Below, piece by piece: positions 1-58,342 of a stretch of DNA of 58,342 nucleotides. The notes under the pieces were generated by a model, which ran no database searches, had not been told where the DNA came from, and worked only from the letters and a program-made list of their open reading frames with translations. The position numbers were made by a program, and so were the translations under genes. Numbering within the stretch: the stretch's first letter is position 1; each line of letters opens with the position of its first letter. The DNA is from Streptosporangiales bacterium (GTDB lineage Bacteria > Actinomycetota > Actinomycetes > Streptosporangiales > WHST01): assembly GCA_009379955.1 (NCBI GenBank), contig WHST01000029.1, forward strand, positions 1-58,342, written 5' to 3'.

Positions 1-90
1 CGCCGCCCACGCCGAGGAGTACTCACCCAGACGCTCCAACGCCATCCTGGTCACACGCTCACGCTGATCCTTCGGATACTTCCGGGGCAT
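1..90 (-). CDS. IS3-family transposase OrfA, N-terminal fragment
   Basis: Thirty codons are visible, from an ATG at 88-90 to the window edge, beginning MPRKYPKDQRERVTRMALER. This is the typical start of the small helix-turn-helix OrfA protein of IS3 elements, which binds the terminal repeats and is usually joined to the OrfB integrase by a -1 frameshift. An AAGGA ribosome-binding site sits about 9 nt before the ATG. The rest of orfA and all of orfB lie outside the window, so activity cannot be judged. Confidence 0.8.
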   Translation of the reverse strand, partial: MPRKYPKDQRERVTRMALERLGEYSSAWAA

Positions 91-141
91 GATCCACATC
101 CTTCTCAAGAAAGGAAGCGGCATCAAACCCGGGACGCTTCA
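1..141 (-). mobile_element. Left part of an IS3-family-like insertion sequence, cut by the window edge
   Basis: The minus strand carries the start of an IS3-type orfA (stop not in the window). Upstream of it lies a probable terminal inverted repeat that begins at 141 and reads TGAAGCGTCCCGGGTTT leftwards. IS3-group ends of actinomycetes commonly start with TGA and carry a CCCGGGTTT-like core, so the element end is placed at about 141. Only one end is present, so the target duplication cannot be checked. The element end lies about 48 bp past the stop codon of the FHA gene, which is intact. Confidence 0.7.
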
Positions 142-189
142 GCGGTCAACGTGAGGCAGCGGCCCACAGAAAGCCACCCAGGAAAGGCC

Positions 190-1032
190 TCAGTCCCCCA
201 ACAGCCCCACATCCGAAGCCCCCAGCGTGGTCGACAGCAGGAGCTCCTTGATGAGGTTGTCGTTGAGCGCGTTGCCCACCGGCTGGCCGACCTCGTCCTC
301 GGTCAGGCCGGGGACGCCGGCGCGCGACAGCCGGGTGCGGATGTCGGAGACCTTGTGCTCCACCTTCTTCGTCGTCCAGCCGGCGTCGGGTCGCAGCTCG
401 GCGAGCCGGGCGGCGGTGGCGCGCCAGGTGAGGGGTTGGGGGTACCTGTCGCCGAGCAGGTAGCGCTGGCCGAGCACCGCGACGGCGAGGCGTTCGTCGT
501 CGTCGAGCTGCCACCGTCGCGGGGGTTGGGTGACGTCGCGGTGGCGGGGGGACGGGCGTTCGCCGGCCACGCCGGTGACGTACAGCTCGAGCAGGTGCTC
601 GCGGGCGCCGGTGCCGCGGATGACGACGGGCGTGTAGCCCTCACCGAGGGGCATCTCCTCGTCGCCACTGGACAGCCGGCGCGGGCCGGGCAGGTGGAGG
701 AGCAGGTGGCCGGTGTTGCGCAGCCACCAGGTGCCGGCACGGTAGGTCAGGGCGCCGTGCTGGCGGCTCACCTTCCGGTCGTCCTCGCCGATGCAGACGT
801 GGACGTCCGGCAGGTTGCGGCCGAACAGGATGGCGCGGCCCTCGCGCGGCCCGATGGCGATGCCGCCGGTGAGCGACAGCGCGAAGAGGGTGCCCGGTTG
901 GGAGGACGGCACGCCGAGCTCGAGGCTGCCGTGTCCCTTCGGCAACCGGTGCGCGTCCATCGGCATCGCGGCGTCGTCCACGTCCCCCTCGGTCCCGGTC
1001 TCCGTGTCTGTTGCCGCTCGATTCTTCCGCAT
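190..1032 (-). CDS. FHA-domain protein with C-terminal winged-helix-like domain
   Basis: A 280-residue cytoplasmic protein from the ATG at 1030-1032. Residues about 60-155 form a forkhead-associated domain, a phosphothreonine-binding module: GR at about 71-72, then RKVSRQHG with the conserved S-R-x-H around 89-92, then the RNTG turn. Residues about 175-245 resemble the HTH tail found after FHA domains in actinobacterial proteins (lysines and arginines in a KKVEHKVSDIRTRL helix). FHA proteins read Ser/Thr kinase output, and a receptor kinase gene lies 4 kb away at 5037-6869. The gene is divergent from the prsW operon over a 97-bp gap. No strong Shine-Dalgarno is seen. An ATG at 967-969 is an alternative start that would shorten the low-complexity N-terminus but keep the FHA domain. 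Confidence 0.8.
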   Translation of the reverse strand: MRKNRAATDTETGTEGDVDDAAMPMDAHRLPKGHGSLELGVPSSQPGTLFALSLTGGIAIGPREGRAILFGRNLPDVHVCIGEDDRKVSRQHGALTYRAGTWWLRNTGHLLLHLPGPRRLSSGDEEMPLGEGYTPVVIRGTGAREHLLELYVTGVAGERPSPRHRDVTQPPRRWQLDDDERLAVAVLGQRYLLGDRYPQPLTWRATAARLAELRPDAGWTTKKVEHKVSDIRTRLSRAGVPGLTEDEVGQPVGNALNDNLIKELLLSTTLGASDVGLLGD

Positions 1033-1093
1033 GCGCCGATTGTGTTCGCACTCTCGGGGACCCCTCCCCGATACTCGCGCTAGGAAGTCCCCA

Positions 1094-1111
1094 CCGGACC
1101 GTCCGGTCCGG
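1094..1111. promoter_or_regulatory. Inverted repeat in the FHA/prsW-operon divergent region
   Basis: CCGGACCG and CGGTCCGG are perfect 8-bp arms separated by TC. The repeat ends 18 bp before the GTG at 1130, just before the GGGAGGA ribosome-binding site. It could be a repressor operator or a 5'-leader hairpin. No regulator can be assigned. Confidence 0.4.
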
Positions 1112-1129
1112 AGACTCCGGGAGGAACGC

Positions 1130-1621
1130 GTGCAGCAGGTATCGACCCGAAGTCGGCGGTATCCGTTGCGGCCGCTCGTCGCCGCCGTCGGCGTCGTCGC
1201 CGTGCTCACCTCGGTCCTGCTCGGGGTCGGGTTCGTCAGGTCCGGTCCGTTCGTCCCCACGGCCGACCGTGAGGTGAGCGTCGTCGTCCGGGACTACGTG
1301 CGGACGCAGAGCGAGGTGAGAGGCCCGCCGAGGACGCGGTACGAGTACCGGGGGTCGCTGCCCGCTGCGGTGCTCGACCTCGACGGCGTCACTCTCGACC
1401 GCCGGACGTACCGCGCGATCTGGTACGACACGTCCGGCGACGGCCACGCGTACGTCGAGAGCAGGCGCAAGAAGTACCTCGCGCAACCGATCCCCGTCAC
1501 GACCGGTGGGATCGCGCCGCAGGGCACGCTGACGTTCGTGTTCGGGCCGTGGGACACCAGACGCGATCGCTTCGTACGCATCGACGCGCGCACCCAGGTC
1601 ACGGTGGTGGACGTCCGGTGA
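1130..1621 (+). CDS. Small N-terminally anchored extracytoplasmic protein, function unknown
   Basis: A 163-residue protein starting at the GTG at 1130 behind a clear GGGAGGA site. A basic N-terminus is followed by one hydrophobic segment (about residues 13-35) and an extracytoplasmic domain of about 125 residues rich in beta-prone stretches, with no cysteine. I do not recognise the family. It is the first gene of a run of four whose stop and start codons overlap: the GTG of the next gene overlaps its TGA. Its product is therefore probably made together with the PrsW-like protease, as partner, substrate or sensor; this is inference from coupling only. Confidence 0.7.
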   Translation: MQQVSTRSRRYPLRPLVAAVGVVAVLTSVLLGVGFVRSGPFVPTADREVSVVVRDYVRTQSEVRGPPRTRYEYRGSLPAAVLDLDGVTLDRRTYRAIWYDTSGDGHAYVESRRKKYLAQPIPVTTGGIAPQGTLTFVFGPWDTRRDRFVRIDARTQVTVVDVR

Positions 1622-3048
1622 CGCCTGCACCCACTCACGACCGCCCGGCGTGGGCGGAGGCGTTCTCGGCCGGGCCCCGACGCCTGGCCGCCGGGCTCGC
1701 CCTCATCGCCGTGGCGCCGGTCGTCGTCCTGGTCTGCGCCGGTTACCAGCTCGCGGCGTTCGACGACGAGACGGCCTACCACGAGCTGCTCTGGGCGATC
1801 CCGCTGCTCACCGTCGCCGCGGTCGCCGGCATCGTGGCCGTCCGCCTGTGGTCCCATCCCGACGAGTGGCTGCGCCGCCGCGCCATGGTGGCGGTCGGCG
1901 TCCTCGCCGCCGTCGTGGTCGTGTGGTTCGTGCTGCTGACGACGGCACGTCTCGCGCCGTACTGGACGACGACACTGCTCTGCGTCCCGTCCACGCTGTT
2001 CGGCCTCGTCCTGATGCGGCGGGCGGAGCGCAACCGCCGCGTGTCCTGGCTCCTCCTCGCCGCGCCGTTCCTGTGGGGCGCGTGCGTCGCGACGCAGTCC
2101 GCGCTGGCGACGGCCGACCTGCGCAACCTCGTGGTCACGCGCCTGGTCACGCCCGGCACGGCGTTCATGTACGTCGACAACGTCGTGACCGCGGTGAACG
2201 AGGAGGGACTGAAGGCCCTCGGCGTGCTCGCCGTCCTGGTCGTGTTCGGCAGCAGGATCAACGGCGTCCTCGGCGGGCTCGTCACCGGTGCCGTGGTGGG
2301 GATCGGCTTCCAGTTCACCGAGTCCGTCCTCTACATGGCGGGAGGAGACTCCGAGGAGATGCTCTACCAGTTCTGGACCCGGCAGTACGCGGGCCTGTTC
2401 GCGTCACACCTGGTCTACACCGGCATCGCCGGCGCCTGTCTCGGCCTCGCCTTCCACTATCGCGGCGCGCTGGCGCGGGTGCTGTGCGCGGGCGCCGGCT
2501 TCCTCGCCGCGGTCACGGCCCATGCGGCGTGGAACGTCGCCGTGTCGGTCGGGCTGACGTGGCGTCCCGACAGCTCGGCGCTGCTGATCTTCGTCGCGCA
2601 GCCGGTGAACGCGTTCGTCTTCCACAGCCCGTCGATCGTCCTGTTCTGCGCACTCGTCATCGGGGCGCAGCGGTACGAGCTGCGCGGTCTCCGACGTGGG
2701 CTGCACACCGAGGCGTCGGTCGGTCTCGGGGCGATCCGGCCGGGTGAGGTGCCGGTGCTGAGCAGTGCCAGCGCACGGTTCCGGCTGCGCCTGCGGCTGC
2801 TCGCCCGGCGTGACCTCCGCCGGTACCGACACGTCAGGGCACTGCACGAGGCGCAGCTCGAGCTGGCCTACGTGCACTGGCACCGGGCGCATACGGGCGG
2901 CGGTGACGGCGCCGAGAGTCGCCTGCGGAGGCGCATCCTGCGACTCCGCCTGCTCGGCCTCGTCGCGACGCCGGCGCCCGCGGGCACCACGGTCTCGCGA
3001 CAGGCCCCGCTGCCTCCGGCGGTCTCGCGACAGGAGAGCCCCGCATGA
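1618..3048 (+). CDS. PrsW-family intramembrane metalloprotease
   Basis: A 476-residue polytopic membrane protein with about eight or more hydrophobic segments up to residue 340, then a basic soluble tail of about 130 residues. The PrsW (peptidase M82) signatures are present: the EExxK motif as NEEGLKAL (about 195-199), the FTE motif around 233-235, His at about 264 in SHLVYTG and the HAAWN motif near 302-306. PrsW of Bacillus performs site-1 cleavage of the anti-sigma factor RsiW; related proteins are widespread in Actinobacteria with mostly unknown substrates. The GTG start overlaps the preceding stop and the stop overlaps the next ATG. The arginine-rich tail is long for the family and may be a lineage-specific regulatory region. 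Confidence 0.88.
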   Translation: MTPAPTHDRPAWAEAFSAGPRRLAAGLALIAVAPVVVLVCAGYQLAAFDDETAYHELLWAIPLLTVAAVAGIVAVRLWSHPDEWLRRRAMVAVGVLAAVVVVWFVLLTTARLAPYWTTTLLCVPSTLFGLVLMRRAERNRRVSWLLLAAPFLWGACVATQSALATADLRNLVVTRLVTPGTAFMYVDNVVTAVNEEGLKALGVLAVLVVFGSRINGVLGGLVTGAVVGIGFQFTESVLYMAGGDSEEMLYQFWTRQYAGLFASHLVYTGIAGACLGLAFHYRGALARVLCAGAGFLAAVTAHAAWNVAVSVGLTWRPDSSALLIFVAQPVNAFVFHSPSIVLFCALVIGAQRYELRGLRRGLHTEASVGLGAIRPGEVPVLSSASARFRLRLRLLARRDLRRYRHVRALHEAQLELAYVHWHRAHTGGGDGAESRLRRRILRLRLLGLVATPAPAGTTVSRQAPLPPAVSRQESPA

Positions 3049-4439
3049 CCGCACTCCTGACGCTCGCCGCGTACGCCCCGCCGGACCGCGACTGCGGCGG
3101 TGACGTCAACGACGTCGCCGGCTGCGCCGGCATGCTGCCCTGGGTGGGGGTCGGCGTGTCCTGGGGCATCGTCGCCGTGACGCTCGGTGGGCTGCTCGTG
3201 ATCGCGCTGGTATCGACGTCGGTCGTCACGGTCGGCGGCTCGTGGTTCGAACGCGTCGTGCTCGGGCTCACCCCGGAGCCGCAGACCGAGGTTCCGTTCC
3301 CACAGACCGCGCCGGACGACGTGCCACTGCCCGGCACGGTCCCGGAGGAGGCGCCGGGCACGGCTCCGCCGCAGGTCGCCCCCGACGGCGTGCCCCCGCC
3401 AGGGGTTCCGGAGACGCCGGGCTCCGAACCCGGTGTCGAAGGGCCGGAGGCGCCCGACGCACCCGACCCAGAGGCCCCGGTGGACCCGGATCCGCTGCCG
3501 ATGCCCGTAGCCGAACCGCTGCACGCGGAGGACCAGGGCCACGGCACCGACGGCGAGGACGCCGAGGGAGGTGACGAAGGAGACAGCGAGGGCCAGGGCG
3601 AGGGCGACAGCGGGAGCGACGACGGCGACAGTCCCGGCCCAGACTCCGACGCCGCCGGCGACGCCCTGCCGGCGGAGGTCACGGCGCTCCTGGACCTGGT
3701 CCACTCCCTCTACACGATCCGCATGCGAGCGGTCGAGAAGGCCGACGCGTTCGAGGGTGCCGCCGCGCAGAACGCGGGCGACGCGTCCGGCCGGGCGGAG
3801 CTGGCCGAGGCCGCAGCGGCAGCCGCGCGCGACGCGGAGGCCACGGCGGCCGCGGACCTGCCCGCGGTCCCCGGAGTCCTGCGGGACCTCCTGGACAGTC
3901 CCGCTCTCGTCCAGGACGACGTCGACGTGGTCGGCTCCGCCGACGCGCTGGCCTTCCTGGCCGTCGCGGTCCACGACGGTCTCGACGGTCTGCGCCGGCT
4001 GTACGAGCCCGCGCGGGAGCTGGCCGAGGCGGCGGAGGCGGCGTGGCGTGGACTCCGGGACGCCGGCACCGACGAGGCACGGGATGCGGCGGCACGCGCG
4101 GCGGAGATCGCCGACGCTCTGAAGCGGGCCGCCGAGGAGTGGGGCAAGGCCGTCGACGACCTCATCGCCACGCTGGCGAACCGGCTCTACCGGGGGACGT
4201 ACTCGGCGGCGACGATCGAACGGATCCGCAAGGGCTTCACCAACGCCGCGCCGGGCATCAAGAAGGTCGAGCAGATCCTCACCCCCAAGACCCAGACACC
4301 GGTGCCGCCCGCGCCCGGTACCCCGCAGCCGCCGGTGGGCGGGTCGAGCCTCGCGACCGCGGCGATGGTCGTGTACGCGGTCGTCCGGTTCGGGTACGAG
4401 CGGTGGCGGACGTGGTGGAACAGGCGGAGGAACCAGTGA
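3045..4439 (+). CDS. Acidic, proline-rich, coiled-coil protein with a membrane segment near each end
   Basis: A 464-residue protein that I do not recognise. After a short Cys-containing N-terminal part comes a hydrophobic segment (about 31-56). Residues about 70-205 are low-complexity, first Pro/Glu-rich, then a highly acidic Gly/Asp/Ser stretch. Residues about 208-350 are Ala/Glu/Arg-rich with heptad-like spacing, probably coiled coil. A second hydrophobic segment near 435-450 is followed by a very basic tail rich in W and R. It is coupled to prsW (ATGA overlap) and to the next gene (GTGA overlap). The layout suggests a long flexible spacer or scaffold tethered at both ends; topology is uncertain. 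Confidence 0.7.
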   Translation: MTALLTLAAYAPPDRDCGGDVNDVAGCAGMLPWVGVGVSWGIVAVTLGGLLVIALVSTSVVTVGGSWFERVVLGLTPEPQTEVPFPQTAPDDVPLPGTVPEEAPGTAPPQVAPDGVPPPGVPETPGSEPGVEGPEAPDAPDPEAPVDPDPLPMPVAEPLHAEDQGHGTDGEDAEGGDEGDSEGQGEGDSGSDDGDSPGPDSDAAGDALPAEVTALLDLVHSLYTIRMRAVEKADAFEGAAAQNAGDASGRAELAEAAAAAARDAEATAAADLPAVPGVLRDLLDSPALVQDDVDVVGSADALAFLAVAVHDGLDGLRRLYEPARELAEAAEAAWRGLRDAGTDEARDAAARAAEIADALKRAAEEWGKAVDDLIATLANRLYRGTYSAATIERIRKGFTNAAPGIKKVEQILTPKTQTPVPPAPGTPQPPVGGSSLATAAMVVYAVVRFGYERWRTWWNRRRNQ

Positions 4440-5026
4440 ACGCAGACGAGCCTGCGGTCGAACCGGACGAGCCCAGGGCGGAGATCACCGGTCGCATCGC
4501 ACCCGGCGGCGCGTGGTCGTGGCCGCGGCCGGCGGTGTTCGTGCTGGCGGGCGTCCTCGCGATGGCCGTGCTTGTCGGCACGACGGCGGTGGTCCTCGCG
4601 GTCACGACCAACGGTGCGTCGCGTGACCCCGCGACGAGCCTCGAGCACTTCCTGCACCACATCGGTCACCGCGACTACGACAAGGCGTGCGCGATGGCCG
4701 TCTCCCTCACGGACGAGACGGAACGCCCGTTGCGGGAGGGCAGCCGCAGGTACCGCGAGTGCTTCAGCTCGATGCTCTGGCTCGGCAGCGACCACTGGCG
4801 GCGCGTCCACCTGGCGAACGCGCGGGACGCCCGGGTCACCAAGGTCGACCGGGACGAGGTCGCCACGGTGAGCTCGGCGGACATCGTCCCCCGGCTGCCG
4901 TCGGTGCGCACGACGGGTCTCGGCGACCCACCGGACCTGGAGGCCGAGGACGCCTACATGCTCAGCGAGGTCGACGGGAAGTGGTACCCCCTCTGGCCGC
5001 CGCTGCCGGGGAACTACCTGCCCTGA
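4436..5026 (+). CDS. Membrane-anchored protein with a DUF4878/NTF2-like extracytoplasmic domain (tentative)
   Basis: A 196-residue protein starting at the GTG at 4436, preceded by GGCGGAGGAA. An acidic N-terminus precedes one strong transmembrane segment (about 31-55). The outside part starts with an ATSLEHFLHHIGHRDYDKACAM-like pattern typical of the first helices of DUF4878/NTF2-like lipoproteins, with two cysteines (about 81 and 107) that could pair. It is the last gene of the prsW operon and converges on the kinase gene with a 10-bp gap. Function is unknown; family placement rests on pattern only. Confidence 0.65.
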   Translation: MNADEPAVEPDEPRAEITGRIAPGGAWSWPRPAVFVLAGVLAMAVLVGTTAVVLAVTTNGASRDPATSLEHFLHHIGHRDYDKACAMAVSLTDETERPLREGSRRYRECFSSMLWLGSDHWRRVHLANARDARVTKVDRDEVATVSSADIVPRLPSVRTTGLGDPPDLEAEDAYMLSEVDGKWYPLWPPLPGNYLP

Positions 5027-5036
5027 CGTCGCGGCC

Positions 5037-6869
5037 TCAGCGCGGTGGTGGCAGCTCCGCGGCCGCGTCCTTGGTGAGGTCGGAGGCGATGTCGCAGAGC
5101 CTGCTGGTCGGTCCGTCGCCGCGGACGACGAGGTACAGCAGCTCCGCCTTCCGCCAGTCGTGCTCGGAGAAGGTGCGGTACTCCGTCTGCGCCAGGCACG
5201 TCTCGTCGCCGTCGCCCTTCGGCTCGACGTACGCCTTGCGCCCGCTGACCCGCATCGGGTGGCCGTCGTCCGCGGCGGACAGCGGCATGTCCCTGTCGAA
5301 GAGCAGGTCGACCGTCAGGTCGTTGGTGGTGCTCTCCCAGGAGCATCCCCAGTTGCCGAACCCGACCCGCGGGTCGTTCGCGTCGACGCCGGGGATGCGG
5401 GCGAGCGCCTCGTCGTCGAGGAGCCGGCACGCGTCGAGGCCGGCGAGCGACTCGGGCGGGGGTGCGGGGCGCTGCGGGAAGGTGCCCCGGGAGAGCACGT
5501 CGACGGCGTGCTCGGTGGCGATGTCGGCCATCGTGCAGAGCTTGGTCGAGCGTCCGTCGTACTGCTTGGCGGTGAGGTCGACTCGATGGTCGTCGGCGAG
5601 GAGCACCGTACGGTCACAGGTGCCCTCGCCCTCCGGCTCCCGCACGACGCGCAGGGCACCGACCTTCTCCGTCGTGCCCGCCGGGATGTCCGCGGGGTCG
5701 GGAGGCGCGAGCTCCACCGCGACGTCGATCTCCTGGTCGCCCGATGGTTCCACGACGACGTCGCACCGGTCGAAGTTGCCGTACGTGCGGTTGAGCTCCG
5801 CGTCGCCGAACCGCTCGTACGTCTCGGCCTGGATGAGTCCGCACGGGTCCGCCGTGTGGGGGTCGTCGATCACCGCACCGGTCGACGCCGCCGGGGTGCC
5901 GGCCCCCGCGGCGGTACGTCCCGGCCTGCGGTCGCCGGCAAGCAGGGCGACGGCGGAGACGGTCACCGCGAGCGCGACCGCCGCGGCGGCAACGGTCGTG
6001 ACCGCGCGCCTGCGCGACCGCCGCCGCAGGGGGACGACGGGGATGTCCCACGTGTCGTCGCCCGTGCCGACGAGCTCGCGGAGCAGGCTCCGGGCGGCGG
6101 CCGCCGTGGGCCGTCGCGCCGGGTCGGTGGCGAGCAGGGCGGTGAGCACGGGCACGAGACCGTGCGAGCGGCGCGTGGGCGTCACCTCGCCGGCCGCGGC
6201 ACGTCCGAGCATGGCCGCCGGGTTGTCCGGCTCGCCGAACGGCGGGGCACCCTCGACGGCGGTGAACAGCGTGGCCCCGAGGGAGAACACGTCGGACGCC
6301 TCGGTCGGCTCCGCTCCCCTGGCCACCTCGGGCGCGAAGTAGGCGGGGGTGCCGCCGAAGCCGCCGCTGCTCGTCAGCGTCACGTCACCCCAGGCGGGGC
6401 GGGCGATGCCGAAGTCGGTCAGCTTGGCGACACCGTCGTCGCCCACGAGGACGTTGCCCGGCTTGACGTCGCGGTGGACGACGCCCTGGGCGTGCACCGC
6501 CTCGAGGGCGCCGGCGATCTGCGCGCCGAGGCGCGCGACGTCGCGCTCGGGCAGCGTGCCGCGGTGCCCCAGGATGTCGGCCAGACTGCGGGACGGGAAG
6601 TACTCCATCACCAGCCAGCGCGTGTCGTCGTCGTCGCTCTCGACGTCGTGCAGCGTGATGACGTGCGGGTGGTGCAGGCGGGCCGCGATCCGCGCCTCGC
6701 GCTCGGCGCGCCGGGTCGACCCCTCGTCGCCGCCGGCGACCCAGCCCCGTTTGATCGCGACGACCCGTCCCAGCTTCTGGTCGGTGGCGCTCCAGACGAC
6801 GCCCATGCCACCCGACCCGACCCGCTCGTCCAGGCGGTACCGCCCGGCGATCAGTTGACCGGCGCGCAC
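5037..6869 (-). CDS. Receptor-type Ser/Thr protein kinase with duplicated cysteine-rich ectodomain
   Basis: A 610-residue PknB-type kinase from a GTG start at 6869. The kinase domain spans residues about 10-268, with glycine loop GSGGMG (18-23), Lys40, HRDVKPGN (132-139), DFG (152-154) and APE (179-181). A basic juxtamembrane stretch precedes one transmembrane helix (about 289-311). The outside part, about 300 residues, holds two related units of about 130 residues, each with four cysteines in the order DPC/DAC, DRC/WGC, TC and LC(T/D)(M/I)A. No PASTA repeats are present. The gene lies 7 bp downstream of the VanW gene on the same strand, so it may share its transcript and sense an envelope cue. 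The FHA protein at 190-1032 is a plausible reader of its phosphorylation. Confidence 0.92.
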   Translation of the reverse strand: MRAGQLIAGRYRLDERVGSGGMGVVWSATDQKLGRVVAIKRGWVAGGDEGSTRRAEREARIAARLHHPHVITLHDVESDDDDTRWLVMEYFPSRSLADILGHRGTLPERDVARLGAQIAGALEAVHAQGVVHRDVKPGNVLVGDDGVAKLTDFGIARPAWGDVTLTSSGGFGGTPAYFAPEVARGAEPTEASDVFSLGATLFTAVEGAPPFGEPDNPAAMLGRAAAGEVTPTRRSHGLVPVLTALLATDPARRPTAAAARSLLRELVGTGDDTWDIPVVPLRRRSRRRAVTTVAAAAVALAVTVSAVALLAGDRRPGRTAAGAGTPAASTGAVIDDPHTADPCGLIQAETYERFGDAELNRTYGNFDRCDVVVEPSGDQEIDVAVELAPPDPADIPAGTTEKVGALRVVREPEGEGTCDRTVLLADDHRVDLTAKQYDGRSTKLCTMADIATEHAVDVLSRGTFPQRPAPPPESLAGLDACRLLDDEALARIPGVDANDPRVGFGNWGCSWESTTNDLTVDLLFDRDMPLSAADDGHPMRVSGRKAYVEPKGDGDETCLAQTEYRTFSEHDWRKAELLYLVVRGDGPTSRLCDIASDLTKDAAAELPPPR

Positions 6870-6876
6870 GGGTCGG

Positions 6877-8628
6877 TCAGCCGTCCTCGGTGCGGTCGGC
6901 CGGCTGGTCCGCGGCGTCGTCGCCCTTCTTCTTCTCGTCCTTCACGCAGATGACGTGGGGAGTGGCGAGATAGACCGTGCGGAACGGCTCGGTGCGGACG
7001 ACCGCGCCGTCCTGCTTGAAGACCCGGGAGTACGTGACGTCGTACCCGATCGCCGGTGACTCGGGTGTGCAGGTCGGGCTCTTGTCACGGATGGTCTGCG
7101 GATTGCGGTAGTTCGACTTCTTGGGCGCCGTGGCGTCGACGTCGTAGTGCTTGGTGCCCCACATCGTCACCGTGATGGACGTGTCGGAGTACGACGTGGT
7201 GATGTAGACGCCCGTCTTCGTGTCGTTCTTGAACCGCAGGTCGGGCTGGGTCCACGAGACCGTCGCCTCACGACCGAGCGGGTAGCGCGAGATGTAGTAG
7301 CTGTGCGGCTGGTGCTGGACGTCCTTCAGGCCGGCGAAGAACATCGCGTTGAAGGTGGTGGTGGCGATCTGCGAGACGCCGCCGCCGACGCTGTCGACGT
7401 GCCGGCCCTCGAGGATCATCGGCGCGGGGACGAACCCCTTCTCCCTGGTGCGCTCGCCGAGCGTGCCGTTGAGGCTGAAGGTCTTGCCCGGCTTGACGAG
7501 CGTGCCGTCGAGGATCTTCGCCGCCTGGTGGATGTTGGTCACCCGCGACTCGCAGCAGGGGTGGTTGGTCGTGAAGGCGCTGACCTTCTGCTTGATGCCG
7601 AGCGACTCGGCCTTCTTCGTCGTCAGCTTCGGCTCGGCCCCGGACACCGGAGCCGACACCTCGCGGTCATCGGCCTTGCCGAGGACCCGGGCGACCGCCT
7701 GGCCGAGGCGCGTGCGATCGACCATGCGGCCCTCGACGGCGGGCACGACCTTCGGCTTGCCGTTCTTGATGGCGAAGGTGGCGTCCTTCGGCTCCTTCTC
7801 GAGCTTGTCGAGCGAACGGCCGATGTCGTCGGCGAGGCCCTCGCCGTCGACCTTCGGCGCGAGCTCACCCGCGGCCCCGGTGACGAACTCGGTGTTGGCC
7901 GCGATCGCCTTCGGCGACACCGAGAGCTCGTTCTTTCCCGTGCCCAGCGTGACCGGCGAGGCGACCGCGGTGCGTGCCGCGCCCTCGACGACCTTGCGGA
8001 CGGCGTCGTCGGTGCTCTTGGGCCGGACGGTCCGCGCGCGCAGGTCGAGCGTGCGGTCGGTCGGGAAGGCCGTGCGCACGGTGGCGGCCGCGGCGCGCCG
8101 GTCGAGCATGCGCCCGTCGCGCGGCAGCGTCGCGATCGGCTCGGTGCCCTCGTACGTGACCTTGCCCTCGCGCACCTCGCGGTCGAACTTCTTCGCGACG
8201 CCTTCGAGCGCCGCCGCAAGCTTCTCCCGGTCGACGCGGACGACCGGATCGAGCTCGGCGCGGCCCGCGATCTGGCGCGCCAGTCGCAGGGGGTTGGGGC
8301 TGCGCCCCTCAGCGGACTGCGCCGTCGCCTCGGCGTCGAACACCAGGCCGGCGTCCTTCGGGTCGATCTCGAACGTCTCGTCGTCGACGCGGACCGGGAG
8401 CGGGTCCGTCGCCGCGTCACCGAGCTCACGCGAGAGCTTCTGCTCCGCGCCGGCGGCCGACATGCCGCCGATGTCGACGCCGCGGACCGACGTGCCCCGA
8501 GGTACGCCGCCGCCCACGTAGACGTAGGCACCGGCGTAGGACAGCAGGAGGGCGCCCACGACGACGCAGGGGATCCAGACGGAGCGGCGGCGCAGCACAG
8601 GTAGCGCGCGTCCGAACAGCGCTCTCAC
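6877..8628 (-). CDS. VanW-family protein with peptidoglycan-binding-like repeats
   Basis: A 583-residue protein with an N-terminal transmembrane anchor (about 17-38). Next comes a long region with two copies of the YoaR-like putative peptidoglycan-binding domain (repeat starts marked by RGVDIGGMSAAGAEQKL and by a later KLEKEPKDATF segment). The VanW domain (about 350-510) carries TNHPCCESRVTNIHQAA, VDSVGGGVSQIATTTFNA and HSYYISRYPLG. VanW proteins accompany vancomycin-resistance and sporulation loci, but their biochemical role is not settled; they act at the cell wall. The GTG start overlaps the stop of the upstream flavin reductase (4 bp), and the kinase gene follows after 7 bp. Confidence 0.88.
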   Translation of the reverse strand: MRALFGRALPVLRRRSVWIPCVVVGALLLSYAGAYVYVGGGVPRGTSVRGVDIGGMSAAGAEQKLSRELGDAATDPLPVRVDDETFEIDPKDAGLVFDAEATAQSAEGRSPNPLRLARQIAGRAELDPVVRVDREKLAAALEGVAKKFDREVREGKVTYEGTEPIATLPRDGRMLDRRAAAATVRTAFPTDRTLDLRARTVRPKSTDDAVRKVVEGAARTAVASPVTLGTGKNELSVSPKAIAANTEFVTGAAGELAPKVDGEGLADDIGRSLDKLEKEPKDATFAIKNGKPKVVPAVEGRMVDRTRLGQAVARVLGKADDREVSAPVSGAEPKLTTKKAESLGIKQKVSAFTTNHPCCESRVTNIHQAAKILDGTLVKPGKTFSLNGTLGERTREKGFVPAPMILEGRHVDSVGGGVSQIATTTFNAMFFAGLKDVQHQPHSYYISRYPLGREATVSWTQPDLRFKNDTKTGVYITTSYSDTSITVTMWGTKHYDVDATAPKKSNYRNPQTIRDKSPTCTPESPAIGYDVTYSRVFKQDGAVVRTEPFRTVYLATPHVICVKDEKKKGDDAADQPADRTEDG

Positions 8629-9149
8629 GAGACTCCCCCTTCGAGCCTTCGGTACGACCCCTGGAAGTGCAGCAGCGGTCGGGCCGCACCGTCGGGCACG
8701 GACGCGGCGAGCACGTCTCCGAGCACGATACTGTGGTCACCCCCGTCGTACACAGCGCGCGTACGGCATTCCAGCACACCGATCGCGCCGGTCAGCACGG
8801 GGGCTCCCGTCAACGGCGCCGCCACGTGCGCCACGGCTCCGAACTGGTCCTCGAGCGGACGTCCGCGATGCGCGAACCACCTGCTCGCCGGCTCTCCGTG
8901 CTCACCGAGCACGGACACCGCCCAGGTTCCCGCCCGCAGCACGGCGTCGTGGAACCGCGCGACCTTCTCGGCGCAGAACAGCACGAGCACGGGGTCGAGG
9001 GACACCGAGGTCAGCGAGTTGACGGTCATCGCGTGGTCGACGTCGCCGTCGCGCGTGGTCACCACGGCGATGCCGGTCGCGAACCTCCCGATGACCTTGC
9101 GGAAGTGTGCGGTGTCGACGCGCTCACCGTCGTCAGGTTCTGCGTGCAC
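8625..9149 (-). CDS. Flavin reductase domain protein (FMN-binding)
   Basis: A 174-residue single-domain protein of the Flavin_Reduct family. Visible family marks are FRKVIGRFATGIAVVTT near the N-terminus, AMTVNSLTSVSLDPVLVLFC (FMN-binding core, about 40-59), FHDAVLRAGTWAVSVL and a C-terminal HFQGSYRRL. Members reduce free FMN/FAD with NAD(P)H for partner monooxygenases or are monooxygenase components; no partner is encoded nearby. It heads the flavin reductase-vanW-kinase run. GTG start at 9149. Confidence 0.88.
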   Translation of the reverse strand: MHAEPDDGERVDTAHFRKVIGRFATGIAVVTTRDGDVDHAMTVNSLTSVSLDPVLVLFCAEKVARFHDAVLRAGTWAVSVLGEHGEPASRWFAHRGRPLEDQFGAVAHVAAPLTGAPVLTGAIGVLECRTRAVYDGGDHSIVLGDVLAASVPDGAARPLLHFQGSYRRLEGGVS

Positions 9150-9158
9150 CCAGGCAAG

Positions 9159-9593
9159 CTACCCGCCGGGGCGCCCGGGTGCCTGGGCCACCCGCGCGGG
9201 CAGGCCGTACCAGGGCAGCAACACGACGCCGAGGACCGACGCGATCGTGCCCGCCAACAGGAAGGCGTAACCCGTGCCGTTGCCCGGGACGACGAAGTCG
9301 CCCTCCGGCCGCCCGACCGACAGCATGATCACGGACAGCAACCACGTCGCGCACGGGACCAGCGCGAACATCCGCGACCGGGTACCCCGGCCCACCAGCT
9401 GCGGGACGAGGAAGTTGACGACGACGGTGACCGCCACACCCGCCGGCAGGCCCCACAGCCGGACCGGGTGCACGAACGCCTCGACCACGCCCACGACGAC
9501 GCCAAGGACCGCGAGCACGACGACGAGCGCGACCGCGACCACCACCGCGAGCGCGTCCGGGGTGCCCGTGGCCCTCGGCGCCGACACGCTCAC
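9159..9593 (-). CDS. DUF6113-type four-helix membrane protein next to mshB
   Basis: A small integral membrane protein of about 144 residues with four hydrophobic segments and a positive C-terminus. The GTG at 9593 is chosen because the frame further upstream runs into the mshB stop region; a second GTG two codons later is equally possible and the ribosome-binding site is weak. A protein of this kind directly downstream of mshB is common in Actinobacteria (DUF6113), which supports the family call. Function is unknown. It starts 13 bp after the mshB stop, so it is probably co-transcribed with it. Confidence 0.7.
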   Translation of the reverse strand: MSVSAPRATGTPDALAVVVAVALVVVLAVLGVVVGVVEAFVHPVRLWGLPAGVAVTVVVNFLVPQLVGRGTRSRMFALVPCATWLLSVIMLSVGRPEGDFVVPGNGTGYAFLLAGTIASVLGVVLLPWYGLPARVAQAPGRPGG

Positions 9594-9606
9594 CGCGACG
9601 TCGTGG

Positions 9607-10527
9607 CTACTCGACACCGGCGAACAGATCGTCCTCGCGCCCGTTCGCGCCGGTCGGGCCGAGCGCACCCTTGACCAGGCGGTACGCCTCCAGGCCCATC
9701 ACCTCGTTGCCGAGATGGTTCGACAACGCGAAGAACGGGAAGTCGACCGTGATCTGAGTGGCGTGCGCCCGCATCGCCTCGGCCTTGCGCTCCGCGTGGG
9801 CCGTGCCGTCGATCTCGGTGGTGACCCACTCGCCGGGCACGATCGTCGGCGGGAGCGGAGCGTCCTCGGCGAACCAGTCGCCGAACGGTGACTCCACACC
9901 GAGCTCCTTCAGCCGGCGGGTGCCGTCGAGGAGCCGGTCGCGGTCCATGGCGTTCCAGTAGACCTTCGGCACGTCCCACGCCTCGCCGAGGTCGAGCCGG
10001 TACGAGGGACCGGCCGCGAGCATCGAGGCGTACATCGTCACCCGGTGCGCCTGCACGTGGTCGGGGTGGCCGTAGCCGCCCCACGGGTCGTACGTCACGA
10101 GCACCTGCGGACGCAGCTCGCGGATGACGGCGACGAGGTCGTCCGCCGCCGCGAGCAGGTCGGCGGCCCAGAACGCCTCCTTGCGCACGTCGGACGGCGC
10201 GCCGACGCCGCCCTCCTCGGTGTAGACCATGCCGGTGTCGCGGTAACGACCCTCACCGCCGAGGAACCGGTGGTCGGTGACGCCGAGCACCCGCATCGCC
10301 TCGGCGAGCTCACCGATGCGGTGCTTGCCCAGGCCGTCCTCCCGTTCGGCGGCGAGGTGCTCGAGCTCGGGGACGAGGATCTCGCCCTGCTCCCCCAGCG
10401 TGCACGTCACCAGGGTCACCTGCGCGCCCTCGGCGACGTACTTCGCCATCGTCGCGCCGTTGCCGATCGTCTCGTCGTCGGGATGCGCGTGAACGAGCAG
10501 CAGACGCCGCGCGGAACCAGTACTCAT
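9607..10527 (-). CDS. mshB: N-acetyl-1-D-myo-inositol-2-amino-2-deoxy-alpha-D-glucopyranoside deacetylase
   Basis: A 306-residue zinc deacetylase of the PIG-L/LmbE family. It catalyses the second step of mycothiol synthesis, removing acetate from GlcNAc-inositol. The zinc site is visible as HAHPDDE near residue 12, with the later H in [10 protein letters not shown]. Further MshB marks are [30 protein letters not shown] and the C-terminal [18 protein letters not shown]. The ATG at 10525-10527 fits the usual start of the enzyme. TAGGGT lies exactly 7 nt upstream, so the transcript may be leaderless. A mycothiol-dependent MDMPI protein is encoded at 57427-58197. Confidence 0.95.
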
Positions 10528-10534
10528 GGGCCAA

Positions 10535-10540
10535 ACCCTA
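10535..10540 (-). promoter_or_regulatory. Candidate -10 element for leaderless mshB
   Basis: TAGGGT matches the actinobacterial TANNNT -10 pattern and lies 7 nt before the mshB ATG, so transcription would begin at or next to the A of the start codon. No Shine-Dalgarno is clearly separable from it. The -35 region is not recognisable. Confidence 0.5.
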
Positions 10541-10587
10541 TGCCGCACCTCGGACATCCTGCCGCCGGTCCGGCCCGCGCCCGTCCC

Positions 10588-10663
10588 TGCTGATCACGTT
10601 GACGTGATCAACGAGGACTTCACCTCGTGCAGGGACGAGGTGAAGTCCACGTTCGTGAGGTGA
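10588..10663 (+). repeat. Palindrome-plus-hairpin intergenic element, copy 1
   Basis: At 10591-10610 lies TGATCACGTTGACGTGATCA, palindromic except for its two central bases. After a 4-nt spacer come GGACTTCACCTCGT (10615-10628), loop GCAGGG, and the perfect complement (10635-10648). The tail ACGTTCGTGAGG follows. The same arrangement occurs at 24538-24626 and, inverted, at 51511-51589. Here it sits between divergent mshB and the S9 peptidase gene, so it cannot be a terminator for either. Confidence 0.85.
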
Positions 10664-10704
10664 GGCACCGCGAACGGGGTCGCGACCGTGAGAGGATCGC
10701 GCGC

Positions 10705-12798
10705 GTGTCACGCGAAAACGAGCTCAGCTACCCCCGTCACACCGCCCGCACCCGCAGGTTCACCTTCGGTGCGCCGCGTGCGTTCTCCGTCACCCCGGAC
10801 GGCAAGCGCGTGCTGTACCTGCGGTCCCGCGCGGGCGACGACCCGATGACCTGCCTGTGGTCCCTCGACGTCGAGTCCGGCGACGAGACCCTGCTCGCCG
10901 ACCCCGTCGGCCTGCTCGGCGCCGGGGTCGAGGACCTCCCGCCCGAGGAGCGGGCGCGCAGGGAGCGCATGCGCGAGGCGGCCGGCGGGATCGTCGGCTA
11001 CGCCACGGACGACGCCGCCGACACCGTGACGTTCGCTCTGGGCGGACGGCCGTACGTCGTCCGCGGGGGTGCGGACCCACGCCCCGTCACGGCGAGGACA
11101 CCGGTGGTCGACCCGCGCATCGACCCCACGGGACGCAGGATCGGGTACGTCCACGCGGGAGCGTTCCGCGTCGCGGACATCGACGGCGACGACCGCGCGC
11201 TCGCCGACCCGGCGGACGAGCAGGCCGACGGCGACGACGTCGGCTACGGCCTCGCCGAGTTCGTCGCCGCCGAGGAGATGTCACGCACCCGTGGCTTCTG
11301 GTGGGCGCCGGACGGCGAGCGTGTGCTCGTCGCGCGGGTCGACAACGCGCCCGTGCGCCGCTGGTACATCGCCGACCCCGCGCACCCCGAGCGCCCGCCG
11401 GTCGAGCACCCCTATCCCGCCGCGGGCACGGCGAACGCCGACGTCCGGCTGTTCGTCCTCGGACTCGACGGCAGCCGCGTCGAGGTGCGCTGGGACCGCG
11501 CGGCCTTCGAGTACCTCGCCCAGGTCGTGTGGCCCGCGCAGGGACCGCACCTCGTCGTGCAGTCGCGCGACCAGCGCACGGTGCGGCTGCTGAGCGTCGA
11601 CCCCGACACCGGCAACACCGCCGTCGTCCGCGAGGACACCGACCCGGCGTGGGTCGAGCTCGTCGGCGGCGTCCCCGCGTGGGCGGGCGACCGTCTCGTG
11701 TGGGTGAGCGACGTCGACGGGTGGCGGCGTCTCGTCGTCGACGGCGCGCCGGTGACCCCGGACGGCCTGCAGGTGCGGCACGTCCTCGCCGCGGACGACG
11801 ACGGCGTCCTGTTCACCGCGTCGACCGAGCCGACCGAGGTGCACGTCCACGCCTGGGGACCGGACGGCTCGGTGGCTCCCGTCACCGACGTGCCTGGCGT
11901 GCACGCGGCGGTGCGCGCCGCCGGTACCACGGTCGTCACCTCCACCACCCTCGACGCCGACCTCGGCACGTCGACGGTGACCCGTGCCGACCTCTCGTGG
12001 CAGGTCAGGTCGTTCGCCGACACCCCGTCCGTCCGCCCGTCCGTCACGCTCATCCGCACCGGCGAGCGCGAGCTGCGCACGGCGGTGCTGCTGCCGACCG
12101 GTCACGAGCCGGGTTCGGCGCGCCTGCCCGTGCTGCTCGACCCGTACGGCGGGCCGCACGCCCAGCGGGTGCTGGCGAGCCGCCGGGCGTTCTACGAGTC
12201 GCAGTGGTTCGCCGACCAGGGCTTCGCGGTCGTCGTGGCCGACGGACGCGGCACGCCTGGACGCGGCGCCGCCTGGGAGCGCGCCGTGCACGGCGACCTC
12301 GCGACACCGGTGCTCCAGGACCAGGTCGACGCGCTGCACGGCGCTGCCGAGGTGTACCCGGACCTCGATCTCGACCGGGTCGGCATCCGCGGCTGGTCGT
12401 TCGGCGGCTACCTCGCCGCCCTCGCGGTGCTGCGCCGTCCCGACGTGTTCCGGGTCGGCGTCGCCGGCGCCCCCGTCACCGACCTCAGCCTGTACGACAC
12501 GCACTACCAGGAGCGCTACCTCGGCGACCCCGTGACCAGCCCGGAGACGTACCGGCGGTCGTCCATCATCGACGACGCACCGAACCTCACCCGCCCACTG
12601 CTGATCATCCACGGCCTGGTCGACGACAACGTCGTCGTCGCGCACACGCTGCGGCTCTCGTCGGCCCTGCTCGCCGCGGGCCGGCCGCACACCGTGCTGC
12701 CGCTGTCCGGCGTCACCCACATGGCGTCACAGGAGACGGTGGCCGAGAACCTCCTCCTGCTGCAGGTGCGGTTCCTGAAGGACGCCCTCGGCGACTGA
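10705..12798 (+). CDS. S9-family peptidase (dipeptidyl-peptidase IV / prolyl oligopeptidase type)
   Basis: A 697-residue serine peptidase starting at the GTG at 10705 after GAGAGGA. Residues up to about 440 form the beta-propeller region (DPPIV N-terminal type, with the glutamate-containing EFVAAEEMSRTRGFWW stretch that in this family binds substrate N-termini). The alpha/beta hydrolase domain carries the nucleophile in GWSFGGYLA (about 570-578), Asp in IHGLVDDNV and His in SGVTHMA. No signal peptide is visible, so it acts in the cytoplasm. It converges on the opp operon with a 12-bp gap, which fits a role in trimming imported peptides. Confidence 0.92.
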   Translation: MSRENELSYPRHTARTRRFTFGAPRAFSVTPDGKRVLYLRSRAGDDPMTCLWSLDVESGDETLLADPVGLLGAGVEDLPPEERARRERMREAAGGIVGYATDDAADTVTFALGGRPYVVRGGADPRPVTARTPVVDPRIDPTGRRIGYVHAGAFRVADIDGDDRALADPADEQADGDDVGYGLAEFVAAEEMSRTRGFWWAPDGERVLVARVDNAPVRRWYIADPAHPERPPVEHPYPAAGTANADVRLFVLGLDGSRVEVRWDRAAFEYLAQVVWPAQGPHLVVQSRDQRTVRLLSVDPDTGNTAVVREDTDPAWVELVGGVPAWAGDRLVWVSDVDGWRRLVVDGAPVTPDGLQVRHVLAADDDGVLFTASTEPTEVHVHAWGPDGSVAPVTDVPGVHAAVRAAGTTVVTSTTLDADLGTSTVTRADLSWQVRSFADTPSVRPSVTLIRTGERELRTAVLLPTGHEPGSARLPVLLDPYGGPHAQRVLASRRAFYESQWFADQGFAVVVADGRGTPGRGAAWERAVHGDLATPVLQDQVDALHGAAEVYPDLDLDRVGIRGWSFGGYLAALAVLRRPDVFRVGVAGAPVTDLSLYDTHYQERYLGDPVTSPETYRRSSIIDDAPNLTRPLLIIHGLVDDNVVVAHTLRLSSALLAAGRPHTVLPLSGVTHMASQETVAENLLLLQVRFLKDALGD

Positions 12799-12810
12799 CC
12801 CGCCTCAGGC

Positions 12811-13828
12811 TCAGTCGAGGTGGATGATCTCGCGCTGCTTCGCGAAGTGGCAGGCGCTGGGGTGCGGGCTGCCCTCGCGGACGACGAGCTCGGGGACCTC
12901 CTCGGCGCAGATGTCCTCCGCCTTCCAGCACCGGGTACGGAACCGGCAGCCGGACGGCGGGTTGGCCGGGCTCGGCACGTCGCCCTCGAGCACGATCTCC
13001 TCGCGCTTGCCGCGCAGCGTCGGGTCGGGCACGGGCACCGCGGACAGCAGTGCCTGGGTGTACGGGTGCGTCGGCTCCTTGTAGAGCTCGGCCTGGTCGC
13101 CGACCTCCATCACCTTGCCGAGGTACATGACCGCCACACGGTCGGCGATGTGGCGCACGACGGAGAGGTCGTGCGCGATGAAGATGTACGACAGGTTGAA
13201 CTCGTCCTGGAGCGACTCCAGCAGGTTCATCACCTGGGCCTGCACCGACACGTCGAGCGCCGAGACCGGCTCGTCGCAGATGATGATCTCCGGACGGAGT
13301 GCGAGACCGCGCGCGATCCCGATCCGCTGCCGCTGGCCACCGGAGAACTGGTGCGGGTACCTGTTGATGTGGTCGGGGTTGAGCCCCACCACGTCGAGGA
13401 GCTCCTGCACCCGGGCGCGGCGGCTGTTCCTCGGCGCCACCTCCGGGTGGATCTCGTACGCCTCGCCGATGATGTCGCCGACCGTCATACGAGGGTTGAG
13501 CGACGTGTACGGGTCCTGGAAGACCATCTGGATCTGCCGGCGGATCCGGCGCATCTGCCCCGGCCGCAGCCGCGCGATGTCCTGGTCGCGGTAGAGGATC
13601 GAACCGGCCGTCGGCTTCTCGAGCGCCATCAGCAGCTTGGCGAGCGTCGACTTGCCGCACCCCGACTCGCCGACCAGGCCGAGCGTCTCACCCGCCTTCA
13701 GGTCGAAGCTGACACCGTCGACCGCCTTCACGTGACCCACCGTGCGCTTGAACACGATGCCCTGCGTCAGCGGGAAGTGCTTGACCAGGTCGCGGATCTC
13801 GAGGACGTTCTCCGCGCTCGTCGAGGGC

Positions 13829-13842
<14 letters not shown>
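12811..13842 (-). CDS. Oligopeptide/dipeptide ABC transporter ATP-binding protein, OppF/DppF type
   Basis: A 343-residue ABC ATPase: Walker [11 protein letters not shown]-loop [16 protein letters not shown], signature [17 protein letters not shown], Walker [13 protein letters not shown] and H-loop IAHDLS. The C-terminal oligopeptide-transporter extension ([20 protein letters not shown]) carries the Cys cluster typical of OppD/OppF proteins. It is the last gene of the opp operon and its start overlaps the end of the oppD-type gene by 14 bp. With its partner ATPase it drives import through the OppB/OppC channel. Confidence 0.92.
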
Positions 13843-14907
<1,065 letters not shown>

Positions 14908-14911
<4 letters not shown>

Positions 14912-15846
14912 CGGAGCTTCGGGTCGAAGGCGTCACGGATCGCGTCACCGATCAGGATGAAGCTCAGCACCGTCACGATGAGGAACAGTGCCGGATACAT
15001 GAGCAGGTGCGGCGAGTCGAAGAAGTAGCGCTGCGCGGCGTTCAGCTGGATCCCCCAGGAGATCTCGGGGAACTGCAGGCCCACACCGAGGAACGTCAAC
15101 GCCGCCTCCGCGCCGATGATCGCGCCGACGGTCAACGTCATGAGCACCATCACCGACATCACCGCGTTGGGCATGATGTGCCGGAACATCAGCCTGCCGT
15201 CCGACGCACCCAACGCGCGGGCCGCCGCCACGTAGTCCATGTTCTTCACCCCCATCACCGCGCCTCGCATGACGCGGGTCTGGGTGGCCCAGCCGAAGGC
15301 CACGAGCGCCGCCGACACGGTGACGACGTTCCTCGCCTCGATCCTGGAGAGGAAGAGGATCGCCGCCAGCAGGAAGGGGAAGCCCAGGAAGATGTCGGTG
15401 ATCCGCTGGAGCAGGCCGTCGACCCAGCCGCCGTAGAAGCCCGAGACCGACCCCACCACGATCGCGACGAAGCCGGCCACCACCGTGACGAGAATGCCGA
15501 TGATGATGGACGGCCTGGCGCCGTAGATGACCTGGGAGTACAGGTCGCAGCCCTGTGCGTCGTAGCCGAACGGGTGGCCGGGCGACGAGGTCTGCTGCGC
15601 GAACTTGAGCTCGCACAGCGTCGGGTCGACGCTGGTCCACAGCCGCGGCACGACCGCCATCGACAGGACGAGCAGCAAGAAGAAGCAGGCGACGAGGAAG
15701 ACCGGGTTGCGGCGCAGGTCGCGCCACGCGTCACCGGCGAGGCTGCGGGGCTTGCCTGCGGGGCCGCCGCCGTGCACCGGCCACGCCGGCCCACTGACCA
15801 CCGCCGGCGTGCCGCCTGCGCTCACCGCGGCCGTGGGGTCACTCAT
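14908..15846 (-). CDS. Peptide ABC transporter permease, OppC/DppC type
   Basis: A 312-residue inner-membrane permease with six or so hydrophobic segments. The first is followed by the large extracytoplasmic loop typical of OppC (about 70-115, with HPFGYDAQGCDLYSQVIYG). The conserved ATPase-contact loop reads AAARALGASDGRLMFRHIMPN. The sequence ends with the family hallmark IGDAIRDAFDPKLR. Its start overlaps the oppB-type gene by 8 bp. Confidence 0.92.
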
Positions 15847-16783
15847 AGCGGATCCTCGGGTCGAGCACGCCGTACAGCAGGTCGACGAGCAGGTTGATCA
15901 GGATGAAGATCAGCACCAGGGCGGTCGCGATGCCGGTGACGACGGAGAACTCCTGGCGCTGGATCGCCGTGAACACCTCGTTGCCGATGCCGGGGAGGTT
16001 GAAGATGCCCTCCGTGATGATCGCGCCGCCGAGGAAGCCGCCGAGCGACAGCCCCTCGAGCGTCACGACGGGGATGAGGGAGTTGCGCAACGCATGCCGC
16101 ACCACCACCCGTCTTCGCGACAGGCCCTTGGCGGTCGCCGTGCGCACGTAGTCGGACCTGAGGTTCTCCACCAGGCTCGTGCGGGTCAGCCGTGCCGCGG
16201 ACCCCATGCCGAGTAACGCGAGGATGACCGCCGGCATGATGTACGACAACGGCCAGCCCTCGGCGATGCCCGCGACCGGGATCACGTCGAAACTGAGCTC
16301 CCGGTGCATGACGGACGCGTTGACCACCTGGAGCACGATGCCGATGACGAACGACGGCACGGCGATGAAGAAGGTCGCGAACATCAGGACGACGTAGTCG
16401 GGCCATCGGCCCCTGCGTAGCGCCGCCACGATGCCGAGCGTGATCGCGAAGATGATCTCGATGACCCACCCGGTGGCGGCCAGCTTGGCCGTCACCGGCC
16501 AGCGCTCCGCCATGATCTCGCTGACCGGGCGCTGGTTGAAGTCCATCCCGAAGTCGCCCTGCGCCAGGCCGCCCATGTAGAGCACGTAGCGCTTCCACAG
16601 CGGCTCGTCCATGTGGTACCGGTCCCGCAGGGCCTGCACGGTCGCCTCCGGCGGCGGCTTGTCACCGAACATCGCGAGGATCGGGTCGCCCGGCATGAAG
16701 TGGAACATCGCGAAAATGAGGAAGGTGACCCCGAAGAACACCGGGATGGCTTGCAGCAGGCGCCGGATGACGTAGCGACCCAT
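15839..16783 (-). CDS. Peptide ABC transporter permease, OppB/DppB type
   Basis: A 314-residue permease beginning MGRYVIRRLLQAIPVFFGVT, the standard OppB start, followed by the MPGDP motif and YHMDEPLWKRYVLYMGGLAQGDFG. The EAA-type loop is RTATAKGLSRRRVVVRHALRNSLIPV. It ends in LLYGVLDPRIRYE. A strong AGGAGG lies 4 nt before the ATG. A 142-bp gap separates it from the upstream oppA1 gene. Confidence 0.93.
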   Translation of the reverse strand: MGRYVIRRLLQAIPVFFGVTFLIFAMFHFMPGDPILAMFGDKPPPEATVQALRDRYHMDEPLWKRYVLYMGGLAQGDFGMDFNQRPVSEIMAERWPVTAKLAATGWVIEIIFAITLGIVAALRRGRWPDYVVLMFATFFIAVPSFVIGIVLQVVNASVMHRELSFDVIPVAGIAEGWPLSYIMPAVILALLGMGSAARLTRTSLVENLRSDYVRTATAKGLSRRRVVVRHALRNSLIPVVTLEGLSLGGFLGGAIITEGIFNLPGIGNEVFTAIQRQEFSVVTGIATALVLIFILINLLVDLLYGVLDPRIRYE

Positions 16784-16925
16784 GGGACCTCCTGATGGAG
16801 CGGTTCAGGACCGGTGGTGGTCGACCACCCTGCTCGGTCGGAAGAAACTTACCTGCTCGGCCCGGCTCTGGTGGACGGTGAGGGACGGCGGGATGACATC
16901 GTTATTTCTCGGATGCGCGCGATGG

Positions 16926-18530
16926 TCAGCCGGTCACCTCGATCTGGTCGTACTTGAGCCGACCAAGAGCGCCGTAGCTCAGCTTGCTGACCCGTTCGGA
17001 GTGGACGTCGGTGTTCTGGCCGAACCACAGCGGCGCCACGGGCAGGTCGTCGAGCACCCGATCCTCTGCCTGGTGGTAGAAGGCGATCCCGGCGCCGGGT
17101 GACGTCGCGGCGTTGCCCTTCGTCAGCAGCTCGTCGACCTTCTCGTTCGAGTACCCCGCGCCGTTCGACGAGCCGTCGGTGGCGAAGCTCGGCCCGAGGT
17201 AGTTCTCCGGGCCCGGGTAGTCCATCAGCCAGCCCCGGCGGAACGGACCGGTGACCTTGCGCTCGTCGGTGGTGACCGTGTAGGCCGCCCACGTCTGCCC
17301 CTTCAGCGAGACGGTCACCCCCAGGGTCCTGCTCAGCTGGTTGGCCACGGCCTGCACCCAGTCATCGTTGCCCGCCCCCGTGTTGTACCAGAGGGTGACG
17401 GGCGCGTCGCCGAGACCGCCCGCCTCGTCGAACAACCGCTTGGCCTTGCGCGGCTGGAACGTGCACGCCTCACCGCACGGGTCGTCGCGCTTGCCGAACC
17501 TGATCAGCGGTGTGACGAGGCCCTTCGCCGGGGTGATGGTGTCGTTGTACAGCGCCGCCGCGATCTGCTCACGGTCGATCGACATCGAGATCGCGCGGCG
17601 CACCCGCACGTCCTGGTACTCGTCGAGCCAGAGGGGGAAGCCGAGGTAGACGAAGGTGCTGCTCGGCGAACGGAGGTAGCGGTCGCCGAAGTCCTGCGGT
17701 GCGCTGAACCGGCGCTCCGGCGGCACCTCGGTGATGTCGAGATTGCCCGCGATGACGTCGTTGTACGCAGTCGCGGGGTTCGAGTAGATCTTGAACGTGA
17801 TGGTGTCCGCGCGGCCGGGCCGCCTGCCCTTGAAGTCGAGGTTCTTGGCCAGCTTGATGTACTGGTTGTGCCGCCAGGCCTCGGCCATCCGGTAGGGCCC
17901 GTTGCCGATCGGATTCTCCTTGTACTTCGCCCAGTCGCGCTCACGCAGCACCGACTCCGGCATCGGGAAGAAGGCCGTGTAGCCGATGATGAGCGGCAGG
18001 TTGGCGTTGGGTGAGTCGAGATGGATCTCGATCGTGTCGTCGTCGACGGCGTCGAGCCCGGTCATCTCGGTCTTCTTGCTCCTCGGGTGGACGTCGGCCG
18101 CGCCCTTGACCTTGAGCAGGTCGCTGAAGAAGTAGGAGTTGTTCCAGCCGTTCGCCATGGTGGCGTTCCACGCGCCCACGAACGACTGCGCGGTCACCTG
18201 TTCCCCGTTGTGGAACGTCCAGCCCTGCTTGAGCGTGATCCGCCAGTTCTTCTTGTCGGAGCTCTCCACCGAGTCGGCTACGAGGTTGACCGACCCACCC
18301 TTCTCGTCGTCGTACCCGGTCAGCCCGGCGAACAGCAGGTCGGTGACCGTGCCGCCCTCGGACTCGTTGGTGTTGCCGGGGATCAGGTCGGCGGGCTCGG
18401 TGAGCTGGGCGCTGAAGGACTTCGCGTCGGCGTCGTCGTCGGCGCCCGAGCCGCCGCCGGCGCAGCCGGGGAGCGTGAGCGCGACCGCGAGGGCGAGCGA
18501 TCCGGCGAGGAAACGGGAGCTCGCGCGCAT
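16926..18530 (-). CDS. Peptide ABC transporter substrate-binding lipoprotein (OppA/DppA type), first paralogue
   Basis: A 534-residue SBP_bac_5 protein. The ATG at 18530 has an ideal GGGAGG site and gives a lipoprotein signal peptide with lipobox LPGC. The mature part starts with a short Gly/Asp linker, then AQLTEPADLIPGNTNESEGG. Family marks include YTAFFPMPESVL, NGPYRMAEAWRHNQYIKL and the AISMSIDREQIAAALYN helix. It lies directly upstream of oppB and closely resembles the paralogues at 18771 and 25843. Ligand specificity cannot be read from sequence. Confidence 0.92.
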   Translation of the reverse strand: MRASSRFLAGSLALAVALTLPGCAGGGSGADDDADAKSFSAQLTEPADLIPGNTNESEGGTVTDLLFAGLTGYDDEKGGSVNLVADSVESSDKKNWRITLKQGWTFHNGEQVTAQSFVGAWNATMANGWNNSYFFSDLLKVKGAADVHPRSKKTEMTGLDAVDDDTIEIHLDSPNANLPLIIGYTAFFPMPESVLRERDWAKYKENPIGNGPYRMAEAWRHNQYIKLAKNLDFKGRRPGRADTITFKIYSNPATAYNDVIAGNLDITEVPPERRFSAPQDFGDRYLRSPSSTFVYLGFPLWLDEYQDVRVRRAISMSIDREQIAAALYNDTITPAKGLVTPLIRFGKRDDPCGEACTFQPRKAKRLFDEAGGLGDAPVTLWYNTGAGNDDWVQAVANQLSRTLGVTVSLKGQTWAAYTVTTDERKVTGPFRRGWLMDYPGPENYLGPSFATDGSSNGAGYSNEKVDELLTKGNAATSPGAGIAFYHQAEDRVLDDLPVAPLWFGQNTDVHSERVSKLSYGALGRLKYDQIEVTG

Positions 18531-18599
18531 CACACCTCCCCAGGGGCAGAACCAGCAGGCGAGCGACACTTTCGGCCATCACCGACCCACGCGGAAGTG

Positions 18600-18617
18600 T
18601 CGTTACCCTTTCGTGTC
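18600..18617 (-). promoter_or_regulatory. Conserved promoter/operator motif of oppA1
   Basis: The plus strand reads TCGTTACCCTTTCGTGTC, that is GACACGAAAGGGTAACGA in the direction of oppA1. Sixteen of 18 positions match the motif at 20438-20455 in front of oppA2, and both lie 70-80 bp before their ATG codons. Flanking bases (CGCG about 10 bp nearer the gene) are also shared, so it is a conserved upstream control region, or the remnant of the duplication that produced the two genes. Confidence 0.5.
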
Positions 18618-18703
18618 TCAACCCCTATGATCCCCGCCCTGCTGACCTGCGCAAACACACCACTCCGTCACGGTGTGTGCCATGACCTCCGCGTGACCGA
18701 TGC

Positions 18704-18746
18704 GACGTCGCCCGGGCCCGGCTGCTGCCGGTGCCCGGGCGACGTC
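18704..18746 (-). terminator. Strong hairpin downstream of oppA2
   Basis: GACGTCGCCCGGGC (18704-18717) pairs perfectly with GCCCGGGCGACGTC (18733-18746). Inside, CCGG/CCGG extends the stem to 18 bp with a single bulged T and loop CTGCTG. It begins 24 bp past the oppA2 stop. There is no T-tract, as is usual for actinomycete terminators. It probably attenuates read-through from oppA2 into oppA1 and the permease genes, which have their own upstream motif. Confidence 0.65.
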
Positions 18747-18770
18747 GTCACTCGTGCGTGCGCGCGACGA

Positions 18771-20360
18771 TCAGCCGTCGCTCACCTTGATCTGGTCGAG
18801 CATGAGGCGGCCCAGCCCGTTGCGCTTCAGGTTGGACACCTTCTCCGAGTGCACGACCTTGGACGTGCCGAACCAGAGCGGCAGCACCGGCATGTCCTTG
18901 AGGACGAGGTCCTCGGCCTTCTGGTAGTACGGCACGGCCTCCTCCGGCGTCTCGGCCGCGTTGCCCTGGGCGAGCAGCTTGTCGACCTTCGGGTTGCTGT
19001 AGCCGGTGCCGTTGTTGGAGCCGTTCTTGGTGTACATCGGCCCGAGGTAGTTCTCGGCGCTCGGGTAGTCCATGATCCAGCCCATCCGGAACGGACCCCT
19101 CATCTTCTGGTCCTGCACCGCCGTCTGGTACTGGGACCACTGCTGTTGCTTCAGGGTGACCTTGATGCCGAGGTTCTTCTTCAGCTGGTTGGCCATCGCC
19201 TGGACGTACTCGTCGTGGCCGGAGCCGCTGTTGAACCAGAACTGGAGGGCGCCGTCGATGCCGCCGGCCTCCTGGAACAGCTGCTTGGCCTTCGTCGGGT
19301 TGAACGTGCAGGCCTCGCCGCACGGGTCGTCGCGGTGGCCGAGCTTGATCATCGGCGTGACCAGGCCCGTGGCCGGGACGACGGTGTCGTCGAGCAGCTG
19401 CTTGTTGATCTCGTCACGGTCGATGGCCATCGAGATCGCCTGGCGGATCCTGACGTCCTTGAACTCCTTCTGCCACAGCGGGAAGCCGTAGTAGTTGAAG
19501 CTCGTCGACGGGTCGGTGAGGAACCGGTCGCCGAAGTCCCTCTCGGCGCTGGTCAGCCGCTCCGGCGGCACGGTCGAGACGTCGAGGTTGCCCGCGACGA
19601 CGTCGTTGTACGACGTGGCGAAGTTGTCGTAGATCTTCAGGGTGATCGCGTCGGCCTTGGCCTTGGTGTCACCCGAGTAGTCGCCGTACTTCTTCAGCTT
19701 GATGGTCTGGTTGTGCTTCCACGGCTCGGCCATCTGGTACGGGCCGTTGCCGATCGGCTTCTCCTTGAAGGCCTTCCAGTCCTTGCTCTTGAGCACGGAC
19801 TCGGGCATCGGCGAGAAGGCCGAGTAGCCGAGGATCAGCGGGACGTTCGTATTCGCCGCGTCGAGAGTCATCTCGATCGTGGTGTCGCCGACGGCCTTCA
19901 GGCCGGCCATCGTCTTGGACTTCTTCGGCACGTCCGCCGCGCCCTTGATCTTGAGCAGGTCGCTGAAGAAGTACCCGTTGGCCCACGCCTCGGTCAGGAC
20001 GGCGTTCCACGCACCCACGTACGACTCCGCGGTGACCGGCTCGCCGTTCTGGAACTTCCAGCCGTCCTTGAGCTTGATGGTCCAGACCTTGCGGTCGGTG
20101 GACTCGATCGACTCGGCGTTGACCATGACGGCGTCGCCGGTCTTCGGGTCGACCCTGGTCAGCTGGTCGAAGACCGCGTCGATGACGGTGCCACCCTCGG
20201 ACTCGTTGCTGTTCCCAGGTGTCAGATCAGCCGGTTCACCGAGTTGGAAGGAGAACGACTTCTCCTTGGGTTGGTCGCCCTCGCCACCCCCGCCGCCACA
20301 GGCGGCCGCGACGAGTGCGATCGCGACCGACCCGATGAGGACACGGGTTGCAGTGCGCAT
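18771..20360 (-). CDS. Peptide ABC transporter substrate-binding lipoprotein (OppA/DppA type), second paralogue
   Basis: A 529-residue SBP_bac_5 protein from the ATG at 20360, which follows GGAGGTGTC. The signal peptide ends in lipobox AAAC before a poly-Gly linker. It shares with the 16926-18530 protein the segments GEPADLTPGNSNESEGGTV, YSAFSPMPESVLK, GNGPYQMAEPWKHNQTIKLK and CGEACTFNPTKAKQLF. It stands first in the opp gene array and has its own promoter region in the 310-bp gap shared with the sdh operon. It probably feeds the same OppBCDF channel, widening substrate range. Confidence 0.92.
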   Translation of the reverse strand: MRTATRVLIGSVAIALVAAACGGGGGEGDQPKEKSFSFQLGEPADLTPGNSNESEGGTVIDAVFDQLTRVDPKTGDAVMVNAESIESTDRKVWTIKLKDGWKFQNGEPVTAESYVGAWNAVLTEAWANGYFFSDLLKIKGAADVPKKSKTMAGLKAVGDTTIEMTLDAANTNVPLILGYSAFSPMPESVLKSKDWKAFKEKPIGNGPYQMAEPWKHNQTIKLKKYGDYSGDTKAKADAITLKIYDNFATSYNDVVAGNLDVSTVPPERLTSAERDFGDRFLTDPSTSFNYYGFPLWQKEFKDVRIRQAISMAIDRDEINKQLLDDTVVPATGLVTPMIKLGHRDDPCGEACTFNPTKAKQLFQEAGGIDGALQFWFNSGSGHDEYVQAMANQLKKNLGIKVTLKQQQWSQYQTAVQDQKMRGPFRMGWIMDYPSAENYLGPMYTKNGSNNGTGYSNPKVDKLLAQGNAAETPEEAVPYYQKAEDLVLKDMPVLPLWFGTSKVVHSEKVSNLKRNGLGRLMLDQIKVSDG

Positions 20361-20437
20361 GACACCTCCATTGATGACGCCGATACGTGAGCCCATGCGG
20401 TCGCTACCATCGCCGATGGTGACGCATCGCGAAAGGC

Positions 20438-20455
20438 TCGTTACCCAGTCGTGTC
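20438..20455 (-). promoter_or_regulatory. Conserved promoter/operator motif of oppA2
   Basis: The plus strand reads TCGTTACCCAGTCGTGTC, the counterpart of the oppA1 motif at 18600-18617 (two mismatches, both in the centre). It lies 77 bp before the oppA2 ATG. Confidence 0.5.
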
Positions 20456-20585
20456 ACAAGTGAGATGTTTGTCCACCCTGGGTCGCCAGAAGGCTACCTT
20501 CCCGACCGGATCCGGCCACCGGCGCCGGGCCGGTCATGGGTCGTCATCCGTGCGTGCGCGACGTCACACCCCCCGGAACTGGCGA

Positions 20586-20619
20586 CCTCACCCAGGGTGA
20601 GGGAAAAGTGGCGTACTAG
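20586..20619 (+). promoter_or_regulatory. Putative sdh promoter with palindromic operator
   Basis: CCTCACCCAGGGTGAGG (20586-20602) is a 17-bp palindrome with 8-bp arms around one A. Twelve bases later TACTAG (20614-20619) fits a TANNNT-like -10. The palindrome would then occupy the -35/spacer region, a typical repressor position. Transcription would start near 20626, about 45 nt before the small ORF at 20671. The rest of the 310-bp gap from 20361 holds the oppA2 upstream region and no gene. Confidence 0.45.
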
Positions 20620-20670
20620 TGTTTCGCCTGGCCGGCGCGGCCCCGACCCTCCAGGAGAGGTAGACCCCGA

Positions 20671-20793
20671 ATGAGCACCCCAGCGCTGGAGCTCGACGAG
20701 CAGAGCGTAGGTAGGGGCCGCGGTGCTCTGAGCACCGCCACCGGCTCCGCCGCGGCACCTGCCGAAGCTCTGGGAGAAGGCGAGCGCGCGTGA
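20671..20793 (+). CDS. 40-residue ORF leading the succinate dehydrogenase operon
   Basis: ATG at 20671 with an AGGAGAGG stretch upstream opens a 40-codon frame beginning MSTPALELDEQSVGRGRGAL. It ends in TGA at 20791-20793, overlapping the GTG (20790) of the membrane-anchor gene by 4 bp. The residue mix is Ala/Gly/Glu-rich with no hydrophobic segment. The overlap suggests that translation of sdhC depends on it. It may be a real small protein, a leader peptide, or an out-of-frame N-terminus that never evolved a separate function. I do not recognise homologues. Confidence 0.5.
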   Translation: MSTPALELDEQSVGRGRGALSTATGSAAAPAEALGEGERA

Positions 20794-21581
20794 GCACCGT
20801 GGAGCGGGAGAAGGCGCGCCCGCGCGCGCACATCAGTGCGCGCACCCTGCGCAAGGACAACTGGTGGGTGCAGCCCCTCGTCACCTTCCTGGTCCTCTTC
20901 GGGTTCGTCGTCTACTCGTCCTGGGCCGCCATGGTCAACGACAACTACTTCTACGAGCCGTACCTGTCGCCGTTCTACGCGCCGTGCCTCGGTGCCACGT
21001 GCCCCCCGGAGGTCATGCTCGGCGGCATCCCGCTGCCGGCGATCATCAGCCCGGCGATCCTCATCCTGATCGTGCCGCTCGGCTTCCGCCTCACCTGCTA
21101 CTACTACCGCAAGGCCTACTACCGGTCGTTCTGGCAGTCGCCCCCGGGATGCGGCGTGCGGGAGCCGCACAAGAAGTACACCGGGGAGCGCAGGTTCCCG
21201 CTGATCATGCAGAACCTGCACCGGTACTTCATGTACCTCGCCACGATCCTCAACGTGTTCCTCACCTACGAGGCCGTGGTCTCGTTCCGCGACCACCACG
21301 GCAACTGGGGCCACATGGGGGTCGGCACCCTCGTCCTGGTGATCAACGCCGCGGCGCTCTGGGCGTACACCCTGTCCTGCCACGCATGCCGGCACACCCT
21401 CGGCGGGCGGCTGAACAACTTCTCCAAGCACCCGGTGCGCTACCGGCTGTGGACGCAGCTGTCGAAGCTGAACGGCAGGCACCAGCAGATCGCCTGGTTC
21501 TCCCTCGTCTGGGTCGCGCTGACCGACCTCTACGTCCGGCTCCTGGCCATGGGCACGATCACCGACATCCAGTTCTTTTGA
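20790..21581 (+). CDS. sdhC: Succinate dehydrogenase Sdh1-type cytochrome b membrane anchor subunit
   Basis: A 263-residue membrane protein with about five hydrophobic segments, at the position and of the size of mycobacterial Rv0249c (Sdh1 anchor). Conserved-looking histidines lie in MQNLHRYFMY, in CHACRH and in the NGRHQQIAW segment; some probably ligate haem. A Cys pair lies in a periplasmic-type loop (YAPCLGATCPPE). This single long anchor differs from the two short SdhC/SdhD subunits of other enzymes. It is coupled to the 40-codon ORF before it and lies 26 bp upstream of sdhA. The complex passes electrons from succinate to menaquinone. Confidence 0.85.
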   Translation: MSTVEREKARPRAHISARTLRKDNWWVQPLVTFLVLFGFVVYSSWAAMVNDNYFYEPYLSPFYAPCLGATCPPEVMLGGIPLPAIISPAILILIVPLGFRLTCYYYRKAYYRSFWQSPPGCGVREPHKKYTGERRFPLIMQNLHRYFMYLATILNVFLTYEAVVSFRDHHGNWGHMGVGTLVLVINAAALWAYTLSCHACRHTLGGRLNNFSKHPVRYRLWTQLSKLNGRHQQIAWFSLVWVALTDLYVRLLAMGTITDIQFF

Positions 21582-21607
21582 GTAACTCCTGATCCGAGGT
21601 ACCTGAC

Positions 21608-23404
21608 GTGAGTGAGATAGAGCGACACGCGTACGACGTCGTCGTGATCGGCGCAGGCGGGTCGGGGCTGCGCGCGGCCATCGAGGCGCACGAGCGGGGC
21701 GCCAAGACCGCGATCGTCTGCAAGTCGCTCCTCGGCAAGGCGCACACCGTCATGGCCGAGGGCGGCATCGCCGCGGCGATGGGCAACGTCTGGGAGCAGG
21801 ACAACTGGCAGGTCCACTTCCGCGACACCATGCGCGGCGGCAAGATGCTCAACCACTGGCGCATGGCGCAGCTGCACGCGCAGGAGGCGCCGCAGCGGGT
21901 GTACGAGCTCGAGTCCTGGGGCGCGCTCTTCGACCGCACCAAGGAAGGCAAGATCTCCCAGCGCGACTTCGGCGGCCACCGCTACGCGCGGCTCGCCCAC
22001 GTCGGCGACCGTACCGGCCTGGAGATGATCCGCACCCTCCAGCAGCGCGCCGTCTCGCTGGGCATCGACGTGTTCATGGAGTGCACGGTCACCGAGCTGC
22101 TGAAGGACGGCGACCGGATCTCCGGCGCGTTCGGCTACTGGCGCGAGTCCGGCCGGTTCATCGCCTTCGAGGCGCCCTCGGTCGTGCTGGCCACCGGCGG
22201 CATCGGCAAGTCGTACAAGGTGACGTCGAACTCGTGGGAGTACACCGGCGACGGCCACGCGATGGCCCTGCGCGCCGGTGCGACGCTCGTCAACATGGAG
22301 TGCGTCCAGTTCCACCCGACCGGCATGGTGTGGCCGCCGTCCGTGCGCGGCATCCTCATCACCGAGTCGGTGCGCGGCGAGGGTGGCGTGCTGCGCAACT
22401 CCGAGGGCAAGCGCTTCATGTTCGACTACATCTCGGAGTACTTCAAGCACGAGACCGCCGACAACGAGGAGGAGGCGGACCGCTGGTACGACGACCACGT
22501 CAACAACCGGCGCCCACCCGAGCTGCTTCCTCGTGACGAGGTCGCCCGCGCGATCAACTCCGAGATCAAGGCCGGTCGCGGCTCACCGCACGGCGGAGTG
22601 TTCCTCGACATCGCGAGCCGGCGCAGCGCGGAGGACATCCAGCGGCGGCTGCCGTCGATGTACCACCAGTTCAAGGAGCTGGCCGACGTCGACATCACCA
22701 AGGAGCCGATGGAGGTCGCGCCGACCTGCCACTACGTCATGGGCGGCGTCGAGGTCGACCCCGACTCGGCCCAGTCGCTCGTCGCCGGCCTCTACGCCGC
22801 GGGCGAGGTCGCGGGCGGCATGCACGGCTCCAACCGGCTCGGCGGCAACTCCCTCTCCGACCTGATCGTGTTCGGCATGCGGGCCGGCGAGTACGCGGCG
22901 GCGTACGCGAAGGGGCTCGACGCGAAGCCGCAGATCGACGACGCCCGGCTCACCGAGGCGGGCCGCGTCGCCCTGGCACCGTTCGAGGCCGAGGGCGAGA
23001 ACCCGTACACCCTGCACCAGGAGCTGCAGGACACCATGCAGCGCCTCGTCGGCATCATCCGCACCGGCAGCGAGCTGCAGCAGGCGATCGACGCGCTGCA
23101 GACGTTCAAGGGCCGCGTCCCGAACGCCTTCGTCGAGGGCAACCGCCAGTACAACCCCGGCTGGCACCTCGCGCTCGACCTGCACAACATGCTGCTGGTC
23201 TCGGAATGCATTGCCCGGGCCGCCCTACAGCGCACGGAGAGCCGTGGCGGGCACACGCGCGAGGACTTCCCCCAGCCCGACGAGACCTGGGGCACCAAGA
23301 ACATCATCTGCCGGGCCGAGGGCGACGGGGTCACCACCGCCACCCAGCCGCTGCCCGTCATGCCCGACGATCTCAAGGCACTCTTCGAGGAGAACGTCTC
23401 ATGA
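21608..23404 (+). CDS. sdhA: Succinate dehydrogenase / fumarate reductase flavoprotein subunit
   Basis: A 598-residue flavoprotein. The FAD-binding fold begins with VVIGAGGSGLRAAIEA (about 11-26). HTVMAEGGIAAAMGN is the usual region of the FAD-linking histidine. Substrate-site segments are QFHPTGM, TESVRGEGGVLRN and, near residue 415, GSNRLGGNSLSDL. The C-terminal helical domain carries RTESRGGHTREDFP. It oxidises succinate to fumarate at the cytoplasmic face. The GTG at 21608 has only a weak CGAGG site. The stop overlaps the sdhB start (ATGA). Confidence 0.95.
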   Translation: MSEIERHAYDVVVIGAGGSGLRAAIEAHERGAKTAIVCKSLLGKAHTVMAEGGIAAAMGNVWEQDNWQVHFRDTMRGGKMLNHWRMAQLHAQEAPQRVYELESWGALFDRTKEGKISQRDFGGHRYARLAHVGDRTGLEMIRTLQQRAVSLGIDVFMECTVTELLKDGDRISGAFGYWRESGRFIAFEAPSVVLATGGIGKSYKVTSNSWEYTGDGHAMALRAGATLVNMECVQFHPTGMVWPPSVRGILITESVRGEGGVLRNSEGKRFMFDYISEYFKHETADNEEEADRWYDDHVNNRRPPELLPRDEVARAINSEIKAGRGSPHGGVFLDIASRRSAEDIQRRLPSMYHQFKELADVDITKEPMEVAPTCHYVMGGVEVDPDSAQSLVAGLYAAGEVAGGMHGSNRLGGNSLSDLIVFGMRAGEYAAAYAKGLDAKPQIDDARLTEAGRVALAPFEAEGENPYTLHQELQDTMQRLVGIIRTGSELQQAIDALQTFKGRVPNAFVEGNRQYNPGWHLALDLHNMLLVSECIARAALQRTESRGGHTREDFPQPDETWGTKNIICRAEGDGVTTATQPLPVMPDDLKALFEENVS

Positions 23405-24174
23405 GCTATGACGCCCGGTTCCAGGTCTGGCGCGGCAACGCCGAGGGCGGTGGCTTCCGCGACTACACGGTGGAGGTCAACGAGGGCGAGGTCGTCCTCG
23501 ACATCATCCACCGCATCCAGGCGACCCAGGCGGGCGACCTCGCCGTGCGGTGGAACTGCAAGGCCGGCAAGTGCGGCTCCTGCAGCGCAGAGGTCAACGG
23601 CAAGCCCCGGCTGATGTGCATGACCCGGATGAGCACGTTCACCGAGCAGGAGACCATCAACGTCAGCCCGGTGCGCACGTTCCCCATCGTCAAGGACCTC
23701 GTCACCGACGTCTCGTACAACTACGAGATGGCGAAGCGGGTGCAGGCCTTCACACCCCCCGAGGGTCTCGAGCCCGGTGAGTACCGCATGCAGCAGGTCG
23801 ACGTCGAGCGGAGCCAGGAGTTCCGCAAGTGCATCGAGTGCTTCCTGTGCCAGAACGTGTGCCACGTGATCCGCGACCACGAGGAGAACAAGCAGCACTT
23901 CGCCGGCCCGCGCTTCCTGATGCGCGCCGCCGAGCTGGAGATGCACCCTCTCGACACCGCGGACCGCCGGAAGTTCGCCCAGGAGGAGCTCGGCCTCGGC
24001 TTCTGCAACATCACCAAGTGCTGCACCGAGGTCTGCCCCGAGAACATCCACATCACCGACAACGCGCTCATCCCGTTGAAGGAACGCGTCATCGACACCA
24101 AGTACGACCCGCTCGGCTTCCTCTGGCGCAAGTTCAAGAGTCCCGACGCCAAGAGCGCCGCCCGCCGCGACTGA
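23401..24174 (+). CDS. sdhB: Succinate dehydrogenase / fumarate reductase iron-sulfur subunit
   Basis: A 257-residue electron-transfer subunit. The plant-ferredoxin-like [2Fe-2S] site is WNCKAGKCGSC plus C73 (Cys 53, 58, 61, 73). The bacterial-ferredoxin part has CIECFLCQNVCH (144, 147, 150, 154) and CNITKCCTEVCPE (202, 207/208, 212), covering the [4Fe-4S] and third cluster. The ATG at 23401 overlaps the sdhA stop. It is the last gene of the operon and passes electrons from SdhA-bound FAD to quinone at the anchor. Confidence 0.95.
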   Translation: MSYDARFQVWRGNAEGGGFRDYTVEVNEGEVVLDIIHRIQATQAGDLAVRWNCKAGKCGSCSAEVNGKPRLMCMTRMSTFTEQETINVSPVRTFPIVKDLVTDVSYNYEMAKRVQAFTPPEGLEPGEYRMQQVDVERSQEFRKCIECFLCQNVCHVIRDHEENKQHFAGPRFLMRAAELEMHPLDTADRRKFAQEELGLGFCNITKCCTEVCPENIHITDNALIPLKERVIDTKYDPLGFLWRKFKSPDAKSAARRD

Positions 24175-24222
24175 CCTCTCGGCACCCTCGCCCCCGCCCG
24201 TCACCCGTGGGAAGGTGGGCGG

Positions 24223-24525
24223 ATGGCTGAGCTTCTCGACGACGCCGCTGTCCGTACCGCGCTCTCCGACCTGACCGGCTGGACCGGTGACACCACGGCG
24301 GTCAAGCGCACCGTGAAGGCGTCCGACTTCCCCACCGCGATCCGCATCGTCGACGACGTCGCGACGATCGCCGAGGCGAGCAAGCACCACCCCGACATCG
24401 ACATCCGGTGGCGCACCCTGCACTTCACCCTGTCGACCCACTCCGCCGGCGGCGTGACCCGCAAGGACGTCGACCTCGCCGAGCACATCGACGAGATCGT
24501 CGCGAGGCACGCCGGCGGCTCCTAG
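24223..24525 (+). CDS. Pterin-4a-carbinolamine dehydratase
   Basis: A 100-residue single-domain protein of the PCD/DCoH family. The signature is clear: SKHHPDIDIRWRTLHFTLST then HSAGGVTRKDVDLA. The two adjacent histidines (55-56) and His73 are the usual catalytic residues. It dehydrates 4a-hydroxytetrahydropterin, normally for an aromatic amino acid hydroxylase, but no hydroxylase gene is nearby. A GGAAGG stretch lies about 8 nt before the ATG. It stands 48 bp after sdhB and may share its transcript. Confidence 0.93.
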   Translation: MAELLDDAAVRTALSDLTGWTGDTTAVKRTVKASDFPTAIRIVDDVATIAEASKHHPDIDIRWRTLHFTLSTHSAGGVTRKDVDLAEHIDEIVARHAGGS

Positions 24526-24537
24526 CTGGGGGCGTCG

Positions 24538-24626
24538 CTCCCGTTGATCACGTTAACGTGATCAGCGTTGACTTCACCTCGTGCAGGGACGAGGTGAAGT
24601 CCACGTTCACGAGGTTAACGTGATCA
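24538..24626 (+). repeat. Palindrome-plus-hairpin intergenic element, copy 2 (longest)
   Basis: TGATCACGTTAACGTGATCA (24545-24564) is a perfect 20-bp palindrome. After 5 nt comes the hairpin GACTTCACCTCGT (24570-24582), loop GCAGGG, ACGAGGTGAAGTC (24589-24601). The element then closes with GTTAACGTGATCA (24614-24626), a second copy of part of the palindrome, so the whole unit is bounded by inverted repeats. It lies between convergent genes. Confidence 0.88.
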
Positions 24627-24659
24627 TTTCGCGGGGCCCGGCAGCGTACGGTCGCGGGC

Positions 24660-25814
24660 TCAACCGGACGACAGGCGGCGTTCCAGGTGCGGGCGCTCCT
24701 CGCGGAACTCGGCGAGGCGGGCTGCGTGAGCGGCCATCTCGCCGAGCCCGACCAGGCGCCGCAGGCCCTCGTCGCCGGCCGCCGCGCCGGCCTCGACGAC
24801 CTCGATCATCCGCAGGATCCTCGGCTCGACGGCGGCGAGCACGGACTCAGGCGCGGCGCCGTAGGCCGCATTGAGCACGCGCAGCCGGTGCAGGCGTACG
24901 TCGAACGGCTCGAGCCGGTCGGCGAGCGCGAAGCCCCAGGCGGTGTACGCGAGGTCGAGCATCGGCGCCGACGGGCCGGCGGTGTCCCAGTCGAGGACGC
25001 CGGCGAGGCGTCCCTCCCACCCGACCAGGTTGTGCGGGCCCACGTCGTTGTGGCAGATCAGCTCACCCGGCGAGAAGTCGCCGGGGCCGAACCGGAACCG
25101 CAACCCGTCGGCCGGGAAGTCGGCGACCGCCTCGTGGTACGCGGCGAGCCAGTGACCGACGTCGCCCAGGAAGGTGTCGGTCAACGCCCACGGTGCCCAC
25201 GGTCCTGACGGCGTGACGTCGCCGGGGATGAACTCGGTGACCTCGCGGCCCTGGTCGTCGATGCCCAGCACCCGCGGCACCCCGGGGACGCCACGGGAGG
25301 CGACGTGGCGCATCAGCGCGTGCACGGCTGGCGTCCACGGCCCGCACGGCCGGCGCACCGTGCGCCCGACGCGGATCGCGCCGCCGACGTTGCCGCCCTG
25401 GAGCGGCACCTCGTCGTCGACGCCCAGCAGCACCGCCTCGAGCTGCGCGGCCAGCGCGTGGTCACTCGGCAGCCAGTCGACGTCACCGAGCTCGGCCGGC
25501 GGCACCCACCGGACCGCGGCGTGCTCGAGCGGTCGGACGACGTCGTCGGCCGAAGCGACGCGCGCCGTCCACGCGCGCAGCACGAAGTCGTCCATCGCCG
25601 GCCAGGTGCCGCCGATCCGACGGTCGAGCCTGACGGTGACGCCCAGCTCCTCGCGACATTCGCGCACGAGGGCGTCCTCGTCGCGCTCGTCCGGCTCGAC
25701 CTTGCCGCCGGGCAGCTCCCACCAGCCGGCGAGGTGCGGCGGCTCGGCCCGTTGCGCCACGAGGACGTTGCCGTCGTCGTCGAGGATGGCCGCGGCCACG
25801 ACTACGCCCCGCAC
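24660..25814 (-). CDS. Fusion of a Nudix hydrolase with an aminoglycoside-phosphotransferase-like kinase
   Basis: A 384-residue two-domain protein. Residues about 1-130 are a Nudix domain with a complete Nudix box (start GGKVEPDERDEDALVRECRE at about 35-54, then ELGV), of the MutT/8-oxo-dGTPase type. Residues about 160-384 are an APH/choline-kinase-like domain with catalytic loop CHNDVGPHN (HxDxxxxN) and DWDTAGPSAPMLDLA holding the metal-binding DxD. Stand-alone actinobacterial APH proteins with this second half are common; the fusion is unusual. The GTG at 25814 has AGGAGG 4 nt before it and follows the third oppA gene by 28 bp on the same strand. Role unknown: one idea is clean-up of a modified nucleotide or nucleoside. 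Confidence 0.88.
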   Translation of the reverse strand: MRGVVVAAAILDDDGNVLVAQRAEPPHLAGWWELPGGKVEPDERDEDALVRECREELGVTVRLDRRIGGTWPAMDDFVLRAWTARVASADDVVRPLEHAAVRWVPPAELGDVDWLPSDHALAAQLEAVLLGVDDEVPLQGGNVGGAIRVGRTVRRPCGPWTPAVHALMRHVASRGVPGVPRVLGIDDQGREVTEFIPGDVTPSGPWAPWALTDTFLGDVGHWLAAYHEAVADFPADGLRFRFGPGDFSPGELICHNDVGPHNLVGWEGRLAGVLDWDTAGPSAPMLDLAYTAWGFALADRLEPFDVRLHRLRVLNAAYGAAPESVLAAVEPRILRMIEVVEAGAAAGDEGLRRLVGLGEMAAHAARLAEFREERPHLERRLSSG

Positions 25815-25842
25815 GAGCCTCCTGCCGTGCCCATGAGACTCC

Positions 25843-27435
25843 CTACCCCGTCACCGTGACGTCCCAGAGGTGGATGCCGACCAGGGCATCCTCCTTCACA
25901 TCGGACACGTGCTCGGAGTATCCCGCCTGGATCTGGCCGAAGTAGAGCGGCGCGACCGGCATGTCCTTCAGCACCTGGTCCTCGGCCCGGTTGTAGAACT
26001 CGACGCCGGCCTCGATCGACGACGCCCGGTTGCCCTGCTCGATGAGCGCGTCGACGGACTCGTGCGAGTAGCCGATCCGGTTCGACGAGCCCTTGCTCGA
26101 GTACAGTGGCTCGAGATAGTTCTGCGGCGACGGGTAGTCCATACCCCAGTCGAGCCGGTACGGGCCGGTGACGTCGTGCGCGCGCAGGACGTCGAGGTAC
26201 TGGGCCTGCACCTGCTGCTTGAACGTGATCTCCTCGATGCCGAGGTTCTTGCGCAGCTGGTTGACGATCGCCTGCATCTCCTCGTCGTAGCCCTCGTCGG
26301 TGGGCAACCAGAGCGTCATCGGACCCTTCCAGCCGCCCGCCTTCGCCAACAGCTGCTTCGCCTTGACCGGGTCGAACGTGCACCACTCGCCACACGCGCC
26401 CTTGCGGTAGCCGGGCACGATCGGCGAGATCAGCGAGTCGGCCGGGCGATAGGAGCCGTTGTAGATGCTGTCGACGATCGCCTTGCGGTCGATCGCCATC
26501 GCGATCGCATGCCGCAGGTCGGGGTTCGCGAACCGCTTGTCGTAGATGGGGAACCCGAGGTAGTGGAACGACGAGCTCGGCGCGGTGAAGAAGCGTCCGT
26601 CGAGGTCCTGCTCCGCCCTGCGGAGGCTGGACGGCGGGATCTCGTCGTAGATGTCGAGGTTGCCGGCGACGAGGTCGTTGTACGCGGTCTCCGGCTTGGT
26701 GTAGATGCGGAACTCGACCCCGCCCGCGACCGGCTCGTGAGTGCCCTTGTAGCCGGAGTACGCCTTCAGCTTGACGGTCTTGTTGTGCTGCCAGGTACCG
26801 TCCATCCGGAACGGCCCGTTGCCGATCGGCGCCCGGTCGAACTTCTCCAGGTCGTCGAAGGCCGCCTTCGGCAGCGGGTTGAACCCGGTGTACGCGAGCG
26901 TCAGCGGGAACTGGCTGAACGGTGCGTCGAGGGTGACCGTGAAGGTGAGGTCGTCGACGACCTCCAGCCCCGACATCTCCTTGACCTTCGGCTCGCCCTT
27001 CTCCGGGTTGAGGTCGGCGTAGCCCTCGATGTTGCCGAAGAAGTAGTTGTTGACCCACTCGTTCGGCGCGTACGCCGCCGCGTTCCACGCGTCGACGAAC
27101 GACTGCGACGTGACCTTCTCGCCGTTGTGGAACGTGCGGCCCGCGCGAAGCTTGACGGTCCACACGCGCTGGTCCTTCGAGGTGACCGACGACGCCGCGG
27201 TGTACGTGAGCTCGCCGTCGGACTCCAGCGAGACGAGCCCCTCGAACAGGCCGGAGATCACGGCGATGCCGTTACCCTCCTGACAGTTGCCGGGTATCAG
27301 GTGGGTCGGCTCGCCGATGCCGACCGAGAACGTGTCGTCTGCCGGTTCGTCCGCACCACCGCCGCACGCTCCGGTGAACGAGACGAGCATCACCGCCGCG
27401 GCGAGGGCGGCGACCGGTCTGCTGATTCCACGCAT
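25843..27435 (-). CDS. Peptide ABC transporter substrate-binding lipoprotein (OppA/DppA type), third paralogue
   Basis: A 530-residue SBP_bac_5 lipoprotein with signal peptide and lipobox TGAC. Marks shared with the two other OppA proteins are GEPTHLIPGN, YTGFNPLPKAAF, NGPFRMDGTWQHNKTVKLK, LRHAIAMAIDRKAIVDSIYN and CGEWCTFDPVKAKQLL. No permease or ATPase genes accompany it, so it is an orphan receptor that may use the OppBCDF channel at 12811-16783. It is followed by the Nudix-kinase fusion in the same direction. Confidence 0.92.
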   Translation of the reverse strand: MRGISRPVAALAAAVMLVSFTGACGGGADEPADDTFSVGIGEPTHLIPGNCQEGNGIAVISGLFEGLVSLESDGELTYTAASSVTSKDQRVWTVKLRAGRTFHNGEKVTSQSFVDAWNAAAYAPNEWVNNYFFGNIEGYADLNPEKGEPKVKEMSGLEVVDDLTFTVTLDAPFSQFPLTLAYTGFNPLPKAAFDDLEKFDRAPIGNGPFRMDGTWQHNKTVKLKAYSGYKGTHEPVAGGVEFRIYTKPETAYNDLVAGNLDIYDEIPPSSLRRAEQDLDGRFFTAPSSSFHYLGFPIYDKRFANPDLRHAIAMAIDRKAIVDSIYNGSYRPADSLISPIVPGYRKGACGEWCTFDPVKAKQLLAKAGGWKGPMTLWLPTDEGYDEEMQAIVNQLRKNLGIEEITFKQQVQAQYLDVLRAHDVTGPYRLDWGMDYPSPQNYLEPLYSSKGSSNRIGYSHESVDALIEQGNRASSIEAGVEFYNRAEDQVLKDMPVAPLYFGQIQAGYSEHVSDVKEDALVGIHLWDVTVTG

Positions 27436-27528
27436 GGGGCGTACCTCACGTCGGGGGTGACGACGGCATACTGCGACAGCCGCCGAAGGCAGCTAATACT
27501 GGCGCAGCCGAGTACGAGGAGTACAGCC

Positions 27529-28131
27529 GTGGAGTTCAACGATGTAGTAACGGGCCGGCGGATGGTGCGCAGGTTCGGCCCGGACCCCGTCGCGCCGCAG
27601 GCAGTGCGCCGCCTGCTGCGCAATGCGACGCGGAGCCCGTCGGCCGGCAACTCCCGCGGCTACGCGTTCCTGGTCATCGACACCGAGGACGGGCGCGACC
27701 GGTTCTGGCGGGCGCTCGCCCCCACGATGCCCGTGGTGCCGTCGGTGACGGACGCGCCGCTGCTGATCGTGCCGATGTCCAGCAAGGACGTCTATCTCGA
27801 CCGCTACGCCGAGCCCGACAAGGGCTGGACCGACCGCGACGAGGCCCGCTGGCCGGTGCCGTTCTGGCACATCGACACCGGCATGGCCGCCCTGCTCGTA
27901 CTGCTCACCGCGGTCGACGAGGGTCTCGGCGCGCTGTACTTCGGCATCCCGGGGCCGGTGCTCCCGGCGTTCCGCGAGGCGTTCGGCGTGCCGGAGACGT
28001 ACGTGCCAGTCGGCGCCGTCGCCGTGGGCCACTCCGAGCCCGGCGCGCCCCCGTCGACGCCGTCCAAGCCGAGCCGCCCGTGGACCGACCTCGTGCACCA
28101 CGGCACCTGGGGCTCGCCGTACGCCGACTGA
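27529..28131 (+). CDS. Nitroreductase-family protein
   Basis: A 200-residue FMN-dependent oxidoreductase fold, from the GTG at 27529 (GAGGAG 7 nt upstream). It begins with the family pattern EFNDVVTGRRMVRRFGPDPV, then ATRSPSAGNSRGYAFLVI with the FMN-contacting serine/asparagine region, and has GMAALLVLLTAVDEGLGALYFGI and a C-terminal PVGAVAVGHSEP. It lacks the extra insert of classical NfsA enzymes; the substrate is unknown. It is divergent from oppA3 over 93 bp. A TAATACT sequence (27494-27500) is a possible -10. Confidence 0.88.
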   Translation: MEFNDVVTGRRMVRRFGPDPVAPQAVRRLLRNATRSPSAGNSRGYAFLVIDTEDGRDRFWRALAPTMPVVPSVTDAPLLIVPMSSKDVYLDRYAEPDKGWTDRDEARWPVPFWHIDTGMAALLVLLTAVDEGLGALYFGIPGPVLPAFREAFGVPETYVPVGAVAVGHSEPGAPPSTPSKPSRPWTDLVHHGTWGSPYAD

Positions 28132-28137
28132 CGCCTG

Positions 28138-28192
28138 CTGGGGACCCCAGCGGGGGCGGGCACCACGACCGGGGACCCCGGCGGGGGCGGGC
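28138..28192. repeat. Two-copy GC-rich tandem repeat between convergent genes
   Basis: Two 24-bp units (28138-28161 and 28169-28192) share GGGGACCCC followed by GCGGGGGCGGGC and are 31 bp apart. Each begins with a self-complementary GGGGACCCC core, extended in unit 1 to GCTGGGGACCCCAGC. The last base of unit 2 is the first base of the K+ channel stop codon (28192-28194, minus). The hairpins could act as a bidirectional terminator. Confidence 0.65.
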
Positions 28193-28923
28193 TAGCGGTC
28201 CTGGTCGGCGCGGAGCTCGCGGACCTCGCGGCGGAGCTCCCGCACCTCGGTGACGAGGGCCTCCAGGGAGTCCTGGGTCTCCTGCTCCTCGCCGCGCACC
28301 TCCTCGAGCTTCTCCACGAACCACGACGCCAGCGACGCGGTCACGACGCCGAGGAGCACGATGCCCGCGAGCATCATGCCCGCGGCCACCAGCCGGCCGG
28401 TGACCGTGACCGGCAGCTCGTCGCCGTACCCGACGGTCGTGACCGTGGTGAGCGCCCACCACAGCGCGTCGCCGAAGGTCGTGATCGTGGCGCCTGGCGC
28501 TCCGCGCTCGGCGTCGAGCACCGCAAGTGCGCCGACGAAGACCACGAACACCGCGGACCCGCCGACGTACGTGGCGGCCTTGCCGCGGAACGACCCGCGC
28601 ACCCGCCGGTCGATCGCCGTCAGCACGATCACCAGGCGAAGCGCGCGCAGCGGCCGCAGCACCGGCAACGCGAGCACCGCCAGGTCGAGCGGATGCCGCC
28701 GGACGAACGTCCACCGGTGCTCGGCGAGCACCAGCCGCACGAGGTAGTCGAGGGCGAAGGTCAGCCACGTCACGGTGCTGACGACGTTCGCCGCGACGGT
28801 GTACGGCTCGGGCAGGTCGGGGTACAGCACGGAGACGGCGTAGGCGAGCAGGAACGCCAACGCCAGCAGCGTCAGCGGCCACTCGGTCCTGCGCTCCCAC
28901 GCCAACCGCGCCGTGTCCGACAT
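28192..28923 (-). CDS. Voltage-gated-type potassium channel with C-terminal coiled coil
   Basis: A 243-residue six-helix cation channel subunit. S1-S3 are followed by an arginine-spaced S4 (LRPLRALRLVIVLTAIDRR), a pore helix and the selectivity filter TTVTTVGYGD, then S6. Residues about 205-243 have heptads of Leu/Val with Glu/Arg (EALVTEVRELRREVRELRA), a short coiled coil expected to help tetramer assembly. The ATG at 28923 is used because it starts the conserved region; no Shine-Dalgarno is visible. Its stop touches the tandem repeat at 28138-28192. Confidence 0.92.
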   Translation of the reverse strand: MSDTARLAWERRTEWPLTLLALAFLLAYAVSVLYPDLPEPYTVAANVVSTVTWLTFALDYLVRLVLAEHRWTFVRRHPLDLAVLALPVLRPLRALRLVIVLTAIDRRVRGSFRGKAATYVGGSAVFVVFVGALAVLDAERGAPGATITTFGDALWWALTTVTTVGYGDELPVTVTGRLVAAGMMLAGIVLLGVVTASLASWFVEKLEEVRGEEQETQDSLEALVTEVRELRREVRELRADQDR

Positions 28924-28969
28924 GAGGGAGATGCTGGCAGACGCCCGTGCGGACGGCGCAGCCGGCGGG

Positions 28970-30238
28970 TCAGCCGGTGGCGAGGAACCCGACGTTGAGG
29001 CGGCGCTGCAGGTCGACGTCGGCCCACATCGGGTGCTGGGGTGCCGCGTTCGAGCAGACGATCGTGCCCCACGCGCCGACCCGCGACGACCCCTCGACGG
29101 CCCGGGCGCAGATCTCGGCGCCGACCGGTCCCTCCTCGAACGTGGCGTACAGCGGGGTGTAACCGACCCAGCCCTCGCCGAAGACCAGCGGCACGCTGTT
29201 CGCCGCGGCCCAGTCGGCGGCGGTGTCGAGCCACATGGTGAGCTGCTGCTCCATCGCGACCCGGTGGTCGCCGTACCTGTCGTACAGCCAGCGGTCCCAC
29301 TTGTCCGGGTCGCACCAGTCGTGGACGTACAGCTCGCGGTGCCGCATGCCCGTGGCCCCGGCCCGCCAGGCGCCGGCCTCGGGGAGGACCCACGCCTCGA
29401 GCTTCGGCGCGTCGTCGCGCAGCAGCTCGGCGCTGACGCGATCCTGCGGGAACGGCTCGTCGTCGCGCAGGTGGAACGTCTGCACCAGCTCGCCGAGCAC
29501 ACCGTAGACGTAGGGGTGGAAGATCGCGACGTCGACGTTGGTCGGCAGGTGCCGCATGTCGCCCACGGGCACGCCGGCGTAGTTGACCGTGACGAGCTGC
29601 TCGGGGTGACGCGCGCGGAAGCGTTCGACCGCGTCCTCGAGCAGCGGACCCAGCGCCTGCAGCCTGTTCGTGCCGGGCTCCGCGACGTCGGCCAGCCGGC
29701 TGCCCTGCACCTCGTTGTGCAGCTCCACGAACGCCACCCGGTCGTCGAGGTCGTGCTCGGCCAGGTAGTCGACCAGGTCGGCGAGGGCCCCGGCCAGCGC
29801 AGCCGGACGGTCGCGGGGCGGCACCGCGAGCAGGGCGTCGATCCAGCTCTGGTCGTCGAGGAAGCACGGGCTCTGCTGGTACTCCCAGCTCGACAGGATC
29901 ACGTAGCAGTCGTGCCGGCGGGCCGCCGCGAAGAGGTCGAGCAGGTGCTGCCTGCCGTCGAGCGTGGCGGTACGCCGTACGTCGTACCACCGGGTGCGCA
30001 GGCCGTACTCACCACCGAACGGCGAGAACGTCAGGGCCGACGTGTCGATGCGGGAGCCGAAGAGCAGGTACGGCATCGCGCAGATGCGGACGGTGTTGTA
30101 GCCGCGCTCGACCGCGTCGGCGAAGCACCTGTCGAGGTCGGCGAACGGCTCGCCCTCGCCGGTGCGGGTGTACCAGGAGAAGTCCCACAGCGTGATGGTC
30201 AGTCGGTCCGGGAGGTGGTCGGGGAGGTCCGGCTGCAT
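28970..30238 (-). CDS. Cellulase-like glycoside hydrolase (GH clan A type)
   Basis: A 422-residue TIM-barrel protein with no signal peptide, so it is probably cytoplasmic. Clan-A hallmarks are visible: acid/base glutamate in VELHNEVQ (E176) and probable nucleophile in VFGEGW (E355), with aromatic residues around the barrel (WDFSWYTRTGEGE, SSWEYQQSP). It resembles the 'cellulase-like family' often coded next to sugar ABC transporters. It is the last gene of the SBP-permease-permease run, 54 bp after the second permease, and probably hydrolyses the imported glycoside. The substrate cannot be read; a galactoside or galacturonide is suggested by the galactonate genes across the divergent promoter. 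Confidence 0.82.
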   Translation of the reverse strand: MQPDLPDHLPDRLTITLWDFSWYTRTGEGEPFADLDRCFADAVERGYNTVRICAMPYLLFGSRIDTSALTFSPFGGEYGLRTRWYDVRRTATLDGRQHLLDLFAAARRHDCYVILSSWEYQQSPCFLDDQSWIDALLAVPPRDRPAALAGALADLVDYLAEHDLDDRVAFVELHNEVQGSRLADVAEPGTNRLQALGPLLEDAVERFRARHPEQLVTVNYAGVPVGDMRHLPTNVDVAIFHPYVYGVLGELVQTFHLRDDEPFPQDRVSAELLRDDAPKLEAWVLPEAGAWRAGATGMRHRELYVHDWCDPDKWDRWLYDRYGDHRVAMEQQLTMWLDTAADWAAANSVPLVFGEGWVGYTPLYATFEEGPVGAEICARAVEGSSRVGAWGTIVCSNAAPQHPMWADVDLQRRLNVGFLATG

Positions 30239-30292
30239 GGGTGGGCAGAGCCCCTCTCTAGGAGGTTGGTGTCACCGAACGTCGATGCATCG

Positions 30293-31180
30293 TCACTTCG
30301 TGGAGCCAACGAGCAGGCCGGACACGAAGTGACGCTGGAAGGCGAAGAAGACGACGGCGGTCGGGATCGCGGCGAGCATCGCGCCCGAGGCGACGACGTT
30401 CCACTGGCTCACGTAGCTGCCCTGCAGGTTGAGCAGCGCGGCGGTGATCGGGAACTTCGCCTGGCTCTGCAGGATGGTCAGCGCCCAGACCAGGTCGTTG
30501 TAGATCCACGTGGTCGCGAGCGCCGCGAGCGCCGCCAGGGCCGGACGCGACAGCGGCATGACGATCCGCCAGTAGACCTGCATCGACCCCGCGCCGTCGA
30601 CGACGGCGGCCTCGGTCACCTCCCGCGGGATCGACCGCATGAACCCGTAGAGCACGAAGGTGTAGAACCCGAGCCCGAAGCCGACGTGGATCGCGACCAG
30701 ACCGACGAGTGCGTCGTACGTGCCGATGTTCTCCGACATCTTCGCCACCGGGATCAGCAGCACCTGCGGCGGCAGCAGGTTGCCGGCGAGCATGCCGAGC
30801 AGGATCGTCCGCCGGAACGGGATCTCGTACCTGCTGAGCCCGAACGCCGCCATCGACGACAGCAGCAGTGCCAGCACGACCGCGGGCGCGGTCACGATCA
30901 GGCTGTTGACCAGCGCGGTGCCGAGCTCGACCTCGGTGACCGCCGTGACGAACCCGGACAGCGTGAACGACGCGGGCAGCGCGCCGAGGCCGCGCTCGGT
31001 GACGTCGTCGAACGAGCGCACCGCGATCGCCGCGGCGAAGAGCATGGGGGCGACCCACAGCAGCGCCACCGGGGCCATGACCAGGTGGAACACGACCCCG
31101 CCGCCGGGCCGGTGCCCGGCATGCCGCGTCACGCCACCCGCCTGTGCGTCGCGCGCGGGGGTGCCGGTCGCCACGGCCAT
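30293..31180 (-). CDS. Carbohydrate ABC transporter permease, MalG/LacG type
   Basis: A 295-residue permease with six hydrophobic segments. The EAA loop is EAAVVDGAGSMQVYWRIVMPLSRPA. Other MalG-type marks are NSLIVTAPAVVLALLLSSMAAFGLSR and a C-terminal FVSGLLVGSTK. One base separates its ATG from the upstream permease stop. It pairs with the 31182-32108 protein; no ATPase gene is present, so a shared MsiK-like ATPase elsewhere is likely. Confidence 0.92.
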   Translation of the reverse strand: MAVATGTPARDAQAGGVTRHAGHRPGGGVVFHLVMAPVALLWVAPMLFAAAIAVRSFDDVTERGLGALPASFTLSGFVTAVTEVELGTALVNSLIVTAPAVVLALLLSSMAAFGLSRYEIPFRRTILLGMLAGNLLPPQVLLIPVAKMSENIGTYDALVGLVAIHVGFGLGFYTFVLYGFMRSIPREVTEAAVVDGAGSMQVYWRIVMPLSRPALAALAALATTWIYNDLVWALTILQSQAKFPITAALLNLQGSYVSQWNVVASGAMLAAIPTAVVFFAFQRHFVSGLLVGSTK

Positions 31181-31181
31181 G

Positions 31182-32108
31182 TCAGATCACCTCCTGCCGG
31201 GACGCCCTGACCAGGTACGTGATGATGAAGCCGATCGCCAGCAGGAAGATGACCACCGCGATCGCCGAGCCGTAGCCCAGGTTCAGGAACGTGAAGCCCT
31301 GCTGGAACATGTACGTGCTCAGCAGCTCCGTCGCGTGGTACGGACCGCCGCGCGTCATCGCCCAGACGAGGTCGAACGTGCGGAGCGAGTCGATGACCGT
31401 CACCGCGAACACGACCGTGTTGACGCCGCGCAGCTGCGGCAGCGTGACGTAGCGGAACCGCTGGAGGGCGTTGGCACCGTCGATGGCCGCGGCGTCGTCG
31501 AGCGTCGGGTCGCACCCCTTGAGCCCGGCGAGGTAGAGCACCATCAGGTAGCCGACCTGACGCCACACGGCCGCGACGAGGACCGCGCCGAGCGCGGTGT
31601 CGGGATCGGCCAGCCACTGCCGGACGAGGCTGTCGAGCCCGAGCCCGCCGAGTACGGCGTCGACGGTGCCGTCGGGTTGGTAGAGCACCCGCCAGAACAG
31701 GCCGGTCACGGCCAGCGAGAACACCATCGGCAGGTAGATCGCGCTGCGGTACAGGCCGACGAGGCGGCGCGGCCGGTTCAGCGCGACCGCCAGCGCCAGC
31801 CCGCCCACGATCGACAGCCCGCCGAAGCAGACCAGCCAGATGACGTTGTTGAGCAGCGCCTGCTTGAACACGGGGTCGCCCGCGAGGTCCGCGTAGTTGG
31901 CGAGCCCGACGAACTCGGGGACGCCCACGCCGTTCCACTTCGTCACCGACAGCCAGAAGCTGTTCAGCGCGGGCCAGAAGACCCACACCGCCTCGACGGC
32001 GAGCGGCACCGCGACGAACACCCACACGCCGAGCGGCACGGCCCGCAGCCGCCGCCCCCACGGGGCGCGGCGCCGGGGATGCGCGACGGTCGCGGCTGGC
32101 GCACTCAC
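31182..32108 (-). CDS. Carbohydrate ABC transporter permease, MalF/UgpA type
   Basis: A 308-residue permease with a GTG start at 32108. Six hydrophobic segments are seen. The EAA-like loop reads DAAAIDGANALQRFRYVTLPQLRG, and FWPALNSFWLSVTKWNG near the N-terminus is characteristic of this family. It lies 16 bp downstream of the substrate-binding protein gene. Confidence 0.92.
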   Translation of the reverse strand: MSAPAATVAHPRRRAPWGRRLRAVPLGVWVFVAVPLAVEAVWVFWPALNSFWLSVTKWNGVGVPEFVGLANYADLAGDPVFKQALLNNVIWLVCFGGLSIVGGLALAVALNRPRRLVGLYRSAIYLPMVFSLAVTGLFWRVLYQPDGTVDAVLGGLGLDSLVRQWLADPDTALGAVLVAAVWRQVGYLMVLYLAGLKGCDPTLDDAAAIDGANALQRFRYVTLPQLRGVNTVVFAVTVIDSLRTFDLVWAMTRGGPYHATELLSTYMFQQGFTFLNLGYGSAIAVVIFLLAIGFIITYLVRASRQEVI

Positions 32109-32124
32109 GCGACAGAGGCCCGGC

Positions 32125-33408
32125 TCACTTGTCGAACACCCGCTGGGCGGCCGTCTGCCACTCCTTCAGGATCGCGTCGACCTGCTTGGGCCGGTCGAGG
32201 AACTTGGTCAGCGCCGTGTCCGCCGTCGTCTGCAGCTCGTCGCTGGAGTCGCGGTTGAAGAACTGGGTGAGGTCGTCGGACTCCTCGAGGAAGGTGATGC
32301 CCTTCTGCACCAGCGGCGAGAAGTTCGACGTGTCGACCTCGGTCGACGTCGGCAGGTTGGACGAGCCTGCCTTGGCGATCCAGTCCTTCTGTGTCTTCGG
32401 CTGGGCGAGGAACGACAGGAGCTCCTTCGCCCCCTCCTTGTTGCGGCCCTTCGCGGCGGCGAAGTACCCGTCCGTCGGGGCCTCCTCGGCGTTGGACACG
32501 CCCTCGTCGACGACGGGGACACGGAAGAAGTCGAGGTCGGCGAGCGCCTCCTCCGACAGCGCCGAGGTCATGAAGGCGCCGTACAGGTACATGCCCGCCT
32601 TGCCGTTGACCAGCGGGGTGATGGCCTGCTGACCGTCGAGCGAGCGTCCCTTCGGGTCGAAGAACGGCAGCAGCTCGCGGTACGCCTTCATCACGTCGTG
32701 CACCTCGGGGCCGTCGAACCGCTGCTCGCCCGCAAGCAGCTCACGGTGGAAGTCGGCACCGTTGATACGCAGGTTCAGGTAGTCGAACCAACCGGACGCC
32801 ACCCAGGCCTGGCCGCCTCCGGTGCCCATCGACAGCGGTCTGATGCCCTTGCCGTCGAGCGTGCGGCACAGCTTCAGGAAGTCGGCCCAGGTCTCGACGG
32901 GCTCCACGCCCCACTTCTCGAAGTGCGACTTGCGGTAGAAGACGCCCCACCAGTAATAGCTGGTGGGAACGAAGATCTGCTTGCCGTCCTCGCTGGTCGA
33001 CAGCTCCTTCAGGGCCGGGGAGAACGTCGCGCACGCGCCGTCGCCCGTCCACAGGTCGGAGACGTCGAGGAGCAGGCCCTTCGACGCGTAGTCACGCGCC
33101 ACCGAGCCCGCGTACCAGGTGAGGACGTCGGGCGGCTTCGCCGAGTTGAGGTACGTCGGGAGCTGGGCGCGGAACGACTCCACCGCCACCCGGTTGGCCG
33201 TCACCTCGTGCTTGCGGTAGCCCTTCAGGACGTCGACGAGGGCCTTGGCCGGCTTCGGATCGCCCTGCGAGATCTGGATCACGAGCGTGCCGGTCTGCTG
33301 CTGTTGCTGCTGCTCTCCGCCGCTCACGCAGCCGCCGAGCGCCGTCGCACCACCGAGCGCGACCGCCCCGGACAGGAACCCGCGCCGGGACATTGACCTC
33401 TTCTGCAT
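32125..33408 (-). CDS. Tat-exported sugar-binding lipoprotein of the ABC transporter
   Basis: A 427-residue extracellular solute-binding protein (family 1 type). The N-terminus has a twin-arginine motif (MSRRGFLSG), a hydrophobic stretch and lipobox LGGC, so it is probably a Tat-exported lipoprotein. A six-glutamine run follows the lipid anchor. Mature-domain marks are PPDVLTWYAGSVARDYA, WGVFYRKSHFEKWGVEPVETW and GKAGMYLYGAF. The ATG at 33408 is used; an ATG five codons later (33393) with AGAGG is as likely. It heads the sugar uptake operon and is divergent from the SDR gene. Confidence 0.92.
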   Translation of the reverse strand: MQKRSMSRRGFLSGAVALGGATALGGCVSGGEQQQQQQTGTLVIQISQGDPKPAKALVDVLKGYRKHEVTANRVAVESFRAQLPTYLNSAKPPDVLTWYAGSVARDYASKGLLLDVSDLWTGDGACATFSPALKELSTSEDGKQIFVPTSYYWWGVFYRKSHFEKWGVEPVETWADFLKLCRTLDGKGIRPLSMGTGGGQAWVASGWFDYLNLRINGADFHRELLAGEQRFDGPEVHDVMKAYRELLPFFDPKGRSLDGQQAITPLVNGKAGMYLYGAFMTSALSEEALADLDFFRVPVVDEGVSNAEEAPTDGYFAAAKGRNKEGAKELLSFLAQPKTQKDWIAKAGSSNLPTSTEVDTSNFSPLVQKGITFLEESDDLTQFFNRDSSDELQTTADTALTKFLDRPKQVDAILKEWQTAAQRVFDK

Positions 33409-33430
33409 CACCGGACCACCCTTCGGCCAC

Positions 33431-33460
33431 AAATAGTCATACAAAATTATGTGATGGTAA
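33431..33460. promoter_or_regulatory. AT-rich divergent promoter/operator region of the sugar-galactonate locus
   Basis: The 86-bp gap between the binding-protein gene and the SDR gene holds a sharply AT-rich stretch in otherwise GC-rich DNA. It contains CATACAAAATTATG (33438-33451), whose ends CATA/TATG are complementary. GntR/FCD regulators commonly bind short AT-rich palindromes, and such a regulator is encoded at 34258-34968, so this is its most likely site. The palindrome is imperfect. Confidence 0.45.
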
Positions 33461-33494
33461 GTTACAGGGCAACCCTTCTGCCGAGGAGAGCTGT

Positions 33495-34247
33495 GTGGAC
33501 CGATTCGCCGGGCGTACCGCCGTGGTCACCGGCGCCGCGTCGGGGATCGGGGCCGCGACGGCACGCCGGCTCGCCGACGAGGGCGCCGCGGTGATCCTCG
33601 TCGACATCGACGGCGACGCCGCCACCACGGTCGCGCAGTCGATCGAGAAGGCCGGCGGCTCCGCGCACGTCGTGGTCGGCGACGTGTCCGACCAGGCGTG
33701 CTGGCACCGGGTCGCGGCGACGGTCGAGGCCGGGTACGGCGCGCTCGACGTCCTGCACAGCAACGCCTACGCCGACGACGTCCGACCCGCCCACGAGCTC
33801 GAGCCGGCGTCCTGGGACCGCCTCCTCGGCGTCGACCTCACGGCCGCCTACCTCGGCGTGCGCACCTGCCTCCCGCTGTTCCGCCGCCCGGGAGCCGCCG
33901 TCGTCCTCACCTCGTCGGTGCACGCGATGGTGGGGCTGCCTGGGCATCCCGCGTACGCCGCGGCGAAGGGCGGCCTCCTCTCCCTCGGCCGGCAGCTGGC
34001 CGTCGAGTACGGTCCCCACATCAGGGTCAACATGGTGGTGCCCGGCCCGATCCTCACCCCCGCGTGGGACGGCATCGCGCCCGGCGACCGCGAGCGCAGC
34101 GTCGCGCAGACCGCTCTACGCCGCTTCGGCACACCGGACGAGGTCGCCGCGGTGGTCGCGTTCCTCGCGTCCTCTGACGCGGCGTACGTCACCGGCGCGT
34201 CGTACGTCGTCGACGGCGGCTGGAGCATCGTCAAGGACAGCTCGTAA
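33495..34247 (+). CDS. SDR-family oxidoreductase, probable sugar dehydrogenase
   Basis: A 250-residue classical short-chain dehydrogenase, from the GTG at 33495 (GAGGAG 6-7 nt upstream). It has cofactor loop GAASGIG, an acidic VDIDGD after beta-2 that favours NAD+, catalytic Ser in LTSSVHA, YAAAK (Tyr-Lys pair) and a C-terminal SYVVDGGWSIV. The usual NNAG is replaced by SNAYADD. It is the first gene of the plus-strand operon ahead of the GntR regulator and galactonate dehydratase; oxidation of galactose or a related sugar to the lactone would feed the dehydratase. Substrate is inferred from context only. Confidence 0.88.
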   Translation: MDRFAGRTAVVTGAASGIGAATARRLADEGAAVILVDIDGDAATTVAQSIEKAGGSAHVVVGDVSDQACWHRVAATVEAGYGALDVLHSNAYADDVRPAHELEPASWDRLLGVDLTAAYLGVRTCLPLFRRPGAAVVLTSSVHAMVGLPGHPAYAAAKGGLLSLGRQLAVEYGPHIRVNMVVPGPILTPAWDGIAPGDRERSVAQTALRRFGTPDEVAAVVAFLASSDAAYVTGASYVVDGGWSIVKDSS

Positions 34248-34257
34248 GGGGGCGTTG

Positions 34258-34968
34258 ATGAGCAGCTATCCACAGCGCGGCATGCATGGGGCGACGGTCA
34301 ACGAGATCGGCAGACGCATCCTGGCCGGCGAGCTCGCTCCGGGCGCGGTGCTCACCATCGACACGCTCGAGCGCGAGTACTCCGCCAGCCGCACGGTGAT
34401 CCGTGAGGCGCTGCGCGTCCTCGCCGCGAAGGGCCTCGTCGACGCGCGACCCAAGCGCGGCACGTTCGTCCGGCCGCGCGACGACTGGAGCCTGCTCGAT
34501 CCCGACGTCCTGCGCTGGCAGTACGAGAAGGAGACCGACACCGGCTTCCTCGACAACCTCGCCGAGGTACGCGCCATCGTCGAGCCCGCGGGGGCGCGGC
34601 TCGCCGCCCGGCGCCGCACCGACGCCGACCTCGCCGAGCTAACCGACAGCCTCGCCGCGTCGGGGCACCCCGACGCCACGGCCGACGAGGTCGTCGCCGC
34701 CGACCTCAGGTTCCACCGCGCGCTGCTGCTCGCGGCGCACAACGAGCTGCTCACCCGGATGGAGATCGTCATCGAGACCGGCCTGCGCACCCGCGACACC
34801 CTCGTCCACGGGCAGGGCACCTGGGCGGACGCCGAACCCGCCCACCGCGCCGTCCTCGACGCCGTGGTGGCCGGCGACGAGGACGCCGCAGAGACCGCCA
34901 TGCGCACCCTGCTCGACCAGGCGCAACGCGACGTCGCGGCACTCGACGACAGCGGCAGTACCGCATGA
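34258..34968 (+). CDS. FadR-subfamily GntR transcriptional regulator
   Basis: A 236-residue regulator. Residues about 10-75 form the winged helix (EIGRRILAGELAPGAVLTID, then SASRTVIREALRVLAAKGLV and RPKRGTFV). The rest is an all-helical FCD ligand-binding domain with acidic/histidine metal-site residues (DLRFHRALLLAAHN, AHRAVLDAV). The ATG at 34258 is preceded by AAGGGGG. It lies between the SDR and the galactonate dehydratase, whose ATG overlaps its stop. It probably represses the locus and responds to a sugar acid; the site is likely in the 33431-33460 region. Confidence 0.92.
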   Translation: MSSYPQRGMHGATVNEIGRRILAGELAPGAVLTIDTLEREYSASRTVIREALRVLAAKGLVDARPKRGTFVRPRDDWSLLDPDVLRWQYEKETDTGFLDNLAEVRAIVEPAGARLAARRRTDADLAELTDSLAASGHPDATADEVVAADLRFHRALLLAAHNELLTRMEIVIETGLRTRDTLVHGQGTWADAEPAHRAVLDAVVAGDEDAAETAMRTLLDQAQRDVAALDDSGSTA

Positions 34969-36110
34969 AGATCGACAGGATCGAGACGTTCCTGCTGCCG
35001 CCGCGCTGGATGTTCTGCCGCATCGAGACCGACGAGGGCGTCGTCGGCTGGGGCGAGCCCGTCGTCGAGGGCCGCGCCGACACCGTCCGCGCCGCGGTGC
35101 GGGAGCTCGCCGAGTACCTCGTCGGGCAGGACCCGCTGCGCATCGAGGACCACTGGCAGGTGCTCACCAAGGGCGGCTTCTACCGCGGCGGCCCGATCCT
35201 CTCCAGCGCCGTCGCCGGGCTCGACCAGGCGCTCTGGGACATCGCGGGCAAGGTGTACGACGCGCCCGTCCACGCCCTGCTCGGCGGACCCGTCCGCGAC
35301 CGCGTCCGGATGTACTCCTGGGTGGGCGGCGACGAGCCGGGCCAGCTCGTGGAGGCGGTGCAGGAGCAGCTCGCGAGCGGCACGACCGCGGTGAAGATGA
35401 ACGCGTCGGGACGGATGTCGCCGATCGCGAGCGCCGCGGAGACCGCCGAGGTCGTCGAGCGGCTCGCGACGGTGCGCGACGTCCTCGGCCCCGACCGCGA
35501 CGTCGCGGTCGACTTCCACGGACGCGTGTCCGCCGCGAACGCCGCCCGGCTGCTCCCGCTGCTCGCCGAGCACCATCCGCTCTTCGTCGAGGAGCCGGTG
35601 CTCCCCGAACACCAGCATCTGCTCGGGCGGCTCACGGCGGCGAGTTCCGTCCCGATCGCCACGGGCGAACGCTTCTACTCCCGGCACGACTTCCTCCCCG
35701 CCCTGCAGGCCGGCATCTCCGTCGCGCAGCCCGACCTGTCGCACGCGGGCGGCATCTCCGAGGTCCGTCGCATCGCGACGCTGGCCGAGACGTGGGACGT
35801 GCTGCTGGCGCCACACTGCCCGCTCGGCCCCGTGTCGCTCGCCGCCAGCCTCCAGGTCGCCTTCGCGACGCCGAACTTCCTCATCCAGGAGCAGAGCCTC
35901 GGCATCCACTACAACGTCGGCAACGACCTCCTCGACTACCTCGTCGACCCCGAGGTCTTCCGGTTCGTCGACGGCTACGTCCACCGTCCCGAGGCGCCCG
36001 GTCTCGGCATCGCGGTCGACGAGGACGCCGTGCGCCGCGCGGACGACACCGGCCACCGCTGGCGCTCACCGGTGTGGCGGCACGACGACGGCTCCTTCGC
36101 CGAGTGGTGA
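34965..36110 (+). CDS. dgoD: D-galactonate dehydratase (enolase superfamily)
   Basis: A 381-residue mandelate-racemase-like enzyme. Metal ligands and catalytic residues line up with D-galactonate dehydratase: D183 and H185 in VDFHGR, E209 in VEEPV, E235 in TGERF and H284 in APHCPLGP. The C-terminal LIQEQSLGIHYNVGNDLLDYL segment is also diagnostic. It converts D-galactonate to 2-dehydro-3-deoxygalactonate. Its ATG overlaps the regulator stop. The next two enzymes of the route are encoded 4 kb downstream (40110-41680). Confidence 0.92.
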   Translation: MKIDRIETFLLPPRWMFCRIETDEGVVGWGEPVVEGRADTVRAAVRELAEYLVGQDPLRIEDHWQVLTKGGFYRGGPILSSAVAGLDQALWDIAGKVYDAPVHALLGGPVRDRVRMYSWVGGDEPGQLVEAVQEQLASGTTAVKMNASGRMSPIASAAETAEVVERLATVRDVLGPDRDVAVDFHGRVSAANAARLLPLLAEHHPLFVEEPVLPEHQHLLGRLTAASSVPIATGERFYSRHDFLPALQAGISVAQPDLSHAGGISEVRRIATLAETWDVLLAPHCPLGPVSLAASLQVAFATPNFLIQEQSLGIHYNVGNDLLDYLVDPEVFRFVDGYVHRPEAPGLGIAVDEDAVRRADDTGHRWRSPVWRHDDGSFAEW

Positions 36111-36174
36111 CGAACGCGTATCGATCGTGACGCCACCACCCCGGCGCGACGAGTCGAACCGGCATCCTCGCTGC

Positions 36175-36714
36175 ATGGGATCTCGCAGCCGCGTCGCGGC
36201 ACTCACCGGAGCCGGCGTGCTGCTCGCGGCGTCACTCACGGCCTGTAGCGCGGAGTTCGGTGGCGTGGCCGGCGTCGCGGTCGACGTCGAGACGGGCGGC
36301 CTGGTCGTCGTCGCGCAGCTGTGCGAGCCCACCGAGGAGCTGGGCGTCACGCTCGACGTCTCGACCGGCGACGATCCCGGCGACTCCGCGGAGGTCTGGG
36401 ACGCCGAGGGCAGGGCGAGCGGCAGCCGGGTCGTGGTCGACGTCTCCGCGCTGCCCGCCGGCTGGACGATCGACGTGGACGAGCCTCTCCCGCCATCGGA
36501 GCAGATCTCGCTCGTGGTGACGAGCCGGCCACGGGGCGCCGACCCCGACGACATCTGGAGGCGGCTCAGAGACGTGCAGTTCACCCTGCCCAACCTTCCG
36601 CGCACCGACGGATCGTCCCCCGCGAAGGTGGCGTACGAGAAGGACCAGCGGACCGTCGTCGGGAGCGTCGCGGAGCTCGCGGCCGAGACGAAGGCCGCAT
36701 GCGAGCCGTCGTGA
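36175..36714 (+). CDS. Putative lipoprotein, function unknown
   Basis: A 179-residue protein from the ATG at 36175, with signal peptide and lipobox LTAC. The mature part (about 155 residues) has alternating beta-prone and acidic stretches and a single further pair of cysteines, CEP near residue 47 and ACEPS at the C-terminus. I do not recognise the family. The ribosome-binding site is weak. It stands alone between dgoD and the DUF4397 gene; the following 155 bp contain no gene. Confidence 0.65.
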   Translation: MGSRSRVAALTGAGVLLAASLTACSAEFGGVAGVAVDVETGGLVVVAQLCEPTEELGVTLDVSTGDDPGDSAEVWDAEGRASGSRVVVDVSALPAGWTIDVDEPLPPSEQISLVVTSRPRGADPDDIWRRLRDVQFTLPNLPRTDGSSPAKVAYEKDQRTVVGSVAELAAETKAACEPS

Positions 36715-36869
36715 GCGCGCGCGATGCCGTGACCCGACCCGCGATTCGGGTGCATTCCGTCACCTGCGCTCGCATCGCCGCGTAGTTCGGTCATGTCCGG
36801 ACGGACCTGACGCCTCGCTCCCATACTGCTCGTGTTCGGGGCACCCTGCGCAGACGGGAAGACGACGTC

Positions 36870-37730
36870 ATGACGACACGACACCTGAGTTCGGCGACCC
36901 CGAGAACGGCCCCCACCCGACGGATACGCGCGGCGCTCCTGGCGGCAGCGCTGGCGGCCGCTGCCTGCGCCGCCGGGATGACCGCCCGCACGGCGGACGC
37001 GGCCGAGACCGCGCGGATCACGCTCATCCACGGGATCCCCGGCTTCGTCGCGGACGTCGCCCTCGACGGCAAGACCGTCCTGTCGGGCTTCAGGTTCCAG
37101 CACGTCACCGACGTCCTCACCATCCCCACCGGCAAACACCGGGTGCAGATCTACCAGGCGGGCACGAAGACCGACCCGCAGCTCGACACCTCGCTGGCGC
37201 TGAAGTCGGGGCAGGATCTCAGCGCCGTGGCGGCCATCGGTGCGGACGGCAAGCCGACGGCCTTCGTGTTCGACAACCACTTGCCCTCGGCGTTCCGCGG
37301 CCCGCGCGCCGTCGTCCTGCGCAACGCCGCGGCCGCCGGGCCCGTCGCGGTGCGGATCGGCGGGTCGGCGAAATCACCGGTCACCGTCGGCAAGCAGGGC
37401 GCGTACGCCCTTCCCGCCGGCGGCGAGCGGGTGCGGGTCGCGACCACCGCGGGCGACGGCATCGGCAAGCCCGTCGACGTGACGCTCCCGGCCGGCCGCA
37501 TGTACTCGATCTTCGTCGTCGGTGACGCCAAGGCGGACAGGCTGTTCCTCGTCACGGCCCAGCAGCGCCCGGCCGGCGGCGACCGTGAGGTACGACGCAT
37601 CGACACCGGCGGCGTGCCGCCGGTGCGTAGCACTCCGCTCGGCCTCGCGGCGGCCGTGCTCCTCGCCGCCGGCGCCGTCGTGGTGGCCGCCGCGGTCGGC
37701 GTCCGGCGCGGGCATGCCGGGACGCGCTGA
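36870..37730 (+). CDS. Secreted DUF4397-domain protein with C-terminal membrane anchor
   Basis: A 286-residue surface protein. A signal peptide (about 1-45) is followed by two DUF4397-type beta-sandwich units (ARITLIHGIPGFVADVALDG and, later, AVVLRNAAAAGPVAVRIGG). The C-terminus is a hydrophobic helix (about 255-278) with a basic tail RRGHAGTR, the anatomy of a wall-sorting signal, but no LPXTG-like motif precedes it. Its end overlaps the class F sortase start by 17 bp, a pairing seen in many Actinobacteria. Confidence 0.85.
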   Translation: MTTRHLSSATPRTAPTRRIRAALLAAALAAAACAAGMTARTADAAETARITLIHGIPGFVADVALDGKTVLSGFRFQHVTDVLTIPTGKHRVQIYQAGTKTDPQLDTSLALKSGQDLSAVAAIGADGKPTAFVFDNHLPSAFRGPRAVVLRNAAAAGPVAVRIGGSAKSPVTVGKQGAYALPAGGERVRVATTAGDGIGKPVDVTLPAGRMYSIFVVGDAKADRLFLVTAQQRPAGGDREVRRIDTGGVPPVRSTPLGLAAAVLLAAGAVVVAAAVGVRRGHAGTR

Positions 37731-38397
37731 CCGCGTCCGGATCCCGGCCGTCCTCGCCGGGGTGGTGCTCCTCGCCGCCGGTGTCGTGTTGGCGAGGGTC
37801 GACACGACGCGGGCGGACGGCGTCGCGGTCGCGTCCGCGACGCCCGCCCCCGTCCGGTCGACGGAGCCCGGCCCCACCCCCACCCCCAGCGCCACGCCGA
37901 CGACGCTGCGCACCCTGCCCGCGTGGCCCGGTGCCACCCAGCCCGCGCGGCCGGGGACGCCCGTCCGTCTGGTGGTCCCTGCGCTGCGCGTGGACACCCG
38001 CCCGCATCCCATCGGGCGGCTCACCGACGGGCGACTCGACGTACCGAAGGACGCGGCGGCCGTGGCGTGGTGGGCCTATGGCGCGGCGCCCGGCGAGCGC
38101 CGCGGGACCGTGGTCGTCGCGGGCCACGTCTCCTGGTGGGGCCGGTGGGGGACGTTCGCCCGCCTGGGCACGCTGTCGCGCGGCGACCGCGTGCGTCTCG
38201 TGCGGGCGGACGGCGAGGTCGTCCCCTATGCGGTCACCGCGGTGGTGCGTACGCCGAAGACCCGGCTCGACCGCCTCGGCGTCTTCGCGACCGACGGGCC
38301 GCCGGGACTCGCCCTCGTCACGTGCGGCGGCAGGTGGGACCCGGTGCGCCGCAGCTACGACGAGAACGTCGTGGTCCGCGCCACGCCCGCCGCATGA
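37714..38397 (+). CDS. Class F sortase
   Basis: A 227-residue membrane-anchored transpeptidase. One hydrophobic segment (about 10-27) and a Pro/Thr linker (about 42-80) precede the sortase domain. Catalytic residues are visible: His138 in VVAGHVSW, Cys204 in LVTCGG and Arg213 in RRSYDENVV. Class F enzymes are typical of Actinobacteria, often stand alone and have poorly known substrates. The ATG at 37714 lies inside the end of the DUF4397 gene. Its last 43 bp overlap the end of the convergent Wzz-like gene. Confidence 0.92.
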   Translation: MPGRADRVRIPAVLAGVVLLAAGVVLARVDTTRADGVAVASATPAPVRSTEPGPTPTPSATPTTLRTLPAWPGATQPARPGTPVRLVVPALRVDTRPHPIGRLTDGRLDVPKDAAAVAWWAYGAAPGERRGTVVVAGHVSWWGRWGTFARLGTLSRGDRVRLVRADGEVVPYAVTAVVRTPKTRLDRLGVFATDGPPGLALVTCGGRWDPVRRSYDENVVVRATPAA

Positions 38398-39908
38398 AGC
38401 AGCGGCCGCGACTCGGCGCGTACGGCCACGTCGGGCCGATCGGACCGCAGCAGCAGGGCCGACTCGATCCGCACGCCCGCACCCCTGATCATCTCGGTCG
38501 TCGAGCGGAGCCTCGTCACCGTCGACCGTCCCGCGGCGACGAGGGCGACTGCCCGCGTCGACCAGCTCCGCAGGTGGTCCCCGCCCACGGCCGGACGCAG
38601 CTCGACGAGGCTCACCACGAGGTCGGCGACCGCCCAGGCCACGAGCAGGTCGTCGTCCTCGGCGTCGTCGTTCAGCCGCAGCAGCCGTCCCTCGGGGATC
38701 GCCGACCGTTCGGGCAGGTGGACGGTCACGCGGTCGGCGATCGCGCCGACCCCGGACGGACGGGTGCCCGCACTCGTCACGCCGAGCCGTGCGGCCAGGG
38801 CGCCACGACGCGACAGGTCGGCGACGAGCACGTTCCGTCCTTCGGCCGCGTACGACGAGGCCAGCTCGGCCACGAGGTGCGCACCCTCGTCCGCGCAGTC
38901 GACGGCGACGACGGCGAGCGTCGGCCTCGACGCCTGCGCCCACACCGCGTCGCTGCGCAGCTGCCGCACCGCGGATCGCACGGCCTCGGGTCCCGACGGG
39001 CGCGGCACGAGCGGCCAGAGCCGGTGCCACCATCGCCTGCCGGTCACCCGGCCCAGCTGGAGCGCGATGCGTGCGTCGAGCGCGTCCGCGATCGCGGTCC
39101 GCCGCCAGAGCCGGCCGGACAGCAGGGCGCGCACGGCCACGAACGCGATGCCGAGCACGAGGCCCGCGGCCAGGCCGACCGCCGCGACGAGCGCCATCGC
39201 CGGCAGCAGCGGCCCGCGGTCCGCACGCGGGGGGTCGAGGGTCCGGCTCTGCGACATCACGCTCGTCGCGTCCTGCTCCTTGTCCAGAGCCGCCTCGAGC
39301 CCGTCGACCCGGCGCTCGGCGTCGGCGAGGCGCCGGCGTTGCTCCGACCCGTCGGAGCCCAGCGCGGTGTTCGCCGGCACCGCGCCGGCCCGCAGCTCGG
39401 AGACGCGTGCCCGCGCGTCGCGCACGTCGTCCCTGACGGGCTCGAGCCGTGCGCGCGCCTGCTCCATGCGGAAGTCCAAGATGACGGAACCGAGCGTCCT
39501 GGCCAGGTCCCTCGCCTCCTCCGTCGACCGCGCGGTCACGGAGATCTCGAGCACCCGGTCGGTCAGCGCCGTCGCGGAGTACTGCCGCTGCAGGTCGTCC
39601 GCCGTCGTCGACAGCCCCATCCGGTCGACGACCCGCTGGGCCACCGTGCGGGTGGTGGCCAGGCTGACGTCGGTCGTCATGCCGACGTCGGGCTGGTCCC
39701 CCTGCCGGTGGACGAGCAGCAGCCGGGTCGACGCCGCGCCCTGCGCGGGCACGACGGCCGCGACGGCGCCGACCAGCAGACCCACGGCACCTGCCGCGAG
39801 CCAGAACCGCGCCTGCCGGCGTACGGCCGTGACGACCTGCTGCACCGTCGCGACCAACGCGTCGCGGCGGGTCGGCGGCCCCGGTCGGACCGCCTCCTGT
39901 GTACTCAT
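38355..39908 (-). CDS. Wzz/BY-kinase-like polysaccharide chain-length protein with degenerate P-loop
   Basis: A 517-residue protein from the ATG at 39908. Transmembrane helices at about 36-54 and 236-262 enclose an extracytoplasmic Wzz-type region with a helical segment (about 150-215). The cytoplasmic part aligns in pattern with CpsD/BY-kinase domains (CADEGAHLVAELASSYAAEG then VLVADLSRRG), but the Walker A lysine and threonine are missing (DEGAHL where GEGKTT is expected). It is therefore probably catalytically dead. No glycosyltransferase or polymerase genes lie nearby. It converges on the sortase gene with a 43-bp coding overlap. Confidence 0.78.
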   Translation of the reverse strand: MSTQEAVRPGPPTRRDALVATVQQVVTAVRRQARFWLAAGAVGLLVGAVAAVVPAQGAASTRLLLVHRQGDQPDVGMTTDVSLATTRTVAQRVVDRMGLSTTADDLQRQYSATALTDRVLEISVTARSTEEARDLARTLGSVILDFRMEQARARLEPVRDDVRDARARVSELRAGAVPANTALGSDGSEQRRRLADAERRVDGLEAALDKEQDATSVMSQSRTLDPPRADRGPLLPAMALVAAVGLAAGLVLGIAFVAVRALLSGRLWRRTAIADALDARIALQLGRVTGRRWWHRLWPLVPRPSGPEAVRSAVRQLRSDAVWAQASRPTLAVVAVDCADEGAHLVAELASSYAAEGRNVLVADLSRRGALAARLGVTSAGTRPSGVGAIADRVTVHLPERSAIPEGRLLRLNDDAEDDDLLVAWAVADLVVSLVELRPAVGGDHLRSWSTRAVALVAAGRSTVTRLRSTTEMIRGAGVRIESALLLRSDRPDVAVRAESRPLLHAAGVARTTTFSS

Positions 39909-40109
39909 CGGTCCAGTGCCTCCGCTCCGCACAGGACGCCCCACTTGTAGAGGATGCGGACGTGCCCGGTGATACGGGACACCTGGGGCGCAGGTGCCCC
40001 ACTCCGGTCGCCCGCGCGCACGCAGGGCGATCGGCGTCATTCGACGAAGACGTACGGTGACCAGCGGGTACGGGAGCGACACCGGTGGGTCGGATGGCAG
40101 GATCGGTGC

Positions 40110-40754
40110 ATGACGCCCGATGAACTGAGTCACGCCCTTCGCCGGCACCGCCTGCTCGCCGTCGTCCGCGGCACCGAGGCCGACGCGGCCCTGCACACCG
40201 TGCTCGAGCTCGTGCAGTGCGGGATCCCACTGGTGGAGGTGTCGCTCACGACGCCGGACGCGTTCGCCGTCCTCGCGGGCGCGGCACAGGAGGCCGGCCC
40301 TGGCGCGATGATCGGCGCGGGCACCGTGCTCACCGGCGACGAGGCGCGCCGGGCACGCGACGCCGGCGCCACGTACATCGTGACGCCGGCCAGTGCCGAG
40401 GGCGAGCGCGTGGCGCACGAGCTCGGCCTGCCGGTCATCGCCGGCGCGCTCACGCCCACCGAGATCGTCGCCGCGCACCAGGCCGGCGCGACCGCGATCA
40501 AGGTGTTCCCCGCGTCGATGCACGGCGGTCCCAGCTACATCCGGGCGCTGCGCGACCCGCTGCCCCACATCCCGCTGATCCCCGTCGGCGGTGTCGACGT
40601 CGAGGCCGCCCACGCCTACCTCGCCGCCGGCGCGCTCGCCGTGGGCGTCGGCTCGCCGCTGGTCGGCGACGCCGCGTCCGGTGGCTCGCTCGAACTCCTG
40701 CGCAAGCGCGCGACCGCGTTCATCGAGTCCGTCGCGGCGGGGCGCGCCCCGTGA
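40110..40754 (+). CDS. KDPG/KDPGal aldolase family protein
   Basis: A 214-residue class I aldolase, from the ATG at 40110 with AGGA upstream. Visible active-site elements are LAVVRG near the N-terminus, VEVSLTTPDA (Glu43), GAGTVLT, VTPAS and the Schiff-base lysine in AIKVFPAS (K131). It splits 2-dehydro-3-deoxy-6-phospho-galactonate (or -gluconate) into pyruvate and glyceraldehyde-3-phosphate. The stop overlaps the kinase start (GTGA). With dgoD at 34965 the galactonate form is the more likely substrate. Confidence 0.92.
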   Translation: MTPDELSHALRRHRLLAVVRGTEADAALHTVLELVQCGIPLVEVSLTTPDAFAVLAGAAQEAGPGAMIGAGTVLTGDEARRARDAGATYIVTPASAEGERVAHELGLPVIAGALTPTEIVAAHQAGATAIKVFPASMHGGPSYIRALRDPLPHIPLIPVGGVDVEAAHAYLAAGALAVGVGSPLVGDAASGGSLELLRKRATAFIESVAAGRAP

Positions 40755-41680
40755 CCGACGTCCTGACGTTCGGGGAGGCGATGGCCAACCTGCGCGGCCA
40801 GGGCGCGCTACGTCTCGGCGGCACGTTCCGGCTCACCGTCGCAGGCGCGGAGTCCAACGTCGCGATCGGGCTGGCGAGGCTCGGCCACTCCGTGCGCTGG
40901 GCGGGCCGGGTCGGCGACGACGAGACCGGGGCGCTGGTCACCCGCACGTTGCGCGCCGAGGCGGTCGACACCGCCTTCGTGACCACCGATCCTGACGCGC
41001 CGACCGGCCTGATGCTCCTGGAGCACCGCACCGCCGACCTGGTGCGGGTGGACTACTACCGCAGCAACTCCGCCGGCTCCCGCCTCGCGCCGGTCGCGAT
41101 CGCGCCGGCACTGGCGGAGCACACCGCGATCCTGCACGTCACCGGCATCACCGTCGCTCTGTCGTCCACTGCCGCCGACGCGGTACGGCACGCGGTCGAG
41201 CACGCCCACGCACACGGCTGGACGGTCTGCCTCGACGTCAACCACCGCAGCCGGCTGTGGTCGCGCGACGACGCCGCCAAGGCCCTGCGTCCGCTGCTGC
41301 CGTACGTCGACGTGCTCGTGGCGTCGGCCGACGAGCTGTCGATCGTGACCGACGCCGCAGAAGCCGCCGCCGACCTGCTCGCGGGCGGCGCACGGGAGGT
41401 CGTCGTCACCCGCGGCGGCGACGGCGCCGAGGTCGTCACGTCCGCCGGCACCGTCACCCGCCCGGCCGCGAAGGTCACTGCCGTCGACCCCGTCGGCGCA
41501 GGCGACGCGTTCGTCACCGGCTACCTGTCCGCGACACTCGACGGCCTCGCCGTCGACGAACGCCTCGACCGGGGCATCGCCGTCGCCGGCTTCGCGGTGT
41601 CGACGTACGGCGACTGGGAGGGACTGCCGACGCGGGCGGAGCTCGCCCTCGCCGGCCACCGCGACGGCACCGTCAGGTAG
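40751..41680 (+). CDS. PfkB-family sugar kinase, probable 2-dehydro-3-deoxygalactonate/gluconate kinase
   Basis: A 309-residue ribokinase-fold kinase. The N-terminal AGAESNVAIGLARLG motif and C-terminal DPVGAGDAFVTGYL with the catalytic Asp (about 252) define the PfkB family. LDVNHRSRLW and the order kinase-next-to-KDPG-aldolase fit KDG/KDGal kinase. It phosphorylates the product of the dehydratase at C6 for the aldolase encoded just before it. It is followed by a strong terminator. Confidence 0.9.
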   Translation: MTDVLTFGEAMANLRGQGALRLGGTFRLTVAGAESNVAIGLARLGHSVRWAGRVGDDETGALVTRTLRAEAVDTAFVTTDPDAPTGLMLLEHRTADLVRVDYYRSNSAGSRLAPVAIAPALAEHTAILHVTGITVALSSTAADAVRHAVEHAHAHGWTVCLDVNHRSRLWSRDDAAKALRPLLPYVDVLVASADELSIVTDAAEAAADLLAGGAREVVVTRGGDGAEVVTSAGTVTRPAAKVTAVDPVGAGDAFVTGYLSATLDGLAVDERLDRGIAVAGFAVSTYGDWEGLPTRAELALAGHRDGTVR

Positions 41681-41768
41681 CAGCGACCGCGCGGCGCCTC
41701 GCCGGAGACTCCGGGAGTCCGGTCGCGATCGTCTGGCACTTCCAGCTCGCCGACCGACCCCGGACGCG

Positions 41769-41802
41769 GTCAGGGCACCCCACCTCGGCGGGGTGCCCTG
41801 AC
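41769..41802. terminator. Bidirectional hairpin terminator between dgo kinase and betaine transporter genes
   Basis: GTCAGGGCACCCC (41769-41781) pairs perfectly with GGGGTGCCCTGAC (41790-41802) around an 8-nt loop. It is 88 bp past the kinase stop and 28 bp past the stop of the minus-strand binding-protein gene, so it can serve both. Confidence 0.75.
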
Positions 41803-41830
41803 ACGTTCGAACGGATCGGCTGCGGCGTGA

Positions 41831-42751
41831 CTACTTCGCGGTCAGCCAGCTGTCGGTCAGTTTCTTGTTGTCCTCGATCCAGGCCTTGACGGCGACGTCC
41901 TTGTTCTTCACGCCCTCCTCCTGGATCTTGTTCTCCAGCTCCTGGAGCTGGTCGGGCGTCAGCTTGAAGTTCTTCATCCAGCCCTCGGCCTCGGCGTTGT
42001 TCTTGCTGAAGTCCTTCGACGTGATCGTGTGGATCTTGTCGGGCTCGCCCCACGCCTTCTTCGGGTCGTCGAGGTACTTGATGTCGTACTTCGAGAACGC
42101 CCAGTGCGGACGCCACATCGTGACGACGATCGGCTTCTTGGCCTGGTACGCCTTGTCGAGCGACGCGAGCATGGCCGGGGTGCTGCTCTGCGTGACGCGG
42201 AGCTTGCCGTCCATGCCGTACTGGGGCACGACCTCGTCCTTCAGGATCTTCATCATGCCGGCGGACGGCTCGATGCCGGTGATCTTGCCGTCGAACTCGT
42301 CGGCGTGGTCCTTCAGCTCGGCGAGCGAGTCGACCTTGACGTAGCTGGGGACGGCGAGGCCGAGGTCGGCCGGCTCGTACCAGACGCCGATGTCGTTGAC
42401 CTTCTCGCCGTACTGCTTCCAGTAGTCCGCGTGGGTGCCGGGGAGCCAGGCGTCCATGAAGACGTCGAGACTGCCGCTCGCCACGCCGGAGAACAGCGGC
42501 GCGGCCTCGAGCTGCTTGGTGTTGACCTTGTAGCCCTTGGCCTCGAGCAGTTGCTTCCACAGCTCGGTGACGGCGATGTTCTCGTCCCAGGCGATGAAGC
42601 CAAGGGTGACCTCCTTGGCACCCTTGTCGTCGCCGCCCCCGCCGCTGAAGCCTTCGTCGTCACCGTTGTTCGCACACGCCGCCATGGTGAGCGTCATCGC
42701 GGCTGCCGCGACGACGGCGGTGGCTGTGCGCCACACTCTTCCGAATCGCAC
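41831..42751 (-). CDS. Glycine betaine/proline-type ABC transporter substrate-binding lipoprotein
   Basis: A 306-residue OpuAC/ProX-like protein. The GTG at 42751 has AGGGA upstream and gives a lipoprotein signal with lipobox MAAC followed by a Gly/Asp linker. Domain marks are LGFIAWDENIAVTELWKQLL, VFMDAWLPGTHADYW, GIEPSAGMM and VTMWRPHWAFSKYDIKYLDD; the Trp residues in these segments form the quaternary-amine box in this family. It is the third gene of a complete ATPase-permease-binding protein operon. Confidence 0.92.
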   Translation of the reverse strand: MRFGRVWRTATAVVAAAAMTLTMAACANNGDDEGFSGGGGDDKGAKEVTLGFIAWDENIAVTELWKQLLEAKGYKVNTKQLEAAPLFSGVASGSLDVFMDAWLPGTHADYWKQYGEKVNDIGVWYEPADLGLAVPSYVKVDSLAELKDHADEFDGKITGIEPSAGMMKILKDEVVPQYGMDGKLRVTQSSTPAMLASLDKAYQAKKPIVVTMWRPHWAFSKYDIKYLDDPKKAWGEPDKIHTITSKDFSKNNAEAEGWMKNFKLTPDQLQELENKIQEEGVKNKDVAVKAWIEDNKKLTDSWLTAK

Positions 42752-42795
42752 TGTTGTCCCTTCCCTGGAACTCGCCTGACGCCCGCGACGACGGA

Positions 42796-43737
42796 TCATG
42801 ATCCGCCTCCTACAGGCACGGGCCTCTTCTGCTTCTCACTCTCGATCGCGTCTTCCTCGGCCGCGGGCCGCTGGTCCACGCGCTGCCTCTTCTTGCCCCG
42901 CCGCTGCGTCAGCCGGCTCACGCCTGCCGTGAGACGGTCGAGGTAGATCGCGAGGATCACGACGGCGATACCACCCTCGAACCCACCGGCGATGTCGAGG
43001 CTCTGCGTGCTGCCGACGACCACCTCACCGAGGCCCTCGCCGCCGACCATCCCGGCGATGACGACCATCGACAGCGCCAGCATGATGACCTGGTTGACGC
43101 CGGCCATGATGGACGGCATCGCCAGGGGGATCTGGACCTCGCGGAGCACCTGCCCCGGTGTGGACCCGAACGCGCGCGCGGCCTCGACCACCTCGCGGTC
43201 GACCTGCCTGATGCCCAGCTCGGTCAGCCGCACGGCCGGCGGGATCGCGAACACGCTCGTCGCGACGATGCCGGAGGGCACCCCGATGTCGAAGAAGAAC
43301 ACCGCGGGCAGCAGGTAGACGAAGACGGGCAACGTCTGCATGAAGTCGAGGATCGGGCGCACGATGACGCTCGTCGCCTGGACCCGGGCCGCCCAGATGC
43401 CGACGGGCACGCCCACGACGATCGCGAAGACACCGGCGACGATGACGGCGGACAGGGTCTGGAGCGACGCGCGCCACAGCTCCATGCCGTCGACGAGCAG
43501 GAACGCGAGCACCGTGAAGATCGGCAGCCCGGGCCTGCGCGTGACCAGGACGGCGAGCGCCGCCAGGATGGCGATCAGCAGGTACGGGTGCGGCGCCGCC
43601 AGCACCTGGTACACGAGGTTGGCGAGGGCCAGCAGGAACTGTGCGATCGCGTCGAAGACGACACTGAGGTGCAGGCGCAGAAAGTCGATGACCGCCTCGA
43701 TGGCGGTACCGATGGGAAGCCGTGGCGTGTCAGGCAT
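42796..43737 (-). CDS. Glycine betaine/proline-type ABC transporter permease
   Basis: A ProW/OpuAB-like permease of 313 residues from the ATG at 43737 (a GTG two codons earlier at 43743 is possible). It has about seven hydrophobic segments and the hallmark LDFMQTLPVFVYLLPAVFFF, followed by the EAA loop VEAARAFGSTPGQVLREVQIPLAMP and SMVVIAGMVGGEGLGEVV. The C-terminal 30 residues are charged and cytoplasmic. Its start overlaps the ATPase gene by 8 bp. Confidence 0.93.
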   Translation of the reverse strand: MPDTPRLPIGTAIEAVIDFLRLHLSVVFDAIAQFLLALANLVYQVLAAPHPYLLIAILAALAVLVTRRPGLPIFTVLAFLLVDGMELWRASLQTLSAVIVAGVFAIVVGVPVGIWAARVQATSVIVRPILDFMQTLPVFVYLLPAVFFFDIGVPSGIVATSVFAIPPAVRLTELGIRQVDREVVEAARAFGSTPGQVLREVQIPLAMPSIMAGVNQVIMLALSMVVIAGMVGGEGLGEVVVGSTQSLDIAGGFEGGIAVVILAIYLDRLTAGVSRLTQRRGKKRQRVDQRPAAEEDAIESEKQKRPVPVGGGS

Positions 43738-44974
43738 TGCCACTCACCTTCTCCGGCTCCTCGTCCACGTCGGTCTCGTCGCTCCCGGCGGTCGCGTTCC
43801 CGTCGTCGGACTCCGCCGATATCGCGGACAGCACGGCGGCACGCGGCACGACGCCGATGAGCCGTCCGTCGCCGTCGAGCACGCCCATCGGGACGGCGTG
43901 GTGCCCGGTGAGATGCGCGAAGTCGCTGATGGCGGTGTCCTCGGTGACCGTCTCGTAGTCGTCGTCGTCGAGGACGGAGCGGAGGTCGCGCCTGCCGGCC
44001 CCCGCGAGCGCCGCGTCCTTGGCGACGCCTACCACCCGCCGCTCTCCGTCGACGACGTACACGCCGGACGCCTCGATGCCCTCGAGCTTGTGGAGCACCT
44101 GGCGCGGCTCCTCTCCGACGTCGACGACGAGGAGCGGCTCGCGCATGATGACGCCCGCGGTCAGTACCCGCGTGCGGTCGACGTCGGACACGAACTCGCG
44201 CACGTACTCGGTCGCCGGGTCGGCGATGATCTCCGGCCCGGTGCCGAGCTGGACGATGCCGCCGTCCTTCATCACCATGATGCGGTCACCGATGCGCATC
44301 GCCTCGTTCAGGTCGTGCGTGACGAACAGCACCGTCTTCCTGAACTGCTCCTGCAGCTCGAGCAGGAGATCCTGCATGTCCCGACGGATGAGCGGGTCGA
44401 GCGCGCTGAACGGCTCGTCCATCAGCAGGATGTCGGCGTCCGTCGCCAGCGCGCGGGCCAGCCCGACGCGCTGCTGTTGGCCTCCCGACAGCTCGCTGGG
44501 GTAGGCGTCGAGACGGTGGCCGAGCCCCACGCGTTCGAGCGCCTGACGCGCCTTCGCCGCACGCTCGGACGGTGCCACCCCGCGGGTCTTCAGCCCGTAC
44601 GCGACGTTGTCGCCGATCGACCGGTGCGGGAACAGGGCGAAGTGCTGGAAGACCATGCTGACGCGCTTGTTGCGCAGCGCGCGCAGCGCGCTGTCGTTCA
44701 TCGTGACGACGTCGGTGCCGTCGACGAGCACCGAACCGACCGTCGGGTCGATCAGCCGGTTGACCATGCGGATGAGCGTCGACTTGCCCGACCCGGACAG
44801 GCCCATGATGACGAACAGCTCACCGCGCTCGACGGAGAACGACACGTCGTCGACCGCGAACACCCCGCCCGCGCCGATCAGGCTCCGCCGGTCACCGCGC
44901 CCGGAGGTAAGTGCCTGGACGGCCGTCCGCTCCGGCAGTCCGAAGACCTTCGTGACGCCTCGCGCCTCGATCAC
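43730..44974 (-). CDS. Glycine betaine/proline-type ABC transporter ATP-binding protein with CBS domains
   Basis: A 414-residue ProV/OpuAA-like ATPase, GTG start behind GAGGGAGGG. It has Walker A GLSGSGKST, Q-loop VFQHFALFPHRSI, signature LSGGQQQRVGLARAL, Walker B ILLMDEPFSALD and H-loop THDLNEA. After residue about 270 two CBS domains follow; in OpuA-type ATPases these sense ionic strength. The extreme C-terminus is strongly acidic. First gene of the osmoprotectant operon, with a palindromic operator upstream. Confidence 0.93.
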   Translation of the reverse strand: MIEARGVTKVFGLPERTAVQALTSGRGDRRSLIGAGGVFAVDDVSFSVERGELFVIMGLSGSGKSTLIRMVNRLIDPTVGSVLVDGTDVVTMNDSALRALRNKRVSMVFQHFALFPHRSIGDNVAYGLKTRGVAPSERAAKARQALERVGLGHRLDAYPSELSGGQQQRVGLARALATDADILLMDEPFSALDPLIRRDMQDLLLELQEQFRKTVLFVTHDLNEAMRIGDRIMVMKDGGIVQLGTGPEIIADPATEYVREFVSDVDRTRVLTAGVIMREPLLVVDVGEEPRQVLHKLEGIEASGVYVVDGERRVVGVAKDAALAGAGRRDLRSVLDDDDYETVTEDTAISDFAHLTGHHAVPMGVLDGDGRLIGVVPRAAVLSAISAESDDGNATAGSDETDVDEEPEKVSGNA

Positions 44975-45006
44975 ATGCCCTCCCTCGACCCGCTCTCGTC
45001 AGCGAC

Positions 45007-45042
45007 GTTGCGCAATACGCAACCTGGTGGGCGTTTCGCAAC
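45007..45042 (-). promoter_or_regulatory. Operator-like repeats and promoter of the betaine transporter operon
   Basis: GTTGCG-N5-CGCAAC (45007-45023) is a perfect 6-bp-arm palindrome, and a second CGCAAC half-site lies at 45037-45042, 19 bp from the first, about two helical turns. Read towards the operon, TTGCGA (45036-45041) and TATTGC (45012-45017) are spaced 18 bp and could be the -35 and -10, so the palindrome overlaps the promoter. The regulator is not in the window. Confidence 0.5.
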
Positions 45043-45423
45043 AGCATGCCACGTATGACGACCTCGTCAACCGGCCCGCAGATGCGCCGTCACCGTTCGG
45101 ACGAGGCCGACACCAGTCGTGACGACCGGAGACTCACCGTATCGAGGTCCGGGCAACGCCCGCACATCGAGGAGGACACAGCGCAGTCACGCCGCTCACG
45201 AGCCCTGGTCAGTTGTCAGTCATCCATCGCCGCTGGTACGGCGACCTCGTCGTGGTGTCGGTCGCCTCGCGGCCGCAACCCGTGAGGGGCACCCTCACCG
45301 TGTCGGGGCACGGTGAGGGTGCCGTTCACGGGTGCGCTGCGAGGATCGTCGGCGGAGCTTCACCTCACCGACGTGGCGGGCGGCGAGCCTACTGACGACT
45401 ACCCGCGACACGTCGTCGGCCGG
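45043..45423. other. Gene-free stretch between the betaine operon and ychF
   Basis: About 380 bp with no convincing gene on either strand; the short open frames here lack ribosome-binding sites and show no recognisable protein pattern. The only structured feature is the long hairpin at 45278-45333. Confidence 0.6.
45278..45333. terminator. Long two-part hairpin downstream of ychF
   Basis: GGCACCCTCACCGTG (45288-45302) pairs perfectly with CACGGTGAGGGTGCC (45309-45323) around loop TCGGGG. Beyond a 2x2 mismatch, ACCCGTGA (45278-45285) pairs with TCACGGGT (45326-45333), giving 23 base pairs in total. It lies about 90 bp past the ychF stop and most likely ends that transcript. Confidence 0.65.
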
Positions 45424-46497
45424 CTACACGTTGAACTTGAAGTCCACCACGTCGCCGTCGCGCATGACGTAGTCCTTGCCCTCCATGCGCACCTTGCCGC
45501 GGGATCGCGCCTCGGCCATCGAGCCGGTGTCGACGAGGTCGTCGTACGAGACGATCTCGGCCTTGATGAAGCCGCGCTGGAAGTCGCTGTGGATGACGCC
45601 GGCGGCCTCGGGTGCGGTGGCGCCCTTGCGGATGGTCCAGGCGCGCGACTCCTTCGGGCCGGCCGTGAGGTAGGTCTGCAGCCCGAGCGTCTCGAAGCCC
45701 ACGCGCGCGAGGATCGCGAGACTCGACTCCTCCTGGCCGACCGACCGCAACAGCTCGAGCGCCTCCTCCTCCGACAGCTCGGTCAGCTCGTGCTCGAGCT
45801 TGGCGTCGAGGAAGACGGCCTCCGCGGGCGTGACGAGCGCGCGCAGCTCGTCCTTGAGTGCCTCGTTGCCCATCTCGTCGTCGTCGACGTTGAAGACGTA
45901 GAGGAACGGCTTCGCCGTCAGCAGGTGCAGGTCGCGCAGCGGCTCGCGGTCGATGCCGGCGCCGAAGACGGTCTGGCCGGAGTCGAGCACCTCACGCGCC
46001 TGCCGAACGGCGTCGACGACGGGCGCGAGGTCCTTCTTCAGCCGCGACTCCTTCTCCAGCCGCGGCAACGCCTTCTCGATGGTCTGCAGGTCGGCGAGCA
46101 CCAGCTCGGTGTTGATCGTCTCGATGTCGTCCTTCGGGCTGACCCTGCCGTCGACGTGGACGACGTCGGCGTCGTCGAACACCCGGATGACCTGGCAGAC
46201 GGCGTCGGACTCGCGGATGTGCGACAGGAACTGGTTGCCGAGGCCCTGGCCCTCCGACGCGCCGCGCACGAGCCCGGCGATGTCGACGAAGCTGACCGAC
46301 GCGGGGATCACCTTGGCGGAGTCGAACATCGTCGCGAGCACGGGCAGCCGCGTGTCGGGAACCCCCACCACGCCGACGTTCGGCTCGATGGTGGCGAACG
46401 GGTAGTTCGCGGCGAGGACGTCGCCCTTGGTCAGCGCGTTGAAGACCGTGGACTTGCCGACGTTGGGCAGGCCGACGATGCCGATGGTGAGACTCAC
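45424..46497 (-). CDS. ychF: Redox-regulated ATPase YchF (Obg-family, OLA1)
   Basis: A 357-residue P-loop protein: G1 GLPNVGKST at residues 8-16, G3-like DIAGLVRGASEGQGLGN, and the YchF-specific replacement of the guanine-specifying NKxD by NVDDDE-type sequence, which favours ATP. A coiled-coil insert and the C-terminal TGS domain (LQTYLTAGPKESRAWTIRKG, GFIKAEIVSYDDLV) are present. It is a ribosome-associated stress factor. TAGGTT lies 6 nt before the GTG, with AAGGGG between; the mRNA may have almost no leader. Confidence 0.96.
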   Translation of the reverse strand: MSLTIGIVGLPNVGKSTVFNALTKGDVLAANYPFATIEPNVGVVGVPDTRLPVLATMFDSAKVIPASVSFVDIAGLVRGASEGQGLGNQFLSHIRESDAVCQVIRVFDDADVVHVDGRVSPKDDIETINTELVLADLQTIEKALPRLEKESRLKKDLAPVVDAVRQAREVLDSGQTVFGAGIDREPLRDLHLLTAKPFLYVFNVDDDEMGNEALKDELRALVTPAEAVFLDAKLEHELTELSEEEALELLRSVGQEESSLAILARVGFETLGLQTYLTAGPKESRAWTIRKGATAPEAAGVIHSDFQRGFIKAEIVSYDDLVDTGSMAEARSRGKVRMEGKDYVMRDGDVVDFKFNV

Positions 46498-46575
46498 CCC
46501 CTTAACCTAACGCCCACCCAGTTGTCCACATTCGGCGCGTTGCGGGCCATGACGTCGGTGGCGGCTGTCACGATC

Positions 46576-48060
46576 ATGGGCATGGGCGTGATCACAGTCG
46601 TACTCCTCGTCACCGGGCTGCTCGTCGGCGCCGGTGCCGGCGCGGCGATCGGTGTGCTGCTCTCCCGGAGCAGGGACGCCTCGCTGCGCGGCGAGCGCGA
46701 CTCCCTCGTCGTCGAGCGCGACCGGCTGCGCGCCGACGTCGAGCGTGCGTCCGCAGCCCTGCGACAGGCGGAGAACGAGGCGGCGGGCCTGCGGGCGACG
46801 GTCGACACCGAGCGCCGCGCCGCGGCCGAGCGCGCCGCCCTCGTCGAGCGCACCATGACCGAACGGTTCACTGCCCTGTCGTCCGCCGCGCTCGCGCAGA
46901 GCAACGAGCAGTTCCTCCGGCTCGCCGACGAACGGTTCAAGGAGGCGCAGACCAAGGCCACCGGCGAGCTCGACCAGCGGCGCCAGGCGGTCGAGCACAT
47001 GGTGGCGCCGCTGAAGGACACGCTCGCCAAGGTCGAGGCGCAGCTGCGCGAGCTCGAGCAGGCACGCGTCGCCGCGTATCACTCACTCACCGAGCAGGTC
47101 GGCCTCGTCCGGCAGACCGGCGAGCACCTGCGGCACGAGACCGCGTCACTCGCCAACGCCCTGCGTGCGCCCCAGGTCCGCGGCCGGTGGGGCGAGCTGC
47201 AGCTCGAGCGGATCGTCGAGCTGGCCGGCATGTCCGAGCAGTGCGACTTCACCAGGCAGGGCACCGTCGACACCGACGACGGCCAGCGGCGACCCGACCT
47301 CGTCGTCCATCTCGCCGGTGGCAAGAGCGTCGTCGTCGACTCCAAGGTGCCGCTGTCGTCCTACCTCGAGGCCGTCGAGAGCACCGACGAGACCCGTCGC
47401 AGGGGCCACCTGGGTGCCCACGCGCGCAACCTCCGCCGCCACGTCGACCAGCTCGCCGCCAAGGAGTACTGGGCGGCGTTCAGCCCCGCACCGGAGTTCG
47501 TCGTGCTGTTCGTGCCCGGCGAGGCGTTCCTCGCCCCGGCACTCGAGCACGACCCCCAGCTCCTCGAGCACGCGATGAGCAGGCACGTCGTGATCGCGAC
47601 CCCCACGACACTCATGTCCATGCTGCGCACCGTGGCGTACGCCTGGCAGCAGGCGGCCCTCACCGACAACGCCCGCGAGGTCTTCGACCTCGGGCGCCAG
47701 CTGTACGACCGCCTCGGCAAGCTCGGCGACCGCGTCGACGGGCTCGGCAAGGCGATCACACGCGTGGTGTCGGCGTACAACGGCACGGTCGCCTCCCTCG
47801 AGACCCGCGTGCTCGTCAGCGCGCGCCGCATGCGCGACCTCCAGCTGGTCGAGGGCGACCTCCCCACGCCCCGTCCCGTAGAGGAGACCCCGCGGGCGCC
47901 GAGCACCGCCGAGCTCGTCGAGTCCGCGGGCGAGGCGCGGCAGATCCGCCTGCTCTACGCCTCCGACCCGACCGAGGAGGACGGCGAACCCGTCGACGAG
48001 CGCTACGGCGTGACGCCCGAGACGGCTCGCGACCGCAAGGACCGGCCCGCCGCGCGCTGA
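46576..48060 (+). CDS. rmuC: DNA recombination protein RmuC
   Basis: A 494-residue protein with an N-terminal transmembrane segment, a long coiled coil (about 30-180) and the RmuC nuclease-like domain. The latter shows VRGRWGELQLERIVELAGM, RRPDLVVHLAGGKSVVVDSK, EFVVLFVPGEAFL and MSMLRTVAYAWQQ. RmuC limits inversions at short repeats in E. coli. The start is uncertain between ATG 46576 and ATG 46582. It is divergent from ychF over 78 bp. Confidence 0.92.
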   Translation: MGMGVITVVLLVTGLLVGAGAGAAIGVLLSRSRDASLRGERDSLVVERDRLRADVERASAALRQAENEAAGLRATVDTERRAAAERAALVERTMTERFTALSSAALAQSNEQFLRLADERFKEAQTKATGELDQRRQAVEHMVAPLKDTLAKVEAQLRELEQARVAAYHSLTEQVGLVRQTGEHLRHETASLANALRAPQVRGRWGELQLERIVELAGMSEQCDFTRQGTVDTDDGQRRPDLVVHLAGGKSVVVDSKVPLSSYLEAVESTDETRRRGHLGAHARNLRRHVDQLAAKEYWAAFSPAPEFVVLFVPGEAFLAPALEHDPQLLEHAMSRHVVIATPTTLMSMLRTVAYAWQQAALTDNAREVFDLGRQLYDRLGKLGDRVDGLGKAITRVVSAYNGTVASLETRVLVSARRMRDLQLVEGDLPTPRPVEETPRAPSTAELVESAGEARQIRLLYASDPTEEDGEPVDERYGVTPETARDRKDRPAAR

Positions 48061-48104
48061 CCCTGCGATACTGCTCGCCGACACGTGTCGAGAAGGGGGC
48101 CCTG

Positions 48105-48533
48105 ATGTTCGCGCAGACGCGCACCTTCGAGGATGCACCCTCCCAGCCGTCCGGCGGCGGCATCCCCTGGTACGCCGCGGTGATCACCGTCGTGGTCCTC
48201 GGTCTCGCCGCGTCGATCATCGACTGGGTCATCGGCGAGGGCGTCGGCGTCGCGACGGGCATCGCGTTCCTGATCGGCTGCGTGGTCCTCGGCGGACGCG
48301 TGCGCATCGAGCACATCGTCGTCGGGTTCGTCGCCGCACCGGTCTGCTTCGCGGCGATCGTCGCGATCTCGGGCGCGATCCAGATGTTCGGCGACGACAG
48401 GTTCGGCACCGCGTTCCGCGTCTTCTGGACCTACGCGCTGATCTCCGGCGCCCCGTGGCTGTTCACGGGCACCGCGATCTCGGTGCTGCTCGCGTTCGCG
48501 CGGGTGGTGAGGTGGCGGCGCGGACAACGGTAG
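48105..48533 (+). CDS. DUF6542-type membrane protein
   Basis: A 142-residue protein with four hydrophobic segments and a basic C-terminus. It starts at an ATG behind GAAGGGGG. A protein of this size and topology between ychF/rmuC and ispH/xseA is conserved in Actinobacteria under DUF6542; the call rests on topology and location. Function unknown. Confidence 0.75.
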   Translation: MFAQTRTFEDAPSQPSGGGIPWYAAVITVVVLGLAASIIDWVIGEGVGVATGIAFLIGCVVLGGRVRIEHIVVGFVAAPVCFAAIVAISGAIQMFGDDRFGTAFRVFWTYALISGAPWLFTGTAISVLLAFARVVRWRRGQR

Positions 48534-48567
48534 TCTCTGACCGACGACCTACGTACGGGAGAGCGCC

Positions 48568-48885
48568 GTGAACAGCGAGGACCACCGCAAGCAAGGCAAG
48601 CAGGTCGCCGACGCCTTCGTCGAGGGCATCGGCGAGATCCGTGACGGCATCACCGAGCAGACCGCCAAGCACGAGGACACCATCAAGGACAAGCTCGGCA
48701 AGGTCACGAGCTTCCTCGACGAGAAGACCGGCCGCCGCTACTCGGACAAGCTCGGCAAGGCCAACGAGCGCCTCGCCGACGGGGTGGGCAAGGTCGCCGA
48801 CCAGGGCCGCGCCCAGCGCAAGCCCACCGGTGACGACCCGGCGACCGAGGAGCCCGACGACCCGAGCGCCCCACCCCGCGCCTAG
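48568..48885 (+). CDS. MT0933-like antitoxin family protein, solitary
   Basis: A 105-residue hydrophilic protein, GTG start behind GGGAGAG. The family core is visible in KDKLGKVTSFLDEKTGRRYSDKLGKANERL, closely matching the pattern of the MT0933 antitoxin family. The C-terminal 25 residues are Pro/Asp-rich and probably disordered. No toxin-like ORF lies next to it: the DUF6542 gene precedes it and ispH converges on it. In many actinobacteria such proteins are encoded alone, so an antitoxin function is doubtful. Confidence 0.8.
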   Translation: MNSEDHRKQGKQVADAFVEGIGEIRDGITEQTAKHEDTIKDKLGKVTSFLDEKTGRRYSDKLGKANERLADGVGKVADQGRAQRKPTGDDPATEEPDDPSAPPRA

Positions 48886-48899
48886 CGGGAGGGCGTGAG

Positions 48900-49853
48900 T
48901 CAGGAGGCCGACTGCCTGCGGCGCTCGCGCAGCTCTCTGGGCAGTGCGAACAGGGTGGACTCGTCGGGAGCGTCGACCTGCTCGACGTCGGCGAAGTCGT
49001 GCCGCGCGAGCCAGCCGAGCACCTCGTCGACCAGGATCTCGGGCACGGACGCGCCGCTGGTCACGCCCACGGTCTCGATGCCGTCGAGCCACGCCTCGTC
49101 GATCTCGTCGGCGGTGTCGACGAGGTAGGCGGTGCGTGCCCCGTACGAGAGCCCGACCTCCACGAGGCGGACCGAGTTGGACGAGTTGCGCGACCCGACC
49201 ACGAGGAGCAGGTCGCACTGCTCGGCGATGGTCTTCACGGCGTTCTGGCGGTTCTGGGTGGCGTAGCAGATGTCGTCGCTCGGCGGGTCGCTGAGTTGTG
49301 GGAACCGCTCCCGCAGTGCGCGGACCGTCTCGTTGGTCTCGTCGACCGACAGCGTGGTCTGGGACAGCCAGACGAGATTGTCGGGGTCGCGGACCTCCAC
49401 GGTGCGCGCCTGCTCGGGCCCGTCGACGAGCACGACGTCGTCGGGTGCCTCGCCCGCGGTGCCCTCGACCTCCTCGTGGCCCTCGTGGCCGATGAGCAGG
49501 ATCTGGCGGTCCTCGCGGGCGAAGCGCTTCGCCTCGTTGTGCACCTTCGTCACCAGTGGGCAGGTCGCGTCGATGGTGCGCAGCTCGCGCTGCGCGGCGC
49601 CCGCGTGCACGCTCGGGGCGACGCCGTGGGCGGAGAACACCACGAGCTCGCCCTCGGGCACCTCGTCGACCTCCTCCACGAAGATCGCCCCGCGCTCCTC
49701 GAGCGTCTTGACCACGTGGGTGTTGTGCACGATCTGCTTGCGGACGTAGACCGGTCGGCCGTACTTCTCGAGCGCGCGCTCGACGGTGACGACCGCGCGG
49801 TCGACACCCGCGCAGTAGCCACGCGGCTTCGCGAGCAGGACACGGCGCGTCAC
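48900..49853 (-). CDS. ispH: 4-hydroxy-3-methylbut-2-enyl diphosphate reductase
   Basis: A 317-residue [4Fe-4S] enzyme, last step of the MEP isoprenoid pathway. Cluster cysteines are C14 in PRGYCAGV, the Cys in DATCPLV and the Cys in [10 protein letters not shown]. Substrate-binding segments are [35 protein letters not shown] and [11 protein letters not shown]. The GTG at 49853 is chosen because GGAGGG lies 7 nt upstream and the conserved start follows at once. It is divergent from xseA. Confidence 0.96.
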
Positions 49854-49908
49854 GAGCTGCCCTCCGAAGTGAGCATCGCAGCGGTTCGAAGTAGGGGCCG
49901 ACACCACG

Positions 49909-49948
49909 CGCCCGCCGAGCGAGGAGCGGAGCGGAGGAGGGCGGCGGG
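49909..49948. repeat. GC-rich purine-biased inverted repeat in the ispH/xseA gap
   Basis: CCCGCCG (49911-49917) and CGGCGGG (49942-49948) flank a purine-rich run with repeated GAG/CGGAG units. The region lies in the untranslated leader or promoter of ispH. It may fold, but no specific function can be given. Confidence 0.45.
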
Positions 49949-50031
49949 AAACGCAGGCATATGTCCACCCTACGGGCAACTGTGGAGGACCGGTGGGGCC
50001 GTCGGCGTCGCCGCGTAGGCTCGCGTGCGCA

Positions 50032-51261
50032 ATGGAACGCGCGAGTCGGATGGACACCACACCCGAGCGCCCGGTGCCCGTCCGCACCGTGGCGCAGCTC
50101 ATCGCGCAGTGGGTCGGTCGGCTGGGGCGGGTCTGGGTCGACGGCCAGCTCACCGACGTCTCACGCCGCCCGGGCGCCGCGACCGTGTTCCTGACCCTGC
50201 GCGACCCCGTCGCCCAGGTGTCACTCCCGGTCACCTGCGCGCGGCAGCTGTTCGACTCGATCCGGCCACCGCTCGTCGACGGCGCCCGCGTCGTCGTCCA
50301 CGCGAAGCCGGAGATGTACGTCGCGCGCGGGCGGCTGTCGCTTGTCGCGACCGACATCCGCCCGGTCGGGGTCGGCGAGCTGCTCGCCCGCATCGAGCGG
50401 CTGCGCCAGCTGCTCGCCACCGAGGGCCTGTTCGCGGCCGAGCGCAAGCGCAGGCCGCCTTTCCTGCCCGAGCGCGTCGGCCTGATCTGCGGACGCGACT
50501 CCGCGGCCGAGCGCGACGTCCGCGAGAACGCGCGCCGCCGCTGGCCCGCGGTGCGGTTCCGGGTCGAGCAGGTCGCCGTGCAGGGGCTCCACGCCGCGAT
50601 CGAGGTCGCCGAGGCCGTCCGCAGGCTCGACGCCGACGACTCGGTCGACGTGATCATCGTCACCCGCGGCGGCGGCTCGCTCGAGGATCTGCTGCCGTTC
50701 TCCGACGAGGGCCTGCTCCGCGCGGTCGCCGCGTGCCGCACGCCGGTCGTCAGCGCCGTCGGTCACGAACAGGACGCCCCGCTGCTCGACCTCGTCGCCG
50801 ACATCCGCGCGTCCACGCCGACCGACGCGGCGAAGCGCGTCGTCCCCGACGTCGGCGAGCAGGTCGCGCTGATCCGGCAGCTGCGCGACCGCGGCCGGCG
50901 GCACCTGACCGGCTGGCTGCGCCGGGAGCACGCGGCGCTGGTCGCACTGCGCTCGCGGCCGGCGCTGTCCGACCCGCCGCGCGAGCTCGACCGCCGCGAG
51001 CTCGACGTCCTCGCCATGCGCGACCGGGCCAGGCGCTCGCTCACCCACCGGCTCGACCGCGCCGCCGACGACGTCCGCCACGTGCGCGCCAGGGTCGTCG
51101 CGCTCTCCCCCGCCGCGACCCTGCAACGCGGCTACGCGGTCGTGCAGCACGACGGACACGTGGTCGGCTCGGCCGGCGACCTGCACCCCGGCGCGGCCGT
51201 GTCCGTCCGACTGGTCGACGGCAGGTTCGGCGCCCAGGTGACCGACGTAGAGACGGAGTGA
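50032..51261 (+). CDS. xseA: Exodeoxyribonuclease VII large subunit
   Basis: A 409-residue protein (403 if the ATG at 50050 is used). The N-terminal OB fold holds [25 protein letters not shown]. The catalytic domain shows [35 protein letters not shown] and [24 protein letters not shown]. The last 130 residues form the long helical region and [15 protein letters not shown]. It degrades single-stranded DNA with XseB, whose GTG overlaps the stop. Confidence 0.95.
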
Positions 51262-51500
51262 CCGTGACCGACCGTCCCGCGATCAGCTACGAGCACGCCC
51301 GCGCCGAGCTCGCCGAGGTGGTGCAGCGGCTCGAGGCCGGCGGCACCACGCTCGAGGAGTCGCTGACGCTCTGGGAGCGCGGCGAGGAGCTCGCCGGCAT
51401 CTGTCAGGACTGGCTCGACGGCGCCCGCATCCGCCTCCAGCAGGCGATGGAGGCCACCAACACCACCGACACCGACACCGACACCGACCGCGAGTCGTAG
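51258..51500 (+). CDS. xseB: Exodeoxyribonuclease VII small subunit
   Basis: An 80-residue helical protein. The family pattern is [20 protein letters not shown] then [14 protein letters not shown]. It forms the multimeric collar around XseA. The GTG at 51258 overlaps the xseA stop; a GTG two codons later (51264) has better spacing to GGAG. The C-terminus ends in a slippage-prone TDTDTD run coded by four ACCGAC units. Confidence 0.93.
51465..51488 (+). repeat. Hexanucleotide microsatellite at the end of xseB
   Basis: Four perfect ACCGAC units in frame code for alternating Thr-Asp near the XseB C-terminus. Change in copy number would only alter the length of a disordered tail by two residues per unit. 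Confidence 0.8.
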
Positions 51501-51510
51501 CACGCACTCC

Positions 51511-51589
51511 ACCCAGCGAACATGGACTTCACCTCGTCCCGGCACGAGGTGAAGTCCCCGTTTGATCACGTTAACGTGATCAACGGGAG
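51511..51589 (-). repeat. Palindrome-plus-hairpin intergenic element, copy 3 (inverted)
   Basis: GGACTTCACCTCGT (51524-51537), loop CCCGGC and ACGAGGTGAAGTCC (51544-51557) form a perfect 14-bp hairpin. Five bases on lies the perfect palindrome TGATCACGTTAACGTGATCA (51563-51582). On the minus strand the order, loop (GCCGGG) and tail (ATGTTCGCTGGG) match copies 1 and 2. It separates xseB from the molybdate locus. Confidence 0.88.
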
Positions 51590-51613
51590 ACCGACCGGCC
51601 GCATACGTAGGGC

Positions 51614-51644
51614 TTGCATCTGCTAGCGCTCGGCGCGGTATTGT
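51614..51644 (+). promoter_or_regulatory. Promoter of the molybdate locus, probably leaderless
   Basis: TATTGT (51639-51644) is a good -10 and ends 7 nt before the ATG at 51652, so the transcript would start at the ATG; no Shine-Dalgarno is visible. TTGCAT (51614-51619) is a possible -35 with a long 19-bp spacer. Confidence 0.5.
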
Positions 51645-51651
51645 CTTGCAC

Positions 51652-52050
51652 ATGCCGGAGTATCAGGTGGGTCGCGCCGCTCAGCTGGTCGGCGTCAGCC
51701 CCGACACGTTCCGCCGGTGGATCGACGCGGGCCGGCTGCCCTGCGGACGCGACGCCAAGGGCCGGCGGGTCGTCGACTCGGCCGACCTCGCGGCCTTCGC
51801 CGCCGATATCGGGGAGTCCGGCGAGCACCCGCTGGCCCGGCCGCGCACGTCGGCGCGCAACACCTTCCCCGGCCTGGTCACCCGGGTGGTGCGCGGCGAC
51901 GTCATGTCGCAGGTCGAGGTGCAGTCGGGTCCCCACCGGGTCGTCTCGCTCCTCAGCACCGAGGCCGTCGACGAGCTGGGCCTCGCGCCCGGCGTCGAGG
52001 TCGTCGCCTGCGTCAAGGCCACCAACGTCACCATGGAGGTTCCCCGATGA
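51652..52050 (+). CDS. One-component molybdate regulator: HTH plus Mop/TOBE domain
   Basis: A 132-residue protein. Residues about 1-45 are a MerR/excisionase-like helix-turn-helix (YQVGRAAQLVGVSPDTFRRW, IDAGRLPCGRD, GRRVVDSADLAAF). Residues about 65-132 are a molbindin/TOBE domain (ARNTFPGLVTRVVRGDVMSQ, ending in the typical VVACVKATNVTMEVPR) that binds molybdate. It is a compact ModE analogue that probably represses modABC when molybdate is plentiful. Its stop overlaps the modA ATG. Confidence 0.9.
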   Translation: MPEYQVGRAAQLVGVSPDTFRRWIDAGRLPCGRDAKGRRVVDSADLAAFAADIGESGEHPLARPRTSARNTFPGLVTRVVRGDVMSQVEVQSGPHRVVSLLSTEAVDELGLAPGVEVVACVKATNVTMEVPR

Positions 52051-52829
52051 CCCGGTCTTCCCTCGCCCGCACGTTCGGCGCCGTGCTCGCGCTCCTCGCG
52101 CTGCTCGTCCCGGTCGCCGGCTGCGGTGGGGACGAGGGCTCGCCCGCCGGCGAGAAGACGACGGTGACCGTGCTCGCCGCGGCGTCGCTGACCGACGCGT
52201 TCGGCGACGTGCGCACGGCGTACGCGGCGGAGGCACCCGATGTCACCCTCCGGTTCTCGTTCGCCGGCTCGCAGGAGCTCGCCGCCCAGGTCCGCGCGGG
52301 CTCGCCCGCCGACGTCATCGCGACGGCCGACGAGAAGACGATGAACGGCCTCACCGACCACGTCAGCGACCCGCGGCCCTTCGTCACCAACCGTCTCGCG
52401 ATCGTCGTCGGCAAGGGCAACCCGGAGAAGATCGCGACGCTCGCCGACCTCGCGAAGCCGGAGCTCAAGGTCGTCCTCGCCGGTCCCACCGTGCCGGCCG
52501 GACGGTACGCCCGACAGATCCTGAAGAAGGCGGACGTGACGGTGAAGCCGAAGAGCGAGGCCACCGACGTCCGCCAGGTCATCACCCCCGTCCGGCTCGG
52601 TGAGGCCGACGCCGGCATCGTCTACGTCACCGACATCACCGCCGCCGGCGCCGAGGTCGAGGCCGTCGCGATCCCCACCGAGCAGAACCTCGTCGCGACC
52701 TACCCGGTCGCCACCGTCAAGGACAGCAAGAACGCCGACGCGGCGAAGGCGTTCACCACGTGGCTGCACGGTGCCGACGCGAAGACGATCTTCGACAAGA
52801 ACGGCTTCGGTGACCCGACCGAGTCCTGA
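52047..52829 (+). CDS. modA: Molybdate ABC transporter substrate-binding lipoprotein
   Basis: A 260-residue binding protein with signal peptide and lipobox VAGC. Oxyanion-site segments are VLAAASLTDAFGDV, SFAGSQELAAQVRAGSPADV, TNRLAIVVGKGNP and RLGEADAGIVYVTD. GGAGG lies 7 nt before the ATG, which overlaps the regulator stop. It captures molybdate or tungstate outside the membrane and delivers it to ModBC. Confidence 0.94.
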   Translation: MTRSSLARTFGAVLALLALLVPVAGCGGDEGSPAGEKTTVTVLAAASLTDAFGDVRTAYAAEAPDVTLRFSFAGSQELAAQVRAGSPADVIATADEKTMNGLTDHVSDPRPFVTNRLAIVVGKGNPEKIATLADLAKPELKVVLAGPTVPAGRYARQILKKADVTVKPKSEATDVRQVITPVRLGEADAGIVYVTDITAAGAEVEAVAIPTEQNLVATYPVATVKDSKNADAAKAFTTWLHGADAKTIFDKNGFGDPTES

Positions 52830-53640
52830 GACGAGGGCGGGTCGGCCGCCGATCGCCCGGCGGCCGCGCCCACCCGTCCTGCTCGTCGTGCCCGCGGTCG
52901 GCGCGGTGCTGTTCGTCGGCCTCCCCCTCGTCGGCCTGCTCGCCAAGACCCCGTGGGGGTCGCTCGGCGAGCAGCTGTCCTCGCCGGACGTCCTGTCGGC
53001 GCTGTGGCTGTCGGTCGAGTGCTCGCTCGGCGCACTCCTGCTGAGCCTCGTCCTCGGCGTCCCGCTCGCCTTCCTGCTGGCCCGCACCGACTTCCGCGGC
53101 AAGGCGGTCGTCCGCGCACTCGTGACGCTGCCGCTCGTCCTGCCTCCGGTCGCCGGCGGCGTGGCGCTGCTGCTGGCGTTCGGCCGGCGCGGGCTGGCCG
53201 GCGACCTGCTCGCCGCCGTCGACGTCTCACTGCCGTTCACGAAGGCCGGCGTGATACTCGCCGAGGCGTTCGTCGCCATGCCGTTCCTCGTCCTCTCCGT
53301 CGAGGGCGCGCTCGCGGGACTCGACCCGGAGCACGAGGACGTCGCGTCGACGCTCGGCGCGCGGCCGCTGCGGGTCTTCTTCACCGTCACCGTGCCGCTC
53401 GTCGGCCCCGGCATCGCCGCCGGCGCGGCGCTCGCCTGGGCACGAGCGCTCGGCGAGTTCGGCGCGACGATCACGTTCGCCGGCAACTTCCCCGGCACGA
53501 CGCAGACCCTGCCGCTCGCCGTGTACGTCCTGCTGCAGGACGAGCCCGACGCCGCGATCTCGCTGAGCCTGCTGCTCCTCACGGTCTCGCTCGCCGTCCT
53601 GATCCTGCTCCGCAACAGGTGGCTGGGGCGGGTCGCATGA
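52810..53640 (+). CDS. modB: Molybdate ABC transporter permease
   Basis: A 276-residue permease with about five to six hydrophobic segments. The family core is LPPVAGGVALLLAFGRRG and EHEDVASTLGARPLRVFFTVTVPLVGPGIAAG, followed by RALGEFGATITFAGN. No ATG is available; the GTG at 52810, lying inside the last 20 bp of modA, gives a basic N-terminus before the first helix and is chosen. Translation probably depends on coupling to modA, since the ribosome-binding site is poor. Confidence 0.9.
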   Translation: MTRPSPETRAGRPPIARRPRPPVLLVVPAVGAVLFVGLPLVGLLAKTPWGSLGEQLSSPDVLSALWLSVECSLGALLLSLVLGVPLAFLLARTDFRGKAVVRALVTLPLVLPPVAGGVALLLAFGRRGLAGDLLAAVDVSLPFTKAGVILAEAFVAMPFLVLSVEGALAGLDPEHEDVASTLGARPLRVFFTVTVPLVGPGIAAGAALAWARALGEFGATITFAGNFPGTTQTLPLAVYVLLQDEPDAAISLSLLLLTVSLAVLILLRNRWLGRVA

Positions 53641-53702
53641 TGACGACAGCGCAGGAGCTCGACGAGCGCGCCGGAGGCGTGGGAGGAGGCGGGCGCGCAT
53701 GA
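53637..53702 (+). CDS. 21-codon mini-ORF bridging modB and modC
   Basis: ATG at 53637 overlaps the modB stop as ATGA, and its own TGA (53700-53702) overlaps the modC ATG (53699) in the same way. Twenty-one codons begin MMTTAQELDERAGG and end in a Gly-rich run. The first 17 bases resemble the first bases of modC (ATGATGACGACAGCGCA against ATGAGGACGACAGCGCA). It looks like a partial duplication of the modC start that now carries ribosomes across the gap. The Gly codons also build the GGGAGGAGG site of modC. Whether the peptide matters is unknown. Confidence 0.4.
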   Translation: MMTTAQELDERAGGVGGGGRA

Positions 53703-54739
53703 GGACGACAGCGCACCTCGACGCCGCGGTCCGCGCGGGCCCGCTCGACCTCACGCTCACGGCCGAGCGCGGGGAGACCACGGCACTGCTCGGCCCGAAC
53801 GGCGCGGGGAAGTCGACCCTGCTGCGCGTGCTTGCCGGTCTCGTCCGGCTCGAGGAGGGCTGGGTCAGGGTCGGCGGCCACGACGTGTCCCGGCTGCCCG
53901 CGCACGCGCGCCGGGTCGGGCTCGTCCCGCAGCGCCACGCGCTGCTGCCCCATCTCAGCGTCCGCGCGAACGTGGCGTACGGGCTGCGCGCCCGCGGCGT
54001 CGGCCGGGCGGAGACACGCCGGCGTGCCGCCGAGTGGGTCGAGCGGCTCGGCCTCACCCCGCTGGCGGACCGGCGCCCGCGGACACTGTCCGGCGGCCAG
54101 TCGCAACGAGTCGCGCTCGCCCGTGCCCTCGCCACGGAACCCGACCTGCTGCTGCTCGACGAGCCGCTCGCCGCCGTCGACGCCACCGCCGCGGTCGACC
54201 TGCGCCGCACCCTGCGCACCCACCTCGCGACGTTCGAGGGCACCTGCCTGCTCGTCACCCACGACCCCGTCGAGGCGGTGACGCTCGCGGACCGCCTCGT
54301 CGTGCTGGAGGACGGCGTCACGGTGCAGGACGGCACGCCTGGCGAGGTGCTCCAGGCGCCGCGTTCGCCGTGGGTGGCGCGGATGCTGGGCATGAACGCG
54401 TACGAGGGGATGGTCGCGGACGGCGTTGTCCGGCTCGACGAGGGCGGCACGCTCGTGGCCGCGGACCTGCCCGCAGCCGGCACGCGTGTGCTCGCGACCG
54501 TCATCCCCGAGGCGGCCGCGCTCTACCCGGCACGTCCCGACGGCAGCCCGCGCAACACCTGGCAGGGCACGGTCGGCGAGGTCTCCGGCGTCGGCGGCCG
54601 GGTCCGCGTGCACGTGCTCGGCTCCCCCGACCTCGTGGCCGAGGTCACCCCGGCGGCCGCGGCCACGCTGCGTCTCACGTCCGGCGCCCGGGTGTGGGTC
54701 AGCGTCAAGGCGACCGAGGTCAGGCTGACCGGTCTATAG
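53699..54739 (+). CDS. modC: Molybdate ABC transporter ATP-binding protein
   Basis: A 346-residue ABC ATPase: Walker [11 protein letters not shown]-loop [13 protein letters not shown], signature [15 protein letters not shown], Walker [14 protein letters not shown]-loop THDPVEAV. Residues about 240-346 form a C-terminal Mop/TOBE-type domain ([21 protein letters not shown], ending [15 protein letters not shown]) that senses intracellular molybdate. GGGAGGAGG lies about 9 nt before the ATG. It is the last gene of the locus; the glpX promoter overlaps its end. Confidence 0.94.
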
Positions 54740-54776
54740 GGTGAGGGCATTCGACCCTGGAGGCGAGGGAGCCATC

Positions 54777-55820
54777 ATGACCGGAGCGCACCCGGAGTCC
54801 ACCACCCCCGACGAGCTCGCGACCGCGGTGGCCGCCCCCGACCGCAACCTGGCGATGGAGCTCGTCCGGGTCACCGAGGCCGCGGCCATGTCCGCGGGCC
54901 GCTGGGTCGGCCGCGGCGACAAGAACGGCGCCGACGGCGCCGCCGTCAACGCCATGCGCCAGCTCATCGGCACCGTGTCGATGAACGGCGTCGTCGTGAT
55001 CGGCGAGGGCGAGAAGGACCACGCGCCGATGCTCTTCAACGGCGAGGAGGTCGGCGACGGCACCGGTCCCGGCTGCGACGTGGCCGTCGACCCGATCGAC
55101 GGCACCCGTCTCACCGCCATGGCGATGAGCAACGCGCTCTCGGTCATCGCCGTCTCCGAGCGCGGCTCGATGTACGACCCTTCCGCGGTGTTCTACATGG
55201 ACAAGCTCGTCGCCGGTCCTGACGCGGCCGACGTCGTCGACATCGGCGCACCGGTACGCCACAACGTCCAGGCGGTCGCGAAGGCCAAGGGCGGCACCGC
55301 CGAGGACGTCACGGTCGTCGTCCTCGACCGGCCGCGACACGAGGACCTCGTCAAGGAGATCCGCGCCACCGGCGCCCGCATCAAGTTCATCACCGACGGC
55401 GACGTCGCGGGCTCCATCATGGTCGTGCGTCCCGAGACCGGCGTCGACCTGCTGCTCGGCGTGGGCGGCACCCCCGAGGGCATCATCTCGGCCGCCGCGA
55501 TCGCCTGCCTCGGCGGCGTCATCCAGGGCAAGCTCTGGCCCCGCGACGACGACGAACGCCGGCACGCGCTCGACGCGGGCCTCGACCTCGACCAGGTGCT
55601 GACGACCGAGCAGCTCGTCGCGTCCGACGACGTGTTCTTCGCGGCGACCGGCATCACCGACGGCGAGCTGCTGCAGGGTGTGCGGTACCCGCCGGGCGGC
55701 GCGACCACGCACTCGCTCGTGATGCGCTCGCGCAGCGGCACGGTCCGGCTGGTCGAGAGCCAGCACCGCCTCACCAAGCTGCGCGCGTACAGCGCGATCG
55801 ACTTCGAACGCGCACGCTGA
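54777..55820 (+). CDS. glpX: Class II fructose-1,6-bisphosphatase
   Basis: A 347-residue GlpX-type phosphatase, the usual gluconeogenic FBPase of actinomycetes. Marks are [31 protein letters not shown] and [16 protein letters not shown] (metal- and phosphate-binding residues of the Li+-sensitive phosphatase fold), and [20 protein letters not shown]. The ATG at 54777 follows GGAGGCGAGGGAG. TAGGGT at 54737-54742, inside the end of modC, is a likely -10. The glyoxalase-like gene follows after 10 bp. Confidence 0.95.
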
Positions 55821-55830
55821 GGGCGGCGCC

Positions 55831-56232
55831 GTGCCCCTGGGACATCTCGGCGTCAACGTCACCGACCTCGCGCGGGCGAAGGCGTACTACGACGGGTTCA
55901 TGGCCCTGGTCTCGTACGTCCCGTTCCATACCGGACCCGACCAGCTCTCGTACCTGCCCGCGGACGAGAAGCCGGGCACCTGGGTGTTCTTCCACCCGGC
56001 ACTCGAGGCGAGCCCGTACTCCCGTCACCGTCCCGGCCTGCAGCACCTGGCGTTCATCGTCAAGACCCGTGCGGCCGTGCACGAGGCGCACCGGTGGGCG
56101 GCGGCGCGGGGGTCGGAGATCCTGCACGCGCCCCGCGAGTTCCCCGAGTACCACCCGGGCTACTACGCCGCGTTCTGGCTCGACCCCGACGGCGTCATGC
56201 TCGAGGTGGTCTGCCACCGCGACGACGCCTGA
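55831..56232 (+). CDS. VOC (glyoxalase/dioxygenase-fold) protein
   Basis: A 133-residue single VOC domain made of two beta-alpha-beta-beta-beta modules: GHLGVNVTDLARAKAYYDGF at the N-terminus and LQHLAFIVKTRAAVHEAH in the middle. His5, His72 and Glu in VMLEVVCH near the end are the expected metal ligands. Substrate unknown. It starts at a GTG 10 bp after glpX and is probably co-transcribed with it. Confidence 0.88.
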   Translation: MPLGHLGVNVTDLARAKAYYDGFMALVSYVPFHTGPDQLSYLPADEKPGTWVFFHPALEASPYSRHRPGLQHLAFIVKTRAAVHEAHRWAAARGSEILHAPREFPEYHPGYYAAFWLDPDGVMLEVVCHRDDA

Positions 56233-56239
56233 GCGACGC

Positions 56240-56770
56240 TCAGAGGCCGTCGAAGGCGGCGGCGAACCTGAACCGGCCGCGCAGTGCCGGGTCGTACGCC
56301 GACAGCGTGCGCACCTGGAAGTGCGAGTCCCAGCCCGGCTCGGGTGGCGTGATGCCGTACTCCGCGGCGGGACGGAAGCCGAAGAGCGGGTAGTAGTCGG
56401 TGTGGCCGAGCAGCACCACGAGCGGCTCGCCCAGGGCGTCGGCCGCGCCGAGGACCGCATGCATGAGCGCGTGACCCACGTGCCTGCCCTGATGGGCCGG
56501 CAGCACCCCGAGCGGACCGAGCCCGAGCACTGCGGTCGTCCCGATCGCACCGTCGGTGCAGACGACGTGGCCGACCACCGTGTCGTCGCCGGTGACGGCG
56601 ACGAGGGACAGCTCGGGTCGCCAGCCGGGATCGGCGCGCTGCGCGTCGACCAGGCCGGCCTCGACCGGGACCTCCGCCGGGTTCTCCGGCTTCGCGAACG
56701 CCGCGGCGTGCACCGCCCTGATCGCGGCGACGTCCGCCGGAACCTCACGTCTCACGCGCACGGCGCTCAC
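56240..56770 (-). CDS. GNAT-family N-acetyltransferase
   Basis: A 176-residue acetyltransferase. The acetyl-CoA site is LGLGPLGVLPAHQGRHVGHALMHAVL, with the Q/R-x-x-G-x-G/A pattern as QGRHVGHA. The downstream VVLLGHTDYYPLFGFRPAAEYGI is typical of the GNAT group often annotated YhbS-like. GTG at 56770; a GTG three codons later is possible. It converges on the VOC gene with a 7-bp gap. Confidence 0.9.
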   Translation of the reverse strand: MSAVRVRREVPADVAAIRAVHAAAFAKPENPAEVPVEAGLVDAQRADPGWRPELSLVAVTGDDTVVGHVVCTDGAIGTTAVLGLGPLGVLPAHQGRHVGHALMHAVLGAADALGEPLVVLLGHTDYYPLFGFRPAAEYGITPPEPGWDSHFQVRTLSAYDPALRGRFRFAAAFDGL

Positions 56771-56802
56771 CCTGCCCGCCCCGTGCGGTCGCGGCAACCG
56801 GA

Positions 56803-57375
56803 TTACCGGCGCGGCCGAGCCTTCAGCGTGCGTACGGTCACCTGACCGATGCCGAAGGCACGGACCACGACCGTCGACGTGGGCTCCGCGCTCGCCCGCC
56901 TCGACCACACCCGGCGCAGCCCGACGAGGCGTCCCCGCTCGACCTCGACCCTGATCCACGGCGGCACGAGCACCTGGAGGAAGCCGCCGAGGCAGACCGC
57001 CGTCACCACGGCCGGGTCGGCGGCGAGGACGGCCTCGGTCAGGTCCAGGGTGACCGTGCCGCCGATCGCGTTGGCCGTGTAGTGACCGGGCAGCACCCAC
57101 CGGCCGGTGCGCCCGCGCCTGCCGAACGTGGCCGTCAGCGGACCGTCGGCGAAGTCGGGGAGCCCGGCCTCGCCCACGGCACCAGGCAGGTCGGCCAGCA
57201 GATCGGCGAGGTCGCCGAGGGTGCGCGCGGCGTACGCGCTCTCCATCCGCTCCTGGTGCTCGTCGACGGTGAGCCGACCCTCGCCGTACGCGCCGGACAG
57301 GGCGGCGACGACCCCCTCGCGGTCGGCGTCGGACGCGCGCAGGTCACGCCCTGCGTTGCGCCGCCACCGGTTCAC
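56803..57375 (-). CDS. DUF1707 domain protein
   Basis: A 190-residue protein. Residues about 10-63 are the DUF1707 module (DLRASDADREGVVAALSGAYGEGRL then VDEHQERMESAYAARTLGDL), widespread in Actinobacteria. The rest resembles the LiaF-like C-terminal beta-rich region (TATFGRRGRTGRWVLPGHY, AIGGTVTLDLTEAV, FGIGQVTVRTL). No transmembrane helix. The GTG at 57375 has no Shine-Dalgarno but TAAGGT 6 nt upstream, so it is probably leaderless. Divergent from the MDMPI gene over 51 bp. Confidence 0.88.
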   Translation of the reverse strand: MNRWRRNAGRDLRASDADREGVVAALSGAYGEGRLTVDEHQERMESAYAARTLGDLADLLADLPGAVGEAGLPDFADGPLTATFGRRGRTGRWVLPGHYTANAIGGTVTLDLTEAVLAADPAVVTAVCLGGFLQVLVPPWIRVEVERGRLVGLRRVWSRRASAEPTSTVVVRAFGIGQVTVRTLKARPRR

Positions 57376-57381
57376 GAGGAA

Positions 57382-57387
57382 ACCTTA
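57382..57387 (-). promoter_or_regulatory. -10 element of the leaderless DUF1707 gene
   Basis: TAAGGT on the minus strand is a strong actinobacterial -10. Six bases separate it from the GTG start codon, placing the transcription start at the codon itself. Confidence 0.5.
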
Positions 57388-57426
57388 CGACGACGCGCGC
57401 CGGCGCCGGCCTGGCAGACTGCAGGC

Positions 57427-58197
57427 ATGACTGCGGATCAGCGCATTCCGATTCCGCGCTTCGTCGACGCCCTGCGCCGTGAGGGCGAGCTGCTCGCTCT
57501 CGCCGCGGAGCGCGCGGCGCTCGACGACGAGGTGGCGACCTGCCCCGGCTGGCGGCTGCGCGACCTGTTGCGGCACGTCGGCGGCGTCCATCGATGGGCG
57601 ACGCACTATGTCGCGCACGGACGCGACACTCGGCTGCCCAAGGAGGAGGACCAGCCCCTGCGGCGCACCTGGCCCGCCGACGACGGCGATGCCGGGGCGC
57701 TGGTGCGCTGGTTCCGTGACGGGGTCGACACCCTGACCGACACCCTCGCCGCAGCCGACCCGCACCTCGACTGCTGGCACTTCCTGCCCGCACCGTCGGG
57801 CACGGCGTTCTGGGCCCGCCGGCAGTACCACGAGACGACGGTGCACCGCGTCGACGTGGAGCTGGTCAGCGGCGCCGTCACCACCATCGACCCCGACCTC
57901 GCGGTCGACGGCATCGACGAGGTGCTGCACGGCATGCTCCCCCACCGCAACCGCCCCCGGGCAGACCCGCCGCTCACGCTCGCGCTGCTGGCGACGGACA
58001 CCGGCACCGGCTGGCACGTGACCATCGGCGAGGACTCCCTCACGACGAAGGCGGCCACCGCCGACGCGTCGTGCACCGTCCGCGGCACGGCCGACGACCT
58101 GTACCTGCTCGTCTGGAACCGCCCCACGGCGCACCCGCTCGCCGTCGAGGGCGACGAGCAAGTCCTCGACCTGTGGCGCGCGAAGGCCACGATCTGA
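57427..58197 (+). CDS. Maleylpyruvate-isomerase-family mycothiol-dependent enzyme
   Basis: A 256-residue protein of the MDMPI/DinB-like fold. Residues about 8-155 are the N-terminal metal-binding bundle: LRHVGGVHRWATHYV and ARRQYHETTVHRVDVEL supply the His and Glu/His ligands. Residues about 170-256 are the MDMPI C-terminal domain (ASCTVRGTADDLYLLVWNR). Such enzymes use mycothiol as thiol cofactor; mshB in this window supports mycothiol in this organism. Substrate unknown. ATG at 57427. It is the last complete gene before the right-hand IS. Confidence 0.88.
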   Translation: MTADQRIPIPRFVDALRREGELLALAAERAALDDEVATCPGWRLRDLLRHVGGVHRWATHYVAHGRDTRLPKEEDQPLRRTWPADDGDAGALVRWFRDGVDTLTDTLAAADPHLDCWHFLPAPSGTAFWARRQYHETTVHRVDVELVSGAVTTIDPDLAVDGIDEVLHGMLPHRNRPRADPPLTLALLATDTGTGWHVTIGEDSLTTKAATADASCTVRGTADDLYLLVWNRPTAHPLAVEGDEQVLDLWRAKATI

Positions 58198-58206
58198 GCG
58201 AGGCTA

Positions 58207-58342
58207 GTGTCGCCCGCCGGAAATTCGTAGGTTAAGTCGGTATGGTGGTGGCATGCCGAGAACTGGGCGTCCGAAGGCGGAGTTGGTGTTGACCGGTGCC
58301 GAGCGGGAGCAACTGATCGGCTGGTCTCGGCGGGCGAAGTCC
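58207..58342 (+). mobile_element. Start of an IS630-family-like insertion sequence, cut by the window edge
   Basis: After TA at 58205-58206 (the usual IS630 target) a new sequence style begins with GTGTCGCCCGCCGG, including AT-richer stretches, and leads into an IS630-type transposase start at 58253. Only one end is visible, so the inverted repeat cannot be confirmed. Confidence 0.6.
58253..58342 (+). CDS. IS630-family transposase, N-terminal fragment
   Basis: Thirty codons are visible, beginning MPRTGRPKAELVLTGAEREQ and ending RRAKS at the window edge. This is the characteristic start of actinobacterial IS630-type transposases (helix-turn-helix part). The DDE catalytic domain lies outside the window. 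GGTGGTGG precedes the ATG. Confidence 0.8.
   Translation, partial: MPRTGRPKAELVLTGAEREQLIGWSRRAKS

Follow-up and report, generated by a model that had tools for sequence, protein, structure and literature searches.

A dispersed repeat of two hairpins between the genes of a Streptosporangiales bacterium and a related family in its sister species

Three copies of the unit in the window

The stretch of DNA analysed here (hereafter the window; 58,342 nucleotides of contig WHST01000029.1 from a Streptosporangiales bacterium) contains three copies of a unit in which a palindrome, P, is followed by a hairpin, H, and then by a tail, T, that repeats the H 3' arm. Copy 1 (10585-10666, forward strand) lies in the divergent gap between the genes for a PIG-L (MshB-like) protein and an S9 peptidase, copy 2 (24539-24620, forward strand) in the convergent gap between those for a pterin-4a dehydratase and a NUDIX-APH protein, and copy 3 (51506-51588, reverse strand) in the tandem gap between those for the Exonuclease VII small subunit, whose stop codon adjoins the T side, and a MerR-TOBE protein. 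These contexts had been predicted from the sequence and are confirmed by Pfam and gene calls. The units are 82-83 nt each and score 97-99 bits with covariance model R1 (99.1, 97.8, and 97.4 bits, respectively). Elsewhere in the window, the genes at 16926-18530, 18771-20360, and 25843-27435 share stretches that are 63-77% alike and are probably paralogues.

In copy 1, P (10589-10612) has the centre TTGA, H (10616-10647) has a 13-bp stem and the loop GCAGGG, and T (10648-10666) repeats part of the H 3' arm (GAGGTGA). P of copy 2 (24543-24566) and of copy 3 (51561-51584, reverse strand) is centred on TTAA, with one additional A in the 3' arm of the latter. H of these copies lies at 24570-24601 (loop GCAGGG) and 51525-51556 (reverse strand, loop GCCGGG), and T, as read from the sequence, at 24602-24620 and 51506-51524 (reverse strand). 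Among the three, copy 2 alone has an extra half of P (TTAACGTGATCA, 24615-24626) at the right end of the unit. The H pattern matches all three copies with 0 mismatches, and the P pattern matches at 10591-10610 (1 mismatch), 24545-24564, and 51563-51582; within 3 mismatches, neither had any match in 100 dinucleotide-preserving shuffles of the window. The original prediction of a three-copy, two-part structure thus holds for every copy, and its three sites are right, although the unit extends slightly, by a few bases, beyond the 10588-10663 proposed for copy 1.

Structure and copy number in the source genome

The assembly of the source genome (G000) is 97.4% complete, and the interiors of insertion sequences are largely missing from it. 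In 43 identically spaced copies, the conserved unit begins some 31 nt ahead of H and ends some 18 nt beyond it, and the information content drops toward background on either side. The consensus of P is GTTGATCACGT-nn-ACGTGATCAAC, with a centre that is mostly TTAA, TCAA, or TTGA; that of H is GACTTCACCTCGT-GC(A/C)GGG-ACGAGGTGAAGTC; and that of T is CACGTTCGTGAGGTGAAG, in which GAGGTGAAG of the H 3' arm recurs. No Rfam family reached its gathering score in the window, and around copy 2 only microRNA models were matched, far below gathering (best E 1.5e-5, 34/100 bits).

In a set of 96 rows, 68 pass a P filter that allows two substitutions, while the other 28 appear by eye to be mostly cut by insertions or contig ends. 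A sequence rule splits the 68 into 44 short copies (type A) and 24 of a longer type B. TGATCA is identical in both arms of P in 68/68, and the outer pairs vary; 60 of these copies were fetched through H and 8 through P, and the filter itself favours an intact P. Such constancy could mean that P, with its two TGATCA per palindrome, serves chromosome organisation by being bound by a protein or methylated, and that H and T are accessory. However, besides the bias of the filter, two places found by the model (L211 and L212) have lost or decayed P, the sites are not conserved between species, and a second genome of the same genus (G001) has no P within 3 mismatches; we therefore regard this explanation as quite improbable.

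Model R1 was built from 44 copies of the source genome, and its figures refer to the best 150 rows. Among the matches listed, there are at least 109 distinct places (strands merged), 72 of them clear of contig ends and 37 within 200 nt of one, as far as contigs of known length are concerned; a unit split by a contig break may count twice. H within 3 mismatches has 90 forward and 94 reverse matches in this genome, which double-count each other because H is nearly self-complementary, and it was found in this genome alone of 61 searched. When 345 genomes of the order were searched for P within 3 mismatches, 16 had it, with 75 sites in the source genome and 76 in that of a sister species of the same genus (G002, 77% complete); G001 has neither P nor H at this threshold. 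The 14 further genomes have 1-3 P sites each (among those listed, a single genome has a site with 1 mismatch and all others have 2-3), which were provisionally read as chance or coding matches. A scan of genome contigs, which may omit genomes very near the source, gave one exact match to the H stem, in a Rhodobacteraceae MAG, and it was taken as chance. Exact P was absent from the viral contigs, and copy 1 from the plasmids and phages searched. The original prediction was to be given up if copies were few and neither arm was conserved in relatives; instead, copies are numerous in the source genome, and one of the two other genomes of the genus has a related family.

A related family in the sister species with retained pairing

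The repeat family of the sister species is, on comparison of the two sets of sequences, homologous to the unit described above; it is spelled differently, and the pairing is kept. Its P is mostly GTTGATCATG-TTCT-CATGATCAAC, its H part is GGCTTC(A/C)CACG...CGTG(G/T)GAAGCC, and its tail is GGTTCGTCGTGGGAAG. Of 50 P sites examined there, 42 satisfy a permissive criterion for the H part (a 9-mer with two substitutions allowed), although three of these (L230, L236, and L240) are doubtful by eye.

In an alignment of 86 rows (44 from the source genome and 42 from the sister species), 92.0% of pair cells are paired, and 280 cells are double-changed compared with 122.8 +/- 14.0 after shuffling. The covariation is 0.288 compared with 0.123 for shuffled rows (0/500 shuffles as high), and sliding the partners by 1-3 columns yields at most 53 double-changed cells. 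A smaller alignment of 57 rows, with 20/44 rows from the source genome and 37/42 from the sister species (L230, L236, L240, L246, and L258 being omitted for a poor match by eye), agrees with this result. Double changes that retain the pairing are found at P pair 14/21 (C-G to T-A), at H pairs 43/59, 44/58, and 45/57, and at outer P pairs 4/32 and 5/31. Since the three H pairs hardly vary within a species, each represents one change between the two species that recurs in many copies.

Covariation within a species is confined to some of the pairs. In the 37 rows of the sister species, outer P pair 4/31 covaries (31/37 paired, shuffled mean 15.4), as does H pair 39/59 (17/37 compared with 10.4, P = 0.0007); there was none at 14/21 (P = 0.18) or 34/65 (P = 0.23), and 44/54 does not pair (8/37). 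Within the source genome, two outer P pairs covary over 43 copies (P = 0.005 and 0.001), three other pairs tested gave P = 0.04, 0.16, and 1.0, and the 44 rows together have 19 double-changed cells compared with 7.0 +/- 2.1.

In both species, the H 5' arm is able to pair with either the H 3' arm or T. When it is paired with T, together with P, in the 57 rows, 94.2% of cells are paired and 135 are double-changed compared with 50.9 after shuffling; the pairing with T is thus retained about equally well as that with the H 3' arm, as would be expected if T copies the H 3' arm in each species. Within the sister species, evidence for separate pairing at 39/80 is weak (P = 0.07), while identity of the second and third arms at that position is found in 23/37 rows compared with 16.8 after shuffling (P = 0.01). 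GTTCG joins the arms in most of the sister-species rows of this alignment.

Signs of movement of the unit from a comparison of species

Few orthologous gaps are open to comparison. The unit is absent from those of G001, of the sister species, or of both at L001, L018 (which is copy 2 of the window), L069, L074, and L096. At the gap orthologous to copy 2, the sister species has an unrelated hairpin in place of the unit; it occurs in a single copy and was dismissed as a second repeat family. In the reverse direction, the flanks of 6/50 sister-species copies match sequence of the source genome around listed places, some on one side only. Four of the six could be assigned: two at copies of the source genome, both in opposite orientation (L242 with C37/C49, where both flanks match, and L243 with L013, where one does), and two at gaps without the unit, namely L051 (30 nt, possibly containing a remnant; both flanks match) and the gap at 55821-55830 of the window (10 nt, one flank). 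The sequence of the source genome at L051, around 886-916, is TGCCGGGACGAGGT and is possibly a decayed H. Since the sites mostly differ between the species and the orientation is opposite at two common sites, the unit appears to have moved; this is read from the comparison of species, and no excision or transposition event was seen.

Over 44 copies, no target-site duplication was detected, as no k-mer of 4 or longer was among the 25 largest excesses in the flanks. The largest excess was a 2-mer (12 compared with 6.0), among thousands of offsets tried.

The dispersal of REPs is usually attributed to RAYT transposases, a link that is also made in passages of PMC2817692 and PMC3116915 for both REPs and REPINs. 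A search for Y1_Tnp (PF01797) gave 0 matches in the source genome, at its 97.4% completeness, and was positive in 5/14 control genomes; a RAYT/Y1 transposase was accordingly set aside as the mobiliser in this genome. Passages of a 2018 survey (PMC6006769) state that the sampled Actinobacteridae carry only Y1 transposase subclass 1.1. The genes between close pairs of copies (on C11 and C84) were also considered as mobilisers and rejected, one having an AbiEi_4 match and the other no Pfam match; neither is a transposase.

Position relative to genes

Genes were called with a codon-score script, with a Pfam check on six window genes, and the background gaps were those of the fetched loci and the window, a sample of the genome. 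All 44 intact short copies of the source genome were assigned to gaps between called genes, with some of them running into the end of such a gene. Of these gaps, 30 are convergent, 12 tandem, and only 2 divergent, which makes copy 1 an exception. The excess of convergent gaps is strong (30/44 with the unit and 33/201 without; odds ratio 10.9, P = 3.5e-11). Contact with a gene 3' end is found for 42/44 copies and for 158/201 gaps without the unit (P = 0.009), only a modest excess, because such contact is common in gaps anyway. In the sister species, 16 of the 38 copies with both genes visible are convergent and 22 tandem, compared with 9/77 convergent gaps in the background (P = 5e-4); four of the 42 copies, three at contig edges and one called inside a gene, are left out of this count.

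It is possible that the unit is a functional 3'-end module under selection, in which two strong hairpins terminate or shield the transcripts that arrive from either side of a convergent gap. For the 30 convergent copies, the called stop codons on the two sides mostly lie no more than about 40 nt away, and the window copies fold as RNA at -40.6 to -45.3 kcal/mol with z of -4.6 to -6.6 on both strands. The unrelated hairpin of the sister species at the copy-2 gap points the same way, as does orientation in tandem gaps, where P lies toward the upstream stop codon in 17 copies to 5 in the sister species (P = 0.017) and in 7 to 5 in the source genome (pooled 24 to 10, P = 0.024). However, no T run follows the hairpin, either in a terminator scan around copy 1 or by eye in the aligned rows, two of the 44 copies are divergent, and G001 lacks the unit at the gaps compared; moreover, a near-identical sequence at differing sites requires dispersal in any case. 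Overall, this explanation appears rather unlikely. The view taken from the sequence at the outset, that the element is not simply a terminator, rested on the contexts of three copies and has to be qualified: with 42/44 copies at gene 3' ends and 30/44 in convergent gaps, a 3'-end effect is possible. A bidirectional effect of this kind, terminator-like or RNA-stabilising and secondary to dispersal as a mobile repeat, is plausible.

Two further regularities were seen at gene ends. At L033, L035, L071, L095, and L097 (5/44 short copies), the gene on the P side ends 9 nt into the unit, at the TGA of P, as if the insertion had provided the stop codon. In the sister species, 7 of the 17 tandem copies with P upstream have the fixed end of T exactly 24-25 nt before the next called start (for example L241, L244, L251, L255, L256, and L269), and no common sequence accounts for the spacing.

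P as a landing site for other insertions

The centre of P is a landing site of at least three other types of insertion. Three foreign ends, e1, e2, and e3, were searched jointly and gave 40 places, mostly at contig ends; in the loci examined, half of P abuts all 43 of the 43 distinct ends that match one of them. The target is TTAA at 29/29 of the e2 (16) and e3 (13) ends, while the 14 e1 ends have TTGA (11), TTAA (2), or TTCA (1). As TTAA is found in both half-sites, it would have been duplicated on insertion. The sequence behind e3 encodes the C-terminal part of a DDE_Tnp_1_4 transposase (PF13701, E 2.7e-14), which we take to be of the IS1380 family, and IS1380-type elements use TTAA-like targets. 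An OrfB-like fragment behind e2 matches rve_2 below threshold (E 0.0025, short of the curated cut-off), and a different contig has an OrfA-like start in this position with no Pfam match; that the e2 inserter belongs to IS3 is a guess. The insertion at C37/C49, whose flanks belong together by synteny with the sister species, is complex, because one flank ends in e2 and the other in e3. Upstream of H, L081, L087, and L210 have diverged variants of e1, and L081 lies beside type B sequence.

Two other candidates were discarded. IS110 is represented by three PF02371 genes, and the flanks examined have no half of P; a partial match at L132/L142 is not one. A complete IS1380-like PF13701 gene at L175 (G000:C50) has no P within 3.8 kb; by eye, it adjoins an ORF that resembles a group II intron reverse transcriptase.

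A rival reading is that the unit itself is a MITE derived from a DDE insertion sequence, such as the IS1380-family element entering TTAA. A second P lies to the right of H in 12/96 rows (half of P in 8, the whole in 4) and gives them the inverted ends TGATCACGTTAA...TTAACGTGATCA; the right end of some copies, GAGG followed by TTAACGTGATCA, resembles the IS1380-family end, CGAGG followed by TTAA, and an IS1380-family transposase fragment is present behind e3. Against this, such inverted ends are absent in the other 84 rows, no target-site duplication was found over the offsets tested, and most sister-species copies have TTCT and not TTAA in P. We consider this derivation unlikely.

Type B, which comprises 24 of the 68 intact-P copies, has longer common flanks and a second strong hairpin, CCCGTGAACGGCACCCTCACC...GGTGAGGGTGCCGTTCACGGG (for example in L003, L006, L016, and L020). 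Its ends are TTGTCAG/CTGACAA and lie 315-316 bp apart in the four copies measured in full. Type B is a MITE-like repeat of about 315 bp that has captured the P-H-T unit.

Comparison with known repeats and proposed mechanism

The unit shares with the REP, PU, and BIME repeats described in passages of PMC1525189 its many palindromic extragenic copies, its frequent location between convergent genes, and its use as a target by insertion sequences. It differs from them in length and build, since it is about 82 nt with two unlike hairpins and a repeated arm, while the REPs of that account are 21-65 nt. As in canonical REPs, no target-site duplication accompanies the unit (44 copies); however, GT[AG]G is at the foot of H in only 9/44 copies (0/44 at two neighbouring offsets), and no cognate Y1 transposase (TnpA-REP/RAYT) was detected in the source genome. 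In the sister species, GT[AG]G lies inside the H 3' arm in 27/37 rows and inside T in 18/37, and not at the 5' foot. Neither a target-site duplication nor a conserved GT[AG]G foot nor a Y1 transposase was found, so the unit is better called REP/BIME-like than a canonical RAYT-linked REP.

Like a REPIN, as outlined in part of PMC3116915, it joins two hairpin-forming parts into one dispersed extragenic unit. Unlike a REPIN, its P and H are unlike palindromes and not one REP in two orientations, no RAYT was found, and a whole second P across H is present in only 4/96 rows. As with MITEs, it is small, non-autonomous, and dispersed, but no target-site duplication was found for the short unit, and inverted ends are present in only 12/96 rows. 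Insertion at a fixed point of the palindrome recalls IS1397, IS621, ISPpu9/ISPpu10, and ISPsy8, and the REP-targeting families named in passages of PMC1525189 are IS3, IS110, IS4, IS256, and IS5; here, one of the inserters differs in having an IS1380-type transposase (PF13701) and in entering at the central TTAA. In the portion of PMC10813416 that touches on it, IS1380 serves merely as an outgroup for piggyBac. A literature search that covered titles and abstract openings, with few subscription journals, found nothing on REP families of Actinobacteria or on IS1380 elements in REPs.

Taken together, these findings make it probable that the adjacent hairpins P and H and the third arm T form a non-autonomous mobile repeat of the REP/BIME kind, about 82 nt long. 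The initial suggestion of a REP/MITE-like mobile unit thus survives in part. In its favour are the listed places (at least 109), the mostly species-specific sites, the flipped orientation at two common sites, and the retained pairing; it does not survive as a classical MITE, and two features of canonical REPs, a Y1 gene in the source genome and the GT[AG]G foot, are missing.

The identity of TGATCA, the pairing kept through double changes, the lack of target-site duplications, and the placement at gene 3' ends fit a folded substrate that is moved in trans, as REPs are. A possible scheme is that a trans-acting enzyme spreads the unit in a folded, probably single-stranded, form by reading the TGATCA-N8-TGATCA core plus the hairpins, and that copies persist where insertion harms least. 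The enzyme would be other than any Y1/RAYT transposase detectable in the source genome. More tentatively, and with somewhat less than even confidence, we propose that, in a lineage that reportedly lacks RAYTs, the two families may represent a Y1/RAYT-independent class of REP-like repeats, with a two-hairpin unit, an interchangeable third arm, a different enzyme, and a central TTAA in which insertions of the IS1380 family and of other kinds would find a safe harbour.

REP-like repeats have thus apparently spread in two sister actinobacteria, one of them without a detectable Y1 transposase, so that alternative movers may be tested in these two species. Predictions at the level of single base pairs follow from the two families, namely the TGATCA core and the three-arm pairing. 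In addition, P is a natural landing site for several types of insertion, which are thereby placed beside gene ends instead of inside genes.
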